Shown here piece by piece: positions 1 to 64,000 of a stretch of 64,000 nt of DNA. The translations under genes were made by a program, and so were the position numbers. Position 1 is the stretch's first letter, and every line of letters starts with the position of its first letter. Source of the stretch: Acidisarcina polymorpha (GTDB lineage: Bacteria > Acidobacteriota > Terriglobia > Terriglobales > Acidobacteriaceae). The notes under the pieces are model-generated. The model searched no databases and was not told the origin of the DNA. It worked only from the letters and a program-made list of their open reading frames with translations. The stretch spans positions 6,504,116-6,568,115 of the forward strand of contig NZ_CP030840.1 in NCBI RefSeq assembly GCF_003330725.1. Direction: 5' to 3'.

Positions 1-111
1 ATACAGCGAGCCTGCCGGTGGAGTCGGACAGACCGGGCAGAGGGTTTGCGGGGTTTCAGCGGAGATATGAGAGTGGCAACGGGAACATTCTAAATAGGCG
101 ATCGATGTCAT
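1..111 (-). CDS. thrC: Threonine synthase, N-terminal fragment (cut by window edge)
   Basis: Only the first 37 codons lie in the window. They read MTSIAYLECSRCHSHISAET and continue with a second Cys pair (CPVCP) before GSLY. This CxxC...CxxC ribbon followed by a GSLY-type start is the N-terminal pattern I know from bacterial threonine synthases, which convert O-phosphohomoserine to threonine with PLP. The PLP domain is outside the window, so the call rests on the N-terminus alone. ATG at 111-109 has no good ribosome site just upstream. A TATAAA-like element lies on the minus strand at 159-154. The gene diverges from the symporter at 300. Confidence 0.7.
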   Translation of the reverse strand, partial: MTSIAYLECSRCHSHISAETPQTLCPVCPTPPAGSLY

Positions 112-299
112 AGGGGGAAGAGAGGCCACCGTAACGACGCAAAGGCGCTCTCCTTTATAGTAAGGGATGTAGCGGAGTCTTACCTGCTGCTTGGCGCATA
201 AGCGGATGACGATCAAGAAGACAATGGGGAGAAAGTAGGGTTGCCTGACTTGGCTGATCGCTCTCAATCGCCAATCATGCCTTCGAGGCTGCCCGCCTG

Positions 300-1649
300 G
301 TGACGATCAGGGTTGTCGTTGAGCTCCTGCGTATCGCTGCCCTCACCTTCGCAGCCGGATACGCCATCCGCCGCCGCAACATGACAATCTGGATCCTCTG
401 GTCTATGTTTGCCGGCATCGAACTTGGGCTGGATGCACCATCGTTCGCGCTCCAGCTTCACGTCTTCAGCGACATCTTTCTGCGGCTGATCAAAGCCATC
501 GTCGCGCCATTGATTCTCGGTACGCTTATCTCCGGGATCGGCTCACATGGCAGCCTCAAAGAAGTGGGCCGGCTCGGCATCAAGTCGTTGATCTACTTTG
601 AAGTCCTCACTACGATTGCGCTGCTGGTCGGACTGGCCGCCATCAACATCAGCCGCGCTGGCGTTGGTCTGCAAGTGCCTGCCTCGGCGAACAACAAGAA
701 CGCTGGACTGGCGCTCCCCGTGCAGCAGACTTCTCCGCAATCTATACCTAAGTGGGACCAGTTCCTGCTCCATGTTTTTCCAGAGAATATCGCCAAGTCG
801 ATCGCAGAGAACGAAATCCTGCAGGTGGTTGTCTTTGCCGTTCTCTTCGGACTGGCTTTGACTCGCCTGCCGGATGAGAGCCGGTTGCCGATGCTGACCG
901 TGGCGCAGTCGTTCACTAAGGCGATGTTCCAGTTCACCAACCTGGTCATGTTCGTGTCGCCGCTAGCGGTTGGTGCCGCGCTCGCCTACACCATCGCCCA
1001 CTCTGGATCGGGCGCAATCCTCGGGCTTGCCAAACTTGTCGCAACGCTCTACGGCGCTCTCGTCGCTTTCATTCTGGTGGGGATGCTACCTGCAGCGCTG
1101 ATCGCGCGAGTGCCCATCCGCCGCTTTCTCGCTGCAGTGGCCGAGCCCGCCTTTCTCGCCTTTTCAACCTCGACCTCCGAAGCAGCGCTCCCGATTGCCA
1201 TGGAGAACATGGAAGCTCTCGGAGTTCCCGAAAACATCGTCGCCTTCGTCATCCCCACCGGCTATAGTTTCAACCTCGACGGCACGGCGATCTATCTCGC
1301 GCTGGCCTCGGTTTTCGTGGCCCAGGCCGGGGGCATTCATCTTGGATGGAAAACGCAGCTGGTGATGCTGGCAACCTTGGTGCTCACCAGCAAAGGCGTC
1401 GCCGGAGTGCCTCGAGCCAGTCTCGTTGTACTGATGGCAACGGCCGCGAGCTTTCGCCTTCCGGTCGAACCGATCGTGCTCATCCTGGGAGTCGACGCCT
1501 TAATGGACATGGGCCGGACAGCCATCAACGTGACTGGGAATTGCCTAGCAAGCGTGGTGGTGGCAAGGTGGGAGGGCAAATTCGCTCCGTCCAGCACTCG
1601 GTCGGCCTTAACAGATGTAAACCCTCCGCAGGAATGTCATCCTGAGTGA
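300..1649 (+). CDS. Dicarboxylate/amino acid:cation symporter (DAACS family)
   Basis: This is an inner-membrane secondary transporter of the GltP/DctA type, taking up dicarboxylates or acidic amino acids with protons or sodium. The protein has 449 residues with many hydrophobic segments. It shows the serine-rich reentrant-loop motif STSTSEAALP near residue 290 and the family signature GYSFNLDGTAIY near residue 320. The GTG at 300 gives an extra N-terminal hydrophobic stretch; an ATG at 381 would give the core family length, and neither has a clear ribosome site. The last codons (ECHPE) and the stop lie inside repeat copy A, so the original C-terminus may have been replaced when the repeat arrived. 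Substrate cannot be read from sequence. Confidence 0.85.
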   Translation: MTIRVVVELLRIAALTFAAGYAIRRRNMTIWILWSMFAGIELGLDAPSFALQLHVFSDIFLRLIKAIVAPLILGTLISGIGSHGSLKEVGRLGIKSLIYFEVLTTIALLVGLAAINISRAGVGLQVPASANNKNAGLALPVQQTSPQSIPKWDQFLLHVFPENIAKSIAENEILQVVVFAVLFGLALTRLPDESRLPMLTVAQSFTKAMFQFTNLVMFVSPLAVGAALAYTIAHSGSGAILGLAKLVATLYGALVAFILVGMLPAALIARVPIRRFLAAVAEPAFLAFSTSTSEAALPIAMENMEALGVPENIVAFVIPTGYSFNLDGTAIYLALASVFVAQAGGIHLGWKTQLVMLATLVLTSKGVAGVPRASLVVLMATAASFRLPVEPIVLILGVDALMDMGRTAINVTGNCLASVVVARWEGKFAPSSTRSALTDVNPPQECHPE

Positions 1650-1690
1650 AGCGAAGGATCTGCGGTTTGCGTAAATCGCGCCGCAGGCGC
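1635..1690 (+). repeat. Interspersed repeat, copy A, with trailing hairpin
   Basis: The core contains TCATCCTGAG then GAAGCGAAGGATC then CTGCGGTTTG. It is followed after a short A/T stretch by a perfect small hairpin, GCGCC-gca-GGCGC (1678-1690). The same core recurs at 2189 on this strand and inverted at 2010-2044. This copy supplies the final codons and stop of the symporter gene. I recognise the core as a common intergenic repeat of soil acidobacteria; that is recollection, not a search. Confidence 0.85.
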
Positions 1691-1710
1691 ATCCTTCATC
1701 TCACTCCCCA

Positions 1711-2040
1711 ATGCCAAGAAGCTATTTCACTTACATGGTGGCCAGCCGCTCCCACACCCTCTACGTCGGAGTCACCAGCAATATGGAACAACGCATCTGG
1801 CAACACAGGAACAAGGAATACGAAGGCGTCTCGGCAAGGTACAACTGCAATCGCCTGGTCTGCTTTGAGCAGTACAGCAACGCGGGGACGGCCATTGCTC
1901 GCGAGAAGGAACTGAAGGGCTGGCGTAGGGCAAGGAAGATCGAGCTAATTGCAATATCCAACCCAACGTGGGTGGATCTTAGCGAAGGTTGGGGTCAGCC
2001 AATAAATTCAACCGCAGCTCCTTCGCTTGGCTCAGGATGA
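1711..2040 (+). CDS. GIY-YIG nuclease-domain protein (UPF0213-like)
   Basis: This is a 109-residue single-domain protein of the small GIY-YIG endonuclease superfamily. The hallmark tyrosine pair is visible as YMVAS (for GIY) and LYVGVT (for YIG). The conserved Arg and His follow in EQRIWQH, then ARYNCNRLV, the glutamate-bearing region AIAREKELKGW, and NPTWVDLSEGWGQPI, the usual end of the family. The remaining residues (NSTAAPSLGSG) and the stop codon are encoded by the inverted repeat copy B, so the gene now terminates inside a repeat. Members of this family are free-standing and their cellular role is not settled. The close packing with three copies of one repeat suggests, but does not prove, a role in repeat spread. 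The ATG follows repeat A by about 20 bases, with no strong ribosome site. Confidence 0.85.
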   Translation: MPRSYFTYMVASRSHTLYVGVTSNMEQRIWQHRNKEYEGVSARYNCNRLVCFEQYSNAGTAIAREKELKGWRRARKIELIAISNPTWVDLSEGWGQPINSTAAPSLGSG

Positions 2041-2044
2041 CATT
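2010..2044 (-). repeat. Interspersed repeat, copy B (inverted)
   Basis: Read on the minus strand this gives TCATCCTGAG, CAAGCGAAGGAGC and CTGCGGTT, differing from copies A and C at a few positions. It overlaps the last ten codons of the GIY-YIG gene. Together with copy A it places the nuclease gene between inverted copies. Copy B lacks the GC hairpin that follows copies A and C. Confidence 0.85.
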
Positions 2045-2354
2045 TGTTGTGTTGATTTGCAGAATCGTGTTGTGTCTATTCGCGGAATTATGTCGTATTG
2101 ATCGTGGAGTCGGCTGACTTTCATACCCGCTTCGCGACAGGGAAACTAGAATGATATCTCTTCTAAAAGATAAGCCCGTAAACAATACTGTCATCCTGAG
2201 CGAAGCGAAGGATCTGCGGTTTGTCTAAAAATCCGGCCGAAGGCCAACATTATAAAGTACCTCCGAACTTTCAACCACAGGGACACGTTAAGCAGAAACT
2301 CCCCAAGTTTGAGCGAACTCATTCTTAGCGCCTTCACGCGGTCCCGGGGGTTCA
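2041..2354. other. Gene-free spacer with repeat copy C
   Basis: This stretch between the GIY-YIG gene and pgi holds no convincing gene. It starts with two loosely similar T/G-rich segments (TGTTGTGTTGATTTG and TGTTGTGTCTATTCG) and contains repeat copy C. A 71-codon minus-strand frame across it is mostly the translation of the repeats and is not counted as a gene. Confidence 0.6.
2189..2245 (+). repeat. Interspersed repeat, copy C, with trailing hairpin
   Basis: The core is almost identical to copy A (TCATCCTGAG, GAAGCGAAGGATC, CTGCGGTTTG). As in copy A it is followed by A-rich bases and a short perfect hairpin, GGCC-gaa-GGCC (2235-2245). The hairpin stem sequence differs between A and C while its position is kept, which argues that the hairpin is part of the element. 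Confidence 0.85.
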
Positions 2355-3974
2355 CTACTTCAACTTCCGGTACCGCTCAATCAACGCCGTAGTCGAACTA
2401 TCATGCTTCAGTGGAGCCTTCGCATCTTCGATCTCGCCAAGGATCCTCTGCGCCAGGACCTTGCCTAATTCCACACCCCATTGATCGAAGGAATCGATCT
2501 GCCAGATCGCGCCCTGAGTAAAGACGGAATGCTCATACAAAGCAACCAGCTTGCCCAGCGTCTTCGGATCAAGTTCTTCCGCGAGGATCGTGTTCGATGG
2601 GCGGTTGCCTTCGAAGACCCGGTGCGGTACCAGCCAGTCGGGCGTTCCCTCGGCCTTGACCTGCTCGGGAGTTTTCCCAAAGGCAAGCGCCTCGGTTTGC
2701 GCAAAAACATTCGCCAGCAGGATGTCGTGATGGCGGCCGAGCGGCGTGATCGCCTTCACGAACGCGATAAAGTCGGCAGGGATGAGCCGCGTTCCCTGGT
2801 GAATGAGCTGGTAAAAGGAGTGCTGCCCATTGGTGCCCGGCTCACCCCAGTAGATCGGACCGGTATCGTAGTTGACGTGTTCCCCAGCTAAGGTGACATG
2901 CTTGCCGTTGCTCTCCATCGTCAGCTGCTGCAGGTAGGCGGGAAAGCGCTTGAGGTAGTTCTCGTAAGGAAGGATCGCTACCGTCTGCGCACCGAAAAAG
3001 TCGTTGTACCAGACAGCGAGCAGGCCAAGCAGGACAGGCAGGTTCTTCTCGAACGGAGCAGTGCGGAAATGCTCGTCGATTTCGTGGAAGCCAGCCAGCA
3101 GCGCACGGAAATTCTCCGGCCCGATGGCGAGCATCGTCGACAGACCGATCGCCGAATCCATCGAATACCGGCCGCCGACCCAGTCCCAGAAGCCGAACAT
3201 GTTCGCCGTATCGATGCCGAAGGCCTTGACCTTTTCGCTGTTGGTCGAAACCGCAACGAAGTGCTTGGCGATCGCGGACTCATCACCTCCAAGACCCTTG
3301 AGCGCCCACTCGCGCGCCGAGTTGGCGTTGGTCATGGTCTCGAGCGTGGTGAAGGTCTTCGACGAGATGATGAAGAGCGTTTCGTCAGGATTGAGGTCGA
3401 CGGTGGCTTCAACAAAATCCGCGCCATCGACGTTCGAGACAAAGCGGAAGATCTTCGCACGGTCGCTGTAATGTTTAAGCGCCTCGTAGGCCATAACCGG
3501 GCCGAGATCAGAGCCGCCGATACCGATGTTGATGATGTTCTTGATCGGCTTGCCGGTGTGCCCCTTCCATTCTCCACTGCGAACGCGATCGCTGAAGGCA
3601 GCCATCTTGTCGAGAACTTCATGGACCGCGGGAACCACATCCTCGCCATCGACTAAAATCTTCTCGTCTTTGGGCGCGCGCAGCGCTACGTGCAGAACTG
3701 CCCGCTTCTCGGTGATGTTGATTTTTTCGCCGGCGAACATGGCGTCCCGGCGCGCCTTGACCCCCGACTCCTCCGCCAACTGCAGCAGCAGCTTCACCGT
3801 CTCATCGGTAATCCGGTTCTTCGAGTAGTCGAGGAAGATTCCAGCAGCCTCAACCGAAAACTTCTCCGCCCGCTGCGGATCTTTATCAAACAATTCGCGA
3901 AGGTGGATCGGTGCGATCTGCTTGTGGTGGTCGCTTAAGGCCTTCCAGGCCGAAAGTTCGTTCAAGGCTGCCAT
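2355..3974 (-). CDS. pgi: Glucose-6-phosphate isomerase
   Basis: This cytoplasmic enzyme interconverts glucose 6-phosphate and fructose 6-phosphate in glycolysis and gluconeogenesis. At 539 residues it has the usual length of the long (E. coli-type) family. Visible signatures are GIGGSDLGP near residue 155, [10 protein letters not shown] (sugar-phosphate binding), GGRYS, and [18 protein letters not shown] near residue 380. The ATG at 3974 has a ribosome site GAGGAG about 9 bases upstream. It lies downstream of thiC on the same strand, separated by about 200 bases that are mostly tandem repeat (4012-4160), so co-transcription is uncertain. Confidence 0.97.
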
Positions 3975-4011
3975 CTCATATTCTCCTCGGTATAAAGCAC
4001 CAATCGCTTCA

Positions 4012-4160
4012 TAGCTGACCGCACCTTAGCTGACTTGCTTCGTAGCTGACCGCGCTTTAGCTGACTTGCTTTTTAGCTAACCGCTCTTTAGCTGACTTGC
4101 TTTTTAGCTAGCCGCTCTCTAGCTAACTTAGCTCTTTAGCTAGCTGCGCTTCAGCTAACT
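4012..4160. repeat. Degenerate tandem repeat, about 31-bp period, between thiC and pgi
   Basis: Two half-units alternate on the plus strand: about 15 bp of TAGCTGACCGCGCTT type and about 16 bp of TAGCTGACTTGCTTTT type. Together they make a 31-bp period repeated about four and a half times, with decay toward the thiC end. Every half-unit carries the palindrome AGCT. It fills nearly the whole spacer between thiC and pgi and contains no open frame of note. Confidence 0.9.
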
Positions 4161-4170
4161 CCCTGACCCG

Positions 4171-5793
<1,623 letters not shown>

Positions 5794-5919
5794 TCAGGCG
5801 AAAGTGACCGTGCTCAGATGGAAGCATGTCCTCGGCCGGGCTGATTATTGTGCCGGGACGGAAACAACGACGTCGAAAGAGAACCCAAACAGCGCCCGCT
5901 GCGCTTACAATGGACTGGT

Positions 5920-6393
5920 ATGAAGTCCGGAAAACAGGCTCTCCGCATCACCATCGCTGTTGTAGTCATCGTGGGCACAATCGGCTATCTCGCGCTTAGC
6001 GGAGTCAAGGCTAATAAAAGCTACTACGTCACCATTTCGGAGCTCCACGGGATGGGAGGCGACGCCTACACCCGCCATCTGCGGGTCGCCGGCAACGTTG
6101 CCCCCGGCAGCATCGAACATTCCGGCACGACTGCCCAGTTCGTTCTCGTCGAGAACAACAACCGCCTTAAGGTCGACTACAAAGGGACTGAGCCGCCGCC
6201 TGACACCTTTAAAGACAACGCCCAGGCGCTCGCCATCGGCACCTACGGCCGCGACGGCGTCTTCCACGCCACGGCGCTTCAAGCGAAATGCGCCTCGAAA
6301 TATGCGCCCAAGCCAGGCGAGACTCCAGGCATGTCGCCCGCTCCCGCTGCAGCGAAGACGGCGTCTTTAGGGGCCGCTCCGCTCAGTCGCTGA
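5920..6393 (+). CDS. ccmE: Cytochrome c maturation protein CcmE, CXXXY variant
   Basis: CcmE is a membrane-anchored periplasmic haem chaperone that binds haem covalently and hands it to apocytochrome c. The protein starts with a short basic segment and one membrane helix (about residues 8-28), followed by an OB-fold beta domain. The usual haem-binding HxxxY is replaced by CASKY (codons TGC GCC TCG AAA TAT), i.e. CxxxY. Such CcmE variants are known from archaea and some sulfate-reducing bacteria. Start ATG 5920 was chosen because the helix follows directly; the frame stays open back to 5848. The tail is Ala/Pro-rich. It is followed by ccmA. Confidence 0.85.
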   Translation: MKSGKQALRITIAVVVIVGTIGYLALSGVKANKSYYVTISELHGMGGDAYTRHLRVAGNVAPGSIEHSGTTAQFVLVENNNRLKVDYKGTEPPPDTFKDNAQALAIGTYGRDGVFHATALQAKCASKYAPKPGETPGMSPAPAAAKTASLGAAPLSR

Positions 6394-6463
6394 GGCGAAC
6401 AGTTTTCGCGAAAGGCGCTGCGTTCCACGATGGCCGCTCTGCCGACTCGCTATACTCCTTGAA

Positions 6464-7129
6464 GTGCCCGGCATCCAGCCCCAGATCGTTCAGCTAACCG
6501 GCGTCTCCCGTCTTTACGGAACCTTCGCCGCGCTCCGCCAAATCACGATCGGTTTTGATTCCGGTCGCTGCTCTCTACTTCTGGGTGAAAACGGCGCCGG
6601 CAAATCGACGCTGCTCCGCACCATCGCCGGCCTGCTTCGACCGACTTTTGGCGAAATCCTTGTCTTCGGAGCCGCTCCATCCGATGGCCGTGACCGGATC
6701 GGCTACATGAGCCACGCACCGATGCTCTACGACGAGCTCACCGGGCTTGAAAACCTGCGCTACTTCGCCAGCCTCTACCGCACCCGGCCTTGCCTCGAGC
6801 CCAAAGCAGCGATGCAGGCAACCGGCCTGGACCCGGCGCTCGCTCGGCCCATCAGCCAGTATTCGCAGGGCATGCGGCAACGCGCTTCGCTGGCCAGAGT
6901 CCTGCTGCCGCAGCCCGAGCTTCTGCTTCTCGATGAGCCCTTTTCGAATATGGACGCAGCCAGCGCCAGGCAGATGCTCGACCTGCTGAGCAACCTCCGC
7001 TCCCAGGGCAAGACCATCATCCTCACTACCCATCAGCGCGAACTGGCCGCACCCCTGGCCGACGAATTCATTACGATGCAGGCCGGAGCGGTGATCGCGG
7101 TCGAGCAAGCCGCCGGAGCGACCGTTTGA
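6464..7129 (+). CDS. ccmA: Cytochrome c maturation ABC transporter ATPase (CcmA-like)
   Basis: This 221-residue ABC ATPase has Walker A GENGAGKST, signature SQGMRQRASLAR, Walker B LLLLDEP and the H-loop TTHQ. With CcmB it forms the transporter whose ATP hydrolysis releases holo-CcmE from the CcmC complex. The identity rests on the neighbours ccmE and ccmB as much as on sequence, because CcmA resembles other small ABC ATPases. It starts with GTG at 6464. Its stop TGA (7127-7129) overlaps the TTG start of the ybaK-type gene. Confidence 0.85.
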   Translation: MPGIQPQIVQLTGVSRLYGTFAALRQITIGFDSGRCSLLLGENGAGKSTLLRTIAGLLRPTFGEILVFGAAPSDGRDRIGYMSHAPMLYDELTGLENLRYFASLYRTRPCLEPKAAMQATGLDPALARPISQYSQGMRQRASLARVLLPQPELLLLDEPFSNMDAASARQMLDLLSNLRSQGKTIILTTHQRELAAPLADEFITMQAGAVIAVEQAAGATV

Positions 7130-7623
7130 AACCTCCAGCCAAAACCAAGACCAATGCCGCCCGTTATCTTGATTCGCTCGGCATCGCCTACGAACTGCGC
7201 GAGTACGAACTTGGCGAGGAGGAGTTTTCCGCGGTTGCCGTCGCCCACAAGATTGGCATGCCGCCGGAACAGGTTTTTAAGACCCTGCTCTGCGCGACCC
7301 ACGAACGCGATCATCTCTTCGCCATCGTTCCCGGGAACGTCGAACTCGACTTCAAAAAGCTCGCCCAGGCAGCCTGCACGCGCAAGGCCGAAATGGCACC
7401 GATCAAAGATGTTCTTCCCCTGACCGGCTACGTCCGCGGCGGAGTGACGGTCTTTGGCGCGAAAAAGGCCTTCCCCGTAATCATCGACGAGACCCTCGAA
7501 CTCTTCGACCGAATCTCCGTCTCCGCCGGGGCCCGCGGGGTTCAACTGATCCTCGCGCCCACCGACTACCTCAGGGCCGCGGAGTCCTTGGGCTCGACCA
7601 AGCTCGCCGACCTCTCCAAATGA
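7126..7623 (+). CDS. ybaK: YbaK/EbsC-family Cys-tRNA(Pro) deacylase
   Basis: This 165-residue single-domain protein of the YbaK/prolyl-tRNA deacylase family removes cysteine wrongly loaded on tRNA-Pro. Family features seen are the early LGIAYELREY strand, the conserved Lys in QVFKTLL, and the glycine-rich GYVRGGVTVFG segment near residue 105. It begins with TTG overlapping the ccmA stop, and its own TGA overlaps the ATG of ccmB. It therefore sits translationally coupled between the two subunits of the Ccm ABC transporter, an odd place for a tRNA editing enzyme. Confidence 0.85.
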   Translation: MKPPAKTKTNAARYLDSLGIAYELREYELGEEEFSAVAVAHKIGMPPEQVFKTLLCATHERDHLFAIVPGNVELDFKKLAQAACTRKAEMAPIKDVLPLTGYVRGGVTVFGAKKAFPVIIDETLELFDRISVSAGARGVQLILAPTDYLRAAESLGSTKLADLSK

Positions 7624-8291
7624 ACCGCCCCTACGTTCTCACCCACCTCATCCGCGATCTCCGCATCGAGTGGCGCTCGAAAGACGCGATCAACTCGATG
7701 CTCTTCTTCGCATTGATCATCGTTGTGCTGTTCTCGCTGGCCTTCGACCCGACTCGAGAAGTCTCCCGCCAGATCGCCGGCGGCATCCTCTCGGTCGCCA
7801 CCATGTTCGCCTCGGTCACCGCCCTTAACCAGACCTGGGCCCGCGAAATTCGCAACAACGTCCTCGATGCCCAACGCATGGCCCCGGCTCCCGCCTCGGC
7901 GCTCTTCCTGGCGAAAGTCCTGGTGAACTTCTTTTTTGTCACCATCGTTCAGCTGGTGCTCGCGCCCTTGTTCATCATCTTCTACAACCTGCGCTCGGTC
8001 GGCCCCGCATGGCCGCTGCTCCTGGTGCTGCCGCTCGGCACCTGGGCGCTGCTCGTGAACGGGACATTCTTTGCCGCACTTTCGATCCGCACCCGCAATC
8101 GCGAACTGCTGCTTCCGCTCATTCTCTTCCCCATCTACATTCCGGCGCTGCTCGCCATGGTGCTGGCCACCACCGGCATCCTCACTGGAGAAGCTGACCC
8201 CACGCTCTGGATCAAGTTCCTCGCCGGCTACGACGTGATCTTTACGACCGTCGGACTGCTGCTGTTTGAAACCGTGATTCAGGCGGAGTAG
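7620..8291 (+). CDS. ccmB: Haem exporter / cytochrome c maturation permease CcmB
   Basis: This is a 223-residue inner-membrane protein with about six hydrophobic helices. It carries the family pattern LIRDLRIEWRSKDAI at the N-terminus, ILSVATMFASV, and LDAQRMAPAP in the first large loop. It is the membrane partner of the CcmA ATPase. The ATG overlaps the preceding stop (ATGA), consistent with one ccmE-ccmA-ybaK-ccmB transcript. No ccmC, ccmF, ccmG or ccmH is found in the window. Confidence 0.9.
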   Translation: MNRPYVLTHLIRDLRIEWRSKDAINSMLFFALIIVVLFSLAFDPTREVSRQIAGGILSVATMFASVTALNQTWAREIRNNVLDAQRMAPAPASALFLAKVLVNFFFVTIVQLVLAPLFIIFYNLRSVGPAWPLLLVLPLGTWALLVNGTFFAALSIRTRNRELLLPLILFPIYIPALLAMVLATTGILTGEADPTLWIKFLAGYDVIFTTVGLLLFETVIQAE

Positions 8292-8467
8292 CGACCGAGA
8301 CGGAGGACGATCCGGGCACGGGCCTCCATGGAGTTCTCTCTAGCCGCGGAGGACAGCCTATGCGGCGGAATCACGGAGCCCAACCCCTTTCAGAGTGCCG
8401 CCCACCAGTTCTATACTTGAGGCAGAAAGTTCCCTGACGGCAATTCTGCCCGGAGGGAGGCTTGACC

Positions 8468-8794
8468 GTGTTCCGCGAACTCGCCAAAGCCGTCGCCCTG
8501 ATCCTCAGTATTGTGTCGATCTATGCCTTGCTTGGCAGCGCCTTCTTCGTTCCAGGAAGCCCTTGGCAGTATAGGCTGGCAGGAGCGGTCGAAACCCTGG
8601 CCATGTGCGCCTGTGTCTGCTTCGCGAGTGGACTGCTTTTCAGTATCAGCGAGCGATCGGAACCCCCGGTGACGCGAACTCTGCCGGTCCAGCTCTTTTA
8701 TTGGGCCTTGGCTGGAACGGTGCTGATGTTCCTGCTCTCCCGTTATCTTGAGGTCTACTACATTCCGTTGATCTGGAAGAACCAGCCATACTAA
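8468..8794 (+). CDS. Small membrane protein of unknown function
   Basis: This is an unrecognised 108-residue protein with three likely membrane helices (about residues 7-27, 37-58 and 75-95). A GGAGG sits seven bases before GTG 8468; TTG at 8462 is a less likely alternative. It lies about 175 bases after ccmB on the same strand and before rpe. It may belong to the haem-export locus, but nothing in its sequence shows that. Confidence 0.65.
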   Translation: MFRELAKAVALILSIVSIYALLGSAFFVPGSPWQYRLAGAVETLAMCACVCFASGLLFSISERSEPPVTRTLPVQLFYWALAGTVLMFLLSRYLEVYYIPLIWKNQPY

Positions 8795-8926
8795 GGCAAC
8801 GTGACGCATCGGTGACGCGCCAGGAAATTATTGCGACACGAACCGGGTCGAATCGGGAGACCCGCCATCCTCTGCTCCCGATTTCTCGCGGCATCCAACT
8901 GATAAACTTCCCCCAGGAGTCACGCC

Positions 8927-9637
8927 ATGGTTGAAGTCCTTCCCTCCATTCTTTCTGCTGACTTTGCCCATCTCGCCGATGAGGTCGCCGCTGCCGAACG
9001 GGGTGGCGCCAAGATCATTCATGTAGACGTGATGGACGGCCATTTCGTGCCCAACATTACGCTTGGCCCTCCGGTCGTGAAATCGCTTCGCAAGGCCACC
9101 AAACTCACCCTGGATTGCCACTTGATGATCGAGAATCCGGATCAATTTATTCCCGACTTTGCCGAGGCCGGGGCCAATTGGGTGAGCGTGCATTACGAGG
9201 CGTGCCGGCACCTGCATCGCACCCTCGAGCACATCCGCGAGCATGGCATGGAGCCGGCGGTCGTCATCAACCCCGCGACCCGCGTCAACTTCCTCATCGA
9301 CGTGCTTCCCATGGTTCACCATGTGCTGGTCATGAGCGTGAATCCAGGCTTCGGCGGACAGAAGTTTATTCCTTTCGCCTTGGACAAAATCCGGCGGCTG
9401 AAGGAGCTTCGCGAAGAATACCGGCTGAACTTCCATATCGAGGTCGATGGCGGTGTCGATCACGAAACCATCGCCTCGGTCGTCGAAGCCGGGGCCGACC
9501 TGCTGGTGGCGGGAAATGCGGTTTACGGTAAAGGCGATGGCGAAACCGGCACCCGCGAGCTCACCCTGGCAGCACTGACTGCGGCCGGACAAGCCCGCGA
9601 GGCGAAGAAGCCTGAAGCTGTTGGCAAAGCCAGCTAG
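8927..9637 (+). CDS. rpe: Ribulose-phosphate 3-epimerase
   Basis: This TIM-barrel enzyme of the pentose phosphate pathway interconverts ribulose 5-phosphate and xylulose 5-phosphate. The 236-residue protein starts VLPSILSADFAHL and has the metal/catalytic motifs HVDVMDGHFVPNITLGP (near residue 34), DCHLMIENP, MSVNPGFGGQ and VDGGVDHET. The C-terminus continues past the usual end by about ten Ala/Lys-rich residues. ATG 8927 follows CCCCAGGAGTCACGCC, giving a good ribosome site (AGGAG). Confidence 0.97.
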   Translation: MVEVLPSILSADFAHLADEVAAAERGGAKIIHVDVMDGHFVPNITLGPPVVKSLRKATKLTLDCHLMIENPDQFIPDFAEAGANWVSVHYEACRHLHRTLEHIREHGMEPAVVINPATRVNFLIDVLPMVHHVLVMSVNPGFGGQKFIPFALDKIRRLKELREEYRLNFHIEVDGGVDHETIASVVEAGADLLVAGNAVYGKGDGETGTRELTLAALTAAGQAREAKKPEAVGKAS

Positions 9638-9717
9638 CAGCACAGCAATTTGAGGCAGGAGCATAGCAAACCGCGGGCTCCATGCAATAGACTGAAGTGT
9701 AGTTGTTTTGAGGTGTT

Positions 9718-11334
9718 ATGCAGCGTCTCCTACTCCGCATTTCCGGCGCCCTGCTGCTTACGGCGCTAGTGGCTCCCGCACACGGCGAAATTTTCGGCAA
9801 GAAAAAGTCAGGCAGCAAGCCCAACACGAGCAATCCGCTCGCTAACCTCGACTCCAAGCAACCGGATAAGGAGTTGTACGACAAGGCGATGGTCGCGCTC
9901 AAGAAAGGCCGCTACGACGTCTGCCGCCTTGACCTGCAAACCCTGTTGAATACCTATCCCGACTCGGAATATCAGATGCGCGCCAAGTTGGCGGTCGGCG
10001 ACAGCTGGTTCAAAGAGGGCGGCTCCGCGGCGTACACCCAGGCGGAATCGGAGTACAAGGATTTCATCACCTTCTTCCCCAATGTCCCCGAAGCCGCCGA
10101 GGCGCAGATGCGCGTAGCCGACATTTACTACATGCAGATGGAGAAGCCCGACCGGGACTATACCAACGTGCAGCGTGCCGAGCAGGAATACCGGCAGATG
10201 ATCAACCAGTTCCCTGATTCGACCTTGATCCCGCGGGCCCAGCAGCATCTACGCGATGTTCAGGAAGTCCTCGCCCAGCGCGAATATCAGATCGGCACTT
10301 TCTATGAAAGTCACGAAAACTGGGCCGCCAGCATCGCCCGCCTCCAGACCGTCGCTGACAGCTATCCGCTTTTCAGCCACAGCGACCTGAACCTGATCGC
10401 GCTCGGCGACGCTTTTGCCGCCGAGGCGCGGGCTACGCAGGCATTCAAAATGCCTGAAGGCCCGAAAGAACAGCTCATCCGCATCTACAATGACCAGGCC
10501 GCCGCCGCCTATAGCCGGGTAGTCACCAAATACGCCATGGCGCCGCACGTTGAGGACGCCAAAGACCGTCTGCTCGCCCTCGGTCATCCGGTCCCCGAGC
10601 CCACCAAGGAAGAGCTCGCCGAGAGTCAGGCTGAAGAAGAGAGCCGCGTACCGGTAAAACTGTCACAACGCGCAGTTCTGCTCTTCACCAAGGCGCCATC
10701 CACAGTTGCGGCCGCCCACGTCGGTCAGCCGACGATGGTCGATCCTCCTGCAACCTACGCGCCCCAGGTAAGCAAAGCGACCATGGCTGCCTTCAATGCG
10801 GTGATCGCCGGCAAGACCCCCGCAGCCCCCGTCCAGGCCGCATCGACTGATATCCAGAACGGCACCGCGCCGCCACGGAGCGATCAGCCGGCGCCCGCGC
10901 CCCGCCTTGAAGATGTTCCCAATAGCGGCGGCACCGGGGTTGGCGCTGAGATCGTGACGCCTTCCAATAACGGCACCAGCGCGGCTCCGCCGACCGATGC
11001 GAATCCTCCCGCCGCTGCACCGGCAAATCCGCCGAACGGCGCCGCCTCGCCGGCCGTAGTCAACGGGGCGCCGGTTCCGACGGCCGTCCCTGACAATGGC
11101 GGCCTCCGTGCCGTGGGCCCAACGGATACGACCACGCTCCCTGCGGTCGATAAGCCGGCCGAAGCGCCCTCCCAGGTCAACGACGTCAAGGCAGCTCCGG
11201 CAGTAGTCACCACCGGAACTACCTCGGCAGCCGCCGCCTCCAAGAAAGGCGACCGCGGCAAGTTCGATCCCAAGGACGAATCATCGAGCAAGCACAAGAA
11301 AAAGAAAGGCCTGGACAAGCTGAACCCGTTCTAA
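9718..11334 (+). CDS. bamD: BamD-like outer-membrane assembly protein with long disordered tail
   Basis: BamD is the tetratricopeptide-repeat subunit of the BAM complex that folds outer-membrane beta-barrels. Residues 1-23 form a signal peptide ending AHG; I see no lipobox cysteine, whereas the E. coli protein is a lipoprotein. Residues about 47-300 carry TPR-like helices typical of the YfiO/BamD family (e.g. DKELYDKAMVALKKGRYD). About 230 further residues are Pro/Ala/Thr-rich and end in a lysine-rich segment (KHKKKK) before LDKLNPF. The total of 538 residues is about twice the E. coli length. It is probably monocistronic, with a terminator directly downstream. Confidence 0.8.
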   Translation: MQRLLLRISGALLLTALVAPAHGEIFGKKKSGSKPNTSNPLANLDSKQPDKELYDKAMVALKKGRYDVCRLDLQTLLNTYPDSEYQMRAKLAVGDSWFKEGGSAAYTQAESEYKDFITFFPNVPEAAEAQMRVADIYYMQMEKPDRDYTNVQRAEQEYRQMINQFPDSTLIPRAQQHLRDVQEVLAQREYQIGTFYESHENWAASIARLQTVADSYPLFSHSDLNLIALGDAFAAEARATQAFKMPEGPKEQLIRIYNDQAAAAYSRVVTKYAMAPHVEDAKDRLLALGHPVPEPTKEELAESQAEEESRVPVKLSQRAVLLFTKAPSTVAAAHVGQPTMVDPPATYAPQVSKATMAAFNAVIAGKTPAAPVQAASTDIQNGTAPPRSDQPAPAPRLEDVPNSGGTGVGAEIVTPSNNGTSAAPPTDANPPAAAPANPPNGAASPAVVNGAPVPTAVPDNGGLRAVGPTDTTTLPAVDKPAEAPSQVNDVKAAPAVVTTGTTSAAAASKKGDRGKFDPKDESSSKHKKKKGLDKLNPF

Positions 11335-11354
11335 AAGATGGCGGGTATGCGTTG

Positions 11355-11382
11355 AAAAAGGCCGCTTAATGCGGCCTTTTTT
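11355..11382 (+). terminator. Rho-independent terminator after the bamD-like gene
   Basis: A perfect stem GGCCGC-ttaat-GCGGCC is extended by A and T runs (AAAAA on the left, TTTTTT on the right). It begins 21 bases after the bamD stop and ends about 84 bases before the valS start, so it separates the two transcription units. Confidence 0.9.
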
Positions 11383-11465
11383 GCAGGGGGAGGCGACCGG
11401 TTCCCAGGCCAACTTTCATGCTGCCCATGCTATCGTCAAAGGTACCAGCAGAAAGAAGTAGCGAT

Positions 11466-14234
11466 ATGCCACGCGAACTACCCAAAGCCTACGACCCCGC
11501 CGCCATAGAAGATCGCTGGGCGGAATACTGGGTACAAGAGCAGCTTTTTGATACCAGGGCAGAGCGCTTTGAGCGTTCCGCAGCAAGATCGTCGACCGCA
11601 GCGCACCCCTTCACGATTCTCCTGCCTCCACCGAATGTGACCGGCCGCCTGCACATGGGCCATATGCTGAACCAGACGGAGATGGACATCCTCACCCGTT
11701 GGCGCCGCATGCGGGGCGATCTCGCCCTGTGGGTTCCCGGTACCGACCACGCCGGCATCGCCACCCAGATGATGGTCGAAAGGCAGCTGAAGGCCGAAGG
11801 CAAATCCCGCCAGCAACTCGGCCGCGAAGCCTTCCTCGAACGCGTCTGGCAATGGAAACAGCTCTACGGCGGCGCCATCCTCGACCAGATGAAGCGCCTC
11901 GGCGTGAGCGTCGACTGGTCGCGCGAATACTTCACCATGGACGAGAACCTCTCTGTCGCGGTGAAAGAGGCCTTCGTACGTCTGCATGAACAGGGGCTGA
12001 TCTATCGCGGCGCATACATCGTCAACTGGTGCCCAGGCTGCCAGACCGCCATCTCCGACGTTGAAGTCGTCCACGAAGAGCAAAAGAGCAGCCTTTGGGA
12101 AATCCGGTATGAAGTCATCGAGGAGCCAGGGACATACCTGACGATCGCCACGACACGCCCGGAGACGATGCTGGGCGATACCGCCGTCGCTGTCCATCCA
12201 CTCGACGAGCGTTACCTGCACCTGCATGGCAAGCGGCTGCGGCTGCCATTATTAGGTCGCGAAATCCCAGTAATAACGGATGATTATGTGAGCCGCGACT
12301 TCGGGACGGGGGCGGTCAAGATCACGCCCGCTCACGATCCCAATGATTTCGTCATCGGCCAACGCCATGGATTGCCGTCCATCAACGTGATGGATGAGAC
12401 CGCCCATATCAACGAGAACGGCGGAGTTTATGCCGGGCTTGATCGCTACGAAGCTCGCGCCAGGATTGTCGCCGACCTCGAAGCGCACGGATTTCTTGTC
12501 TCGATCAAAGAGCACACCAACAATGTGGGCCGCTGCGACCGTTCGAAGGACGTCGTCGAGCCGCGCCTGTCCACGCAGTGGTTCGTCAAGATCCAGCCGC
12601 TCGCCGACCAGGCCATCGCCGCTGTAGAGCAGGGCTACATCCATTTCACCCCTGACCAGTACCGCAAGACTTACATGGAGTGGATGCGCAACATCCACGA
12701 CTGGTGTATCTCCCGGCAGCTCTGGTGGGGGCATCGCATTCCCGCCTGGCATTGCTTGACATGCAAGCAGATCACCGTCGCCCGCGACACCCCGAGCTCC
12801 TGTCAACACTGCGCTAGCATTCACATCACCCAGGAAACCGATGTTCTCGACACCTGGTTTTCGTCGGGCCTGCTGCCTTTTACTGTCTTCGGATGGCCAC
12901 AATCGACTGCCGACCTAGCCACTTTCTATCCGACCCAGCTGCTCGTCACTGGCTTTGACATACTCTTCTTCTGGGTGGCCAGAATGATCATGCTCGGCTG
13001 TCACTTCATGAGCGACATGCCGATGCCCGACGGCTCTGAGCGGACTTTGAAAGATGCGGTTCCCTTCCGCCAGGTCTACATTCACGCCCTGGTCCGCGAC
13101 GCGGACCGCCAGAAGATGTCGAAGACCAAGGGCAACGTCGTCGACCCGATCGAGATCGTCCAGCGCTTCGGCACCGATGCCGTCAGGTTCACGCTCGCGG
13201 CGATGGCGTCGCCGGGTACTGACATCGCCTTCAGCGAAGCTCGGACTGAAGGCTACCGCGCTTTCGCCAATAAGATCTGGAACTCGGCCCGTCTGGTCTT
13301 TACAAACATGAATCGCGCCGCCGAAGTTGGCTTGACCGTCGATCCCTCCCGGCTGCTTACCGACCCGGTGCTTGGGCCATCCAGCCCGATCGAGGCTCGC
13401 TGGATCGTCTCCCGGCTTAACACAGCCGCGGCCGAGGTGAACCAGGCGCTTGCCGAATACCGCTTTCACGAGGCAGCCAACATCATCTACCAGTTCTTCT
13501 GGGGAGAGTTCTGCGACTGGTATCTGGAGATCGTGAAGCTGCGCCTCGACTTTGGGGAGAACGCCGATAAAACTGCGACGCAGTCCGCGCTCGCCACGCT
13601 GATTGGCGTCTTCGAGTCGGCGCTTCGGCTGCTTTCGCCTTTCATGCCATTTATCACCGAAGAGATCTGGCACGCGCTCTACAATCAGCAGGCCCCCGCC
13701 GCTTCGATCGCGCTGACTCGTTATCCACAGCCGGTGGCCGAACACATCGATCCAGAAACTGAACGGCAAATGAAGCTGTTGCAAGAAGTAATCGTGACCC
13801 TTCGAGCCTTGCGGAAAGACTTGGAGGTGCCCGAGCGCGAACTGGTCGCGGCTTATTTCCTGTCCTCTGAGAACATCGACCGGCTGCTCATCGACAACGC
13901 CGACGTCATTCAAAAATTGGCGCGCATCTCCTCCATCGACACCGAAACGATATGGAAGCTGCCCTCAACCAACACCCGCACCGCTCCAGACTTTACCGTG
14001 GGGGTGAAATACGAAAAGCAGATCGACGTCGCCGCGGAACGTGACCGGCTTACGAAGAAACTTGAGCAGTATGAGAAGGGCCTTGCCAGCGCGGAGCGTC
14101 AGCTCGGCAACGCAGCGTTCCTCGCGAAGGCCCCCGAGCATATCGTCGCCGGACTCAAGAAACAGGCTGCCGAAATGGCGGTTCTTCGGCAGGAAACCGT
14201 CGCCGCTCTCGATAGCCTTGCAGCTCAGGTCTAA
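11466..14234 (+). CDS. valS: Valyl-tRNA synthetase
   Basis: This class I aminoacyl-tRNA synthetase charges tRNA-Val and edits threonine. The HIGH motif appears as LHMGHML near residue 60 and the KMSKS motif as KMSKTKGN near residue 550. The editing domain includes TIATTRPETMLGD and VITDDYV. A zinc-type knuckle (CLTCKQ...CQHC) is visible near residue 440. The last 60 or so residues form the tRNA-binding coiled coil of ValS. I chose ATG 11466 (MPRELPKAYDP) over the in-frame ATG at 11418, because MPRELPKAYDP matches the family N-terminus; this gives 922 residues. It heads a run of plus-strand genes to about 21.7 kb. Confidence 0.96.
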   Translation: MPRELPKAYDPAAIEDRWAEYWVQEQLFDTRAERFERSAARSSTAAHPFTILLPPPNVTGRLHMGHMLNQTEMDILTRWRRMRGDLALWVPGTDHAGIATQMMVERQLKAEGKSRQQLGREAFLERVWQWKQLYGGAILDQMKRLGVSVDWSREYFTMDENLSVAVKEAFVRLHEQGLIYRGAYIVNWCPGCQTAISDVEVVHEEQKSSLWEIRYEVIEEPGTYLTIATTRPETMLGDTAVAVHPLDERYLHLHGKRLRLPLLGREIPVITDDYVSRDFGTGAVKITPAHDPNDFVIGQRHGLPSINVMDETAHINENGGVYAGLDRYEARARIVADLEAHGFLVSIKEHTNNVGRCDRSKDVVEPRLSTQWFVKIQPLADQAIAAVEQGYIHFTPDQYRKTYMEWMRNIHDWCISRQLWWGHRIPAWHCLTCKQITVARDTPSSCQHCASIHITQETDVLDTWFSSGLLPFTVFGWPQSTADLATFYPTQLLVTGFDILFFWVARMIMLGCHFMSDMPMPDGSERTLKDAVPFRQVYIHALVRDADRQKMSKTKGNVVDPIEIVQRFGTDAVRFTLAAMASPGTDIAFSEARTEGYRAFANKIWNSARLVFTNMNRAAEVGLTVDPSRLLTDPVLGPSSPIEARWIVSRLNTAAAEVNQALAEYRFHEAANIIYQFFWGEFCDWYLEIVKLRLDFGENADKTATQSALATLIGVFESALRLLSPFMPFITEEIWHALYNQQAPAASIALTRYPQPVAEHIDPETERQMKLLQEVIVTLRALRKDLEVPERELVAAYFLSSENIDRLLIDNADVIQKLARISSIDTETIWKLPSTNTRTAPDFTVGVKYEKQIDVAAERDRLTKKLEQYEKGLASAERQLGNAAFLAKAPEHIVAGLKKQAAEMAVLRQETVAALDSLAAQV

Positions 14235-14242
14235 TCACATTT

Positions 14243-15127
14243 ATGGATTGGAAAAGCAAACGCGTCGAAGCCCTGCTCGAACAAGCCTTGCGCGAAGACA
14301 AGGCCAGCAAAGACGCAACCACCGCCATCACCATCGACCCCAAGCTGCGCGCCTCGGGTGTCCTCGTCGCCCGGCAGGATTGCATCCTCGCTGGAGTCGG
14401 ATGCATTCCCCGGTTCCTTGAGATCTTCTCCGAACTGGACAAAAAACAGTCCGGGCGCTATGAAGTCATCAGCCATCCGGAGATATTCGATGGCGTGCGG
14501 CTCAGGGCTGGTCAGGCAATCGCCGTGATCCGTCACAATGCCCGCGTAATTCTGGCCTGCGAACGAGTAATCCTGAACCTGCTGCAGCACATGAGCGGCA
14601 TCGCTACCTTGACCCGGCGCTATGTCGACGAAGTCAAGGGCACCAGGGTGAAGATACTCGACACCCGCAAGACGATGCCTGGAATGCGGCTCCTCGATAA
14701 ATATGCCGTGCGCTGCGGTGGCGGCGAGAACCACCGCCTCGATCTCTCCGATGGCATTCTCATCAAGCAGAATCACATCGCGCTCGCCGGCGGTCTCCAG
14801 CGCACGCTGGCCAAAGCCCTGGAAAATCGCGAACCGGGGCGGACCGTTCAGATAGAAGTTCGCAATCTCGACGAACTCAATCTTGCGCTCGATGGCGGCG
14901 CTGAGGCGGTCCTCTTCGACTGCATGAGTCCCGCCGACCTCAAGAAGGCCGTTGGCATTGTGCGCGCACGCGGTTTGACCATTCCGCTCGAAGCCGCCGG
15001 CGGGATCACGCTCGAGAGTATCCGCAAATACGCGCTTACCGGAGTCGATTCCATCTCGGTGGGAGCGCTGACGCATTCCGCCCCCGCCGTCGACATGAGC
15101 ATGAAAATCACCGCAGAGATTTATTAA
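14243..15127 (+). CDS. nadC: Nicotinate-nucleotide pyrophosphorylase (quinolinate phosphoribosyltransferase)
   Basis: This enzyme makes nicotinate mononucleotide from quinolinate and PRPP in de novo NAD synthesis. The 294-residue protein shows HMSGIATLTRRY near residue 115, ILDTRKTMPGMRLLDKYAV with GGGENHR near residue 140 (substrate-binding Arg/Lys cluster), KQNHI, and the phosphate-binding EAAGGITLE near residue 250. It starts eight bases after the valS stop. Confidence 0.96.
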   Translation: MDWKSKRVEALLEQALREDKASKDATTAITIDPKLRASGVLVARQDCILAGVGCIPRFLEIFSELDKKQSGRYEVISHPEIFDGVRLRAGQAIAVIRHNARVILACERVILNLLQHMSGIATLTRRYVDEVKGTRVKILDTRKTMPGMRLLDKYAVRCGGGENHRLDLSDGILIKQNHIALAGGLQRTLAKALENREPGRTVQIEVRNLDELNLALDGGAEAVLFDCMSPADLKKAVGIVRARGLTIPLEAAGGITLESIRKYALTGVDSISVGALTHSAPAVDMSMKITAEIY

Positions 15128-15160
15128 TCAGGACCTTTGCGGAGTGAGCGAAATCGGGTG

Positions 15161-15188
15161 CCCCATGTCTTGTATTTGAGAGATGGGA
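15161..15188. repeat. Intergenic inverted repeat between nadC and birA
   Basis: CCCATGTCT is followed ten bases later by AGATGGG, giving an imperfect hairpin inside the 83-base nadC-birA spacer, preceded by GGGTGC. The phrase GGGTGCCCCAT...ATGGGATTTC resembles a second intergenic repeat I associate with acidobacterial genomes. No second copy was found in this window, so that link is recollection only. Confidence 0.45.
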
Positions 15189-15210
15189 TTTCACCTCGAA
15201 TCGACCAAGA

Positions 15211-16026
15211 ATGATTCCACCAAGAACCTTTGAAGATCCCTTCGATATCCCCGCATTAGACAGTGCCCTGAAAAGCACTCCCTTCTCCGGCAATCTCCGC
15301 TATTTTCCAACCATCCACTCCACCAACACCCTCGCCATGCAGGAGGCCGAAGCCGGAGCACCCGAGGGCATGGTCTATTTTGCCGACGAACAAACCGCCG
15401 GGCGTGGCCGCGGGGCGCACTCCTGGCAATCCCCGCCCGGCTCCGGCCTTTATGTCAGTATTTTGCTTCGTCCTCGGATTGCGCCCGCGGATGTTCTCTG
15501 GCTTTCGCTCGCAGCCGGTCTTGCAGTTCGAGAAGCAGTACATCAAACCACCTCGCTCAAAGCCGATCTTCGCTGGCCCAACGACCTGCTCTTCGGCCGA
15601 CGGAAATTTTGTGGCATCCTCACGGAACTCAATGCCGAAGTCACCCGAGTTCGCCATCTGGTGATCGGCATCGGCATCAACGTCCACCAGGAAGGCTTTC
15701 CCGAAGAGCTTCGCCCACTCGCTACCTCCTTGCAAATTGAAACCGGCAAACACTGGCCCCGCCAGGAACTTCTTGTCGCCCTGCTGAAGGCCATCTCGCG
15801 CGAAAGCCACGCTCTCACCAACAGCACCGGCCTTGGCGAAGCCACCCAAAGCATTCTCAATCGCCTGGAAACATCCTCCAGTTGGATCCGCGGCAAGCGC
15901 GTCCAGGTCGAAGAAGGCGGTGGCTACACCGGCACCACGGCTGGTCTTGACCGGCGCGGCTTTCTTCTTGTTCAAACAGCGAATGGTCTCCAGACCGTGC
16001 TTTCCGGCGGAGTGCGCGAGCTTTAG
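15211..16026 (+). CDS. birA: Biotin--[acetyl-CoA-carboxylase] ligase, no DNA-binding domain
   Basis: This enzyme activates biotin as biotinyl-AMP and attaches it to the carboxyl-carrier protein. The 271 residues hold the catalytic domain and a C-terminal SH3-like domain only; there is no N-terminal helix-turn-helix, so it should not act as a repressor. Visible motifs are STNTLAMQEA near residue 37, the biotinyl-AMP loop DEQTAGRGRGAHSW near residue 58 and LRWPNDLL near residue 120. It is followed after 12 bases by coaX. Confidence 0.93.
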   Translation: MIPPRTFEDPFDIPALDSALKSTPFSGNLRYFPTIHSTNTLAMQEAEAGAPEGMVYFADEQTAGRGRGAHSWQSPPGSGLYVSILLRPRIAPADVLWLSLAAGLAVREAVHQTTSLKADLRWPNDLLFGRRKFCGILTELNAEVTRVRHLVIGIGINVHQEGFPEELRPLATSLQIETGKHWPRQELLVALLKAISRESHALTNSTGLGEATQSILNRLETSSSWIRGKRVQVEEGGGYTGTTAGLDRRGFLLVQTANGLQTVLSGGVREL

Positions 16027-16038
16027 AATAGGAAGCTC

Positions 16039-16878
16039 ATGCTGTTCGCCCTCGATGTCGGCAATACCAACACCGTCCTCGCGCTCTATAACCTGGAGCT
16101 GGATCGTCCCGGCGATCTGGTGGCAAATTGGCGCGTCACAACTCAAAAAACCCAGACCGCCGACGAATTCGGCGTACTCATCTTGAGCCTGTTGTCCCTG
16201 CACAAGATCGACCCGGCGGCGGTCACCGGGGTCATCATCTCTTCCGTCGTGCCGCCGCTCGACTCGACCCTGCGCCGCGTCTCCGAACGCTACTTCAAAA
16301 TCAAACCGCTGTTCGTCGAGCCAGGCATTAAGACCGGGATGCCGCTGCTCATCGACAATCCTGCGGAACTGGGCGCCGATCGGGTCGCCAACGGAGTCGC
16401 GGCTTTCGAGCGCTACGGCGGCCCTTGCGTCGTGGTCGATTTCGGCACCGCGACCAGCTTCGACGTGGTCTCCGAAAAAGGGGAATTCCTCGGTGGGGTC
16501 ATCGCTCCCGGCCTTGGCATCTCCGCCGACGCGCTTTTCTCGCACGCCGCGAGACTGGCGCGCGTCAACATCAAAAAGCCGGCAAAAGCCATCGGCACCA
16601 ATACCGTCACCAACCTGCAGAGCGGAATCTTTTATGGGTACATCGGACTGGTTGACGGCATTCTTGAAAGAGTCATCGACGAACTGAGGGCGACCTCGAA
16701 CAGCGCTCCGAAGGTGATTGCCACTGGCGGCTTAGCCAATCTGATTGCCGACGACTCGAAGTACATCACCGGCGTCGATCATTTGCTCACGCTCGACGGT
16801 CTGCGTCTCATTTATCAAAGAAATCTTACCCAGAAGCACGCACCGCGAGCCAGGCGGATGAAGGAAACAGCAAGCTAG
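16039..16878 (+). CDS. coaX: Type III pantothenate kinase
   Basis: This ASKHA-fold kinase catalyses the first step of coenzyme A synthesis and is insensitive to CoA feedback in known members. The 279-residue protein begins LFALDVGNTNTVLALY (phosphate-1 motif). It continues with PAELGADRVANGVAAFERYG and VVVDFGTATSFDVVS (phosphate-2), then GGVIAPGL. birA and coaX adjacency is common in bacteria. The next gene starts two bases after its stop. Confidence 0.95.
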   Translation: MLFALDVGNTNTVLALYNLELDRPGDLVANWRVTTQKTQTADEFGVLILSLLSLHKIDPAAVTGVIISSVVPPLDSTLRRVSERYFKIKPLFVEPGIKTGMPLLIDNPAELGADRVANGVAAFERYGGPCVVVDFGTATSFDVVSEKGEFLGGVIAPGLGISADALFSHAARLARVNIKKPAKAIGTNTVTNLQSGIFYGYIGLVDGILERVIDELRATSNSAPKVIATGGLANLIADDSKYITGVDHLLTLDGLRLIYQRNLTQKHAPRARRMKETAS

Positions 16879-16880
16879 CA

Positions 16881-17594
16881 GTGCAAAATTATTACAACTA
16901 CTTCACTGAGATCGAGGAGCACTTTCAACGCCGGCGTGGCTCCCTGCTCATGCTTTCAACCCTCGATTGGGCGCTGATCGAGGTTTGGCGGGAAGCTGCC
17001 GTGCCGCTCCCTGCCGTGCTCCGCGGCATCGACGCGGCCTTTGACAAGCACGATGCCCGCAAGGCGACAGCAAAGACCCGCGTCCGTCGCATCAACGGTC
17101 TCGCGTGGTGCACTCAAGAGGTGATGAAGGCGGTCGACGAGATGCAGGAGGCCGCGATCGGCGCATCGACAGAAAATAACCCGGCCAGCGCCGCTCCCGG
17201 CCTTGAACACGAGCGCATCGCCGCCCACCTCGAGAGCTGCGCTCATATCCTGCGCGAGGCAAACCTCATTGGCATCGCCCAGGAGACGGCCTCGCTGTCG
17301 GCTGCGCGTCTTGAAGAGCTGGCCGTGGAATCACGAACCACGCCGGCGAACCTGGAGTCTCTGGAGCGAACCCTCACCGTCATGGAAGAGAAACTCTTCG
17401 CCGCCCTCACCGCGACCACATCCGACGCAGACCTGGTCGGGATGCGCGAACAAGCTGCTCGCGAACTCGCGCCCTATCGCGGCCGGATGAAGACTGTTCA
17501 AATTCGACAGATCGAGCAGCAGTTTCTCCATAAGCGTCTGCTCGAAAGATGGAGGCTGCCACGTTTGAGCCTCTTCTACATGAGCCAGGCTTGA
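16881..17594 (+). CDS. Conserved-looking protein of unknown function
   Basis: This 237-residue protein is not assigned to a family. It is predicted to be mainly alpha-helical, soluble and without signal peptide or membrane helix. The N-terminus (MQNYYNYFTEIEEHFQRRRG) is followed by LSTLDWALIEVWREAAVPLPAVLRG-like text that recalls acidobacterial hypothetical proteins lying next to coaX/rlmD. Two helical heptad-rich stretches occur in the second half. It starts with GTG two bases after coaX and ends ten bases before rlmD, so it is very likely co-transcribed with both. Confidence 0.8.
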   Translation: MQNYYNYFTEIEEHFQRRRGSLLMLSTLDWALIEVWREAAVPLPAVLRGIDAAFDKHDARKATAKTRVRRINGLAWCTQEVMKAVDEMQEAAIGASTENNPASAAPGLEHERIAAHLESCAHILREANLIGIAQETASLSAARLEELAVESRTTPANLESLERTLTVMEEKLFAALTATTSDADLVGMREQAARELAPYRGRMKTVQIRQIEQQFLHKRLLERWRLPRLSLFYMSQA

Positions 17595-17604
17595 GGCAGC
17601 GGCC

Positions 17605-18918
17605 ATGAAACTGCGCATCGACAAAGCAATTTACGGTGGCTCCAGCCTAGCCCGCGTCGGGGATACCGAAGCTGGGCTTGCCGGAAAGGCTGTCTTTATC
17701 CCATTTACCCTTCCCGGAGAACTGGTAGAGGCCCGCTTCGCCGAAGATAAACGCAGCTTTATTCAAGCAGAAGTCGAGGGAGTTCTCGAACCATCATTGC
17801 TCCGGACGACCGCCGCGTGCCCCTACTTCGGCGAATGCGGAGGATGCAATTATCAGCACGCCGTCTATGCCCATCAGTTGGAGATGAAGACATCCATCCT
17901 GCGCGAAACTCTCGAGCGCGCGCGCCTGCCGAACATTCCAACCATCTACTCGGTAAGCGGTAAGTCGTGGCATTACCGGAACCGCATCCGTCTGCATCTT
18001 CAGGCGAACCCATTCCAACTCTGCTATCGCGAGCGCCGCTCGCACCAACTGCTCCCCATCGCGCAATGTCCTATCGCCGCGCCGCTCCTTGAAAAAGCAA
18101 TTACCGTAGTTACAGAAGCGGGAGCTTCCCTCAAACTGGAAAGCTTCTGCGAGGAGATCGAGTTTTTTACTGCCAGCGACGAATACTCGCTGCTGCTTTC
18201 CTTTTATTCGAACGGAAGCGCCCGCGATTTGCCGGCGAGACTTAGAGCGATATCCGAAGCGCTGCAAAAGCATCTCCCCCAACTCAAGGGGACCGGTCTC
18301 TTCGTTGCGCGAGGGAGACACCAGCCGGCGAGCCTCACCGCGAATTGGGGAGAGCGGTCTCTCACGTATAACGCGGCAGATTTTGGCTATCAGGTGAGCC
18401 TCGGCTCCTTCTTTCAGGTCAATCGATTCCTGGTGGACGCCCTCACCGACCTGGCTACCCTTGGCCGAAAGGGCCGCCTCGCTTGGGACCTTTACGCGGG
18501 CGTGGGCCTCTTCTCTCGTGCACTGACCCATAGCTTCGAACGAGTCATCGCCGTCGAAGCATCGCCGAACTCCGCCGTGGATCTGCGTCGCAACCTGGAA
18601 AACACCTCTAACCGGATCATCCAGGCGACGACCCTCGATTTCCTGCGTAAACAGAAACCGGCTTCCGCCAAGTCTTCGACGCCTCCAGACCTCGTCGTCG
18701 TTGATCCACCCCGCGCCGGACTCGGATCAGCCATAACCTCGCTGCTCAGCGGTATCGAGCCGACTTGCATCGTCTACGTCTCGTGCGATCCATCGACGCT
18801 GTCCCGCGACCTCTTCGCGCTGCTACAATCCGGCTACGACCTCCGGACAATCACGATGGTGGATATGTTTCCCCAGACCTTCCACCTGGAAAGCGTCTCC
18901 GTGCTCACGCGGAGATGA
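17605..18918 (+). CDS. rlmD: 23S rRNA (uracil-C5)-methyltransferase, RlmD/RumA type
   Basis: This SAM-dependent enzyme methylates uracil C5 in rRNA. It has an N-terminal TRAM-like RNA-binding domain (residues 1-60) and an iron-sulfur motif CPYFGECGGCNYQH near residue 72. The SAM motif is WDLYAGVGLFSRAL near residue 295, with DPPRAGLG near residue 370 and the catalytic-cysteine motif YVSCDPSTLSRDL near residue 390. The 437-residue length fits. RlmD, RlmC and TrmA share these features. The four-Cys cluster favours RlmD/RlmC, but the exact target base is an inference. Confidence 0.9.
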   Translation: MKLRIDKAIYGGSSLARVGDTEAGLAGKAVFIPFTLPGELVEARFAEDKRSFIQAEVEGVLEPSLLRTTAACPYFGECGGCNYQHAVYAHQLEMKTSILRETLERARLPNIPTIYSVSGKSWHYRNRIRLHLQANPFQLCYRERRSHQLLPIAQCPIAAPLLEKAITVVTEAGASLKLESFCEEIEFFTASDEYSLLLSFYSNGSARDLPARLRAISEALQKHLPQLKGTGLFVARGRHQPASLTANWGERSLTYNAADFGYQVSLGSFFQVNRFLVDALTDLATLGRKGRLAWDLYAGVGLFSRALTHSFERVIAVEASPNSAVDLRRNLENTSNRIIQATTLDFLRKQKPASAKSSTPPDLVVVDPPRAGLGSAITSLLSGIEPTCIVYVSCDPSTLSRDLFALLQSGYDLRTITMVDMFPQTFHLESVSVLTRR

Positions 18919-18945
18919 CTCGCTTGCCCGCGGACGCTGGTATGT

Positions 18946-21669
18946 ATGTCCACCATCATTGCGCCGCGCCGAACACCGCCCAGGAATCAAGCGGCGACGC
19001 TCGCCAAGCCAGGCATTCATGGCACTGAGCGGCTGAACTTTCAAATCGCGCCATCGCTCTTTGCTGCGGTCTGCTTCGCTATAGGGATCTTGCTCAGCCG
19101 GCTCACCTACCAGCCACCCCCGTTAGCATTGCTGACGATCATCTTGGCAGCGGCCGTCGCCAGGTTCTCGGCCCGCTTCGCTAATCGCCTGGCGCTTGCC
19201 CCGGCGTGCCTCGCCTGGTTGACTGCCGGCCTTTTCTGTGCGGAGATCCATCCTTACCCGCCGCCGCAAACAGCCCTACTCTCCTACGCATCCAGGAGTC
19301 CGCACCTGCTGCGAGGCGAGGTCATCCGCGCCGGGCCAGTCCGGACGACTGACTCTATCGCGCCCTTTGCCACGCACGCGGTTCGGGAGAAATCGCAGAC
19401 GCTCGACCTGAAACTGCATTCGATTGGAGAACCTTCCGGGGCGCCTCGCCCGGTCGCGGGAGGAATCAGGCTCACTCTATACTCCAACGGAGTCGAAGCA
19501 TTTTTGCCGCTCCAGTGCGGCGATATCGTAACTCCCCTCGCAGCCATCCATGCTCCGGAACGGTACAACGATCCGGGTGTTTGGGATTCGACCGCCTATC
19601 TCCTGCAACAAGGAATCGGCGCTACCGCAAGTGGCAAGGCTGCAGAGGCCAGGACCGTCGCCCGTGCCGGACATCCGTCGCTGACCTGCCGGCTCAAGGC
19701 GCTCCAGCAAGCCGCCAGCGAAAAGATCATGAGCTTTGCCGATCAAGATGCGGCTCCGGCAATGGGGCTCCCTCCGTTCTTCCGTCTCACCGCAGAAGAC
19801 GCCTCTATGCTTGCCGCCATGATCACTGGCGACCGCACCTGGCTCCAGCGCCGAACTCGCATCGGCTTTGAACGAACCGGTTCCTTCCACCTGCTGGTGG
19901 TTTCGGGCCTCCATCTGGCGATCTTCGCCGGAATCATCTTCTGGCTCGCCCAGCGCCTCAGTCTCCCGCGGGTGTGGAGTTCGCTGCTGACCGTTGCCGC
20001 AGCCCTCGCCTATGCCGTATTTACCGGCTTCGGCCAGCCCGTCCAGCGCTCCTTCTGGATGGTCACACTCTACCTGCTGGGTCGTCTTCTATGGAGACAA
20101 CGTAGCGCCCTCAACGCCATCGGATTTGCCGCAGTCTGCCTGCTCGCCGCGAATCCGCCCAGCCTCTTTGAGGCCGGCTTTCAGATGACGCTGCTCTCGG
20201 TTGTCGCAATCGCGGGAATCGCCGCTCCCCTCGCGGAGCGCGCCCTGGCTCCCTACCTGCGCGCGACGCAGCGCCTGTCGCTGGTGGCGATCGATCCGGC
20301 TCTGCCCCCTAAGATCGCGCAGTTCCGGGTCAGTCTTCGACTGCTGGCCGCACATCTCAAGCCACTGATCGGAAGCGGGCTGGCCTCGAGCCTGCCGGCA
20401 TTTCTCATCCGTACCCTGCTCCGTGTTGGGGAACTCCTGCTCGTCTCGATTGTCGTCGAAGTAGTCATGTCGCTTCCCATGGCGACCTATTTTCATCGGG
20501 TCACCATCCTCGCACTTCCAGTCAACTTCCTGATCGTGCCCTTTCTCGGATTGCTCTTGCCCTCGGCACTTCTGACCTTTGTCGCGCTGCTGGTTTCTAC
20601 CCGGTTCGCCGTGATACCCGCGGCGCTTACTGCGGCCTTGCTGCACACCGTGACGAAACTCATTCATGTCTTCTCGGCAATGCGCGGCAGCGACCTGCGC
20701 ATACCCGGACCCTCGACCGCGGCGATTGCCATCTTTGTGCTCCTGATTGCCGTCGTTGTCGTTGCCGCTCGACTACGCCGCCTGGCCGTTCCGATCTGCA
20801 TTGCAGCGATGACGCTGATGGCGGCCGCCGTGCTCTTTCCCCGCCCGGTCGAGCGCCATGCCGGGGTCCTTGAAGTCACCGCCATCGATGTCGGCCAGGG
20901 TGATTCCCTGCTCATCGTCACACCCGATGGCAAAACCTTGCTCGTCGATGCAGGAGGCTCTCCCTTTGGGCCGCCGCCCGGCGTGGCCAATTTTGATATC
21001 GGAGAAGAAGTTGTGTCCGCGTACTTATGGTCCCGTGGCATCCGCCGCCTCGACGCGGTCGCGCTCACGCATGCACATGCCGACCACATCGGCGGCATGC
21101 CTGCCGTGCTCGCCAACTTTCGCCCGCGGGAAATTTGGATCGGCAACAATCCCCACTCTGAGGCTTACGATTTGTTCCTCGCCCAAGGCGAGGCGGTGGG
21201 ATCGCTCGTGCGCCACCACACCGCAGGAGATCATTTCACCTTCGGCACGATGGATGTAACGACTCTAGCGCCTAATATCGACTACCATCCGGGACCAGCC
21301 CCTACCAACAACGACTCCCTTGTCCTGAGGATTCAGTATGGCCACACTTCAGCGTTGCTCGAGGGGGATGCCGAAGCCCCCAGCGAAGATCGAATGGTCC
21401 ACGAAGGAGGTCTCCGTTCCGACGTGCTCAAGGTTGGCCATCACGGGAGCCGGACCTCGACGACGCCGTCGTTTCTGGCTGCCGTCGACCCCGCTTATGC
21501 GGTGATCTCAGTGGGCAGCCGCAATCTCTACGGGCATCCTCGCCTCGAAACACTGAATGAACTGGAAGCAGGCCAAATTCACACTTACCGTACTGATGCG
21601 CTGGGACTGACGATGTTCTACCTTGACGGGAGTCGGGTCCTGCCGGCGCCGATGCCAGCTTCGCATTAA
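18946..21669 (+). CDS. comEC: ComEC/Rec2 family DNA-uptake channel protein
   Basis: This inner-membrane protein, thought to form the channel for single-stranded DNA during natural transformation, has 907 residues. It carries an N-terminal hydrophobic DUF4131-like part, the Competence domain with many helices (residues 320-620; e.g. GSFHLLVVSGLHLAIFAG), and a C-terminal metallo-beta-lactamase domain. That domain has IDVGQGDSLLI, LLVDAGG and the metal motif THAHADHIGG near residue 710. All three domains are complete, so DNA uptake is plausible for this organism. It starts about 27 bases after rlmD. Confidence 0.93.
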   Translation: MSTIIAPRRTPPRNQAATLAKPGIHGTERLNFQIAPSLFAAVCFAIGILLSRLTYQPPPLALLTIILAAAVARFSARFANRLALAPACLAWLTAGLFCAEIHPYPPPQTALLSYASRSPHLLRGEVIRAGPVRTTDSIAPFATHAVREKSQTLDLKLHSIGEPSGAPRPVAGGIRLTLYSNGVEAFLPLQCGDIVTPLAAIHAPERYNDPGVWDSTAYLLQQGIGATASGKAAEARTVARAGHPSLTCRLKALQQAASEKIMSFADQDAAPAMGLPPFFRLTAEDASMLAAMITGDRTWLQRRTRIGFERTGSFHLLVVSGLHLAIFAGIIFWLAQRLSLPRVWSSLLTVAAALAYAVFTGFGQPVQRSFWMVTLYLLGRLLWRQRSALNAIGFAAVCLLAANPPSLFEAGFQMTLLSVVAIAGIAAPLAERALAPYLRATQRLSLVAIDPALPPKIAQFRVSLRLLAAHLKPLIGSGLASSLPAFLIRTLLRVGELLLVSIVVEVVMSLPMATYFHRVTILALPVNFLIVPFLGLLLPSALLTFVALLVSTRFAVIPAALTAALLHTVTKLIHVFSAMRGSDLRIPGPSTAAIAIFVLLIAVVVVAARLRRLAVPICIAAMTLMAAAVLFPRPVERHAGVLEVTAIDVGQGDSLLIVTPDGKTLLVDAGGSPFGPPPGVANFDIGEEVVSAYLWSRGIRRLDAVALTHAHADHIGGMPAVLANFRPREIWIGNNPHSEAYDLFLAQGEAVGSLVRHHTAGDHFTFGTMDVTTLAPNIDYHPGPAPTNNDSLVLRIQYGHTSALLEGDAEAPSEDRMVHEGGLRSDVLKVGHHGSRTSTTPSFLAAVDPAYAVISVGSRNLYGHPRLETLNELEAGQIHTYRTDALGLTMFYLDGSRVLPAPMPASH

Positions 21670-21828
21670 GAGTGCGGATCAAGACAGGTACCGTTGGGCA
21701 GGTATTTTGGAACATCTTTTTGTTCTCTCAGCGAGCTTTCCAGTATACGATTCGCTCAAAGCAGCCGATGATTCCCTCCTGGGGGCCATCTCCATCCGGG
21801 AACAAGGCCGCTCCGTGGAGGAAACTGG

Positions 21829-22140
21829 ATGGCATCAGAAAGCCACAATCCGAGTGCGAATGCAGAATCCCTGAACCCGAACGCCGCCAACCTGAATGCC
21901 TCGGGCCGCGAGGAAGAACTCGAGGAGCGACGGAAGATTCGCCGCCTTCAACTCATGATGGACATGGTCATGTCGGTGATCGGCCAGGACCCAAACCTGA
22001 CCATCGACGAAGCCGCTGAGATGGTTGCGGACAGCCAACGCGCCGCGCTCGCCATGTTTCCTGACAAGGAACTCGCCTTCAATATTCTCTACAAGCCTCG
22101 ATTGCAGCGCCTCATGCGCGAGCGCTACCGAATCCAATAA
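21829..22140 (+). CDS. Small helical protein of unknown function
   Basis: This 103-residue protein has a low-complexity Asn/Ser/Ala N-terminus and a charged helical remainder (EEELEERRKIRRLQ, then LTIDEAAEMVADSQRAAL). No family was recognised. A strong ribosome site GGAGG lies seven bases before ATG 21829. The acidic and basic patches suggest a soluble protein; no membrane segment or signal is seen. It ends 17 bases before the convergent DUF3108 gene. Confidence 0.75.
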   Translation: MASESHNPSANAESLNPNAANLNASGREEELEERRKIRRLQLMMDMVMSVIGQDPNLTIDEAAEMVADSQRAALAMFPDKELAFNILYKPRLQRLMRERYRIQ

Positions 22141-22157
22141 AGTCGCTTCCGCAAAAC

Positions 22158-22901
22158 CTATTTCTGGTCAATACTGGAGAGCCGCATCGTCAAGGTCCCC
22201 CAGAACAGTCGCGCGCGCATCTGCACCGGGATGTGCCGCGCATCATCCGTATACCAGATCCAGATCTCCCCTTTGTTCTTAACCACCCCGGAAGTAGCCA
22301 CTGGCTGCACCCGGATCGTCTGATATGTCCCGGAAGGAGTCTTCACCTCTTCGTGGGAGAGCGGCTTGATCGCGACGGACAGAGTATGCAGAGCGTCAGC
22401 TAACGGCATCTGGAAGCTCTGGCCCATTTGGATTGGCTGCGAGGCAGCATAGAAAATCGCCGAGAGAAGATCGGTCACGCAGCCTGGGATCGCCGCCTCT
22501 TCATGCTTGCTGATCCCCGAAACTAGATTCTTTTCAGTCTGCGTGGATTTATGCTGCCCATAATCGAATTTGAGATCAGTATTGACCTGCCGTCGGCCCT
22601 CGATGATCTGCTTGCTGAAGCCGTAAGAGCAGCCGGTCTTGAGGTCAAAGGTCGACTGATACTTGTCACTCACCCGGAAGAGCAAGTTCAGTGACTGAAT
22701 CGTCTCCCCTGACCCGGTGATCCGCATAGTAGAGCCTTGTTGCTCCAGGTGAATGCTCGCCGTGCCTGCGGGAAAGACCCGCCAGTCGACGGTATAGTTC
22801 AGCGTCTCTCTCGCCGGAAAGCTATAGCTCGATAGGGGAGGAGCCAGTGCCGGCAATGCGGTTTGTCCCTGAATTGCCTCGACCATCCAGCCGGCCGTCA
22901 C
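22158..22901 (-). CDS. DUF3108 domain-containing secreted protein
   Basis: This 247-residue protein has a hydrophobic N-terminal region with a short secretion-like segment. The DUF3108 pattern follows: ETLNYTVDWRVFPAGTA near residue 33, a middle stretch of beta strands, and GEIWIWYTDDARHIPVQM near the end. DUF3108 proteins are periplasmic or outer-membrane associated and of unknown function. It is upstream of no obvious partner; the next minus-strand gene starts about 140 bases away, so it may be the last gene of the envelope operon or stand alone. Confidence 0.85.
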   Translation of the reverse strand: MTAGWMVEAIQGQTALPALAPPLSSYSFPARETLNYTVDWRVFPAGTASIHLEQQGSTMRITGSGETIQSLNLLFRVSDKYQSTFDLKTGCSYGFSKQIIEGRRQVNTDLKFDYGQHKSTQTEKNLVSGISKHEEAAIPGCVTDLLSAIFYAASQPIQMGQSFQMPLADALHTLSVAIKPLSHEEVKTPSGTYQTIRVQPVATSGVVKNKGEIWIWYTDDARHIPVQMRARLFWGTLTMRLSSIDQK

Positions 22902-23043
22902 CAGGAGCAGTGTTGCGGGTTTAATGAAGTTTCGGTAGATCGCGAATTCTCCTCACTCGGGTCGTCCCGGACCATCTGTTCCTGCACGCTCGACCGCCTC
23001 TTGCACCCAATGCCCTGCGTAAATTCCCAGTGCCCTGCTTAAT

Positions 23044-23598
23044 CTAACGATGGAAGTAAATGCGGAACGCGAGCGCTGCATAAATGGCGACTGTGCCTAA
23101 TAGCGCATTGTACTCGCGGTGTTGCAGATACAGGTCACGAGAGAACCGGCCAGACTCGCCTGACGGCGCAGGCCCAGGTGTCACTCTCGGCAGCAACCGG
23201 GGGACTCGCCGCGCGTATTCCCTGAACTCGGGGAAATGGCTGGATAGGAATTCTTCCTCCGAGCGGATCGTCGGCGCATAGATGACAGCAAATAAGATAG
23301 CGAGAGCAAGGAAGATCCACACGCTGCGCGACGCGCCGGCAAATCCGAACGCGATCAGCATGGAACCCAGATAAAGCGGATTCCGCGTATAGGCGTACGG
23401 CCCGGAGACGGCAAGTTCGGCGTTCTTCTTTACGTACCCTGAGGCATACCCTCGCAGCCACACACCCGGAACCACCACCCACAAGCTCCACGTAAGCGAT
23501 AGCCAGGTTGGCCGCGCCAGCCAAAGGAACAGCGCGGCCACGACAAACCCCATCGGAACCCGAATGCGCCGCGCGATCCTGCCCCAATCACCTGCCAC
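23044..23598 (-). CDS. Isoprenylcysteine carboxyl methyltransferase-like membrane protein
   Basis: This is a 184-residue integral membrane protein of the ICMT/PEMT-like methyltransferase superfamily. It has four to five helices and the signature GPYAYTRNPLYLGSMLI followed later by SEEEFLSSHFPEFREYARRV, which forms the SAM-binding end. GTG 23598 is chosen because it overlaps the waaC stop by about 11 bases; an upstream ATG at 23649 would overlap by over 60. The substrate is unknown: lipid, quinone-like or thiol methylation are all possible. It is the last gene of the waaA-lpxK-waaC run. Confidence 0.85.
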   Translation of the reverse strand: MAGDWGRIARRIRVPMGFVVAALFLWLARPTWLSLTWSLWVVVPGVWLRGYASGYVKKNAELAVSGPYAYTRNPLYLGSMLIAFGFAGASRSVWIFLALAILFAVIYAPTIRSEEEFLSSHFPEFREYARRVPRLLPRVTPGPAPSGESGRFSRDLYLQHREYNALLGTVAIYAALAFRIYFHR

Positions 23599-24664
23599 GG
23601 CCGGCCCCCTGTTCCTTGAGCAACTCTGCGGCAGCCGCCACCACGTCATCCGGCATAATGGTCAGCAGTCCTGATTCCGGCTCGCTGCGGCGACTGTGAT
23701 CGCGCTTGCTTTCAGGATGACGCAGCACCTTGAACGAGCAGCCAAATGGTCCATTGCGCGCCGGATCGGTCGGACCGAAGATGCCGACAACCGGCTTCCC
23801 GAGGGCACACGCAAGATGCAAAGGACCCGTGTCCCCGGCGATCGTCAAGGACGCCTTGCGCGTCAGTTCGATCAACTCACCCATAGTCGGATTGATCGGT
23901 ACAGCCGCTCCGCCGCTGGCGGCTGCCAATTCTGCAGCCAATTCCACTTCTTCCGGCCCGGCATTGATCACGACGCCGAACCCCATGCGGGCAAGCTGTT
24001 TGGCCACTGATCCATATCTCTCCGCCGGCCAGCGTTTCGCCCCCCATCCTGCACCAGGATTCATGATCACGAACGGAGAGCTTACATGCCGGGCCAACAA
24101 ACGCGCGACCCAATCTTCGGCTGCCGTGTCCTGCGGCAAGAGTGGTGGAACTCCAGATAACTTTTCGCCTGCGATGGCCTCGAGCACTTCGGTCGCCTGT
24201 TCGATAACATGCCGCCCAGTCGTCGCAACTCGCTCGCGAAAGAATCGCCGCGCTGCGCGTTCCCGCGGCTGGTCCTCGCCGATCATACGATTCGCAGCCG
24301 CCCAGCGACCGATCACAGCGGAACGGACTGCGCCCTGCAAGTCGACACAAACATCGTAGTTTGCCTGGCGCAATTCCATTCGAACCCGCCGTATGTCGCG
24401 CAGCGTGGACGGAGAAAGTGGTCGCCTGCCCCAACTCTTCGCATCGACGAGATGAAGGCGATCGACCAGCGGCATAGCTCCATCTCGTATTGAACTCCCG
24501 GAGTCCGCCCGAAACAGCGCCTGCCATCGGGGCTCAACCGCCCAGCCCAAATACCACTCGGGATGAGCTTGCCGCAGCGCGGTCGCCGCCGGAAGAGCAT
24601 GAAGAATGTCGCCCATGGCTCCCAGCCGGACGATCAGGACACGAAGCTTGCGTTCAGCGCACAA
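23588..24664 (-). CDS. waaC: Glycosyltransferase family 9 (LPS heptosyltransferase I type)
   Basis: This 358-residue GT9 enzyme adds L-glycero-D-manno-heptose or a similar sugar to the Kdo region of lipid A. It starts RVLIVRLGAMGDILHALPA, the family N-terminus. It has PFVIMNPGAGWGAKRWP near residue 195 and the nucleotide-sugar site GDTGPLHLACALGKPVVGIFGPTDPARNGP near residue 285. Its position directly after lpxK and waaA supports a role in the inner core. Whether the donor is ADP-heptose cannot be settled from sequence. Confidence 0.88.
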   Translation of the reverse strand: MCAERKLRVLIVRLGAMGDILHALPAATALRQAHPEWYLGWAVEPRWQALFRADSGSSIRDGAMPLVDRLHLVDAKSWGRRPLSPSTLRDIRRVRMELRQANYDVCVDLQGAVRSAVIGRWAAANRMIGEDQPRERAARRFFRERVATTGRHVIEQATEVLEAIAGEKLSGVPPLLPQDTAAEDWVARLLARHVSSPFVIMNPGAGWGAKRWPAERYGSVAKQLARMGFGVVINAGPEEVELAAELAAASGGAAVPINPTMGELIELTRKASLTIAGDTGPLHLACALGKPVVGIFGPTDPARNGPFGCSFKVLRHPESKRDHSRRSEPESGLLTIMPDDVVAAAAELLKEQGAGRGR

Positions 24665-24668
24665 TCTT

Positions 24669-25790
24669 CTATTTTCTCATGCGACCCGCGCCGGACTCTG
24701 GCGGTAAGCGACTCTCTAGCGACAAGTCAATCGAGGCTGCCAGCTGCCGGGTAACCGCCGTCTCGTCCCTCAATTCCAACTTCAGCGCCGCAACGTGGAC
24801 CGGGGCGATCTCCTCGAGCACCGCCAGCATCGCTCGATTCAGCTTCACTGCATCTTTTTCAGTGATGACAAACGCCTCGGCGCGTACCTGTTTTGCTACT
24901 CTCGCAATCTCCGCCATGTCCTCACCCTGATAGTCATGATGGTCAGGAAAAGTGATGGTCAACTCGAGATTGACGTCTAGGGCGTTGAGGGAGGAGAAGA
25001 ATTCTTCTGGCCGTGCAATGCCGCAGAAAGCCACGACTCGTTGCAGAGACCCCGCCATGTTCTTGGGAAGCGCGAGCGACCTTTGCATCAACCACACCGG
25101 GGCGGCGATGCCAAGACGTCGAAGCTCGGCTTCGAAGGCTGCATCTTCCTCGCGCAGCACCACGAAATGCGCGCGTTGTAGAGCGCCCAGAGGCTCCCGC
25201 AGCCGTCCCGCGGGCAGCAGCCGTTCCGCAAAGTCACTCCGGTGCAGCACCACAATGTCGACATTGCGCGCCAGCTGACGATGCTGAAATCCGTCGTCTA
25301 AGAGATGAAGATGATCTCCTGCGACGAAGCGGACCGCCCCCTCTCGATCGCTATCGTTCTGCTCAAGATGCGGCCGCTTGTGGCGCTCACTCGACTGGTC
25401 CTCTCTCGCGGCATCAGATTCGGCAATTAATCCGGCCTCATACCGGCTTGCTCCCACAAACACCGGGCATCCGGTCCGGCGGGCAATGAGCAGCGGCTCG
25501 TCGCCGAACCGCCCCGCGTCTCCTGTTGGATCAACCTGTTGCGCCTTGCTCGACCTGCGTCCGTATCCGCGGGAAAGTACATCGACGACGACATGTTCGG
25601 CTGAAAGTAGCTCCGCCAGACGAATGGTGAGCGGCGTCTTTCCCGAGCCACCCACCGAGAGGTTGCCGACACTGATCACCGGCCATCGCAGCCGATGCGC
25701 TTTGAGCCATCGTCGCTGATAGGCCTCATTCTTGGCCGCAACGGCAGCCCCATAAACCGGTGCAAGCGGAGCCAACCAGCCAAGCTTCAA
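24669..25790 (-). CDS. lpxK: Tetraacyldisaccharide 4'-kinase
   Basis: This inner-membrane-associated kinase phosphorylates the lipid A precursor at the 4' position. The 373-residue protein shows the P-loop GNLSVGGSGKTPLT near residue 42, VLSRGYGR near residue 78 and LLDDGFQHRQLARN near residue 158. Between RYEAGLIAE and LLDDGFQH there is a charged insert of roughly 30 residues (rich in Asp, Glu, Arg and His) that I do not recall from other LpxK proteins. It starts 13 bases after waaA ends and ends 4 bases before waaC starts. Confidence 0.92.
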   Translation of the reverse strand: MKLGWLAPLAPVYGAAVAAKNEAYQRRWLKAHRLRWPVISVGNLSVGGSGKTPLTIRLAELLSAEHVVVDVLSRGYGRRSSKAQQVDPTGDAGRFGDEPLLIARRTGCPVFVGASRYEAGLIAESDAAREDQSSERHKRPHLEQNDSDREGAVRFVAGDHLHLLDDGFQHRQLARNVDIVVLHRSDFAERLLPAGRLREPLGALQRAHFVVLREEDAAFEAELRRLGIAAPVWLMQRSLALPKNMAGSLQRVVAFCGIARPEEFFSSLNALDVNLELTITFPDHHDYQGEDMAEIARVAKQVRAEAFVITEKDAVKLNRAMLAVLEEIAPVHVAALKLELRDETAVTRQLAASIDLSLESRLPPESGAGRMRK

Positions 25791-25803
25791 CTTTCGCCTT
25801 TCG

Positions 25804-27114
25804 TCATTTTCGCTCTCCTGTCATTTGCAGCACAGCCAGGAGCGCGCTCACGGCGCGGTCGGTTGCGCCCGCCTGCGCAGCAAAGACCTCGCCTCCCCGG
25901 GCGCCCATCGCCGTTAACGAAGCAGGATTTTCCAGGACATCCATAATGTACGCACTCACCGCCACGGGATTGACAATGCTGATTGCGTGTCGCGCTCGTA
26001 GCTTGTCGACGATCTCGCGAAAGTTCTCATAGTGCGGGCCCATCAGAATCGGCACGCCGAACTGCGCGGGTTCGAGCGGATTATGGCCTCCCGCTGGAAC
26101 CAGGCTTCCACCCACAAACGCCACCTTCGCCACGCCATACACAGAAGCCAGCTCTCCGATCGAATCCAGCAACAGAATAGAGCCCGGAGCCAATTCCTGG
26201 CTGCCGCGGGTCATCCACTGCGATCGCGATTCCCAGGATATCCCGCTCTGCTCCAACAACTCCGCGACCGCAGCAAAGCGCTCCGGATGACGAGGCGCGA
26301 GCAACATTCGCAGTTCCGGATGGCGGGCAATGAGGACCGGCCAGGCTTGTAGCAATAACTGCTCTTCCCCTTCAAGCGTGCTTCCACAGACGAACAATTC
26401 TGCGCCGGCCGGCAACGCCGCCCGAAGCGCAACCGCGACGGGCGCATCCGCGACCGCTCGAACGTCGTACTTCAAGTTGCCGCCATACCGAACACGCTCC
26501 GCCGGAGCTCCAATCCTTTGAAGCCGCAATACGTCCTCCTCACTCTGAGCGAGGACCAACGACAACTGGGCGAGAATTCGCCGCCAAAGTAATCGAAGTC
26601 GCAGATATTTAGGATAAGAGCGGTTAGAGATTCTCGCATTCACGACCGCTACCGGGATGTGGCTCCTACGGCATTCCCACAACATGCGCGGCCAAAACTC
26701 CGTCTCCGCGAGCACCAACAGCTGCGGCTTCAAAGCACGCAGGTACGGCCGCACCGCAAAGGCAAAATCCAGCGGATAGTAGAAAACGTCGCCGGTGCCA
26801 AATCGCTCCCGCGCCAGCGACTGCCCGGTCTTTGTGGTCGTCGACACTACGATCCGGTATCCGGCAGCGCGCCTTCGAAGCTCCCGAACCAGCCCACTCA
26901 CGGCGATGGCCTCGCCCACCGAGACCGCATGGATCCAGATGACAGGTCGCGTATCGCCGGCTGAAAGCAGCCTCGCCGGAACTCTGCCCAGCCGCTCGCG
27001 CAATCCATCGCGATATTTGTCTGTCGTGGCCAGCTTCCAAAGCCACCATGGTGCGCTGATCCCCAACACCACCAGCCACGCGAAGCTGTAAAGAACCATC
27101 AGCAGATGTTTCAC
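25804..27114 (-). CDS. waaA: 3-deoxy-D-manno-octulosonic acid (Kdo) transferase
   Basis: This membrane-anchored glycosyltransferase moves Kdo from CMP-Kdo to lipid A precursor. It is 436 residues long with an N-terminal anchor helix. Visible are WIHAVSVGEAIA near residue 60, PLDFAFAVRPYL, AETEFWP and NARISNRSYPKY. C-terminal motifs are FVGGSLVPAGGHNPLEPA and PILMGPHYENF. It heads the waaA-lpxK-waaC-methyltransferase operon and diverges from the secreted protein at 27192. Confidence 0.94.
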   Translation of the reverse strand: MKHLLMVLYSFAWLVVLGISAPWWLWKLATTDKYRDGLRERLGRVPARLLSAGDTRPVIWIHAVSVGEAIAVSGLVRELRRRAAGYRIVVSTTTKTGQSLARERFGTGDVFYYPLDFAFAVRPYLRALKPQLLVLAETEFWPRMLWECRRSHIPVAVVNARISNRSYPKYLRLRLLWRRILAQLSLVLAQSEEDVLRLQRIGAPAERVRYGGNLKYDVRAVADAPVAVALRAALPAGAELFVCGSTLEGEEQLLLQAWPVLIARHPELRMLLAPRHPERFAAVAELLEQSGISWESRSQWMTRGSQELAPGSILLLDSIGELASVYGVAKVAFVGGSLVPAGGHNPLEPAQFGVPILMGPHYENFREIVDKLRARHAISIVNPVAVSAYIMDVLENPASLTAMGARGGEVFAAQAGATDRAVSALLAVLQMTGERK

Positions 27115-27191
27115 TCCAAAAAAATCGTGCGCATATCTTGAAACAGGAACGCTCGCTCGCGAATCCCGCTTTGCGAAAGTCTTAATCGAAG

Positions 27192-27866
27192 ATGATAATC
27201 GTCCCCGTGACCCGTCGTTTTCTGAAGCTCTTTCTTGTTAGCAGCTTTTTTCTCCTCGGCCTCGAGCTCGCGACCGCCGAGCATGCTCCGCCGCCGGCTA
27301 CCGCCGCCTCAACCTACCCCGCCTTCGACGCGCACGCTGAGGAACACGTCACCATTGCCGCCGACCCGTACAACACGAAAGATAAGGCAAGTTGCTTCCG
27401 CCTCGACTACTTGAAACTTGGCTTTCTGCCGATCCGAATCATCGTCACTAACGACGGAGACAAGCCCATCAGCCTTGAGCAGGCGCGCATCAATTTCATC
27501 ACCGCCGATGGCGGCAAAATCGCTGCCGCAGAACCCGATGACGTGGAGCGCCGCGCAACCAATCTCAAGAATCCGTCGAACGGCGTCAGACTTCCGATTC
27601 CTGGACTGACCGGCAAACCCAAGTCCAAAGATCCCAAGATCGAGGCCGACTTCCATGAGTTCGAATACCAGGCTATCGTGGTCGAGCCCCACACCACGCG
27701 CGCCGGATTCCTCTTCTACGACATCGACGGGCTGAATAATCCGCTCAAAGGCGCCAAGCTCTATCTGCGACGCCTCCAGTCCGCGGACGGAAAGGACCTG
27801 TTCTACTTCGAAATCCCTTTCGACAAATATTTAGCAGGGTCTGCCGAAACCAAGAAGTCCAACTGA
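27192..27866 (+). CDS. Secreted protein of unknown function
   Basis: This 224-residue protein has a signal peptide (basic RRFLK then a hydrophobic run to about residue 28). The mature part is likely all-beta, with strands such as KLGFLPIRIIVTNDGDKPISLEQARI. That phrase suggests an immunoglobulin-like or DUF-type periplasmic fold concerned with interactions rather than catalysis. No catalytic motif is visible. I associate similar text with acidobacterial hypothetical proteins only. It is flanked by divergent waaA and convergent queE, so it is probably transcribed alone. Confidence 0.75.
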   Translation: MIIVPVTRRFLKLFLVSSFFLLGLELATAEHAPPPATAASTYPAFDAHAEEHVTIAADPYNTKDKASCFRLDYLKLGFLPIRIIVTNDGDKPISLEQARINFITADGGKIAAAEPDDVERRATNLKNPSNGVRLPIPGLTGKPKSKDPKIEADFHEFEYQAIVVEPHTTRAGFLFYDIDGLNNPLKGAKLYLRRLQSADGKDLFYFEIPFDKYLAGSAETKKSN

Positions 27867-27911
27867 GGGTGTCCTTCTAGACGCCTCTCTCTTTCGGACG
27901 CCTTTCCCTTT

Positions 27912-28592
27912 TCAAACGCCTTTTTTGGACGGCTCCCAGACGAATTTGTGGATTTGCAAACTGAGCCTGGCCTCAACTCCGTCCGCCATCATCCACTCCA
28001 CCAGGATTCGGGGATCAAGCAGGCAATTCTCTGCGGTCCGCACCGGCGACGGAGTTTTGGTGAAAGCAGGCGAGAACAACACCGAGCCGACTCTCTGCTC
28101 CAACTCCTGGGCCCGCACAAACTGCAGCGCGAATTCATAGTCGCTCCGGTCGCTGATGACGAACTTCACCTCGTCCCGGTTGGTCAGGGCGGAGAGGTTT
28201 TCCATGCGAAATGTCCCGCCCTCCCCCGATCCGGGGCACTTCACATCCACAATCTTGTGGACCTCTTCGGGTACACTCTGCAGCGGACGTTCCCCGCTGG
28301 TCTCGATCATCAGCTCATACCCTGCAGCCAGGAGCCGTTGCATGAGCGGAACCAGCTCCCGCTGTTGCAGCATCGGCTCCCCGCCGGTGAACTCCACCAG
28401 CCGTACCGGCGCCAGCTTCTCCACCTCTGCCACTACTTCATCCTCGGTGAGCTTATAACCGCCTTTAAAGGTGTATTCCGAATCGCACCATGAGCAGCGC
28501 AGATTGCAACCGGCCAGACGGACGAAGATGCACGGCCGTCCGGCGAAGCTGGACTCTCCTTGAACAGATTTATAGATTTCGATGAGATACAA
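27912..28592 (-). CDS. queE: 7-carboxy-7-deazaguanine synthase
   Basis: This radical-SAM enzyme converts 6-carboxytetrahydropterin to 7-carboxy-7-deazaguanine, the deazapurine step of queuosine synthesis. The 226-residue protein starts YLIEIYKSVQGESSFAGRP and has the cluster motif CNLRCSWC near residue 30 and VEFTGGEPMLQ near residue 68. It lies seven bases after queD on the same strand, making a two-gene queuosine unit. queC and queF are not in the window. Confidence 0.95.
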   Translation of the reverse strand: MYLIEIYKSVQGESSFAGRPCIFVRLAGCNLRCSWCDSEYTFKGGYKLTEDEVVAEVEKLAPVRLVEFTGGEPMLQQRELVPLMQRLLAAGYELMIETSGERPLQSVPEEVHKIVDVKCPGSGEGGTFRMENLSALTNRDEVKFVISDRSDYEFALQFVRAQELEQRVGSVLFSPAFTKTPSPVRTAENCLLDPRILVEWMMADGVEARLSLQIHKFVWEPSKKGV

Positions 28593-28599
28593 AGTGATC

Positions 28600-28977
28600 C
28601 TACTCGTAGTATTTCGCGAAGCTGGTATCGGTCTCGTACACCGTGCAGTCCTTCACCCGCACCCGGCCTTTGGTCATCTCCGCCAGCTGACGATTCGTCT
28701 CCTCGAAGAAATATCGCGCAAGATTCTCAGCAGAAGGATTGATCTCCGTGAAGGGCTCCAGATCGTTGATCATCTGGTGGTCGAGCCGGTCGACCACCGG
28801 GCGCATCACGTGCTTGAGGTCCTTGAAATCCAGGAGCAATCCGGCATGATCGAGAGTTGCGCCTTGCAACGTGACCAACACCTTGTAATTATGCCCATGC
28901 GGGTTCTCGCACTTACCTTTGTAGTTGCGCAGGTAATGTCCGGAGGAAAAGCCCGCCTCTACTGTGACCTCGTACAT
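28600..28977 (-). CDS. queD: 6-carboxy-5,6,7,8-tetrahydropterin synthase
   Basis: This enzyme makes 6-carboxytetrahydropterin from dihydroneopterin triphosphate, the step before QueE. Zinc-ligand histidines appear in SSGHYLR and HGHNY, and the catalytic Cys in GKCENPHGHNY. The 125-residue length with ATG 28977 fits the family. I chose this start because AAGGAG lies about five bases before it; an upstream in-frame ATG at 29046 only adds non-conserved residues. A short C-terminal CTVYETDTSFAKY segment is typical of QueD. Confidence 0.94.
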   Translation of the reverse strand: MYEVTVEAGFSSGHYLRNYKGKCENPHGHNYKVLVTLQGATLDHAGLLLDFKDLKHVMRPVVDRLDHQMINDLEPFTEINPSAENLARYFFEETNRQLAEMTKGRVRVKDCTVYETDTSFAKYYE

Positions 28978-29187
28978 GCCACTCCTTGCAGGGAAGTTAC
29001 TAGTCAGAATCAGCTGGATTGCGAGCGTCGAGATCGAAGCAACCACTCGATCTTCGAAGAAAGATTCGCCCGGAGTGGAGCACTTTTCGCAATTGCCGTG
29101 AAAGTGTCCTTAGCCCGCGTGAGCGGCCCCGATCCTTTTCTATTGTAACTTTTCTGTGTGAGCTCGCGCCCAAGGCAGGAAACGGGC

Positions 29188-29224
29188 AAAAAAGAGCGCC
29201 TTTGCCGGATAAGCCAAAGGCGCT
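29188..29224 (-). terminator. Rho-independent terminator after the sigma/anti-sigma/Spy-like operon
   Basis: Read on the minus strand, AGCGCCTTTG and CAAAGGCGCT form a perfect ten-base stem around a ten-base loop, followed by C and a run of six T. It lies just beyond the stop of the Spy-like gene (29246) and before queD. Confidence 0.88.
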
Positions 29225-29245
29225 TCGCTCGCTACTGCAAACTTT

Positions 29246-29818
29246 TTATTCCGGTCCTTCGGGGCCGCCGTGTCCCGGTCCTCCGGCGGCCATGCGTTCG
29301 GCACGCGCCGCCTTCAACTTTGTCCATTGGTCGGGGGTTAACACCTGCCGGACCGACAACAGCATTCGCGCATTGGCTTTTTCCAACTCTGCCCGGGCCT
29401 GGGCGACCTTATCAATCTGCGCCAGAATCTTCCCCTCGTCAGGAGCATCGGCTGAGATCAGCGGATCCAGAATCGCCTCTTCCTTTTGGAGAGATGCATG
29501 CAAATCGATCAGTTTCAAACGGCTCTGCTGAAAGATGTCGTCCATCTTCTGCTTCTGGTCATTCCCTAGATTCAGGTCCTTCGCTACCTCGGGATTGTCC
29601 CACCACCGACCCATCGGCCCGTGCCCCGGGCCTCCATGGCCGTGAAAGGCCCGCTCCATGGGGGGCCGATTCGCTTGCATGGGAGGCGGCGGAGCGCCGC
29701 TATCCTGTGCCCGAGCAACCCCCCCCCAGCATCCCGCCAGCATCACCACGGCAGCTAACAACATCCGCCTCGTCCGCGTCCCGCTCCGCATTGTTTCAGT
29801 CCTGCAATGTTCGTTCAT
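29246..29818 (-). CDS. Spy/CpxP-like periplasmic protein
   Basis: This secreted protein has a signal peptide (RRMLLAAVVMLAGCWGG, then ARAQDS). The start of the mature part is Pro/Gly/His-rich, and it continues with a helical domain carrying two Spy-type motifs: NLGNDQKQKMDDIF and VLTPDQWTKLKAAR (the LTxxQ box). Such proteins are periplasmic chaperones or stress sensors. ATG 29818 (190 residues) follows an AGGA site. The Cys in LAGC could make it a lipoprotein, but the residues after it look like a continued signal. It is the third gene of an ECF sigma, anti-sigma, Spy-like operon. Confidence 0.75.
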   Translation of the reverse strand: MNEHCRTETMRSGTRTRRMLLAAVVMLAGCWGGVARAQDSGAPPPPMQANRPPMERAFHGHGGPGHGPMGRWWDNPEVAKDLNLGNDQKQKMDDIFQQSRLKLIDLHASLQKEEAILDPLISADAPDEGKILAQIDKVAQARAELEKANARMLLSVRQVLTPDQWTKLKAARAERMAAGGPGHGGPEGPE

Positions 29819-29828
29819 CTCTGTCCTG

Positions 29829-30434
29829 TTAATCGGGAATGCTTTCTTTCGCCTGACCCGCGTGGGCCCTCGGAGTGGATTTTCCAGGCGATCTCCTGGG
29901 CATAGTCCCTGCACTTGAATCCACTACCCCTGCACTTGACTTCCCTAGGCTTGAACTCCCTGCACTTGACTCCCACGACACCAGGTCGGTCAATGGGGCC
30001 AATGCATCCGGTACCGCTTCTGAGACCTCTTGATCCACCTGCTCCATCAGGACCGTATCGGAGGGCGCTGCAAGACCAGCCTGGAGCGGTGCGGAGGCCG
30101 GGTGAAATGCCGCCGGCGACACCAGCAGAGCAGCTAACACGGCAAGCGCAAATGCCAGACTGAGTGCCGGCGCCCAATTCATGAAACTCAACCGCTCGCG
30201 CACCGTAAGCGAAGTCTCGGTCTCCCGGATCGGCTTACTCTCCTGAGCCTCGCTCCAGTCCATCACTGCAGTCCGGAATGCAACCAGAGGCTCCTTGATC
30301 CCGGCCAGCTGCGCTTGACAGTTCCGGCATTGCCGCAGATGTTCCTCCGCCTCGAGCCACGACCCTTCCACCAATAATCTTGAGATCTCGTTCGAGGTAA
30401 GATGCTTCTCCATCCTCGACATATCTAATGTCAT
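29829..30434 (-). CDS. Anti-sigma factor with zinc-binding domain and one membrane helix
   Basis: This 201-residue protein has an N-terminal cytoplasmic zinc anti-sigma domain: ISRLLVEGSWLEAEEHL then HLRQCRNC (HxxxCxxC). A single membrane helix lies near residues 85-110 (ALSLAFALAVLAALLV). The periplasmic tail carries a thrice-repeated SSAG motif (residues 164-182), encoded by a locally repetitive DNA stretch at 29905-29985. Its start overlaps the sigma gene stop (ATGA), the usual coupling of cognate pairs, so it should hold the ECF sigma inactive until an envelope signal appears. Confidence 0.85.
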   Translation of the reverse strand: MTLDMSRMEKHLTSNEISRLLVEGSWLEAEEHLRQCRNCQAQLAGIKEPLVAFRTAVMDWSEAQESKPIRETETSLTVRERLSFMNWAPALSLAFALAVLAALLVSPAAFHPASAPLQAGLAAPSDTVLMEQVDQEVSEAVPDALAPLTDLVSWESSAGSSSLGKSSAGVVDSSAGTMPRRSPGKSTPRAHAGQAKESIPD

Positions 30435-31033
30435 TGCGCATCCTCCTTTCCCGCCAAAACCCGTGTCCTGACGGTATTCAGCGCTCGGTAAAGATGAGAC
30501 TTCACCGTACTTTCCTTCATGCCCATTACTGCCGCGATTTCGAGAAGCTCCATCTCTTCGACAAACCGGAGGACGAACACCTCGCGCTGCATCTTTGATA
30601 ACTTTTCCACCGCCGCCCAGACGGATTTTAATCGCTCCCGCGCCAGCAGTCCGGTCTCGGCCGAGGCGCTCGGATGGGCCAGAAATTCAGTAACTTCGGC
30701 CACGTCGATCGCGGAGCTCTGGGCTCGTTTCCAGAACTGAAACTGCTTACTCCGCGCGTAGTCCCGGACCAGATTCACCGCGATCTGCATAAGCCAGGTG
30801 CTGAGACTGCACTCGCCGCGAAAGCTCTCCCGCGCCCGGTAAGCTTTCAAAAAGCACTCTTGCGTGATGGTCTCCGCTGCGTCCCGGTCCCGCACCGCAA
30901 ACATGGCATACCGAAGAATGCGGCCCCGGTAGATCCGCATGACTCCTTCAATATCGTCGAGTCCAAGCGTTGCCTTGACCTCGACAGACGAGTCGGCCCT
31001 CACTGCCATCTGGTTTACAGCGGCGTAACTCAT
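30431..31033 (-). CDS. ECF-family RNA polymerase sigma factor
   Basis: This 200-residue sigma-70-like factor has region 2 (AAETITQECFLKAYRARESFRGECSLSTW) near residues 52-85 and region 4 (SKMQREVFVLRFVEEMELLEI...MGMKESTVKSHLYRAL) near residues 143-190. It heads the operon with its anti-sigma and a Spy-like protein, suggesting an envelope-stress regulon. It diverges from the MFS gene, with a 198-base spacer that likely holds both promoters; no clear ECF-type promoter was picked out by eye. Confidence 0.93.
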   Translation of the reverse strand: MSYAAVNQMAVRADSSVEVKATLGLDDIEGVMRIYRGRILRYAMFAVRDRDAAETITQECFLKAYRARESFRGECSLSTWLMQIAVNLVRDYARSKQFQFWKRAQSSAIDVAEVTEFLAHPSASAETGLLARERLKSVWAAVEKLSKMQREVFVLRFVEEMELLEIAAVMGMKESTVKSHLYRALNTVRTRVLAGKEDAQ

Positions 31034-31231
31034 TCTTCTATGTAGACGACGTCTTGGCTTCGGAGTCTACATCCCGCCGCAAAATCCTTGAGCAGCCACT
31101 GCCCGCAGTCGCTAAATTGCATAAGGTTGCGCAAATTCACACCAGGTTCATCCGCCAGTAACAATGGCAACCATCCACCAAAAGGGCTGAGTGATCGAGG
31201 CTCCCCAGTTTCTAGACCCAGAGGAATAATC

Positions 31232-32617
31232 GTGGCCACTTCTTCAGCAACTGCCGACTTCCAGGCTATGGATGATGCGAAACCGTCCGCTACTCATTGG
31301 AAGATCATGTGGATCTCCGGAATGGGATTCTTTACTGATGCCTATGACCTCTTCATCATCGGCGTCGTCATGGCCATCCTCAAGAAACAATGGCATGTCT
31401 CTCACCTGGATGAAAGCCTGGTCGAATCCACAGCCTTGCTCGCCTCGGCCATAGGTGCGTTGCTCTTCGGCCGGGTGGCCGATATGCTCGGCCGCAAGCG
31501 CATCTACGGCGTCGAAGTATTGGTCCTCGCTGCCGGAGCCATCGCCTGCGCCTTCTCGCCCAATATTTACTGGCTGATCGCGCTCCGTTTCATCCTCGGT
31601 ATCGGAATTGGTGGGGATTACCCGGTCAGCGCGACCATCATGAGTGAATACGCTGGGAAGAGCTCACGGGGCATGCTCGTATCGCTGGTCTTTGCCATGC
31701 AGGCCGCCGGGCTGATCGTCGGTCCGTTATTCGCTTCGGCTCTGCTGGCAACGCCCCTCTCGCAGAATATTATCTGGCGCATTCTGGTAGGCTTTGGCGC
31801 CGTGCCTGCCCTGGCCGTCTACTGGCAGCGCCGCGGCATGAAAGAATCGCCGCGCTACCTCAAGGCTGCAGGCAAGAAGGAAGATGGCTCCGATGAAAAA
31901 AGCGGCCCGGGCAACAAGAATACTTCAGGCGATGAAGAATCTCCGAAGGCAAAAAGCGACTTCTCGAGCGGCTTCAGCTCGCTCTTCGGAGATCCCAAGT
32001 TGAGGATTCGCCTGATTGGCGCCAGCCTCGCCTGGTTCCTGATGGACTTTGCCTATTACGGGAACACGGTCTCTAGCCCGCTCGTGTTGGGCGCGCTGGG
32101 AGGAAATGACTCGCTGATCAAGAAGACCCTCACTCAGTTAGGCATCTTCGCTGTTTTTGCCGCGCCTGGATATGCAATTGCGGCGTTGACCATGGACAAG
32201 CTTGGGCGGAAATTTATCCAGAACCTGGGATTCTTCATGATGGCTGCCGCGTTTTCCGCAATGGCTTTTGTGCCGGGCCTGGAGAAAAAGGCTGTACCGT
32301 TCCTGATCATCTACGGGATCAGCTTCTTCTTCACCGAATTCGGCCCCAACTCGACGACCTTTGTTTATCCCTCAGAGATCTTTCCCGTCGAACAACGCAC
32401 CACCGGGCACGGCATCGCCTCCGCCATGGGCAAGTTGGGCGGCTTTGTGGGGGTCTTCCTCTTTCCCATCTTCATGCACTGGAAAGGTTTGCTCGCGGCT
32501 GAATCGGCAGCGGCAACCGTGTGTGTGCTTGGTCTGATTGTCACTTCCACGATGCTGCCGGAGACCAAGGGCAAGAGTCTGGAAGAGCTCAGCGAGCCGA
32601 GCAGCAAATCTGCCTGA
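31232..32617 (+). CDS. MFS transporter, PHS-like (phosphate:H+ symporter type)
   Basis: This inner-membrane transporter of about 461 residues has 12 helices. The family marks are GMGFFTDAYDLFIIGVV, GRVADMLGRKRIYG, FILGIGIGGDYPVSATIMSE, and a hydrophilic, Lys/Glu-rich central loop (about residues 210-245). Helix-9 to 12 motifs GPNSTTFVYPSE and LPETKGKSLEEL follow. These match the PHS family of inorganic phosphate transporters and related sugar/organic acid porters; substrate is inferred. GTG 31232 is used because GAGG lies seven bases ahead; the frame is open back to 31088. Confidence 0.82.
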   Translation: MATSSATADFQAMDDAKPSATHWKIMWISGMGFFTDAYDLFIIGVVMAILKKQWHVSHLDESLVESTALLASAIGALLFGRVADMLGRKRIYGVEVLVLAAGAIACAFSPNIYWLIALRFILGIGIGGDYPVSATIMSEYAGKSSRGMLVSLVFAMQAAGLIVGPLFASALLATPLSQNIIWRILVGFGAVPALAVYWQRRGMKESPRYLKAAGKKEDGSDEKSGPGNKNTSGDEESPKAKSDFSSGFSSLFGDPKLRIRLIGASLAWFLMDFAYYGNTVSSPLVLGALGGNDSLIKKTLTQLGIFAVFAAPGYAIAALTMDKLGRKFIQNLGFFMMAAAFSAMAFVPGLEKKAVPFLIIYGISFFFTEFGPNSTTFVYPSEIFPVEQRTTGHGIASAMGKLGGFVGVFLFPIFMHWKGLLAAESAAATVCVLGLIVTSTMLPETKGKSLEELSEPSSKSA

Positions 32618-32659
32618 AGACGGATCCCGAAGACGAACAATGACAGTAGCGTTCCGTGC

Positions 32660-34294
32660 TCACTCGTGGCGAGGTAAAGTACCTGGCCATGCAATCGCCT
32701 CGAATTTGCCATCGGCTCCGCGCGACAATGTCGGAGAGTACTGGCCCAGGAGCTGCCGGCGCCACCAGTTTCCCGTCGTCCCCTTCTCTCGGATTGAAGT
32801 AAACCAGTACTGCCAAAGGACCGCGCGCACATAGCGTGGAGGGGTCTGAGCAAATGGATTACTTCTGAAGAGCTCCAGGACATCGGGATCGTTGTCAAGC
32901 AGCCTCTCCTGGGTAAGCGGAACGATCTGGTTCTGCTCCCAGTCGCCAAGCGAGGCGAACCATAGATTCCAATCGAAGCGCGGCTGGTACGGGGCATAGA
33001 TACGCGGCCGCTCATTAAGCGCCTGGGGCTTATAGCGGAAGGGATATTCGATCCAGCTCAGGTTGTCGTCTGAGCCTTGAAATTCGATCTCGTAGCGCCC
33101 GCGTGTCATCACCGCGAAGAGCCCGTATTGGTTAGAAATGCGGAATGGGTCCAATGCGCGAATGGGCGTGTCCGGCAGCGAAACCGTGCGGAACGGCATG
33201 TTAATCAACTCCGCAGTGGTGTTATACGCAATCCATCCCAATACGACTGCGCTCAGGGCAACCCGCAGCGCCTTGAAGTGGGCCCCGACGCTACGACTGG
33301 GCTCTCCCAAATGGTCGTCTGGATCTGCCTGGATGGGGACAGAAACGATGGAAGCAAGAACCTTCTTTAGCGGAGCTGGAAGCCAGCGGCGGCAGATCCC
33401 GCGAGCGCAGCGCTGCAGAATCCGGTTGTCCAGCAGGAGGAAACCTAGCGCCAGTACCAGATAGTTCAAAAACGCATAGTTGCCAGTGAGAATGACACCC
33501 AACTCCCATGGAGTCACAATCAGAAAGCAAACCAGGCGGCCCCGCTTCGAGAAAAAGAGCAGGAGCACCACCCCCAGCTCGAGGAAGAGCGTCCCGCCCG
33601 TCATGAACGCATGGAACCAGTGCGGCAGGTGTTCCACCCACCAGCCGATCCAGGTCGGCAGCGGGCTGTTCTGGTAGTACTCGTCCATGGCGGTAAAGTC
33701 GCGCCATTGTCGGTCCCCGCTGAGCAACTTGACTAATCCCGACTCGAAGTAGATCCGGAACCACTCCCATAACAACAAGAACAAACTCGCTCGCGCTGGT
33801 GGATGGCTCCAAGCCCAACCAGGCCGAAGTCCAGGCGGAGCAAAAAAGCAGGTCAGGAATCCGGCCTCCAGCAACATGCCGTCGGATTGGTAGCTCGAAA
33901 AATCGCCGGCGGCGGCAACAAAGGACAGAAAACAAACAAAGCAGATGAAGAAGCACAACCGCGGCCAAAGGTTTAGGAATGCCAGGATCGATGCCAGCAG
34001 GCCGATCCACATTGTCGCCATCAGCCAGTGCGAGTTGGTTGAAAGCCAAAACAGCGTCGGCGCATACCAATAGCGCAGAGGGCCCATCATCCGTGCGACT
34101 TCCGAGAGATACCGTTGAGCCGGCAGGATGCCCTGAGGTCCAATCAAACCCTTGATCTGATAGAGCAGCGAGAAGAAAGCTGAGAAATAAATTCCAGCGA
34201 GAGCACGCAGGAAAATCCAGCGCCCAATCAGGCAGTGGCGGGGCCCGTTGCTGGAATCGAAGAGCCAACCCGCCACTTGCCCGGACCGCTCCAT
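32660..34294 (-). CDS. Lipase-maturation-factor-like membrane protein
   Basis: This 544-residue protein has about ten hydrophobic helices and a C-terminal soluble domain. Patterns such as RALAGIYFSAFFSLLYQIKGLIGPQGI, EWFRIYFESGLVKLLSGDRQW and NPFAQTPPRYVRAVLWQY match the lipase maturation factor family (human LMF1/2). Bacterial copies exist but their role is not established. ATG 34294 is chosen by homology; an earlier in-frame ATG at 34465 overlaps the neighbouring acyltransferase and adds unrelated residues. The frame is clean. Confidence 0.75.
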   Translation of the reverse strand: MERSGQVAGWLFDSSNGPRHCLIGRWIFLRALAGIYFSAFFSLLYQIKGLIGPQGILPAQRYLSEVARMMGPLRYWYAPTLFWLSTNSHWLMATMWIGLLASILAFLNLWPRLCFFICFVCFLSFVAAAGDFSSYQSDGMLLEAGFLTCFFAPPGLRPGWAWSHPPARASLFLLLWEWFRIYFESGLVKLLSGDRQWRDFTAMDEYYQNSPLPTWIGWWVEHLPHWFHAFMTGGTLFLELGVVLLLFFSKRGRLVCFLIVTPWELGVILTGNYAFLNYLVLALGFLLLDNRILQRCARGICRRWLPAPLKKVLASIVSVPIQADPDDHLGEPSRSVGAHFKALRVALSAVVLGWIAYNTTAELINMPFRTVSLPDTPIRALDPFRISNQYGLFAVMTRGRYEIEFQGSDDNLSWIEYPFRYKPQALNERPRIYAPYQPRFDWNLWFASLGDWEQNQIVPLTQERLLDNDPDVLELFRSNPFAQTPPRYVRAVLWQYWFTSIREKGTTGNWWRRQLLGQYSPTLSRGADGKFEAIAWPGTLPRHE

Positions 34295-34331
34295 GCCAGT
34301 TGGACATGCCTCCCATCGAAAGAGTTGTTTG

Positions 34332-35456
34332 CTAAACGATCTCTCGCACGCCCGGTAGCCGCACCAACGGATCCGAGAACAGCCAGCATGCGGCGCAAGC
34401 CAGCGCCCCAACCACGCCGAACTTGAGCAGCGCGGGCGCAGCCCAGCGGTGAAGCAACAACGCAATTCCCACCAAGATGGGCGGATGGATGATATAGACC
34501 GCGTATGCGCGGCGATTCAGCCAGTTCCAGAAAGGCGATGGCCGATTCATCCGTTCCCGGAAAACGAGCAGCCAGGCCGCAATCAGACCCCAGGCTACGA
34601 AAGGCTCCCAGAAAGCATAAAGGATCGCAGTCCAGGAGAAACCTCCGGAAAAATTGGAATTTCCTCGACCGTTCACGGATTGCGCTATAACAATGCCAAT
34701 GGGCAGGCAGGGCCACGCCAGGATCGCAGCTACGACCCAGGGGCGTACGTCTTTCCAACTTAGCTGCTTGAGCCAGTCCTGACGCCAGGCGGCAATTCCG
34801 ACTGCAAAAAGGAAGATGTATCCCGCGAAATACCCGAGTTGCAGGCCAAAGATATTGACCCCTACGGGAACAAACCGGCGAATCGCAAGTGCAGCAATCG
34901 CGGTCGCCAGCGCGCTCGCCAGCCACCAGCGGGAGCCTGGAACCGGCTTCGGAACGCGTTGTTTTCCGGAAGAAGATGGTCCCGCGGCCAATCGCCAGCC
35001 GCAGTACGCCAAGCTAAAAATCAGCAACGCTTCAGCAAACCAGAGTGGACCGTTGATGACGCGACGGTGCCGAAAGAGATAGACGATGGTCGGCCAGAAG
35101 CCGTGGCCCTGCGCCCAGGTGACTATCGCCGCTGTGGCCGGCCCAAGAATGAGAATAAAAGCAAGAAGCGGCAAACCCAGGCGCAAGAAGCGGTCCGCGA
35201 TAAATCGCCGGTAGCCCTTCCGATCCAAGGAGCCAGGCGTGAAAAAGCCGGCCAGGAGGAAGAAGAATCCCATGAAATACGCCTGATTGGTGGCGCAGAA
35301 CAGAGTAAACAACAAGCTCGATGGCGCGCCGGATGGCTCGATCTCGCGCCAGAACCATCCCCCAGGGCCGCCGTAGGTGATCGCCGTATGATGCAGAATT
35401 ACCAGCGCGGTCATCACGCTTCGCAGACGGTCGATATAGAAGTCCCGCTGTGCCAT
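34332..35456 (-). CDS. Acyltransferase family 3-like membrane protein
   Basis: This 374-residue integral membrane protein carries the O-acyltransferase N-terminal pattern YIDRLRSVMTALVILHHTA, including the conserved His, followed by nine or ten helices. It resembles the OafA/OpgC superfamily that acylates sugars, lipids or glucans. The target is unknown. Start ATG 35456 is the last one before conserved text; an earlier in-frame ATG at 35855 would overlap the divergent ribH by more than 200 bases. It ends 37 bases before the LMF-like gene starts, so the two are probably co-transcribed. Confidence 0.8.
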   Translation of the reverse strand: MAQRDFYIDRLRSVMTALVILHHTAITYGGPGGWFWREIEPSGAPSSLLFTLFCATNQAYFMGFFFLLAGFFTPGSLDRKGYRRFIADRFLRLGLPLLAFILILGPATAAIVTWAQGHGFWPTIVYLFRHRRVINGPLWFAEALLIFSLAYCGWRLAAGPSSSGKQRVPKPVPGSRWWLASALATAIAALAIRRFVPVGVNIFGLQLGYFAGYIFLFAVGIAAWRQDWLKQLSWKDVRPWVVAAILAWPCLPIGIVIAQSVNGRGNSNFSGGFSWTAILYAFWEPFVAWGLIAAWLLVFRERMNRPSPFWNWLNRRAYAVYIIHPPILVGIALLLHRWAAPALLKFGVVGALACAACWLFSDPLVRLPGVREIV

Positions 35457-35631
35457 CGGCTGCAACATGAGCCATGATAGCCGCGAGGTCCGGGAAATGG
35501 CTTCCGGAAAGTTACCGGGCAAGTCGCACAATTCAACCTGATATGGATTGGCTTGCAGGAATCCGGCACCCCGGTCAGCCGGATCCGGCGCATCACTGGT
35601 AAGCTGGACTAGCGATAAATAAAGGTTTGCA

Positions 35632-36495
35632 ATGATCAAAGGCATCACCCTCGTACGGCCGGCCGTTACTTCCGAGGCGATCGACGAGTTAACGAGTTTT
35701 TTTTCTGCCCTCGGCTTTGAGCCCGGCCGTGGATGGCAACTGGACGGCAGTCGTGGCGTTCCATTCCTGGCCCCTCTAGGAAACGTCGAATTCGTGGAAG
35801 GCCAGCTGCCTGCCACGCCTGAAATCCTGATCGAAGTTACCGGGCTGGAATCCATCTATCAGGTAGCCAAAGGCTGGCTGGCGGATCGAACCAACGAACC
35901 CAAGCTGACCGAAATCATCGAAACTTCCTGGAAGTCCCGATCCTTTAACGTGGAACCCGTTCCCGGTCACAGCTTCGCATTCTGGGAGTGGTCGGAGCCT
36001 CTGCGCGGGAAGCCCATTGCCATTGAAGGCGACCTTTCCGCGGCGGGAATGAGTTTCGCGATCGTCGTCGCGCGCTGGAATGCAGTGATTACCGATCGGC
36101 TGCTCGAAGGCTCACTCGATGCGCTGCATCGCAGTGGCGCAGCCAAATCCGACATTGAGATTGTCCGCGTTCCCGGCGCCTGGGAAGTCCCCTCCGCCGC
36201 CCGCGCGCTCGCAGAGTCTGGAGAATATGACGCGATCATCACTCTAGCGTGTCTCATCCGCGGCGAGACTGCCCACTACGAAGCCATTTACAACGAGGTC
36301 TCGCGCGGCATCGGTCAATCCCAACAAGAGACCGGAGTTCCACACGCCTTTGGCGTATTGACTTGCGAGACGCTCGAGCAGGCGTTGAATCGCGCTGGCA
36401 TCAAGGCCGGCAATAAGGGATTTGAATCGGCCATCGCCGCAATTGAGATGGTGTCGATCCACCGCAAGCTGAAGCCATCCGAGGCAGCCAAGTGA
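35632..36495 (+). CDS. ribH: VOC-domain/6,7-dimethyl-8-ribityllumazine synthase fusion
   Basis: The C-terminal 160 residues are a complete lumazine synthase, the penultimate riboflavin enzyme. The motifs are IEGDLSAAGMSFAIVVARWN near residue 130, RVPGAWEVP near residue 180 and IRGETAHYEAIYNEVSRG near residue 210, including the catalytic His. The first 120 residues are an extra module resembling a single vicinal-oxygen-chelate (glyoxalase/bleomycin-type) domain (ELTSFFSALGFEPGRGW, EILIEVTGLES). The start is supported by an AAAGG site six bases ahead, so the fusion is not a track artefact. It overlaps nusB. Confidence 0.85.
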   Translation: MIKGITLVRPAVTSEAIDELTSFFSALGFEPGRGWQLDGSRGVPFLAPLGNVEFVEGQLPATPEILIEVTGLESIYQVAKGWLADRTNEPKLTEIIETSWKSRSFNVEPVPGHSFAFWEWSEPLRGKPIAIEGDLSAAGMSFAIVVARWNAVITDRLLEGSLDALHRSGAAKSDIEIVRVPGAWEVPSAARALAESGEYDAIITLACLIRGETAHYEAIYNEVSRGIGQSQQETGVPHAFGVLTCETLEQALNRAGIKAGNKGFESAIAAIEMVSIHRKLKPSEAAK

Positions 36496-36923
36496 GTTCC
36501 TCAGGCAAACGCCGCAAGTCCAGAGAACTCGCCATGCAAATGCTCTTTCAGGGAGACATCGGCAAGCAAACGCCGGAACAAGTGCAGCATTCCTTCTGGG
36601 ATGCGCGCTCCGATGCCGATCTCGATCCCGACACTCGCGGCTTCGCCGAAGACATCTTCCGAGTTGCGAGCGTCCGTGAAGCAGAGATCGATTCATTGAT
36701 TGAGCAGCATTCCGCGAATTGGAGGTTGACAAGGATGCCGGCGGTCGACCGGAACGTGCTGCGCGCCGCCGTGGCAGAGATGCTCGGCTTCCCGGCGACT
36801 CCAGCCCCGATCATTATCAATGAGTCTCTTGAGGTGGCTCGGCGCTACTCCGCCCCCGAGTCCATCAACTTTCTCAACGGAGTGCTCGACGCGATCGCCA
36901 AATCTCGCGTTAAAAGCAGCTAA
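36492..36923 (+). CDS. nusB: Transcription antitermination factor NusB
   Basis: This 143-residue all-helical RNA-binding protein acts with NusE in rRNA antitermination. It starts RRKSRELAMQMLFQGDI and ends with the conserved PAPIIINESLEVARRY then SAPESINFLNGVLDAI pattern. GTG 36492 overlaps the ribH stop (GTGA). ribH-nusB adjacency is a common bacterial arrangement. Confidence 0.95.
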   Translation: MSSSGKRRKSRELAMQMLFQGDIGKQTPEQVQHSFWDARSDADLDPDTRGFAEDIFRVASVREAEIDSLIEQHSANWRLTRMPAVDRNVLRAAVAEMLGFPATPAPIIINESLEVARRYSAPESINFLNGVLDAIAKSRVKSS

Positions 36924-36966
36924 GCGCTGGTAGATTTGAATCTCGCGTCGCGAAGTAAGGTGTTTC

Positions 36967-37749
36967 ATGAGCTTCCAAAATCTCCTCTTTGACATCCGTG
37001 AACCGCTGGCGATCCTCACCCTCAATCGTCCCAAGGTGCACAATGCGTTGAATCATGCCCTTTTTACAGAGCTTGAAAATGCTTTCACTGAACTCGCTGC
37101 CAGCGAGAGCATCCGCGCAATCCTGATCACCGGTGCGGGAGAAAAAGCCTTTGCTGCCGGAGCCGACATCCAGGAACTGGCGCAGCTCTCCGCCATGGGA
37201 GGTCAACAGCTCGCAGCCCGTGGCCAGCGCATCTTCGACTTGATCGAAAACTGTGGCAAGCCGGTAATCGCTTGCATCAATGGCTTCGCTCTTGGGGGCG
37301 GCTGCGAACTTGCATTGGCCTGCACCCTTCGCCTCGCGAGTGAGACAGCCAGGCTGGGACAGCCCGAAGTGAAGCTTGGCCTGTTGCCCGGCTATGGTGG
37401 TTCGCAGCGGCTTCCGCGTCTGATCGGCAAGGGAGCGGCGCTCAAACTCCTGCTTACCGGAGAGAGCGTGACCGCCGCAGAGGCTTACCGCCTCGGCTTG
37501 GTCGATGAGGTTCTCCCGCCCGGCGAATTGCTTCCTCGCGCCGAACAATTGGCTCTCTCCATCGCCGCCAACGCGCCGCTTGCCCTGCGCCATACCTTGG
37601 CCGCCGTGCACGGCGGATTTGATCTCCCGCTCCGTCAAGCATTGGAGCTGGAAGCGTCGCTTTTTGGACTCTGTTGCGCGACCGAAGACAAAGCCGAGGG
37701 TACCCGCGCCTTTCTCGAAAAACGCACTGCAGTCTGGAAGAACCGCTAG
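36967..37749 (+). CDS. Enoyl-CoA hydratase/isomerase family protein
   Basis: This 260-residue crotonase-fold protein has the oxyanion-hole segments AFAAGADIQEL near residue 62 and FALGGGCELALACTLRLAS near residue 105, then GLLPGYGGSQRLPRLIGKG. The catalytic Glu positions (ELALA and PEVKLGLLPGYGG) are kept. It most resembles short-chain enoyl-CoA hydratases (PaaF/Crt type). Specificity is not readable. It is separated from nusB by 43 bases and followed after one base by the lipoprotein-like gene. Confidence 0.88.
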   Translation: MSFQNLLFDIREPLAILTLNRPKVHNALNHALFTELENAFTELAASESIRAILITGAGEKAFAAGADIQELAQLSAMGGQQLAARGQRIFDLIENCGKPVIACINGFALGGGCELALACTLRLASETARLGQPEVKLGLLPGYGGSQRLPRLIGKGAALKLLLTGESVTAAEAYRLGLVDEVLPPGELLPRAEQLALSIAANAPLALRHTLAAVHGGFDLPLRQALELEASLFGLCCATEDKAEGTRAFLEKRTAVWKNR

Positions 37750-37750
37750 G

Positions 37751-38419
37751 ATGAGTAGCCCTTGGCCGGCTGCGGTGGCTGATGAGGTGCGCAGCGCATC
37801 CAGCGAAGAACCCTCGCGCGGCCAGTTCGGGCACTGGCTTGATATGCTTGGCGATGTGCGACAGGGCCTACACACATCGACCATAGCCGGATTTGTGCTC
37901 GCGGGGATCATCGCAGGATGCTCGAAGCCCACTGCTCCACCTGACGATGCTGCCGCTGCGGCGCACCAACAGGCGCAATCCGCGCAGCAAGCGAAAGAAA
38001 CCGCCCGCCTCGAGATTGATCAAATTCCGCCTCCGGCGAAGAGCCGTTATCTTGCAGTGCATACCCGGGAGAGCTGGGCCAATCCGTTTCTGACCGTAGG
38101 CCGCGATTCCATTCGGGTGCGGGTGATCCTGCCCGACCCCAACCCCGGCGCCTACGGAACCGGCACCATGCTCCGGCCCGCCGATGCCCGGAAGCAGGAA
38201 CTCGATGTCCGGCTTGGAGATCTGCCGAACGCGCTCTCCGCGGTGCCATCCGGCGCCTGGCCCTATGGACGAGTCGTCGCTCTCGAAGAAACCCCGGTAA
38301 CCACCCGGGCCGATCGCCCCCAGGTGCGGCGCAACATCGAAGCGACCATCCAGATCTTGAATGACCTGGGCGTCGTGGTCGATGAATGGACTGGCCCCGG
38401 TGGCAGCTTGCTGCGCTAA
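37751..38419 (+). CDS. Putative lipoprotein of unknown function
   Basis: A 222-residue frame starts at ATG 37751, one base after the enoyl-CoA hydratase stop. A hydrophobic stretch with a lipobox-like end (GIIAGCSKP) lies near residues 46-62. A second candidate start, ATG 37844, would put that segment at the N-terminus as a lipoprotein signal, which I find more natural. The mature part is Ala/Gln-rich, then has beta-rich text (RDSIRVRVILPDPNPGAYG). No family was recognised. Confidence in a gene is good; the start is unsure. Confidence 0.65.
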   Translation: MSSPWPAAVADEVRSASSEEPSRGQFGHWLDMLGDVRQGLHTSTIAGFVLAGIIAGCSKPTAPPDDAAAAAHQQAQSAQQAKETARLEIDQIPPPAKSRYLAVHTRESWANPFLTVGRDSIRVRVILPDPNPGAYGTGTMLRPADARKQELDVRLGDLPNALSAVPSGAWPYGRVVALEETPVTTRADRPQVRRNIEATIQILNDLGVVVDEWTGPGGSLLR

Positions 38420-38597
38420 GCCAGGAGCGCCTTGCTTCTCTGAAGGAAAGCGCTAAGGCGTATAAGCCGAAGCACCAGGTCTGAAGACGAGCAATGGAGA
38501 GTTATGTGTCAGAGATCGTCTCTCCTGCATTCTCCGGAAAACGCGGAGAGACGAGACGCTCCACATTCGCGTCCGTCTACTTCTGCGCCATCGGCGA

Positions 38598-41579
38598 TTG
38601 GGCTGCTACCATCTTTTCGTGACAACCACTTCGGCAGCCTTCACCATTCTGAAGCAATCGCACCATGCTCATGAGGCCTTCACAGACTCTCACCAACTCG
38701 AGCTGCTTCTTAAGCGGGCAGTACGGGGCGAAGTGCGTTTCGATGATGGTTCGCGAGCGCTGTACGCGACCGACGCGTCCAACTACCGGCAGGTTCCTAT
38801 TGGACTCGTTGTGCCACGCGATGCAGCCGACGTCGAAGCCACGGTCGCCGCGTGCCGGGCAGTCGGCGCACCCATTCTCGCTCGAGGCGGAGGCACGAGC
38901 CTCGCTGGCCAATGCTGCAATGTCGCAGTGGTCATCGATTTCTCGAAGTACCTGAACCAGATAGTGGAGCTGGACCCGGCAGCGAAGCTTGCTAGTGTCC
39001 AACCAGGAATCGTCCTCGACCGCGTCCGTGACGCCGCCGAGTTGCATCAACTCACGTTTGCACCCGACCCCGCGACTCACAGCCGGTGCACCATCGGCGG
39101 CATGATCGGCAATAACTCCTGCGGAGTGCACGGCCTGCTCGGTGGGAAGACCGTCGACAATATCGAGTCTCTCGACGTGCTTCTTTACGACGGAACCCGC
39201 CTCACTGTTGGGGCAACCGGCGAGGAGGAGCTTCATTCGATCGTGGCAGCCGGCGGCCGGCGCGGCCAGATCTATTCGCAACTAGCCAAGTTGCGCAATC
39301 GGTATGGGTCGCTCATCCGCCAGCGCTTTCCGCCCATCCCCAGGCGAGTCTCTGGCTATAACCTGGATGACCTGCTGCCCGAGAATGGCTTTCATATCGC
39401 TCGTTCTCTGGTCGGTAGCGAAGGCACCTGTGTCACCGTCCTCGGCGCAAACCTCCGCCTCACCGATTCACCACCGCATCGAAGGCTCGTGGCTCTTGGA
39501 TTTCCAGATCCATTTATCGCCGCCGACCATGTGCCGTTAGTGCTTGAACACAAGCCGATCGGTCTGGAAGGTTTCGACGGCATGCTGGTCGATTTCATGC
39601 TGCGGAAGAAGCTGGCCGTCGACGACGTAGTCTTGCTGCCTTCCGGCATGGGGCACCTGCTGGTCGAGCTGGGCGCATGGTCGGCCGAAGAAGTCGAAGG
39701 ACAGGTCGCAGCCCTGATGAGCGCGACCCGGCAAATGCCAGTCATCCCCACCGCCCGGGCCTATTCGCCCGACGAAGCACGCCGTGTCTGGCATGTGCGC
39801 GAGTCGGCGTTAGGTGCAACTGTCTACGTTCCCGGGGAGCCCCACGGCTGGGAAGGCTGGGAGGATGCTGCCGTGCCGCCCGCGCAGCTCGGGCGCTACC
39901 TCCGGGAGATCTTTGGCCTTATGCAGAAGTATGGCTATCGGAGCCCGATGTATGGTCATTTCGGACAAGGCTGCGTCCATTTGCGGATCAACTTCGATCT
40001 GGAGAGTGAAGCCGGCATTTTCAAGTTCCGGGAATTCCTCGATCGCGCCGCCGACATCGTGCTGGCCCATGGAGGTTCTCTTTCCGGCGAACATGGCGAT
40101 GGTCAGGCGCGGGCCGCCTTGCTGCCAAAAATGTTCGGCCCCGAACTCATGCAGGCGTTCCGCGAGTTCAAGGCCATCTGGGACCCTGATAACAAGATGA
40201 ATCCCGGAAAGCTGGTCGATCCTGTCGCTGTCTATGAGCCGCAGGAAAATCTTAGACTCGGCGCCGGGTATCACTCGCATGACCGCGAAACCTATTTCCG
40301 TTTTCCGGACGACGATGGCTCGCTCTCGCTGGCCACGCTGCGCTGTGTCGGGGTCGGTGCATGTCGCAAGCAGGATGCCGGCACGATGTGTCCCAGCTAT
40401 ATGGCGACCCGCGAAGAACGCCACTCCACCCGCGGGCGTGCCCATCTGCTCTGGGAAGTGCTCGAAGGCAACATCCTCAAGGATGGATGGAAAAACGAAG
40501 AAGTGCGGGAGGCCCTCGACCTCTGCCTTTCCTGCAAAGCCTGCAAATCCGAGTGCCCGGTCAACGTGGATGTAGCGACTTACAAGTCAGAATTTCTAGC
40601 CCATTATTACCAGGGACGCTTTCACCCGCTGCGAGACTATCTCTTCGGGTTCATGGATCGGTGGGCCGCATTAGCAGCAGTGCTGCCGGGAGTCACACCG
40701 CGGCTCGCGAATTTCACAATGCAGGCTCCTATCGTTGGCAGCCTGATCAAGCAGATTGGAGGCATCGCCCAACAGCGCACCCTGCCGAAGTTTGCCTCCT
40801 CCAGCTTTCAAAGCACAACCGCGAAAAGACGCGCCGGCGAGCAGAATCTGCCCAAGGTAATGCTGTGGCCGGACACCTGGAACAACAATTTTTATCCGCC
40901 TGCGTTAAGGGCCGCACAGCAGGTTCTCACCGCTGCAGGCTTCGACGTGGAGGTGCCGCGAGGACATATTTGCTGTGGGCGGCCGCTCTATGATTTCGGC
41001 TTTCTGAGTCAAGCGCGGCGCTATCTCATCAACGTGATGGCTGCACTTCGGCGCCAGATAGATGATGGCACACCGATCGTTGTTCTCGAACCAAGCTGCG
41101 CGAGCGTCTTTCGGGATGAGCTGGCAAATCTTTTCCCCTCGGATGAAAGGGCCACGCGTCTCCGCGAACAAGTTTTTCTGTTGAGCGAATTCCTGGTCCG
41201 CCATGCACCAGGCTTTACGCCACCCCAGACGCCTGAGAGGAGCTTGCTGGTCCACGGCCATTGCCACAACAAGTCGATCATGAAGATGGGAGACGAACTC
41301 TCTCTCTTACGAGCGACGGGATCGAAGGTGGAATACCTCGACTCCGGGTGCTGCGGCATGGCCGGCCCATTCGGCTTTGAGAAGGAGAAGTACTCAGTTT
41401 CTCAAACCCTTGGCGAACGCGTACTCATGCCGGCAGTCCGGAGTGCCGACCTGCGCACTTTCATCGTGAGTGATGGATTCAGTTGCAGAGAACAGATCGC
41501 CCAGAACTCAACCCGGCGGGCGATCCACTTCGCCGAGGCGATCTGTCCAACTCAGCAAGCGGCGAGGCACGACCGATAG
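38598..41579 (+). CDS. FAD-linked oxidase fused to Fe-S domains (D-lactate/glycolate dehydrogenase type)
   Basis: The 993-residue protein combines an FAD-binding type 4 domain (PILARGGGTSLAGQCCNVAVVIDFSKYL, residues 90-125) and an FAD-oxidase C domain with GSLSGEHGDGQARA (residues 495-510). A two-cluster ferredoxin part follows (CVGVGACRKQDAGTMCPS and CLSCKACKSECP). At the end are two CCG cysteine domains (HICCGRPLYDFG and DSGCCGMAGPFGFEKEKY). Such fusions oxidise D-2-hydroxy acids and pass electrons to quinone or cytochrome; substrate is inferred. The N-terminal start could be ATG 38598 or GTG 38619. Confidence 0.9.
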   Translation: MGCYHLFVTTTSAAFTILKQSHHAHEAFTDSHQLELLLKRAVRGEVRFDDGSRALYATDASNYRQVPIGLVVPRDAADVEATVAACRAVGAPILARGGGTSLAGQCCNVAVVIDFSKYLNQIVELDPAAKLASVQPGIVLDRVRDAAELHQLTFAPDPATHSRCTIGGMIGNNSCGVHGLLGGKTVDNIESLDVLLYDGTRLTVGATGEEELHSIVAAGGRRGQIYSQLAKLRNRYGSLIRQRFPPIPRRVSGYNLDDLLPENGFHIARSLVGSEGTCVTVLGANLRLTDSPPHRRLVALGFPDPFIAADHVPLVLEHKPIGLEGFDGMLVDFMLRKKLAVDDVVLLPSGMGHLLVELGAWSAEEVEGQVAALMSATRQMPVIPTARAYSPDEARRVWHVRESALGATVYVPGEPHGWEGWEDAAVPPAQLGRYLREIFGLMQKYGYRSPMYGHFGQGCVHLRINFDLESEAGIFKFREFLDRAADIVLAHGGSLSGEHGDGQARAALLPKMFGPELMQAFREFKAIWDPDNKMNPGKLVDPVAVYEPQENLRLGAGYHSHDRETYFRFPDDDGSLSLATLRCVGVGACRKQDAGTMCPSYMATREERHSTRGRAHLLWEVLEGNILKDGWKNEEVREALDLCLSCKACKSECPVNVDVATYKSEFLAHYYQGRFHPLRDYLFGFMDRWAALAAVLPGVTPRLANFTMQAPIVGSLIKQIGGIAQQRTLPKFASSSFQSTTAKRRAGEQNLPKVMLWPDTWNNNFYPPALRAAQQVLTAAGFDVEVPRGHICCGRPLYDFGFLSQARRYLINVMAALRRQIDDGTPIVVLEPSCASVFRDELANLFPSDERATRLREQVFLLSEFLVRHAPGFTPPQTPERSLLVHGHCHNKSIMKMGDELSLLRATGSKVEYLDSGCCGMAGPFGFEKEKYSVSQTLGERVLMPAVRSADLRTFIVSDGFSCREQIAQNSTRRAIHFAEAICPTQQAARHDR

Positions 41580-42377
41580 CTAGAACTTGTTCCGAAAGAC
41601 CTTTTGATTGATATCAGGCCAGAACTCTTTGGCGATGTTGGAGATGCCATCAATCCCGATCTGCGTCACCCACTTCTGTCCCGTCTTTGTCCACGTCCGG
41701 TCATGGCTGGGGTACCACGCATTCGACAATCCCGCGGCAGCGCCTGCCCCGACAATCTCGGACAAGTTGACGGTCTCATTAGCATTGTCAGTTCGGGTAA
41801 TCCCAAGTCGGCTAAATGAATAGACAAGCCGCTTCCCGAATCCCCCCCGCCCGAGCGTGTAATATCGTGGGTCTTCCCGAGTCGCAACCGGCACGATGAA
41901 TTCGGCGAAAGCATTCTCATTCACCGAGTCGGCAAAGCTATGCCAGTAGTACCGGCCGTAGCCCGCCGCCCCTTGATGGAACTCGGGATAGGACTTCTGC
42001 GCCTGCGCGATACCAGCCACGATGCCTACATAAATGAAGGACGAGTAGTCAAAACTATCCTGAAAGGCGAGCTTGAACTTCTGGCCGGGAGTCAGCGGAG
42101 GCAGCTTGGCGTCGACCGACACGGAACGAAAATTCGGGACGATAAAGAGAATACGCTTGGTCTGCTGGCCAGTGTTGGCCTCCGCGACCTTCTGGTCGCT
42201 GGCTTGGACCTGAGGTGTTGTCGCTGCCTGGGGAGCATCTGGTAAGTCCATCTCGTTTGTGGTGGTCGACGCGATCTCGGTACCCGTCTGTGCAGATGCG
42301 GGCGAAGCCGGGAACGTCAGAACGCAGCTTAGAAAAAAAGTAAACGCTGCTACTCGAAGAGCCATCCTATTATTCAT
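41580..42377 (-). CDS. Secreted protein of unknown function
   Basis: This 265-residue protein has a signal peptide (MALRVAAFTFFLSCVLTF to SASAQ). The mature part begins with a low-complexity segment rich in Thr, Ala and Gln and continues with a conserved-looking domain. That domain has FKLAFQDSFDYSSF, YGRYYWHSFADSVNENAFAEF, REDPRYYTLGRGGFGKRLVYSF and WVTQIGIDGISNIAKEFWPDI. I know this pattern only as a frequent acidobacterial hypothetical protein. It is convergent with the FAD/Fe-S gene, their stops touching. A surface or outer-membrane location is likely but unproven. Confidence 0.8.
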   Translation of the reverse strand: MNNRMALRVAAFTFFLSCVLTFPASPASAQTGTEIASTTTNEMDLPDAPQAATTPQVQASDQKVAEANTGQQTKRILFIVPNFRSVSVDAKLPPLTPGQKFKLAFQDSFDYSSFIYVGIVAGIAQAQKSYPEFHQGAAGYGRYYWHSFADSVNENAFAEFIVPVATREDPRYYTLGRGGFGKRLVYSFSRLGITRTDNANETVNLSEIVGAGAAAGLSNAWYPSHDRTWTKTGQKWVTQIGIDGISNIAKEFWPDINQKVFRNKF

Positions 42378-42436
42378 ATAGGCCTTAGACTCAGCAAGAG
42401 GGTTTCCGGTTCCTCAAAATCAAAGATTATGCCGGT

Positions 42437-43612
42437 TTATCGGCCGAGAAATCGCCTTAACGCCTCCAGCCCGCTTGTAATCGCATCCATCGAGATTCCG
42501 TAACCGAACCGCAGATGCCCCTCTCCCTGAGCGCCGAAGACGGTGCCGGGTATGGTAGCGACATGCGCCTGTTCCAGCAGGATCTCCGCGGCCTTGCGGC
42601 TCTGCTTATGGATCGATTGGACACGCGGAAAGGCGTAGAACGCGCCCTGCGGGAGTTCGCACTCCAGTCCCAGATCATTCAGGCCGGCGACCAGCAGATC
42701 GCGCCGTTCTTTATATTCCACACGCCGCTGCTCGAAGTAGCTCTCAGGGAGAGAAAGCGCCTCAAGCGCCGCCCACTGAGAAGGAGTGGACACGCCGTTC
42801 ACTGAATAAAGCACTAATTTTCTGAGGCCGGTGATGAACGGCTCTTTGGCCGTCAGGTAGCCCAACCTCCAGCCCGTCATGCCGAAGCTTTTCGAAAACG
42901 TGTAAGTTGAGATCGTTCTCTCCGCCATTCCCGGCAGGCTGCCGATCGAGAAATGCTCGCCATCATAGACCAGGTCTTCGTATGCCTCATCCGCGATGAC
43001 AATCAGGTCACGCTCCCGGGCAAAGGCGGCAACCTCCTCGGCCTCTTCCCTGCTGAACACAATGCCCGCGGGATTCTGAGGAGTGTTGTAGTAGATCGCG
43101 CGCGTATGCGGAGACGCCATCTTCTCAAGTGTCGCCGACAACCCGTTGCGCCTGGCGCTCGCTGTCGGCACCAGCAAGGGCCGCGCCAGTGCGCCGTTAA
43201 TCATCTCGCGAATCGGGGTCCAGAACGGAGAAAACAGCAGTACATCATCGCCGGGGTCCAATACCGCTTGAAAGGCCGAGTAAAGCGCATGGGCTCCGCC
43301 GCTGGTGATCAGAACATCTTCGACATTCGCATCAAGATGATTCTTCGCCCTTAGCTTCTTCGCCAGCGCGGCGCGCAGCGGATCGATACCCGACGAAGGA
43401 GCATACCTGGTCTTGTTCTCGACCAAGGCACGCATCATCGCATATTTCACCGCGTCGGGTGTCTCAAAGAACGGCTCCCCGCCGTGAAACGCGTGGATGA
43501 CCTCGCCTGTGCTGCGCAACTCCAGTACGCGATTCCGTACCCGGACGATGTCCGAAAAGCCAACTTCTTCCAGACGTTTCGCGACCCTCAATCCACCCTT
43601 GTTGCCTGCCAT
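42437..43612 (-). CDS. PLP-dependent aminotransferase, class I/II
   Basis: This 391-residue fold-type I aminotransferase (AspB/PatA-like) has PLP-binding features GGAHALYSAFQAVLDPGDDV near residue 100 and NTPQNPAGIVFSREE near residue 175. VIADEAYEDLVYDG is near residue 205, and the Schiff-base lysine is in TYTFSKSFGMTGWRLGY near residue 235. The exact amino acid is not determinable. It lies upstream of the secreted protein on the same strand, about 59 bases apart. Confidence 0.92.
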   Translation of the reverse strand: MAGNKGGLRVAKRLEEVGFSDIVRVRNRVLELRSTGEVIHAFHGGEPFFETPDAVKYAMMRALVENKTRYAPSSGIDPLRAALAKKLRAKNHLDANVEDVLITSGGAHALYSAFQAVLDPGDDVLLFSPFWTPIREMINGALARPLLVPTASARRNGLSATLEKMASPHTRAIYYNTPQNPAGIVFSREEAEEVAAFARERDLIVIADEAYEDLVYDGEHFSIGSLPGMAERTISTYTFSKSFGMTGWRLGYLTAKEPFITGLRKLVLYSVNGVSTPSQWAALEALSLPESYFEQRRVEYKERRDLLVAGLNDLGLECELPQGAFYAFPRVQSIHKQSRKAAEILLEQAHVATIPGTVFGAQGEGHLRFGYGISMDAITSGLEALRRFLGR

Positions 43613-43807
43613 CCGAGGATGCTCCTTCAGCCAGCTCGTTTAATCACGCCAGTGGCTTCTCATGTTCATTGGCAAGTGGCAGTCTACGTTGCCTCGGAAG
43701 CGGATGCAATTTTAGGGTTGTACGCGATGAAGCACGGCGCGAAGGCTGCGCGTCCGGAGGAGCGCGTCGCTTTGGTCTTCATTTCCTGGTAACGATGCTC
43801 TATTCTC

Positions 43808-43984
43808 ATGAAAATGCGCGCCGCGACGATTTGGCTTTGCCTTGGGATCTTATGGATGATCGATGCAGGCTTTGCCTTCCGCCGGCACGATTTACGCCAG
43901 GCTCTCGTTGCGGCTGTAGTGGCGGGCTGCTTTTTGATCACCAGCCTGTACTTTGCAGCACGGGGTAAGCAGCGAAGAGGCTGA
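43808..43984 (+). CDS. Short membrane protein of unknown function
   Basis: A 58-codon frame starts at ATG 43808 and ends at TGA 43984. It encodes two hydrophobic segments (ATIWLCLGILWMIDAGFAF and LVAAVVAGCFLITSLYFAA) joined by a basic turn and closes with a basic tail (GKQRRG), a normal hairpin membrane protein layout. Codon choice is consistent with its neighbours. No ribosome site is evident. It ends two bases before the stop of the convergent hisA. It may be a real small protein, but this rests only on frame and composition. Confidence 0.55.
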   Translation: MKMRAATIWLCLGILWMIDAGFAFRRHDLRQALVAAVVAGCFLITSLYFAARGKQRRG

Positions 43985-43986
43985 CT

Positions 43987-44688
43987 TCAAGCTGGTAAAG
44001 CTCCCGTATAGACTGCCATTCCCGCAACCGCGTCGACTTGGATCGCAGCCAGCGCTTCGATCTCCGCCATCTCACGGATTCCTCCAGCGACAATCAACTG
44101 CCGTTCCGTCAGCTCTCGCAAATTCCTGGCAACGGCGAAGGGAAAGCCTTGCATGGTCCCTTCCTTGTCGATGTGAGTGTAAAGGAAGGCGCCGCAGTAA
44201 GGCTCCAGCTCGTTGATCGCATCTTCCGGCGTCAGCTGCACCTGCTCCTTCCATCCCTTCACCGCAATCTTTCCCCGTTTGGTATCGATCCCGCAGACAA
44301 TCCGTTCTTCGCCCACTGCGTGGCTCAATGCGCGCGCGAATTCAGTGTCAACCAGACTGCTTTGCCCCGAAGCACTGTCGGCATGCGAACGAAAGAGCGC
44401 AGAACCGACGATAACTCGCTTGGCGCCGCCCTGCAAAACTTCCAGGGCCTTCTGCACGCTCGATATTCCTCCACCGACCTGACACGGAAGCCGCTGCGAA
44501 ATCCTTTCGATCAGCCCACGATTGTCCCCCTGGCGCATCGCCGCATCGAGATCGATGAGTTGCACCAGGGGATACTCCGCAAAGCGCTCGACCCAGTAAT
44601 CAAAATCATCGAAAGCCAACTCCAGCTTTTCACCTTGAACAAGCTGCACGATCCGGCCGCCCATAAGATCGATCGAAGGAATCAGCAC
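43987..44688 (-). CDS. hisA: 1-(5-phosphoribosyl)-5-[(5-phosphoribosylamino)methylideneamino]imidazole-4-carboxamide isomerase
   Basis: This TIM-barrel enzyme catalyses the ProFAR to PRFAR isomerisation. The 233-residue protein starts [19 protein letters not shown] with the catalytic Asp, has QVGGGISS and the second Asp in [15 protein letters not shown] near residue 130, then [11 protein letters not shown]. It is the last gene of the his operon and overlaps hisF by about 7 bases. Confidence 0.97.
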
Positions 44689-45461
44689 GGCAGCCTCACT
44701 GGAATTCCATGGGTAGCCAATTCGGTCTTCAACTCGCGCGCGCTTGATACCCCGAAATGGAAGATGCTGGCAGCTAAGGCTGCATCCGCGCGTCCTCCAT
44801 CGAAGACCTCGGCGAAGTGGGCGGCGGTGCCTGCGCCGCCTGAAGCAATCACTGGAATCGAAACTGATTCGCTCACCATTGCGGTCAATTCGCAGTCAAA
44901 ACCGTTCCGCATACCATCTGCATCCATTGAAGTAAGAAGGATCTCCCCGGCCCCTCGAGATTCCGCTTCACGCGCCCAATCCAGGACGCGCAGGCCTGTA
45001 TTTTTCCGTCCGCCGGCGATGAAAACCTCTGCGCCTCGGACCGGATCGGCCCCGTCTGCGGCGCGCCGTGCGTCGATGGCAACGATGACCGCCTGAGCAC
45101 CGAAGCTGCGGCCAATCTCCTCGATCAACTCCGGACGCGCCACCGCGGCAGAGTTGATGCTGATCTTATCCGCTCCCGCATCGAAGACCGCCGCTGCATC
45201 ACGCAACTCGCGAATTCCCCCGCCCACCGTGAACGGAATAAATAGCCCTCGCGAAGCTCGCCTGACCGTCTCGATCAATGTGCCGCGCTCCTCGTGGGTC
45301 GCGGTGATGTCGAGCAGCACGATCTCGTCGGCGCCCGCTTCAGCATGAGCAACAGCAAGCGCAGCAGGATCGCCGGCATCGATAAGGTCCACAAACTGGA
45401 TTCCCTTCACGACCCTCCCGTCTTTGACATCGAGGCACGCGATGATTCGCTTCGTTAACAT
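44682..45461 (-). CDS. hisF: Imidazole glycerol phosphate synthase cyclase subunit
   Basis: With HisH this subunit uses ammonia to close the imidazole ring, giving imidazole glycerol phosphate and AICAR. The 259-residue barrel starts [17 protein letters not shown] (catalytic Asp), with [29 protein letters not shown] and the second Asp in VIVAIDARR, then [12 protein letters not shown]. Its stop overlaps hisA. Confidence 0.97.
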
Positions 45462-45465
45462 CCGC

Positions 45466-46077
45466 TCACAATTCCAGGAAGTTTTTCAAGATCGTTAAAC
45501 CAGCCTTACCGGATTTCTCAGGGTGAAATTGAACGCCCATGATATTGCCTGCCTCGACGGCGGCCGTGAATGGGCCTCCATAATTTGTAACAGCCACGGC
45601 ATCTTCCTGCTGGCCGGCACGGTAAGAATGGGTAAAGTAAACATACGAGCCATCCGCCACTCCGGCCATCAGCCTCGATTGAGGACGCACCGAAAGCGAA
45701 TTCCATCCGACATGCGGCACTTTCTCCGCAGTAACAAAGCGTTCGCAATGACCGCGGAGAAAGCCTCCGCCCGAAACTCCCGGCGCTTCGGTACTGCCTT
45801 CAAAGAGCCACTGCAATCCAACGCAAATGCCGAGGAAAGGAACACCATCCGCGATCCTGGAGCGCATGGCCGCGGTCAGTCCGCGGTCCGACAAAAATTG
45901 CGTCGCCGCGAAGTGGCCGACCCCCGGCAAAATGATCTTGGAGGCCTTCGCGACAACTTCAGGATCGGAAGTCACCTCCGGGGTCGCGCCCAGCGCAGTG
46001 ACTGCCTTCACCACGGACGCGAGATTCCCGGCACGGTAGTCGACGATCGTCACGTTACTGGTGTTCGTCCGGATCAT
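45466..46077 (-). CDS. hisH: Imidazole glycerol phosphate synthase glutaminase subunit
   Basis: This class I glutamine amidotransferase supplies ammonia to HisF. The 203-residue protein starts [17 protein letters not shown], has the catalytic Cys in [15 protein letters not shown] near residue 87, and the His-Glu pair in [14 protein letters not shown] near residue 185. Its start overlaps the hisB stop, and it ends four bases before hisF. Confidence 0.97.
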
Positions 46078-46706
46078 AACAACCCTTTGGTGCTCGGAAG
46101 CATATCGCCGAGTTGCTTATCGTGCGAACACGCGACTCGCAGCGCGCGTCCGAAAGCCTTGAAGAGCGCCTCGATTTTGTGATGGCTGGATCGTCCATAC
46201 ATGATCTTCAAGTGAACATTGGCGCGCGCTCCCTGTGCAAAGCCGTCGAAGAAGTCATCGACCAGCTCGCTTTGAAGATCCCCGACCAGCCTCGTCTTCA
46301 CCCTGGTTTTCACGACCGACGCAATCCTGCCGCTCAAGTCGACAGCAGCAATGCCGAGGGTCTCATCCATGGGCATCAGAAAATAGCCAGCGCGCAAAAT
46401 ACCTTTCTTGTCCCCCAGGGCCTGATCGAATGCCTTACCTAGGGTGATGCCGACATCTTCAACGGTGTGATGTTGATCAACGTCCAGGTCGCCGTTGCAC
46501 GTCAACGAAAGGTCGAACGCGCCGTGGCGGGTAAATAATTCAAGCATGTGATCGAAGAACCGAATGCCGGTATGAATGTCGTAGCGACCCTGCCCCTCGA
46601 TCGTTAGGGCCAGAGTAATCTTCGTCTCGTTGGTATCCCGTTGGAGGGCTGCTGTGCGTTTGGAAACTGCAACCAGTTCCTCCGTCGAGGTCTTCTCTGC
46701 CGTCAT
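46074..46706 (-). CDS. hisB: Imidazoleglycerol-phosphate dehydratase
   Basis: This is the monofunctional (dehydratase-only) HisB, converting imidazole glycerol phosphate to imidazole acetol phosphate. The 210-residue protein carries the manganese-binding motifs [13 protein letters not shown] near residue 75 and [14 protein letters not shown] near residue 178, plus [10 protein letters not shown]. There is no N-terminal phosphatase domain, so histidinol-phosphate phosphatase must be encoded elsewhere. The start overlaps the hisC stop, and the stop overlaps hisH. Confidence 0.97.
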
Positions 46707-47821
46707 GTGGTTGCGTCCTTCTCTTGCTGGGCCGTCGCATTCCAGCCGATCTCATCAAGGGATTCGATAAGCGCCTCAACGGCCGTCATCATCTGTGCGC
46801 CCGTCCCAACCGTGATCCGGACACAGCCATTACAACCCGGGTCGCTCGAACGGTCTCGCAGAAGAATTCCTCTCTGCCGCATCTGATCGACAAACTGCGC
46901 GTGCTTTGCACCGATCTTCACCAGCACGAAATTGGCCTCGCTCGTCCAATAGGGGACCTTCAATGCTTCCAACGCGGAAAAGAGCTCCGCACGTGCCGAC
47001 AGGACCTCGCGAACATACCAGTCGAGATACTCCTTGTCGTCGAGTGCCGCGGGAAGGCAGGCCAAGGCAAGCGAGTTGACGCTATAAGGGGATGTTACTC
47101 GTCGCAGCCACCGCACACTCTCAACATCCCCGGCTAACATACCGATTCTCAATCCAGCTAAGCCATAGGCTTTCGAAAAGGTACGTGCCAGCAACAAGTT
47201 TGGGAAGCGTCCAATGAGATCGGCAACCGTGTTTCCAAAGAAGTGAAAATACGCTTCATCGACTAGTACAGCCGCCTGAGGCGCGTGCTCCACAATCTTC
47301 AGTATTTGCTCGCGAGTCGCCGTCTTGCCGGTTGGACTGTTTGGATTGGCAATGGCGATCAGCTTGGTTGCCGGTGTTACAGCGTTCAAGAGCCGCTCAA
47401 GGGGAAACTCAAAGTCGGCCGCAGCCTGCACCCCAACGACCTTGGCCTCGGTTGCCGATGCATAGACCTCATACATGGAGTAAGTCGGAATCGGCAAAAG
47501 TATCTCATCGCCGGCATCGAGGTAGGTCTCGCATAGGACATGAATCGCCTCGTCGACGCCATTGGTGAGCAGCACTTGTTCCGCGGCGAGCCCCAGATGT
47601 TCCGCCACCAGCCGCTCCACTGGTTCACGCTCCGGATACCGGGTCAGGTCGGAGGAACCGATCTCTCGCAATACCCTCAAGACCGCCGGCGAACACTCGA
47701 GTGTGTTCTCGTTGAAGTCGAGACGAAGCCCATTTCGATTGCCCAGCGGAGGATGATATTCCTTCATGCGGAGCACCGCCGCGCGCGGCTTAGGCGAAGT
47801 TGTCAGAGTAGACTCAGGCAC
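46703..47821 (-). CDS. hisC: Histidinol-phosphate aminotransferase
   Basis: This PLP enzyme turns imidazole acetol phosphate into histidinol phosphate. The 372-residue protein has [15 protein letters not shown] near the N-terminus, [30 protein letters not shown] and the PLP lysine in [21 protein letters not shown] chose GTG 47821 because GGAGG lies seven bases upstream. This start overlaps the hisD stop by 8 bases, whereas the first ATG (47920) would overlap by more than 100. The C-terminus ([11 protein letters not shown]) is typical. Confidence 0.95.
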
Positions 47822-49115
47822 CTGCTGACCTCCGTGATGAAGAGGTCTTACCTCTACCGATACTCCGCGAGCGAATAGCGTCAGCGTGACCATCAAGCCC
47901 CTCAGCCTCCGCAATTGCAATTGCAGAAGGGCCCAGCGACTTGAGCGCCGACCGGTTGTAGCTTTGTACCGTGATCAGTTTGATGAAGTCCATTACGCTC
48001 AGGCCGCCCCGCACGCGAGCTAGACCTCCAGTGGGGAGCGTATGGTTGGGCCCGGAAATATAGTCCCCCATGGGTTGGGTTGAGTAATCCCCGACGAAGA
48101 CCGAGCCGGCATTGCGCACCCACGAAAGGTCCGCCTGGCTGTCCACAGTCAGATGTTCCGGAGCCAATCGATTGGTAATCGTTCGCGCCTCATCGAGAGA
48201 ACCGGTGAGAAAGACGAAGCCGCGGGTATGGAGCGATTCCTTAGCGACCGGGTTCGATTTCGCGCGAGTTTTCACCTCATGGATGACCTCCGCCGCCAAA
48301 GAGGGCTGCGTGGTGACTAGAACGGCAAGCGCATGGGGATCATGTTCCGCCTGTGCGACCAGGTCAGCCGCAATGTACGCGGCATTCCCTTTATCGCTCG
48401 TCACCACGATCTCGGTCGGACCCGCAAGCATGTCGATCGCGCAGTCGAAGGCCACCAATCTCTTCGCAGTGGTTACGTACAGGTTTCCCGGCCCGACGAT
48501 CTTATCCACGCGTGCGATCGTCTCCGTGCCATACGCCAGGACTGCGATGGCCTGCGCGCCTCCCATCTGGTAGAAGCAGTCGACCCCCAGCAGATGAGCC
48601 GCGGCAAGAGTCTCGCGAGCGGGATTTGGCGAGGCCACCACGATCCGCTCTACTCCCGCCACTTGTGCCGGAATCACCGTCATCAAAAGCGACGACGGTA
48701 GCGGATGGCGCCCGCTAGGGACATAGCAGCCGACGGCATCAATTGGACGAACAAGTTGTCCGGTGCTAAGCCCGGGTATTGGAGCGAGGCTCCACTTCCC
48801 CGGTAGCTGCCTCTCGGCAAAAGCTCGAATATTTTTCGCCGCTGTTTGAAGAGCACCGCGCACTGCTTCCGGCGTCTCGTTCCAGGCAAGCTGCATCTCG
48901 TCCGGCATGATTTGCAACTGCGACTGTGGCGAGACCCCGTCGAGTTGGGCGACCAGCCTGCGCAGCGCTCTGTCGCCGCTCTTGCGCACTTGACCAATGA
49001 TCTTGCGCACCACCGGAGCAACCGACTCCGCGCTCGACTCCTGGCGTCCTTCCAGCGCCAGCAGAACGCGCTGCGCCTCGGCCTTCCCCCGTCCAGTTGT
49101 CCTGACCAGCTTCAT
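47814..49115 (-). CDS. hisD: Histidinol dehydrogenase
   Basis: This zinc enzyme performs the last two oxidations of histidine synthesis. The 433-residue protein has VPSGRHPLPSSLLMTVIPA near residue 132, DKIVGPGNLYVTTAKR near residue 208, the His/Gln pair in ADLVAQAEHDPHA near residue 250 and HLTVDS near residue 325. ISGPNHTLPTGGLARV with FIKLITVQ follows. The ATG overlaps the hisG stop (TAATG). The C-terminal tail is Ser/Arg-rich beyond the domain. Confidence 0.96.
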   Translation of the reverse strand: MKLVRTTGRGKAEAQRVLLALEGRQESSAESVAPVVRKIIGQVRKSGDRALRRLVAQLDGVSPQSQLQIMPDEMQLAWNETPEAVRGALQTAAKNIRAFAERQLPGKWSLAPIPGLSTGQLVRPIDAVGCYVPSGRHPLPSSLLMTVIPAQVAGVERIVVASPNPARETLAAAHLLGVDCFYQMGGAQAIAVLAYGTETIARVDKIVGPGNLYVTTAKRLVAFDCAIDMLAGPTEIVVTSDKGNAAYIAADLVAQAEHDPHALAVLVTTQPSLAAEVIHEVKTRAKSNPVAKESLHTRGFVFLTGSLDEARTITNRLAPEHLTVDSQADLSWVRNAGSVFVGDYSTQPMGDYISGPNHTLPTGGLARVRGGLSVMDFIKLITVQSYNRSALKSLGPSAIAIAEAEGLDGHADAIRSRSIGRGKTSSSRRSAGA

Positions 49116-49990
49116 TACAAAACGACCTTGTTTAAAGGATATTCAACGATACCAGTTGCGCCCGCCGCCTTGAGCTTCGGAATGACGACACGGACCACGT
49201 CTTCCTGGAGGATCGTGTTCACCGCAACCCAATCCGCATTCGAGAGCGTCGATATCGTTGGCGAGTTCAGGGCGGGAAGCACCGATATCACGGCGGCAAG
49301 ATTTGCCTGTTGCACGTTCAGCATGAGTCCGACATGACCCTGAGCGGCGATCGCCGCATTCAGCATCAAGGCGAGACTGTCGACCTTCTCGCGCTTCCAC
49401 TGATCCTGGTAGGCGGCCTTGTTGGCTATCAGGTGAGTTTCGCTCTCCATGACCGTATCGATAATGCGCAGCCGGTTCGCTTTCAAGGAGCTCCCGGTTT
49501 CGGTCACTTCAACGATCGCATCGGCAAGCGTCGGCGGCTTGACTTCTGTAGCTCCCCAGCTAAACTCGACCTTCACTGATACATTCTTGCTGGCGAAGTA
49601 TCGCTTCGTCACTTCAACTAATTCGGTGGCGATCGTCAACCCGTCGAGGTCTTCAGCACGCTGATAAGTTGAGTCTTCGGGAACAGCGAGCACCCACCTT
49701 ACCTTGCGATTGCTCTGCTTGGCATAGGTCAGGCTCGTGGCGCTGACGACGTCCAGCCCGCTCTCAACCACCCAATCGATCCCAGTCAACCCGGCATCAA
49801 GCACGCCATGCTCGACATAGCGCGCCATCTCCTGCGCGCGAATCAGCATGCACTCAATATCGTCATCATCGATCGAAGGGAAATAGGAACGGCCATTTGC
49901 ATAGATATTCCAGCCGGCGCGCCCAAAAAGCGCAATCGTCGCATCCTGCAGGCTTCCTTTCGGGATGCCAAGTCTTAGCTTGCCGCTCAT
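49115..49990 (-). CDS. hisG: ATP phosphoribosyltransferase, long form
   Basis: This is the first committed enzyme, joining ATP and PRPP. The 291-residue length indicates the long form with a C-terminal ACT-like regulatory domain, which normally confers feedback inhibition by histidine and does not need HisZ. Motifs include [28 protein letters not shown] near residue 65, and [17 protein letters not shown] near residue 165. It overlaps both hisI (ATGA) and hisD (TAATG). Confidence 0.96.
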
Positions 49991-50364
49991 GCCTGCACCT
50001 CTGCTTGCTGTTCATCGCGGCTGACCCGAATCGGACGAGTGAAACAACTGACCGTGCCCTCGTGACAGACCAGGCCATCCCCCTCGACCTCCACGCGGAA
50101 GAGCAGCGTGTCCCGGTCGCAATCGGTCGACGCATCGACCACCCGGAGACGGTTGCCGCTGGTCTCTCCCTTCATCCACAGCTTTTTGCGCGTCCTGCTC
50201 CAGAAAGTAACAAATCCAGTCTCTAAGGTTTTCGCGTAGCTAATCTCATTGAGGAAGCCGACCATCAGCACCTCCAGTGTTTTCGCATCCTGCACGATCG
50301 CAGGAACTAGTCCGTCCATCTTTGCAAAATCGATGCAATTCGGTTCTATCGTCGTCGCTGTCAT
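49987..50364 (-). CDS. hisI: Phosphoribosyl-AMP cyclohydrolase
   Basis: This zinc/magnesium enzyme opens the purine ring in step three of the pathway. The 125-residue HisI-only protein (no HisE part) has [36 protein letters not shown] and the metal-ligand stretch [17 protein letters not shown]...CH. It is the first gene of the operon and lies about 26 bases after the terminator of the attenuator. hisE is not in the window. Confidence 0.95.
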
Positions 50365-50390
50365 CGTCCATCCACTTCATTTTGGGAATG

Positions 50391-50427
50391 AAAAAGCCCG
50401 CCTTCGCTTTCGCGCCGGCGGGCTTTT
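50391..50427 (-). terminator. Leader terminator (attenuator) ahead of the his operon
   Basis: On the minus strand AAAAGCCCGCC and GGCGGGCTTTT make a perfect 11-base stem with a 14-base loop that itself can form GCG-gaaa... pairs, followed by five T. It lies between the His-rich leader peptide (stop at 50448) and the hisI start (50364), so unless it is prevented from forming, transcription of the operon should stop here. The stem's palindrome also gives A/T runs on the plus strand. Confidence 0.9.
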
Positions 50428-50474
50428 ACTGATCTCTTGGTTTGGGCTTATTCGTGCCCGGAAGAGTCCGCCGG
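50415..50474 (-). promoter_or_regulatory. Candidate antiterminator pairing in the his leader RNA
   Basis: The leader RNA segment CCGGCGG (codons 19-21 of the leader peptide, 50474-50468) is a perfect complement of CCGCCGG in the 5' arm of the terminator (50421-50415). A further segment CCGGGC just before the leader stop can pair with GCCCG of the same arm. Pairing would compete with the terminator stem. By-eye folding only; not computed. Confidence 0.55.
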
Positions 50475-50528
50475 CATGTTCGTCACATGGTGATGGAGAG
50501 AATGACGATGATGTGCGCGAATCTGCAT
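50448..50528 (-). CDS. hisL: Histidine-rich leader peptide of the his operon attenuator
   Basis: This 26-codon frame (ATG 50528 to TAA 50448) has His at residues 6, 7, 9, 12, 13, 14 and 25, with six of them in nine codons (HHRHSLHHH). Ribosome stalling at these codons when charged His-tRNA is scarce would favour the antiterminator and allow transcription into hisI. It is preceded by a consensus -35 box and ends 21 bases before the terminator stem. It is too short to be a normal gene, and its His content and place are those of an attenuator leader. It has no clear ribosome site; a promoter start at about 50531 would make it nearly leaderless. Confidence 0.85.
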   Translation of the reverse strand: MQIRAHHRHSLHHHVTNMPADSSGHE

Positions 50529-50530
50529 CC

Positions 50531-50566
50531 TGTAGAAAACCTACAATGCGGCTCCATCATTGTCAA
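50531..50566 (-). promoter_or_regulatory. Probable his operon promoter with palindrome
   Basis: On the minus strand a consensus TTGACA (50566-50561) is followed by a 17-base spacer and TAGGTT (50543-50538), a modest -10. The palindrome TGTAG-gtttt-CTACA (50545-50531) covers the -10 and the expected start and could be an operator. Confidence 0.6.
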
Positions 50567-50708
50567 ACGCCAGCTACAGAATCATCGCAAGCTACCGAAG
50601 ATTGTCGCAAGGTCGAAAGTCATTCAATCTTCACGGCAAACTGTAGACCGTAGTTAGCAAGCTGTGGTGGGATGCTGTCTGGGGAATTCCCCACCTAGAG
50701 GATTCACA

Positions 50709-50909
50709 ATGGCACACGAAGCGCACAAGAAAGCAGCAGAGCATCATACCGCCGCCGCAGAGCACCACAGCAAGGCGGCTGAACACCACGAGGCGGGCAA
50801 CCACGAGCAGGGACATGAACACTCTGCCAAGGCGCACGAGCACTCGAGCGAAGCCCACAAGCACTCCACCGACGCGCACGCAAAATCCTCTGCCCACGCC
50901 GGGAAATAG
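50709..50909 (+). CDS. Histidine/alanine-rich small repeat protein
   Basis: This 66-residue protein is made almost wholly of short helical repeats of the AAEHH / KAAEHH type (EHHTAAAEHH, SKAAEHH) followed by AHEHSSEAHKHS. About a quarter of its residues are His. Nothing marks a membrane segment or signal. Similar small His-rich proteins occur in several bacteria without known function. Histidine richness suggests metal binding or pH buffering, but that is inference. ATG 50709 has GAGG eight bases ahead; the frame is open back to 50664. It is divergent from the his operon and closes with a perfect terminator hairpin. Confidence 0.75.
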   Translation: MAHEAHKKAAEHHTAAAEHHSKAAEHHEAGNHEQGHEHSAKAHEHSSEAHKHSTDAHAKSSAHAGK

Positions 50910-50926
50910 CCCTCTCTAGATGAGTC

Positions 50927-50955
50927 GGCCCATGCGAACGAAATTCGCATGGGCC
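50927..50955 (+). terminator. Hairpin terminator after the His-rich gene
   Basis: GGCCCATGCGAA and TTCGCATGGGCC form a perfect 12-base stem with a five-base loop (CGAAA), 17 bases past the stop. The right side has no long T run (ACCAAATTG), so it is a strong hairpin whose terminator role is inferred. Confidence 0.7.
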
Positions 50956-51010
50956 ACCAAATTGATTGTTGCCATCTGCGCTGGTGAAGCAGAGAATACT
51001 CGCAACATTC

Positions 51011-51484
51011 ATGCGAAATTTAAATTCTGAAGGTGCTTCTTCTTTCGAGCGGCTGCTATGCGCCCTCGACTTCTTCTCCGCCAGACTGGGACGAAAAAGG
51101 GCGACGCCCGCTCATCTACTGTTAGGAATTCGCGGAGAAGAAGCAGCCTTCTTTTATCTGCGCAACCGGGGATATGTCATCACCGCGCGATCGTGGCGAT
51201 CCCATCGCTATGCCGGAGATATCGACCTGATCGGGTGGGACGAAGAGTGCCTCTGCTTCATTGAAGTGAAGACCAGAACGACGCGCAGCGTCGCCACTGC
51301 GGAGTCGGCGGTCGATCAGCACAAACGGAAAACTCTGCGCCGGATTGCGCGCCACTACTTGCGGCAACTCCCCGCTCCCCAAGCCATCCGGTTTGACGTG
51401 CTCTCAATCTATTTCGAAGCAGCGACGTTGCCTGACTTTATTCTTTTCGAGAATGCCTTCGGCTGGTCGGAAGAAATTTACTGA
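51011..51484 (+). CDS. YraN/UPF0102 family endonuclease-like protein
   Basis: This 157-residue protein has the UPF0102 restriction-nuclease-like core: IRGEEAAFFYLRNRGYVI near residue 41, then YAGDIDLIGWDEECLCFIEVKTRTTR with the (E/D)..D...ExK catalytic pattern, and QHKRKTLRRIARHYL. The family is widespread and is thought to act in DNA or RNA processing, but its role is not established. TTG 50966 is an alternative start. Its stop overlaps the iscX stop on the other strand by seven bases. Confidence 0.85.
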   Translation: MRNLNSEGASSFERLLCALDFFSARLGRKRATPAHLLLGIRGEEAAFFYLRNRGYVITARSWRSHRYAGDIDLIGWDEECLCFIEVKTRTTRSVATAESAVDQHKRKTLRRIARHYLRQLPAPQAIRFDVLSIYFEAATLPDFILFENAFGWSEEIY

Positions 51485-51693
51485 GCATCTTTATATTCCT
51501 CGTACCAGGCCATCTGTACTGATTCCAGCTTGGATTCGTTCGATTGCGCCGGGTCACCCCGGAAGCCATCCAGTTGGACTATATATTGCAGCAGGTCGGT
51601 AAAACGGACGGTAAGTGGATCGAGCTCCGGATACTTCTCCTGGAGCTGAATACCGATCTCTTCAGCATCTTCCCATCCGAACTCGTTCGTCAT
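51478..51693 (-). CDS. iscX: Fe-S assembly protein IscX
   Basis: This 71-residue acidic protein is the last gene of the isc operon. In E. coli, IscX binds IscS and modulates sulfur transfer, possibly as an iron-responsive regulator. The family text is clear: WEDAEEIGIQLQEKYPELDPLTVRFTDL and KLESVQMAWYEEYKD. I used the second ATG (51693), since GGAG is six bases before it and only three before the first. Confidence 0.92.
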   Translation of the reverse strand: MTNEFGWEDAEEIGIQLQEKYPELDPLTVRFTDLLQYIVQLDGFRGDPAQSNESKLESVQMAWYEEYKDAQ

Positions 51694-51726
51694 CATGATC
51701 TCCGCAAATCGTGTTTACCGGATCGC

Positions 51727-52155
51727 CTAATTCTCAGCGAGCGTCAGGGGCTTACCTTCAGATACGTAGTTACGGTTCCACTTAGGAATCTCTACGACGT
51801 AAGATCCCGGCTTGGTGATGACCGCCTGGCAGCCAAGGCGGGAATTCAATTGTGGATCGGCGGCCATATCGAGTCGATCGAGCTCATCATCGTCGGCGGC
51901 GCTCAGTCCATCAGCTCCCTCCTCGACCCAGATGTGACAAGTGGTGCAGGCACAAGAACCGCCGCAGGCATGGTCCAGAAAAATACCAAAATTTTCAGCG
52001 ACATCGAGGAAGGACATGGGCTTGCCATGGTGGTCGTACGGAAGAGTCCCGTACTTGAACTCAACCGTGCGGCCTTCTGGTTGGAAGGTCACCCGCACCA
52101 TATCATCGCCAGGTGGTTGAGTGAGATCAATCGGCTTATTAGAGGAATCGGTCAT
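51727..52155 (-). CDS. fdx: Adrenodoxin-type [2Fe-2S] ferredoxin
   Basis: This 142-residue ferredoxin of the isc operon supplies electrons for cluster assembly. The cysteine set HACGGSCACTTC near residue 64 and RLGC near residue 106 gives the four ligands (C-x5-C-x2-C...C). The N-terminus is slightly extended by a Pro/Asp-rich region. It is located between hscA and iscX. Confidence 0.94.
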   Translation of the reverse strand: MTDSSNKPIDLTQPPGDDMVRVTFQPEGRTVEFKYGTLPYDHHGKPMSFLDVAENFGIFLDHACGGSCACTTCHIWVEEGADGLSAADDDELDRLDMAADPQLNSRLGCQAVITKPGSYVVEIPKWNRNYVSEGKPLTLAEN

Positions 52156-52221
52156 CTTATCGCTTTCCGTATAGGTTGCAAATGTAACTTGAGTGGCTTC
52201 ATAACTCGTGACGCGTTGCAG

Positions 52222-54165
52222 TTATTCAAACTGCGCTTTGCCAAATGGATGCGGCGCGGTAGGGCCCTCTCCCAGGCCGCTTCCAGCTGCCTCCATCGTC
52301 TTTCCATGCAAGGCGTAGGCGACCGTGCTATCCATCATCAACTCCGCGAAACGATGCGTCGCTCGATCCAACGCAGATACCGCAGCCTGTATTAGCTTGA
52401 AGTCATCGCCATCCTTCAGGACCGAGAGCTCATCGCGAAGCAAGAATATCTGCTCGCGCTCTTCAGTCGTCAGTTGCTCCCATGCGGATTGCATCGGGGC
52501 CTTCGCAACCGCTGCCAGGATGGTGTTTGCCTCGTTCCTCGCTTCAATCAACTGCCGCTGTTCAATGTCCGATTCAGCGTAATCGAAGGATTCGAGGATC
52601 ATCGATTCCACTTGCTCATCGGTCAACCCATACGTGGGCTTGACCTCGATCTCCGCCTGCTTGCCACTCCGCTGCTCGCGGGCCGAGACTTGCAGGATTC
52701 CATTCGCATCGATAAGAAATTTCACCTCGATCCGCGGCAGCCCCGCGCTCATCGGAGGAATTCCTTTCAGATCGAATCGGGCCAGCGATCTGCAGTCCTT
52801 GGCGAGTTCGCGTTCGCCCTGCACGACATGGATCGCGACATTCGTCTGACCCTCGACCCCGGTAGTGAAATGCTCAGTGGCCGAAGCAGGGATCGTTGAG
52901 TTGCGCTGGATGACCTTGGCGACGACTCCCCCTAATGCCTCGATGCCGAGCGACAGTGGAGTCACATCCAGTAGCAGCATGTTCTCGGTCGCCTGCGAAC
53001 CGCGAGAGAGAATATTAGCCTGCACGGCGGCCCCAAGCGCAACCACCTCGTCCGGATTTAACTCGATATGCGGTTTCTTTCCGCGGGCGCTCAAGCCGAA
53101 CAATTCATCCGTCAGAGCGCGCACCCTGGGGATACGGGTCGACCCTCCAACCAGCACCACTTCGTCGATCTGCTCCGCGCTGATCCCCGCATCTTTAAGC
53201 GCCTGCCTGCATGGATCCGCAGTCCGATCAAGGACAGGCTGGATGAGCAACTCAAATTGTGACCGCTCAATCTTCCGCTGATATCTTGCGCCACCCGGCA
53301 GCTCTACATTGAGAAGCGCTGCATCGTGCGTGGATAGTGCGATCTTAGCTTCGATGACCGCCTTGCGGATCGCTTGGACCGCCTCTCCACTGCCGCGCAG
53401 ATCAATTTCCTGCTCACCATGTATGTCATCAAGCGCGATCGCAATCAGTAAATTATCGATATCATCGCCGCCGAGGTGAGTATCTCCATTGGTCGCCATG
53501 ACCTCGAAGATCCCCTCATGTAATTTGAGGATGGATATATCGAAGGTACCGCCGCCAAGGTCATAGACAGCGACGATGCCGTCGTGCTGTCGATCAAGGC
53601 CGTAGGCTAGCGCGGCCGCAGTTGGCTCGTTCACCAATCGCAAAATATCAAGCCCGGCCATCCGGCCTGCATCTTTGGTCGCCTGACGCTGCGCATCGTT
53701 GAAGTAAGCCGGCACAGTCACAACTGCTTTGCTCACGGGCTCGCCGAAATACCGTTCTGCATTGCGTTTCAGCTGGCGGAGCACAAATGCCGAAATCTCC
53801 GATGGAGTGTAGTCGTTTTCGCCAACTCGAAGCCGCAACACCTCACCTGGCTGCATATTTGCCGCCAGGTGGAATGGAAAAAGCTTCAGCTCTTCCTGGA
53901 TGTCCTCGAGCCCGCGGCCCATCAGTCGCTTGGCGGAGTAAACCACCCGTTCCGGCGCACTCGCCAGATACCTCGCCGCGCCGTTTCCGACGATGACCCG
54001 CTGGGTAGACGCTTCGGCGCTGTCTCTTTGGGGAATGGCCACAACCGAGGGGACCAGCGAAGAACCATCTTCGCCGGGAATTACCACCGGCTCCGCACCC
54101 TGCATATAGGCGACGAGCGAATTTGTGGTGCCTAAATCAATACCAATAACGCGTTCTTCTGCCAT
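52222..54165 (-). CDS. hscA: Fe-S cluster chaperone HscA (Hsp70 family)
   Basis: This specialised Hsp70 binds the LPPVK motif of IscU and drives cluster release. The 647-residue protein starts [16 protein letters not shown], has [14 protein letters not shown] near residue 200, [13 protein letters not shown] near residue 345 and a complete substrate-binding domain ([20 protein letters not shown]). It is placed directly after hscB. The matching LPPVK motif is present in the neighbouring IscU. Confidence 0.95.
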
Positions 54166-54195
54166 CTCTTCCTGTCTAAGAACTTTGCCCGAAAA

Positions 54196-54930
54196 CTATG
54201 TCTCGATCGCCTCATCGACACTGTTCACGAGGTTGCGAATATATCGCCGCCGATCGAGCAACGCCGCAAGCTCCTCGCGAACCGCCGTTCGTCTTTGATC
54301 GTCGCCGCCGTCAAGCTCAGTGTCCCATTTCTCCCAGAGTCTCTCTAAAGACGAATTCGTCTCCCGCAGCTGGCCATCGAAGTTAGCTTTAGCCGCTAGC
54401 AGATCTTGCTGAAGCTGCGGATCGACGTCACCGGTTTGCTTGTTCATCCGCATCTCATCGAGCTGCATGTTGAGCTCAAATACTTCTTCAAGCAGGTCGG
54501 CCGGAATGCGGTCTTCTTTTCTTGGGCCGCCTTCATCCGTGCTCGGCGCGCCCTCTAGCTTGAGCAAGTACTCGGTCCGCCGAATCGGATCTTTCAACGT
54601 TCGATAGGCGTCGTTTACCAGCGAACTATTCTCGAGGCTCCACTCTTGTTCCTGCTGACTCGCTCGGGAGTAAACGTCGGGATGCAGCCGCCGGCTCAAC
54701 CGATAAAATTCGCGTTCCAGAGAGGCGACATCTAGCCTCAGCTTTCGCGGCAGAGTGAAGACTTGAAAATAGTCAATGTCACTCGACAGCAATTGCACGC
54801 GGCCGCAGGATCCGCAAAATAACTCAGCTCCGTTCAAGGGTGTGGCGCAGGACCAGCAGACTCGATCGCCCCCTGCACCATGCTTGCTATCCGAACCCGC
54901 CGCGATCGTCGTCTTAGAAGAAGAGGTCAT
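54196..54930 (-). CDS. hscB: J-domain co-chaperone HscB with N-terminal four-cysteine motif
   Basis: HscB brings IscU to HscA and stimulates its ATPase. The 244-residue protein has the J-domain HPD motif (LHPDVY), LVNDAYRTLKDPIRRTEYLL and the C-terminal IscU-binding helices (ELNMQLDEMR). Before the J domain there is a zinc-ribbon motif CWSC...CGSC near residue 24. This is absent from the E. coli protein but resembles the N-terminal domain of eukaryotic HSC20. ATG 54930 overlaps the iscA stop. A C-terminal extension of about 30 residues follows. Confidence 0.92.
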   Translation of the reverse strand: MTSSSKTTIAAGSDSKHGAGGDRVCWSCATPLNGAELFCGSCGRVQLLSSDIDYFQVFTLPRKLRLDVASLEREFYRLSRRLHPDVYSRASQQEQEWSLENSSLVNDAYRTLKDPIRRTEYLLKLEGAPSTDEGGPRKEDRIPADLLEEVFELNMQLDEMRMNKQTGDVDPQLQQDLLAAKANFDGQLRETNSSLERLWEKWDTELDGGDDQRRTAVREELAALLDRRRYIRNLVNSVDEAIET

Positions 54931-55310
54931 GCAGAAAAAGAAGAACCGCACCCGCAGGACTTGGTCGAGTTCGGGTTGATGAAGTTGAATCCCTGCCGCA
55001 TCAGTGTTTCTTCGTAATCAAGAATCATCCCGTGAAGATAGATAAATGACTTCGGGTCGACAAAGATCCGGATGTCGTCAAACTGGTAAATACGATCGCG
55101 CTCCCGCGGCTGTGTGTCGAAGCGAATGTTGTAGGAAAGCCCCGAACAACCACCGCCGGTGATGCCGAGTCGAAGACCGCCTTCGACTGGCGAGACGTTC
55201 TCCTTTGCCATCGCGACCCGGATGCGCTTCAAAGCCCGCTCCGTAACCTGGATGCCCTTTTGGGCAGGCGCAACGTTCTCGGCATTGCGAATTGTCTCTG
55301 CTGCAATCAT
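54927..55310 (-). CDS. iscA: A-type Fe-S carrier protein IscA
   Basis: This 127-residue A-type carrier has the three conserved cysteines: GGGCSGLSY near residue 55 and the C-terminal CGCG (SCGCGSSF). It transfers clusters or iron to targets. ATG 55310 was chosen because the family domain follows directly; the upstream frame only adds non-conserved residues. It sits between iscU and hscB in the operon. Confidence 0.93.
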   Translation of the reverse strand: MIAAETIRNAENVAPAQKGIQVTERALKRIRVAMAKENVSPVEGGLRLGITGGGCSGLSYNIRFDTQPRERDRIYQFDDIRIFVDPKSFIYLHGMILDYEETLMRQGFNFINPNSTKSCGCGSSFSA

Positions 55311-55401
55311 CCCGTTTCCGTTTCCTCTGACACTTATTAAAAGAAGGTCGGTAACTCGCAAGCCAACGACCTTCTCAAGGCATAGCCCAGCGAACGCAGA
55401 C

Positions 55402-55824
55402 TTACTGCGCGGCAACCGCATGAACCGGAGCGCTTTCGGCCACGCCGTTTTTCTTCTTCCAGTCGCCAATTGCCGCGCGAATCGCATCTTCGGCAAGCAC
55501 CGAGCAGTGGATCTTCACCGGGGGCAGCGCGAGTTCCTTGACGATGTCGGTGTTCTTGATCTGCATCGCTTCTTCCACCGTCTTACCCTTCACCCACTCC
55601 GTCGCGAGCGACGAAGACGCAATGGCCGACCCACAGCCGAAGGTCTTGAACTTGGCTTCCTCAATGATCTGGGTCTCCGGATTGACCTTGATCTGCAGAC
55701 GCATCACGTCGCCGCACTCCGGAGCGCCAACCAGGCCGGTTCCTACTTCGCTGCTGTTCTTGTCCATCTGGCCCACATTGCGGGGGTTGTTGTAATGATC
55801 AATTACCTTATCGCTGTATGCCAT
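55402..55824 (-). CDS. iscU: Fe-S cluster scaffold IscU
   Basis: This 140-residue scaffold holds the nascent cluster. The three ligand cysteines are in PECGDVM, TFGCGSAIASSS and KIHCSVLAEDAI, and the HscA-recognition motif LPPVK precedes the third. The ATG has GGGAG about eight bases upstream. A C-terminal tail of about 12 residues extends beyond the E. coli length. Confidence 0.97.
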   Translation of the reverse strand: MAYSDKVIDHYNNPRNVGQMDKNSSEVGTGLVGAPECGDVMRLQIKVNPETQIIEEAKFKTFGCGSAIASSSLATEWVKGKTVEEAMQIKNTDIVKELALPPVKIHCSVLAEDAIRAAIGDWKKKNGVAESAPVHAVAAQ

Positions 55825-55910
55825 GTCTGTATCTCCCTTGAACTATCAACTTCGTTTCGTTCGTTGCGATGCAATGCCGGGTCTGACGTAGCACCGGCGC
55901 TGAATATGCC

Positions 55911-57167
55911 CTAGTGGGCCTGCCATTCAATCTTCGAGATATCGATACCTTCCTTAACCATCTCGTACAAGGGCGAAAGCTCGCGGAGTTTCTGCACGAT
56001 ATCGATCAGCTTGTCAGCCACGTAATCGACCTCGGCCTCATTGTTAAAACGTCCCAGGCCGAATCGGATCGAGCTATGCGCGACATCGTCGCCCAGACCA
56101 AGGGCCTTCAACACATACGATGGCTCAAGCGTCGCTGAGGTGCAAGCTGATCCGCTCGAAACCGCAATCTCGTTGATGCCCATCAGCAGCGACTCGCCTT
56201 CGACATAGACGAAGCTCATATTCAGGTTGCCGGGCAGCCGATGCTCCATCGATCCGTTTACATGCACATAGTCGAGAGCGCCTTCGAGCTTCGCTTTCAG
56301 CTTCTCGCGCAGCCGAATAAGGCGAGCCGCTTCGCTCTCCATCTCTTCGCGGGCGATCTCGCAGGCAGCGCCCAGGCCGACAATCCCAGGAACATTCAAG
56401 GTGCCGGACCGCATGCCGCGTTCGTGGCCGCCCCCATCGAGTTGGGCGGAGATCTGAACGCGGGGATTTCTGCGGCGAACATAGAGCGCGCCGACGCCCT
56501 TCGGTCCATAGAGCTTGTGAGCGGTAAGCGACAGGACATCGATATTCATCGCGTTTACATCCACCGGAATCTTCCCGACCGCTTGCACAGCGTCGGTATG
56601 GAAGATCACGTTGCGCTCGTGACAGAGCTTGCCGATCTCGGCGACTGGCTGCACTACGCCGATTTCGTTATTGGCGAACATGATCGAGACCAGAATGGTC
56701 TTGTCGTCCATTGCCCGCTTCAGGTCGTCGAGGTCGATGAGCCCATCGGCCTTCACCGGAAGATAGGTGACACGATAGCCGTACTTTTCCAGGCGCTTGC
56801 AGGTGTCGAGCACCGCCTTGTGCTCGGTCACCTGGGTGATGATGTGGTTGCCGCGCTCTTTGTACATCTCGGCGATTCCCTTGATCGCCAGATTGTTGCT
56901 TTCGGTCGCGCCCGAGGTAAAGATAATTTCCTTGGCGGTGGCGCCGATCAGCCGGGCAATCTGCTCCCTCGCGGTTTCGACACCCTGCTCTGCTTCCCAG
57001 CCAAAGGAGTGATTGCGGCTCGCCGCATTTCCGAACTTCGAGGTGAAGTAAGGCAGCATTGCCTCAAGCACCCTCGGATCCAGCTGGCTGGTTGCGTGAT
57101 TGTCCATGTAAATCGGTAGCTGTACGCCTGCCGGCACCGCTACGCTTCCGTTATCCGTATTGCTCAT
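55911..57167 (-). CDS. iscS: Cysteine desulfurase IscS
   Basis: This PLP enzyme takes sulfur from cysteine to IscU, thiolation and other acceptors. The 418-residue protein has [18 protein letters not shown] near the N-terminus and the PLP lysine in [17 protein letters not shown]. The persulfide loop [21 protein letters not shown] is near residue 330. I used ATG 57167 (GGAG nine bases ahead) rather than a TTG at 57185. It follows iscR by about 33 bases. Confidence 0.97.
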
Positions 57168-57200
57168 TTGCCCAGTCTCCTGCAACGTGCTTGGCTCAAT

Positions 57201-57656
57201 CTAATGAATCATTACCAGGTCGGACGCACCTTGATGCCGCCGGTTGGCCGTATTCGCATCCACCAAATCTGAAATCCTGATGCTCTTTAACAATTCCGAG
57301 ATGCTGTCGTTCACTCGACGCAATGGTTCTTTGATTGTGCAGATGTCGTTTAAGTCGCACGAACCACTGATCGTGATACATGAAGTGATAAATAGCGGTC
57401 CATCGATTGCGTGTATGACCTCAAATGCCGTAATCTCCCGCGGGTCCCTCGAGAGCGCATACCCGCCATTCATCCCGGCATGCGACCGCAACAAGCCAAC
57501 CTTGGTGAGGCGTTGCAGGATCTTGGCCAGAAGTTGGAGCGGGATATGGTATGCCTCCGCGATGTCCTTGGCGCTTTGAGACGCAGATTCTGGATGCTCG
57601 GCGAGAAACTTTACAGCCAGCAGTCCGTAATCCGCTTTTTTGGTCAGTCTGAGCAT
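57201..57656 (-). CDS. iscR: Rrf2-family regulator IscR
   Basis: This Fe-S-sensing repressor of the isc operon has 151 residues. The winged-helix part begins MLRLTKKADYGLLAVKFLAEH, and LQLLAKILQRLTKVGLLRSHAGMNGGYAL carries the recognition helix. The cluster cysteines are in FITSCITISGSCDLNDICT. Their spacing (CX6CX5C) differs by one from the E. coli CX5CX5C; this could still bind [2Fe-2S]. The gene heads the isc operon with a likely promoter at 57697-57726. Confidence 0.94.
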   Translation of the reverse strand: MLRLTKKADYGLLAVKFLAEHPESASQSAKDIAEAYHIPLQLLAKILQRLTKVGLLRSHAGMNGGYALSRDPREITAFEVIHAIDGPLFITSCITISGSCDLNDICTIKEPLRRVNDSISELLKSIRISDLVDANTANRRHQGASDLVMIH

Positions 57657-57696
57657 GGCGCATTCTCTTCCGAGATGGGAAAATCGCAGTAGACTA

Positions 57697-57726
57697 AGTA
57701 TACGACCACATTTGTCCGATTTACAA
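57697..57726 (-). promoter_or_regulatory. Likely isc operon promoter
   Basis: On the minus strand TTGTAA (57726-57721) lies 18 bases from TATACT (57702-57697), about 40 bases before iscR. The sequence around and after the -10 (TTAGTCTACT) is reminiscent of half of the Rrf2/IscR type-1 site, which would fit autoregulation. Not verified. Confidence 0.55.
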
Positions 57727-57857
57727 GTTTCCAGTTTTTCTTTTTTGGAGTTCGCCTCCGTCCAGGATTAAAATCTTGGTGTTTGCCTTACCCCCATCGA
57801 AAAGTTGTTCCACTTCTAGCCCGGTCTGGGTAGAATCTGACCGGAAATCCCGGTTCC

Positions 57858-57885
57858 GGTGAAAAAACCCTGGTGAAAAAACCCT
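57858..57885 (+). repeat. Perfect tandem duplication abutting a small gene start
   Basis: GGTGAAAAAACCCT occurs twice back to back (57858-57871 and 57872-57885), one base before the ATG of the microprotein at 57887. No ribosome site is left in between, so the copies may contribute to translation initiation or be a recent slip-strand expansion. Confidence 0.8.
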
Positions 57886-57886
57886 G

Positions 57887-58042
57887 ATGAACACAGCGTG
57901 TACCCACCCCAGAGTGCGCATTGTCTCCCGCGACGAAGACGCCGAATACGTCGAGTGCGAGGAATGCAGAGAAGTTTTCGAGTCAGGCGAGTTTCGCGAC
58001 ATGGAGATTGAGAGCAAGCAGGATGACCCGGCCGACGAGTAG
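57887..58042 (+). CDS. Putative Cys-rich microprotein
   Basis: A 51-codon frame starts at ATG 57887 and stops with TAG at 58042. It has an N-terminal Cys and His (ACTHPRVR), a CEEC pair near residues 24-27 and a strongly acidic tail (SKQDDPADE). These cysteines plus the His could bind a metal like a minimal zinc finger. I do not recognise the family. Base use is coding-like, but evidence is composition only. It lies between iscR and the convergent phosphatidyltransferase gene. Confidence 0.55.
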   Translation: MNTACTHPRVRIVSRDEDAEYVECEECREVFESGEFRDMEIESKQDDPADE

Positions 58043-58049
58043 CTCTCGG

Positions 58050-58625
58050 CTATTTAGATTTTCCTCCCGGGACATCATCTGACACACTCAGCTTCATCCC
58101 TACCCTCCACGCATAGTGAAAGCCGGAGATGATGGTGAGCGCCATGGTCGTTTCGAGCGATGCGTTCCTGACCGCCAGCAGATACCCAGGGGCAAAGAAC
58201 TGGCTGATTAGGACCGTTACCAGTGCAACAATCTGCGCCAGCGTATTTGCCTTGCCGTAGAGACTGGGCCGGAAATCACGCATCCCGATACTGACATATA
58301 AGATCGCCGACACCACCAGGATGCCCAGATCCCGGCCGAAGACCAGCACCGTAACCCGCCGGCTAATCAACCCTTCATGGTTCAGCACCAGAAAAACCGT
58401 ACTCAACAGCAATTTGTCGGCGACCGGATCCAGATACTGGCCGAGCACTGTTTGCTGATGCAACAGGCGCGCCAGTAATCCATCTAGCCCATCGGTAACG
58501 CCAGCCACAAAAAAAAGCACAGCAGCCGTACGGAAATGCCCATCCAGGATGGCGAGCACCAGAAATGGGACCATGCACAGGCGCAGGAACGTCAGTTGAT
58601 TCGGCGCAGCACGAAGATCGTTCAT
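58050..58625 (-). CDS. CDP-alcohol phosphatidyltransferase family protein
   Basis: This is a 191-residue membrane enzyme of the CDP-alcohol phosphotransferase superfamily. The signature DGLDGLLARLLHQ then GQYLDPVADKLL is intact (DG-x2-AR-x8-G-x3-D-x3-D) near residues 44-70. Residues around it and the N-terminus (APNQLTFLRLCMVPFLVL) fit PgsA-type glycerol-3-phosphate phosphatidyltransferase. Cardiolipin synthase-like members share the motif, so no symbol is given. It has about five or six membrane helices. Confidence 0.85.
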   Translation of the reverse strand: MNDLRAAPNQLTFLRLCMVPFLVLAILDGHFRTAAVLFFVAGVTDGLDGLLARLLHQQTVLGQYLDPVADKLLLSTVFLVLNHEGLISRRVTVLVFGRDLGILVVSAILYVSIGMRDFRPSLYGKANTLAQIVALVTVLISQFFAPGYLLAVRNASLETTMALTIISGFHYAWRVGMKLSVSDDVPGGKSK

Positions 58626-59424
58626 ACCTGCAAGTACGCCGAAAGAACGCCGTTCATTTCAAAAAAGCTCAAAGCGCACCCAATCTGGCCAGCCAGTCTG
58701 GCTCTAATTTGTCAGGATGACCATGCGAGTGGTCCATCGCTTCGGTGCCCACGGCGATCAGGTTACCGTAAGCGGCCATCCTGGACCTCTGGTTCCTATC
58801 TTATAAGTAATCATTTGCGTAGGTAATCCTTGCGTTCTCAGCGCCGGATCGCGAGTTCGAGTCATTGAGGCAGGCCCGCGGCCGGAGGCAGGCTCAAGGC
58901 CCGCGCCTTGACCCGCCCGGCCGCCTGATATATACCAAGGGAATGAGTTCAGCTCACGGAATCTCCAATGTTCCAGGCGCCCGCATGGCTGCTGCGCCGC
59001 TGAGCCCCCGGCGATGTCGCCTCTGAGGTCGCCTTTCCCCCGCTGAAGATCCCAACGATTTTCCCATCTACATAGACTCCTGTTTCCTTGCTCCGCATGA
59101 GGTCAAGTTCTCTGAGCGGAATGTGCTATGCACAGCGGAGTTGCGTCCTGGCTCCACGCCAACCATAGCGTAGTCATCGGAACGCAGCGTCCCTTTGCTG
59201 GCCCTTGCTCGAAGACTAAGCAGCGATATCTCTCAGCTTGAGTAGGCCGGCTTAAATGGGCCGGCTTGAATGGGAATGATCGGTCAACAAGAGTCGTTTG
59301 CGGTCGCGGGTCCGCGTTGGGAATACTTCAACGAGTCAACGCCATCGACTGGCAACGTACGAAATCGTGGCTCCTGAAACTGAAGCTCCTCCTATCTCCA
59401 GCACTACGTGCAAGGACAATATAG
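58626..59424. other. Gene-free stretch ahead of the TonB-dependent receptor gene
   Basis: About 800 bases without a convincing gene. A perfect small hairpin CAAGGC-ccgc-GCCTTG lies at 58895-58910 beside a GAGGCAGGC direct repeat (58867-58875 and 58885-58893). A 49-codon minus-strand frame (59098-58949) reads in part ETGVYVDGKIVGIF but has no recognisable relation. The stretch near 59245 carries a tandem duplication. It may hold the receptor promoter and a long leader or decayed sequence. Confidence 0.5.
59245..59272 (+). repeat. Tandem 14-bp duplication upstream of the receptor gene
   Basis: GGCCGGCTTAAATG and GGCCGGCTTGAATG stand directly next to each other (one base differs), about 150 bases before the receptor start. 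This could be a pair of operator half-sites or a slippage product. Confidence 0.7.
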
Positions 59425-62400
59425 ATGAACCCCGTTAGAAGCAAACTGTTTCCGTTCGCGCTGTTCCTGATGCTTATAGCTCCATTGTCCCTCTCGCAGA
59501 CGATCACCAGCGGTACCGTCGTTGGCGCGGTTACCGACGCGAATGGCGCGGTAGTTCCATCGGCTGTCGTAACTATTAAGCAGGGTGAGACCGAGGCCGT
59601 CCGCACCGCTACCACGAACGAAGCCGGGCAGTACCGCTTTCCATTTTTGAAGCCGGGCGAGTACACCATCTCGGCCCAGGCAACCGGCCTGAGCACCGCT
59701 GCCACTCGCATTAATCTGCTCGTAGGAGAAGAGCAGTCGGTGAATCTCACCCTCGCGGTCCAGTCAGTGCAGGAGTCGGTCATGGTGAGCGGCAGCGTGG
59801 ATCTGCTTCAGACCGAGAATGCCAACCAGGCCACGACCTTCAGCTTGAAGGAAGTAACGAACATGCCGATCAACGGCGGTGATATCACCAACATCGCCTT
59901 CTCGACGCCCGGACTTCGGCTCAATGTCGGTGGCGGCAACACCAACTTCAACGTCAATGGACTTCCGTTTAGCGCAGCCCTCTATACCGTGAACGGCGCC
60001 GATATCAATGAGCCCTACAACTTGAACAATAAGTCGGGTGCCAGCAACAACACACTCGGCGCCAATGACATTCAAGAAGCAGGTGTTATCGTAAATGCCT
60101 TCAGTGCGCAATATGGCAGGATGGCCGGAGCCCAGGTCAACTACATCACTAAGTCGGGGACCAACAAGTTTCATGGCAACCTGGCGGAGAACTACAACGA
60201 CGCGATACTCAATGCCAACGACTACTTCAAGAACCTGACGGGTACGCCGCGCGGTAGAGCGGTCGCAAACCAGTACGCGGCATCGATCGGCGGCCCCATT
60301 CTCAAAGACAAACTGGCCTTCTTTGCCAACGTCGAAGGGCTGCGCTATGCCTTACCTTCTACGGGTGTGGTCTCCCTGCCATCCCCGCAGCTGCAGCAAT
60401 ACACCCTGGCGCATATTCCAACAGGCTCTCAGACTCTCTATCAGGAACTTTTTTCCCTCTACAATTCCTCGCCGGGAATTTCGCGGGCGGTTCCTGTCAC
60501 CAACGGCAGCGGGCCGCTGCAGGATGGAAATGGAAATCTGGGCTGCGGCAAACAGAAATTTGCAGGCACATACGTAAACGGCTCCAGTGGACCGCGCTTC
60601 GGCATTGATGTTCCGTGCGCGGTGGCCTTCGGGACAAACGCCTCGAGCTTGAATACTGAATCCTATGTTTCAGGTCGCGTCGACTACAACATCAACGACA
60701 AGCAAAAGATCTACTTCCGTGTCAGCCGCGACTGGGGGCTTCAATCCAGCAGTACAAGTCCGGTGAGCCCTTTGTTCAATGGGCAAAGCAATCAGCCGTG
60801 GACGATCCCGCAAGTCAATTACACCTACGCGATTACTCCGAATTTAGTGAATAACTTCATCGCCAGCGGAAATTGGTACTCTGCTATCTTCGGGCCGCCC
60901 AACTTTGCTAAGGCAGAGGCCGCGTTCCCCGCTAACTTCGTATTTGACGACGGAGGCGCAAATGGAAGCGCGAGCAACTCCACCGGCACCGGCTTCGCAA
61001 ACGTCGATGCGGTCTTTCCGTATGGGCGGCGCGGCCAGCAATTGCAATTGATCGACGATCTATCCTGGAGTCACGGCAAACACACAATCCAGGCCGGGAT
61101 CAACAATCGCAACAACCGTATATCCGACTCCTCCATCGGTCAGAACTCCGTCATCGGCGCCTTCACCTTCAACGACCTGACCGACTTCGCCACCGGAACC
61201 GTCAACAGTACGAATACCGGAAGCGCGTTCACCCAGTCGTTCCCACTCCTGGCCGTCGCCCACACCCGCCTCAACTCGCTTGGCTTCTATGTGCAGGATG
61301 AATGGAGCGTCACGAAGAACCTCAACCTGACCTACGGCGTTCGCTTTGAACTACAAGGCAATCCGTCTTGCAAAGAGAATTGCTACTCCCGCTTGAATAC
61401 CGAATTCCTTGCGCCCGGGTACGAAGCCGGAGCCGATGTCCCCTATAACTCCACCATTCGGACCGGGTTGAACAAAGCCTTCCCCGATCTTGAGGGAGTG
61501 GTCACCGAACCGCGTCTTGGCATCGCTTACTCCCCGCGCGGCGATGGTCAGACCGTGATCCGCGGCGGTATCGGCCTCTTCGCCAATATCTTCCCAGGTA
61601 GCATCGCGGCGAGCGTCTTCGGAAACGCGCCCAACAAATTTAGCCCGACCGTCAACTACGGCGAGGTTGCTCTAGCTGGCGACGCCAACAGCTCTCAAGC
61701 TTCTGCCGTCGCGTCCGACCAGGTATTTCAGAATGGATTTGCTCAAGGGGACACGCTAAGCCAGCTGCAAGCGTCGGTAGCCCCGGTCAAGTTCGCGACG
61801 CCGACGTTTTATGTCTCTCCCAATCACTACGCAACCATCAAAGTCCTGGAGTGGAGCCTCGAGCTCGAGCAGCCCTTGACCAAGCGGGATGTATTTGTGC
61901 TCTCCTATGCAGGCAATCACGGCTTCGATGAGCCGCTCACCAATGCCGACGCCAATGCTTACATCGGCACAGCCAGCCGCTACCCGAACGGATTCGGCCG
62001 ACTTCCCTTCTCCATTCCAGATCCACGATTCTCGACCGTGAGCCAGGTAGTCACCTCAGGATTCTCCAATTACAACGGCCTCACCGCGACGGTGCGACAT
62101 GCCTTCAGCCTGGGCTTTCAGGGGCACGCGAGCTATACCTGGAGTCATGCCCTGCAACTGGGGCCGCCGATTCCGAGCACTGGCACCACGACCTTTACGG
62201 TCTACAACCCTTATGACTTGAATAGCGAGTATGGGGCCGCCAACATCGACACCAGGCATAACCTCACTGGCGACCTTCTTTGGACCTCTCCCAGGCAAAA
62301 TAATCGCCTGTTGCAAGGTGCGCTTGGCGGATGGTCTGTGGGCGGAAAGCTGTACCTTTATAGCGGTCGTCCTTTCTCCGTCACCAACAGCCAGATTCCA

Positions 62401-62853
62401 GGACTGCTCTCTCCTACCTTCGGCGGGGCAGTTCAAGCCGACCTCCTCAATGCAAGGCTCGTCGGAACCCATTGCTCCAAGGCGGCAGTGTCAACACCCT
62501 GCTTCGCGTCCACGGAGTTTGCCGCAACCACAGCCTCGGGGACGAACCCGGTGCAACAAACCGACTTCGGCAATACCCACCCCAACAGCTTCCGCGGGCC
62601 AGGATTCTTCAGCGTGGCTAGTCAGCTCACCAAGAGAATCCCCGTGACCGAACAAGCAGGCTTCGACATCGGAGTGAGTGCCTACAACCTCTTTAACCAT
62701 CCAAATTTTGCCGTGCCCAATGGGGACGTCACCTCGGGTTCCTTCGGACAGATCACCAGCACGGTAAGCTCTCCCACAAGTATCTACGGCACCGGACAAG
62801 GCGCTATCGTCTCTGGCCGAGTTCTGGTGCTGGTAGGTAAGTTCAGCTTTTAG
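59425..62853 (+). CDS. TonB-dependent receptor-like outer-membrane protein with carboxypeptidase-regulatory-like domain
   Basis: The 1142-residue protein has a signal peptide (LFLMLIAPLSLS ending SQT). A carboxypeptidase D regulatory-like beta domain (residues 30-115; GTVVGAVTDANGAVVPSAVV) follows, then a plug-like domain and a very large C-terminal barrel ending in Phe (VLVGKFSF). This architecture, often called Oar-like, is expanded in acidobacteria and probably takes up complex carbohydrates or peptides. A ribosome site AAGGA lies eight bases before the ATG. The substrate is unknown. It is followed by an S9 peptidase gene. Confidence 0.88.
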   Translation: MNPVRSKLFPFALFLMLIAPLSLSQTITSGTVVGAVTDANGAVVPSAVVTIKQGETEAVRTATTNEAGQYRFPFLKPGEYTISAQATGLSTAATRINLLVGEEQSVNLTLAVQSVQESVMVSGSVDLLQTENANQATTFSLKEVTNMPINGGDITNIAFSTPGLRLNVGGGNTNFNVNGLPFSAALYTVNGADINEPYNLNNKSGASNNTLGANDIQEAGVIVNAFSAQYGRMAGAQVNYITKSGTNKFHGNLAENYNDAILNANDYFKNLTGTPRGRAVANQYAASIGGPILKDKLAFFANVEGLRYALPSTGVVSLPSPQLQQYTLAHIPTGSQTLYQELFSLYNSSPGISRAVPVTNGSGPLQDGNGNLGCGKQKFAGTYVNGSSGPRFGIDVPCAVAFGTNASSLNTESYVSGRVDYNINDKQKIYFRVSRDWGLQSSSTSPVSPLFNGQSNQPWTIPQVNYTYAITPNLVNNFIASGNWYSAIFGPPNFAKAEAAFPANFVFDDGGANGSASNSTGTGFANVDAVFPYGRRGQQLQLIDDLSWSHGKHTIQAGINNRNNRISDSSIGQNSVIGAFTFNDLTDFATGTVNSTNTGSAFTQSFPLLAVAHTRLNSLGFYVQDEWSVTKNLNLTYGVRFELQGNPSCKENCYSRLNTEFLAPGYEAGADVPYNSTIRTGLNKAFPDLEGVVTEPRLGIAYSPRGDGQTVIRGGIGLFANIFPGSIAASVFGNAPNKFSPTVNYGEVALAGDANSSQASAVASDQVFQNGFAQGDTLSQLQASVAPVKFATPTFYVSPNHYATIKVLEWSLELEQPLTKRDVFVLSYAGNHGFDEPLTNADANAYIGTASRYPNGFGRLPFSIPDPRFSTVSQVVTSGFSNYNGLTATVRHAFSLGFQGHASYTWSHALQLGPPIPSTGTTTFTVYNPYDLNSEYGAANIDTRHNLTGDLLWTSPRQNNRLLQGALGGWSVGGKLYLYSGRPFSVTNSQIPGLLSPTFGGAVQADLLNARLVGTHCSKAAVSTPCFASTEFAATTASGTNPVQQTDFGNTHPNSFRGPGFFSVASQLTKRIPVTEQAGFDIGVSAYNLFNHPNFAVPNGDVTSGSFGQITSTVSSPTSIYGTGQGAIVSGRVLVLVGKFSF

Positions 62854-62946
62854 ATCCCGCAAATGTCCGGCCTGAGCGTGCGAACTTTGCCTCGCACACT
62901 CTGCGGGTCTGACCTTTGATTGGCAACGAATGGAGAAAACCTGCTC

Positions 62947-64000
62947 ATGAAAAGCCTGTCATATCTTGTTCTGGGACTGTTGGTAACACCGCTCTTCGGC
63001 CAGCCGCGGCCGATCACCTTGCAGGATCTTGTATCCACGGGGGCGGCTGGTAGGCGTGCCGGTGTACTCGCACCCGATGGCAAGCATTTCGCAGTGATCC
63101 AGCAGGGACAACTCGCTCTCCTGCCAGTCGACGGAGGCGCAGCCGTCCCGCTCACCGATACGGCTGGCGCGAAATCGGAGGTTAGCTGGTCCCGAGACAG
63201 TCGGAAGTTGGCCTTTGTCAGCGGAGGGGACATATGGGTCGTTTCAGCCTCCGGAGGTCAAGCCCGGGAGCTGACCAGCGGCCCGGTCGGACCCGGAGAT
63301 CCGCGAGGCGCGACTGACCATTTTCCCATGTGGAATCCAAACGGTCACTGGATCCTCTTCCAGTCCGGTCGCCGCGGATGGAACGAGTTATATGTCGTGA
63401 GCGACGATGGCAAGACCAGGAGTTACATCGCTTCGACAGAAATCTATTCCGGGCGGGACCAGATAGGAAACTCCAGCCCCGACCACGGAGACGCGGTATC
63501 CTCCGATCGTTTCGACCCGAACCCCGCATGGTCGCCGGATGGTAAGTCCATCTCCTATACCGAGCGGTCGCGCGCCTTCTTCTCCGGCAAGCTGAAATTA
63601 ATCGGATTTAACTCCGCCACAGGAACCACTGACGGATCAGCCAGGGATCTTTACATCGCGAAAAATGACCGCGGCGGGGCGTGGGCTGTAAACACCGTGG
63701 CCTGGTCGCCTGACAGCACGACGCTCGCGGTGGTATTGCAGGAGACTGGCTGGGACAAGATCTTTCTCATCTCCGCCGCCGGCCTTGATCAGCCAAAACA
63801 GCTCACAACCGGTGAATCTGAGGACGAAAATCCCGTCTATTCCCCAGACGGTTCGATGATCGCCTTTGTCTCCAATCGCGATCTTCCCGAGGAGCGCCAC
63901 ATCTGGATCGTGCCGGTCAAAGGAGGCGCCCCGCGAAGATTGACGCATGAACCCGGCATTGAAGGTACGCCGCAGTGGTCCCCCGACAGCAAGACGCTTT
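62947..64000 (+). CDS. S9-family (prolyl oligopeptidase-type) peptidase, N-terminal part, cut by window edge
   Basis: The frame is open from ATG 62947 to the end of the window (about 351 codons), so only the N-terminal part is visible. A signal peptide (SLSYLVLGLLVTPLFGQ) is followed by several WD40-like PD40 beta-propeller repeats: VSWSRDSRKLAFVSGG, AWSPDGKSISYT, AWSPDSTTLAVV, YSPDGSMIAFVSNRD and QWSPDSKTL. This layout is that of secreted dipeptidyl-peptidase IV/acylaminoacyl peptidases. The hydrolase domain is not visible. It lies 93 bases after the TonB-dependent receptor gene. Confidence 0.8.
   Translation, partial: MKSLSYLVLGLLVTPLFGQPRPITLQDLVSTGAAGRRAGVLAPDGKHFAVIQQGQLALLPVDGGAAVPLTDTAGAKSEVSWSRDSRKLAFVSGGDIWVVSASGGQARELTSGPVGPGDPRGATDHFPMWNPNGHWILFQSGRRGWNELYVVSDDGKTRSYIASTEIYSGRDQIGNSSPDHGDAVSSDRFDPNPAWSPDGKSISYTERSRAFFSGKLKLIGFNSATGTTDGSARDLYIAKNDRGGAWAVNTVAWSPDSTTLAVVLQETGWDKIFLISAAGLDQPKQLTTGESEDENPVYSPDGSMIAFVSNRDLPEERHIWIVPVKGGAPRRLTHEPGIEGTPQWSPDSKTL

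Follow-up and report, generated by a model that had tools for sequence, protein, structure and literature searches.

A predicted ribosome-mediated attenuator with a probably near-leaderless leader peptide upstream of the his operon in Acidobacteriota

INTRODUCTION

In the hisL attenuator of Escherichia coli and Salmonella (Rfam RF00514, His_leader), a leader peptide containing histidine codons is encoded directly before the his operon, and an antiterminator competes with an intrinsic terminator. The acidobacterial element described here shares both properties. It differs from hisL in that its first gene is hisI instead of hisG, in that its leader is probably near-leaderless, and in that the 5′ half of its antiterminator (segment 2) is part of the leader frame itself.

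Among known attenuators, trpL in Sinorhizobium meliloti (PMC7298713) and ilvB in Corynebacterium glutamicum (PMC11857589) have leaderless leaders. The trpL RNA (rnTrpL) begins at the leader ATG and is likewise subject to an antiterminator/terminator switch, although there the amino acid is tryptophan, the peptide has 14 residues and functions in trans have been shown (PMC7298713). The C. glutamicum ilvBNC attenuator, for which a three-hairpin model has been drawn up, also has a leaderless leader peptide, and it resembles the present element in combining an early in-frame hairpin, for which a pause was proposed, with an antiterminator and a terminator. However, it senses branched-chain amino acids, belongs to another phylum and has its first hairpin in the initiation region, whereas the first hairpin here (H1) starts with the last His codon (PMC11857589).

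Attenuators with His-codon leaders have also been predicted in Firmicutes, for hisS/hisZ in Bacillus (PMC2965389) and for his genes in the Bacillus cereus group, Eubacteriales and Erysipelotrichales (PMC9413887). These predictions likewise have runs of His codons before a terminator/antiterminator of histidine genes outside Proteobacteria, but they differ in phylum and in genes, and they are not known to have a near-leaderless layout (PMC2965389, PMC9413887). Uninterrupted runs of three to five His codons are reported for the Firmicutes leaders (PMC9413887), compared with five to nine His within twelve codons in the leaders of Acidobacteriaceae. The first-pass annotation of the DNA studied here had presented its his attenuator as lying outside the proteobacteria, which is correct for the phylum, but His-codon attenuators outside the proteobacteria had already been predicted in Firmicutes. 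The novelty thus lies in the phylum, the breadth and the layout.

RESULTS

A His-codon leader frame and an intrinsic terminator precede the his operon

The window, by which we mean the whole stretch of 64,000 nucleotides analysed, comes from contig NZ_CP030840.1 of Acidisarcina polymorpha, and all positions are counted from its first letter. The first-pass annotation had read from its letters a 26-codon minus-strand frame with six His codons in residues 6–14, a terminator 21 bases later, hisI 26 bases beyond that, and a leader motif, CCGGCGG, perfectly complementary to the terminator 5′ arm. Direct reading of the sequence confirmed the frame (MQIRAHHRHSLHHHVTNMPADSSGHE; 50448–50528, minus strand), with its ATG at 50528, its TAA at 50448 and 26 codons. 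The His codons are residues 6, 7, 9, 12, 13 and 14 (six in nine), so that the run in the window's own leader is a broken one, HHRHSLHHH, a point against the attenuator reading. Since an in-frame TAG lies 15 nt 5′ of the ATG, this ATG is the natural start in the window. The terminator is also present (50391–50423, minus strand; −22.1 kcal/mol), with the sequence GCCCGCC GGCGCGAAAGCGAA GGCGGGC and then TTTTT. Its stem arms occupy 50423–50417 and 50402–50396 and its T run 50395–50391, and in relatives 95.3% of cells were paired. The gap between the leader stop codon and the terminator is, however, 24 nt rather than 21, the two figures differing with the base chosen as the first of the stem, while the T run does end 26 nt before hisI. 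The complementarity is exact: CCGGCGG (segment 2; 50468–50474, minus strand, leader codons 19–21) is the perfect complement of CCGCCGG (segment 3; 50415–50421, minus strand) in the terminator 5′ arm, with 50474–50468 facing 50421–50415. The fold of the 181-nt leader is 3.8 sd below its dinucleotide shuffles.

The first gene predicted to be regulated is hisI (phosphoribosyl-AMP cyclohydrolase; 49987–50364, minus strand), which matched NF000768 with 134 bits against a cut-off of 126. The rest of the operon, hisG, hisD, hisC, hisB, hisH, hisF and hisA (43987–49990, minus strand), was assigned by family matches; the hisA match fell below its curated cut-off, and this gene was named by best family and position. 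All eight downstream genes, in the order hisI-G-D-C-B-H-F-A, thus belong to histidine biosynthesis. As in ribosome-mediated attenuators, a run of codons for the operon's amino acid lies in a short leader frame, and an intrinsic terminator stands between that frame and the first structural gene. Scanning of the ilv/leu region (L208), trpE (L209) and pheS (L210) of the same genome, by a procedure that does recover the his leader, found no leader peptide with a terminator. Such leaders are therefore not a general habit of the genome, as far as we looked, and judging by these three other loci attenuation may be particular to his there.

The arrangement is conserved in relatives

A HisI genome scan gave 80 loci from Acidobacteriaceae and near relatives, and relative and phylum-wide searches added more. 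Terracidiphilus gabretensis, Silvibacterium bohemicum and Granulicella aggregans, all among the 80, are cultured species that have this leader. A short homologous His-rich leader frame with a terminator was found before hisI in 124 of 128 loci of the window's class, mostly Acidobacteriaceae, so that the His-codon run and terminator, on whose presence in relatives the first-pass annotation had staked its reading, are kept. A further 64 loci were drawn from a phylum sample. Outside the window's class, a homologous His-rich leader with a terminator precedes hisI in 15 genomes of six families; two other frames (L187 and L189) were left uncounted, since each has just three His codons and neither is followed by a convincing terminator. 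By these comparisons, the predicted attenuator is conserved across two classes of Acidobacteriota. In many of the genomes lacking a His leader, hisI lies in mid-operon with the apparent end of hisF just before it, and no leader is therefore expected in front of hisI there. The leader peptides differ strongly between families. In other families of the window's class (family f2; L116, L118, L121, L122 and L123) the leaders are much diverged (e.g. MTRCSHRHAHHSHAHGARGSGLL) and the terminator sequences are different.

The antiterminator is supported by covariation

Pairing between segments 2 and 3 is possible at all seven positions in 73 of 105 Acidobacteriaceae loci, and variants include TTGGCGG with CCGCTAA. 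RNAalifold, applied to 76 aligned leaders, returned the antiterminator unprompted, with compensatory changes in five of its eight pairs. When the antiterminator was extended to ten pairs (Acidobacteriaceae), 92.7% of cells were paired. Its covariation score was 0.254, compared with 0.182 for shuffled and ≤0.106 for slid controls, and lay above all 500 shuffles and all slides. Base changes were also counted as events on a tree built from the DNA of hisI and the downstream his genes, without the leader; of 65 changes in the antiterminator, 48 left the two bases paired, whereas the slid control gave 12 of 64. Thus segment 2 and the pairing that had been read from the window alone are supported by compensatory changes and tree counts, and, as tested in Acidobacteriaceae, the antiterminator shares the 5′ arm of the terminator and the two are mutually exclusive.

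These changes also bear on whether the frame might instead encode a functional His-rich peptide, for example a metal-binding one, with the terminator ending its small mRNA and hisI having a promoter further down. His-rich peptides bind metals, and a leader RNA that stops at the terminator would by itself make up a full small mRNA. An attenuator peptide, peTrpL of S. meliloti, can indeed act in trans (PMC7298713). However, residues other than His track the terminator arm, CCG, TCG and TTG occurring with CCGCCGG, CCGCCGA and CCGCTAA, respectively, as RNA pairing predicts; the downstream genes serve histidine biosynthesis; and the leader peptides, besides their divergence between families, have no family match in Pfam or NCBIfam. 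A functional peptide is therefore an improbable explanation.

Control could also act at the level of translation, the structures hiding or freeing the hisI ribosome-binding site, or reinitiation from the leader feeding hisI; reinitiation coupled to a leader has been suggested to occur in many bacteria, Acidobacteria among them (PMC4833913). However, a GC-rich 3′ hairpin followed by a T run is found in nearly all loci, and the leader stop codon sits 83 nt 5′ of hisI, far above the roughly 10–13 nt reported for reinitiation, which makes control of this kind very improbable. Finally, although a lone short frame is weak evidence and one further stretch in the window reaches at least five His codons in nine, chance His codons beside an unrelated terminator can be dismissed, because stretches with at least six in nine occur once in the window and not at all in 12 Markov-shuffled 64-kb sequences, and because conservation with fixed spacing in 124 of 128 loci refutes it.

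Promoter layout and a probably near-leaderless start

A −35-like hexamer, TTGACA (50561–50566, minus strand), lies 38 nt before the leader ATG and is followed, after a 17-nt spacer, by a −10-like hexamer, TAGGTT (50538–50543, minus strand; TANNNT), which ends 9 nt before the ATG. A strict promoter scan of the window did not list this promoter, because TAGGTT matches TATAAT at only three of six positions. Among relatives, 96 of 97 loci have a TTGAC-type hexamer 34–42 nt (mode 38) 5′ of the leader ATG. The near-leaderless start that the first-pass annotation had read from a −10 some 10 bases before the ATG is supported by a −35 match upstream of the ATG in 107 of 108 family (Acidobacteriaceae) loci. 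The best −10 candidate is TANNNT in 102 of 107 family loci, mostly at a spacing of 17–18, and in 74 of 107 the −10-like hexamer stops 8–9 nt short of the ATG. This count is somewhat biased, since a single ATG was possible in 84 of the 108 loci and the ambiguous starts were settled with the help of promoter distance. Shine-Dalgarno-like motifs occur in only 4% of family loci. With the −10-like hexamer usually 8–9 nt from the ATG and no Shine-Dalgarno sequence, the leader is probably near-leaderless, and transcription would start at about 50531–50533, a few bases before the ATG.

As far as can be judged from sequence, this layout matches the TA-led class of leaderless genes, in which a −10-like TANNNT about 10–12 bp before the start is found together with no Shine-Dalgarno sequence, as here (PMC3160421). 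Leaderless genes average 13.3% in three Acidobacteria (PMC3160421).

Ribosome position and hairpins H1 and P2

In 88 of 101 loci, exactly 15 nt separate the last His codon of the run from segment 2, while the spacing between the ATG and segment 2 varies from 36 to 69 nt. A ribosome covers ∼12 nt ahead of the A-site codon. Thus a ribosome stalled at the last His codon would just clear segment 2, the control codons being placed, as in ribosome-mediated attenuators, so that the antiterminator segment stays clear of the stalled ribosome. In most loci segment 2 is found 24–27 nt upstream of the stop codon of the leader frame to which it belongs, and it is at the edge of the footprint when the ribosome sits on the stop codon. 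Folding with the ribosome footprint masked, a check proposed in the first-pass annotation, gave median segment 2:3 pairing probabilities of 0.97 when the ribosome was stalled on the last His codon, 0.91 when it sat on the stop codon and 0.86 when no ribosome was present. The stalled and terminating states were thus not separated thermodynamically, which tells against the attenuator model unless co-transcriptional timing and steric blocking drive the switch. Since segment 2 is at the trailing edge of the terminating ribosome and free under naive masking, we infer that this ribosome blocks the pairing from a position between segments 2 and 3, where it would open a further hairpin, P2.

P2 (CUCUU..GGGC ACGAAUAA GCCC..AAGAG; 50434–50466, minus strand) has the leader stop codon in its loop. 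The stop codon is enclosed by at least four P2 pairs in 99% of 101 loci, compared with 64% of shuffles, and stem variants are visible among relatives (GGCC:GGCC, GGCU:AGCC and GGGC:GCCC). Its fold z is ∼−3.1 in the window, the median over loci being only −0.75. RNAalifold on clade alignments returned the antiterminator only and did not recover P2, so that P2 rests on per-sequence folds and visible compensations; a consensus fold of just the frame before the stop codon gave no structure. The other hairpin, H1 (CAUGU GACGA ACAUG; 50475–50489, minus strand), starts at the last His codon and ends on the base immediately 5′ of segment 2. For H1, 93.9% of cells were paired and the covariation score exceeded all 500 shuffles, and the tree test gave moderate support, with 25 of 47 changes leaving the bases paired and 21 of 62 doing so in the slid control. 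H1 is possibly a pause hairpin or a guard of segment 2. Both hairpins look conserved, and both are less well supported than the antiterminator.

DISCUSSION

On the sequence comparisons above, we put at a little under 0.9 the probability that this element controls the his operon by ribosome-mediated transcription attenuation in response to charged histidyl-tRNA. Conservation, covariation and promoter layout all support the first-pass reading of classical-type his attenuation in an acidobacterium. In the proposed mechanism, transcription would start a few bases 5′ of the ATG, and a ribosome would initiate at the near-leaderless 5′ end and trail RNA polymerase. When histidyl-tRNA is short, the ribosome would stall on the His codons; with the last of these in the A site, its leading edge would be ∼2–3 nt short of segment 2, which, as geometry and covariation suggest, would then be free to pair with the emerging segment 3. 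This pairing would prevent the terminator from forming, and the his genes would be transcribed. When histidine is plentiful, the ribosome would reach the stop codon, where its footprint would cover P2, which lies between segments 2 and 3, and hinder their pairing. Segment 3 would then pair with the terminator 3′ arm, and transcription would end before hisI. Speculatively, H1 may pause the polymerase so that the ribosome catches up, or may guard segment 2.

A more specific version, which we offer tentatively and hold to be doubtful, is that this is a distinct layout in which P2 joins the antiterminator halves, the terminating ribosome opens P2 and H1 times the polymerase, and that it is ancestral to at least two Acidobacteriota classes. 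The off-switch would in that case be the opening of P2 rather than the covering of an antiterminator half.

For the attenuator as such, this is a known principle, well supported, in a phylum for which we found no earlier description, and in a compact near-leaderless layout. A search of the literature on attenuation and leader peptides in Acidobacteria found no report of a his attenuator; most subscription papers were outside that search, and we therefore claim no priority. The assignment, with covariation support, extends across a large phylum and offers a well-defined example in which to study how attenuation operates with a leader peptide made from a near-leaderless RNA.

Searches of Rfam, Pfam and NCBIfam gave no matching family at usable scores. 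The RF00514 His_leader covariance model gave no hit, and hence none at its gathering score, either in the window at E values up to 10 or at E values up to 1 in 16 relatives. Weak Rfam matches to Bp2_287, Thr_leader and Trp_leader fell far short of the respective gathering scores and we took them for chance hits, though two of these families are themselves attenuators. The Thr_leader matches, which cover the his leader element (window 50387–50529, minus strand, 21.3 bits; L008 191–333, 28.6 bits; gathering score 55), probably reflect a shared attenuator shape or chance.

A divergent gene at 50710–50909 (plus strand) encodes a 65-residue His-rich repeat protein (MAHEAHKKAAEHHTAAAEHHSKAAEHHEAG...) without a Pfam match; it was considered as a conserved partner of the leader and rejected, as it adjoins only one of 124 leaders. 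The strand that carries the his operon also has, upstream of it, a gene cluster (51727–55496, minus strand) whose products, as named by reading the translations, look like a 2Fe-2S ferredoxin, an Hsp70 chaperone, a J-domain protein and an IscA-like protein.
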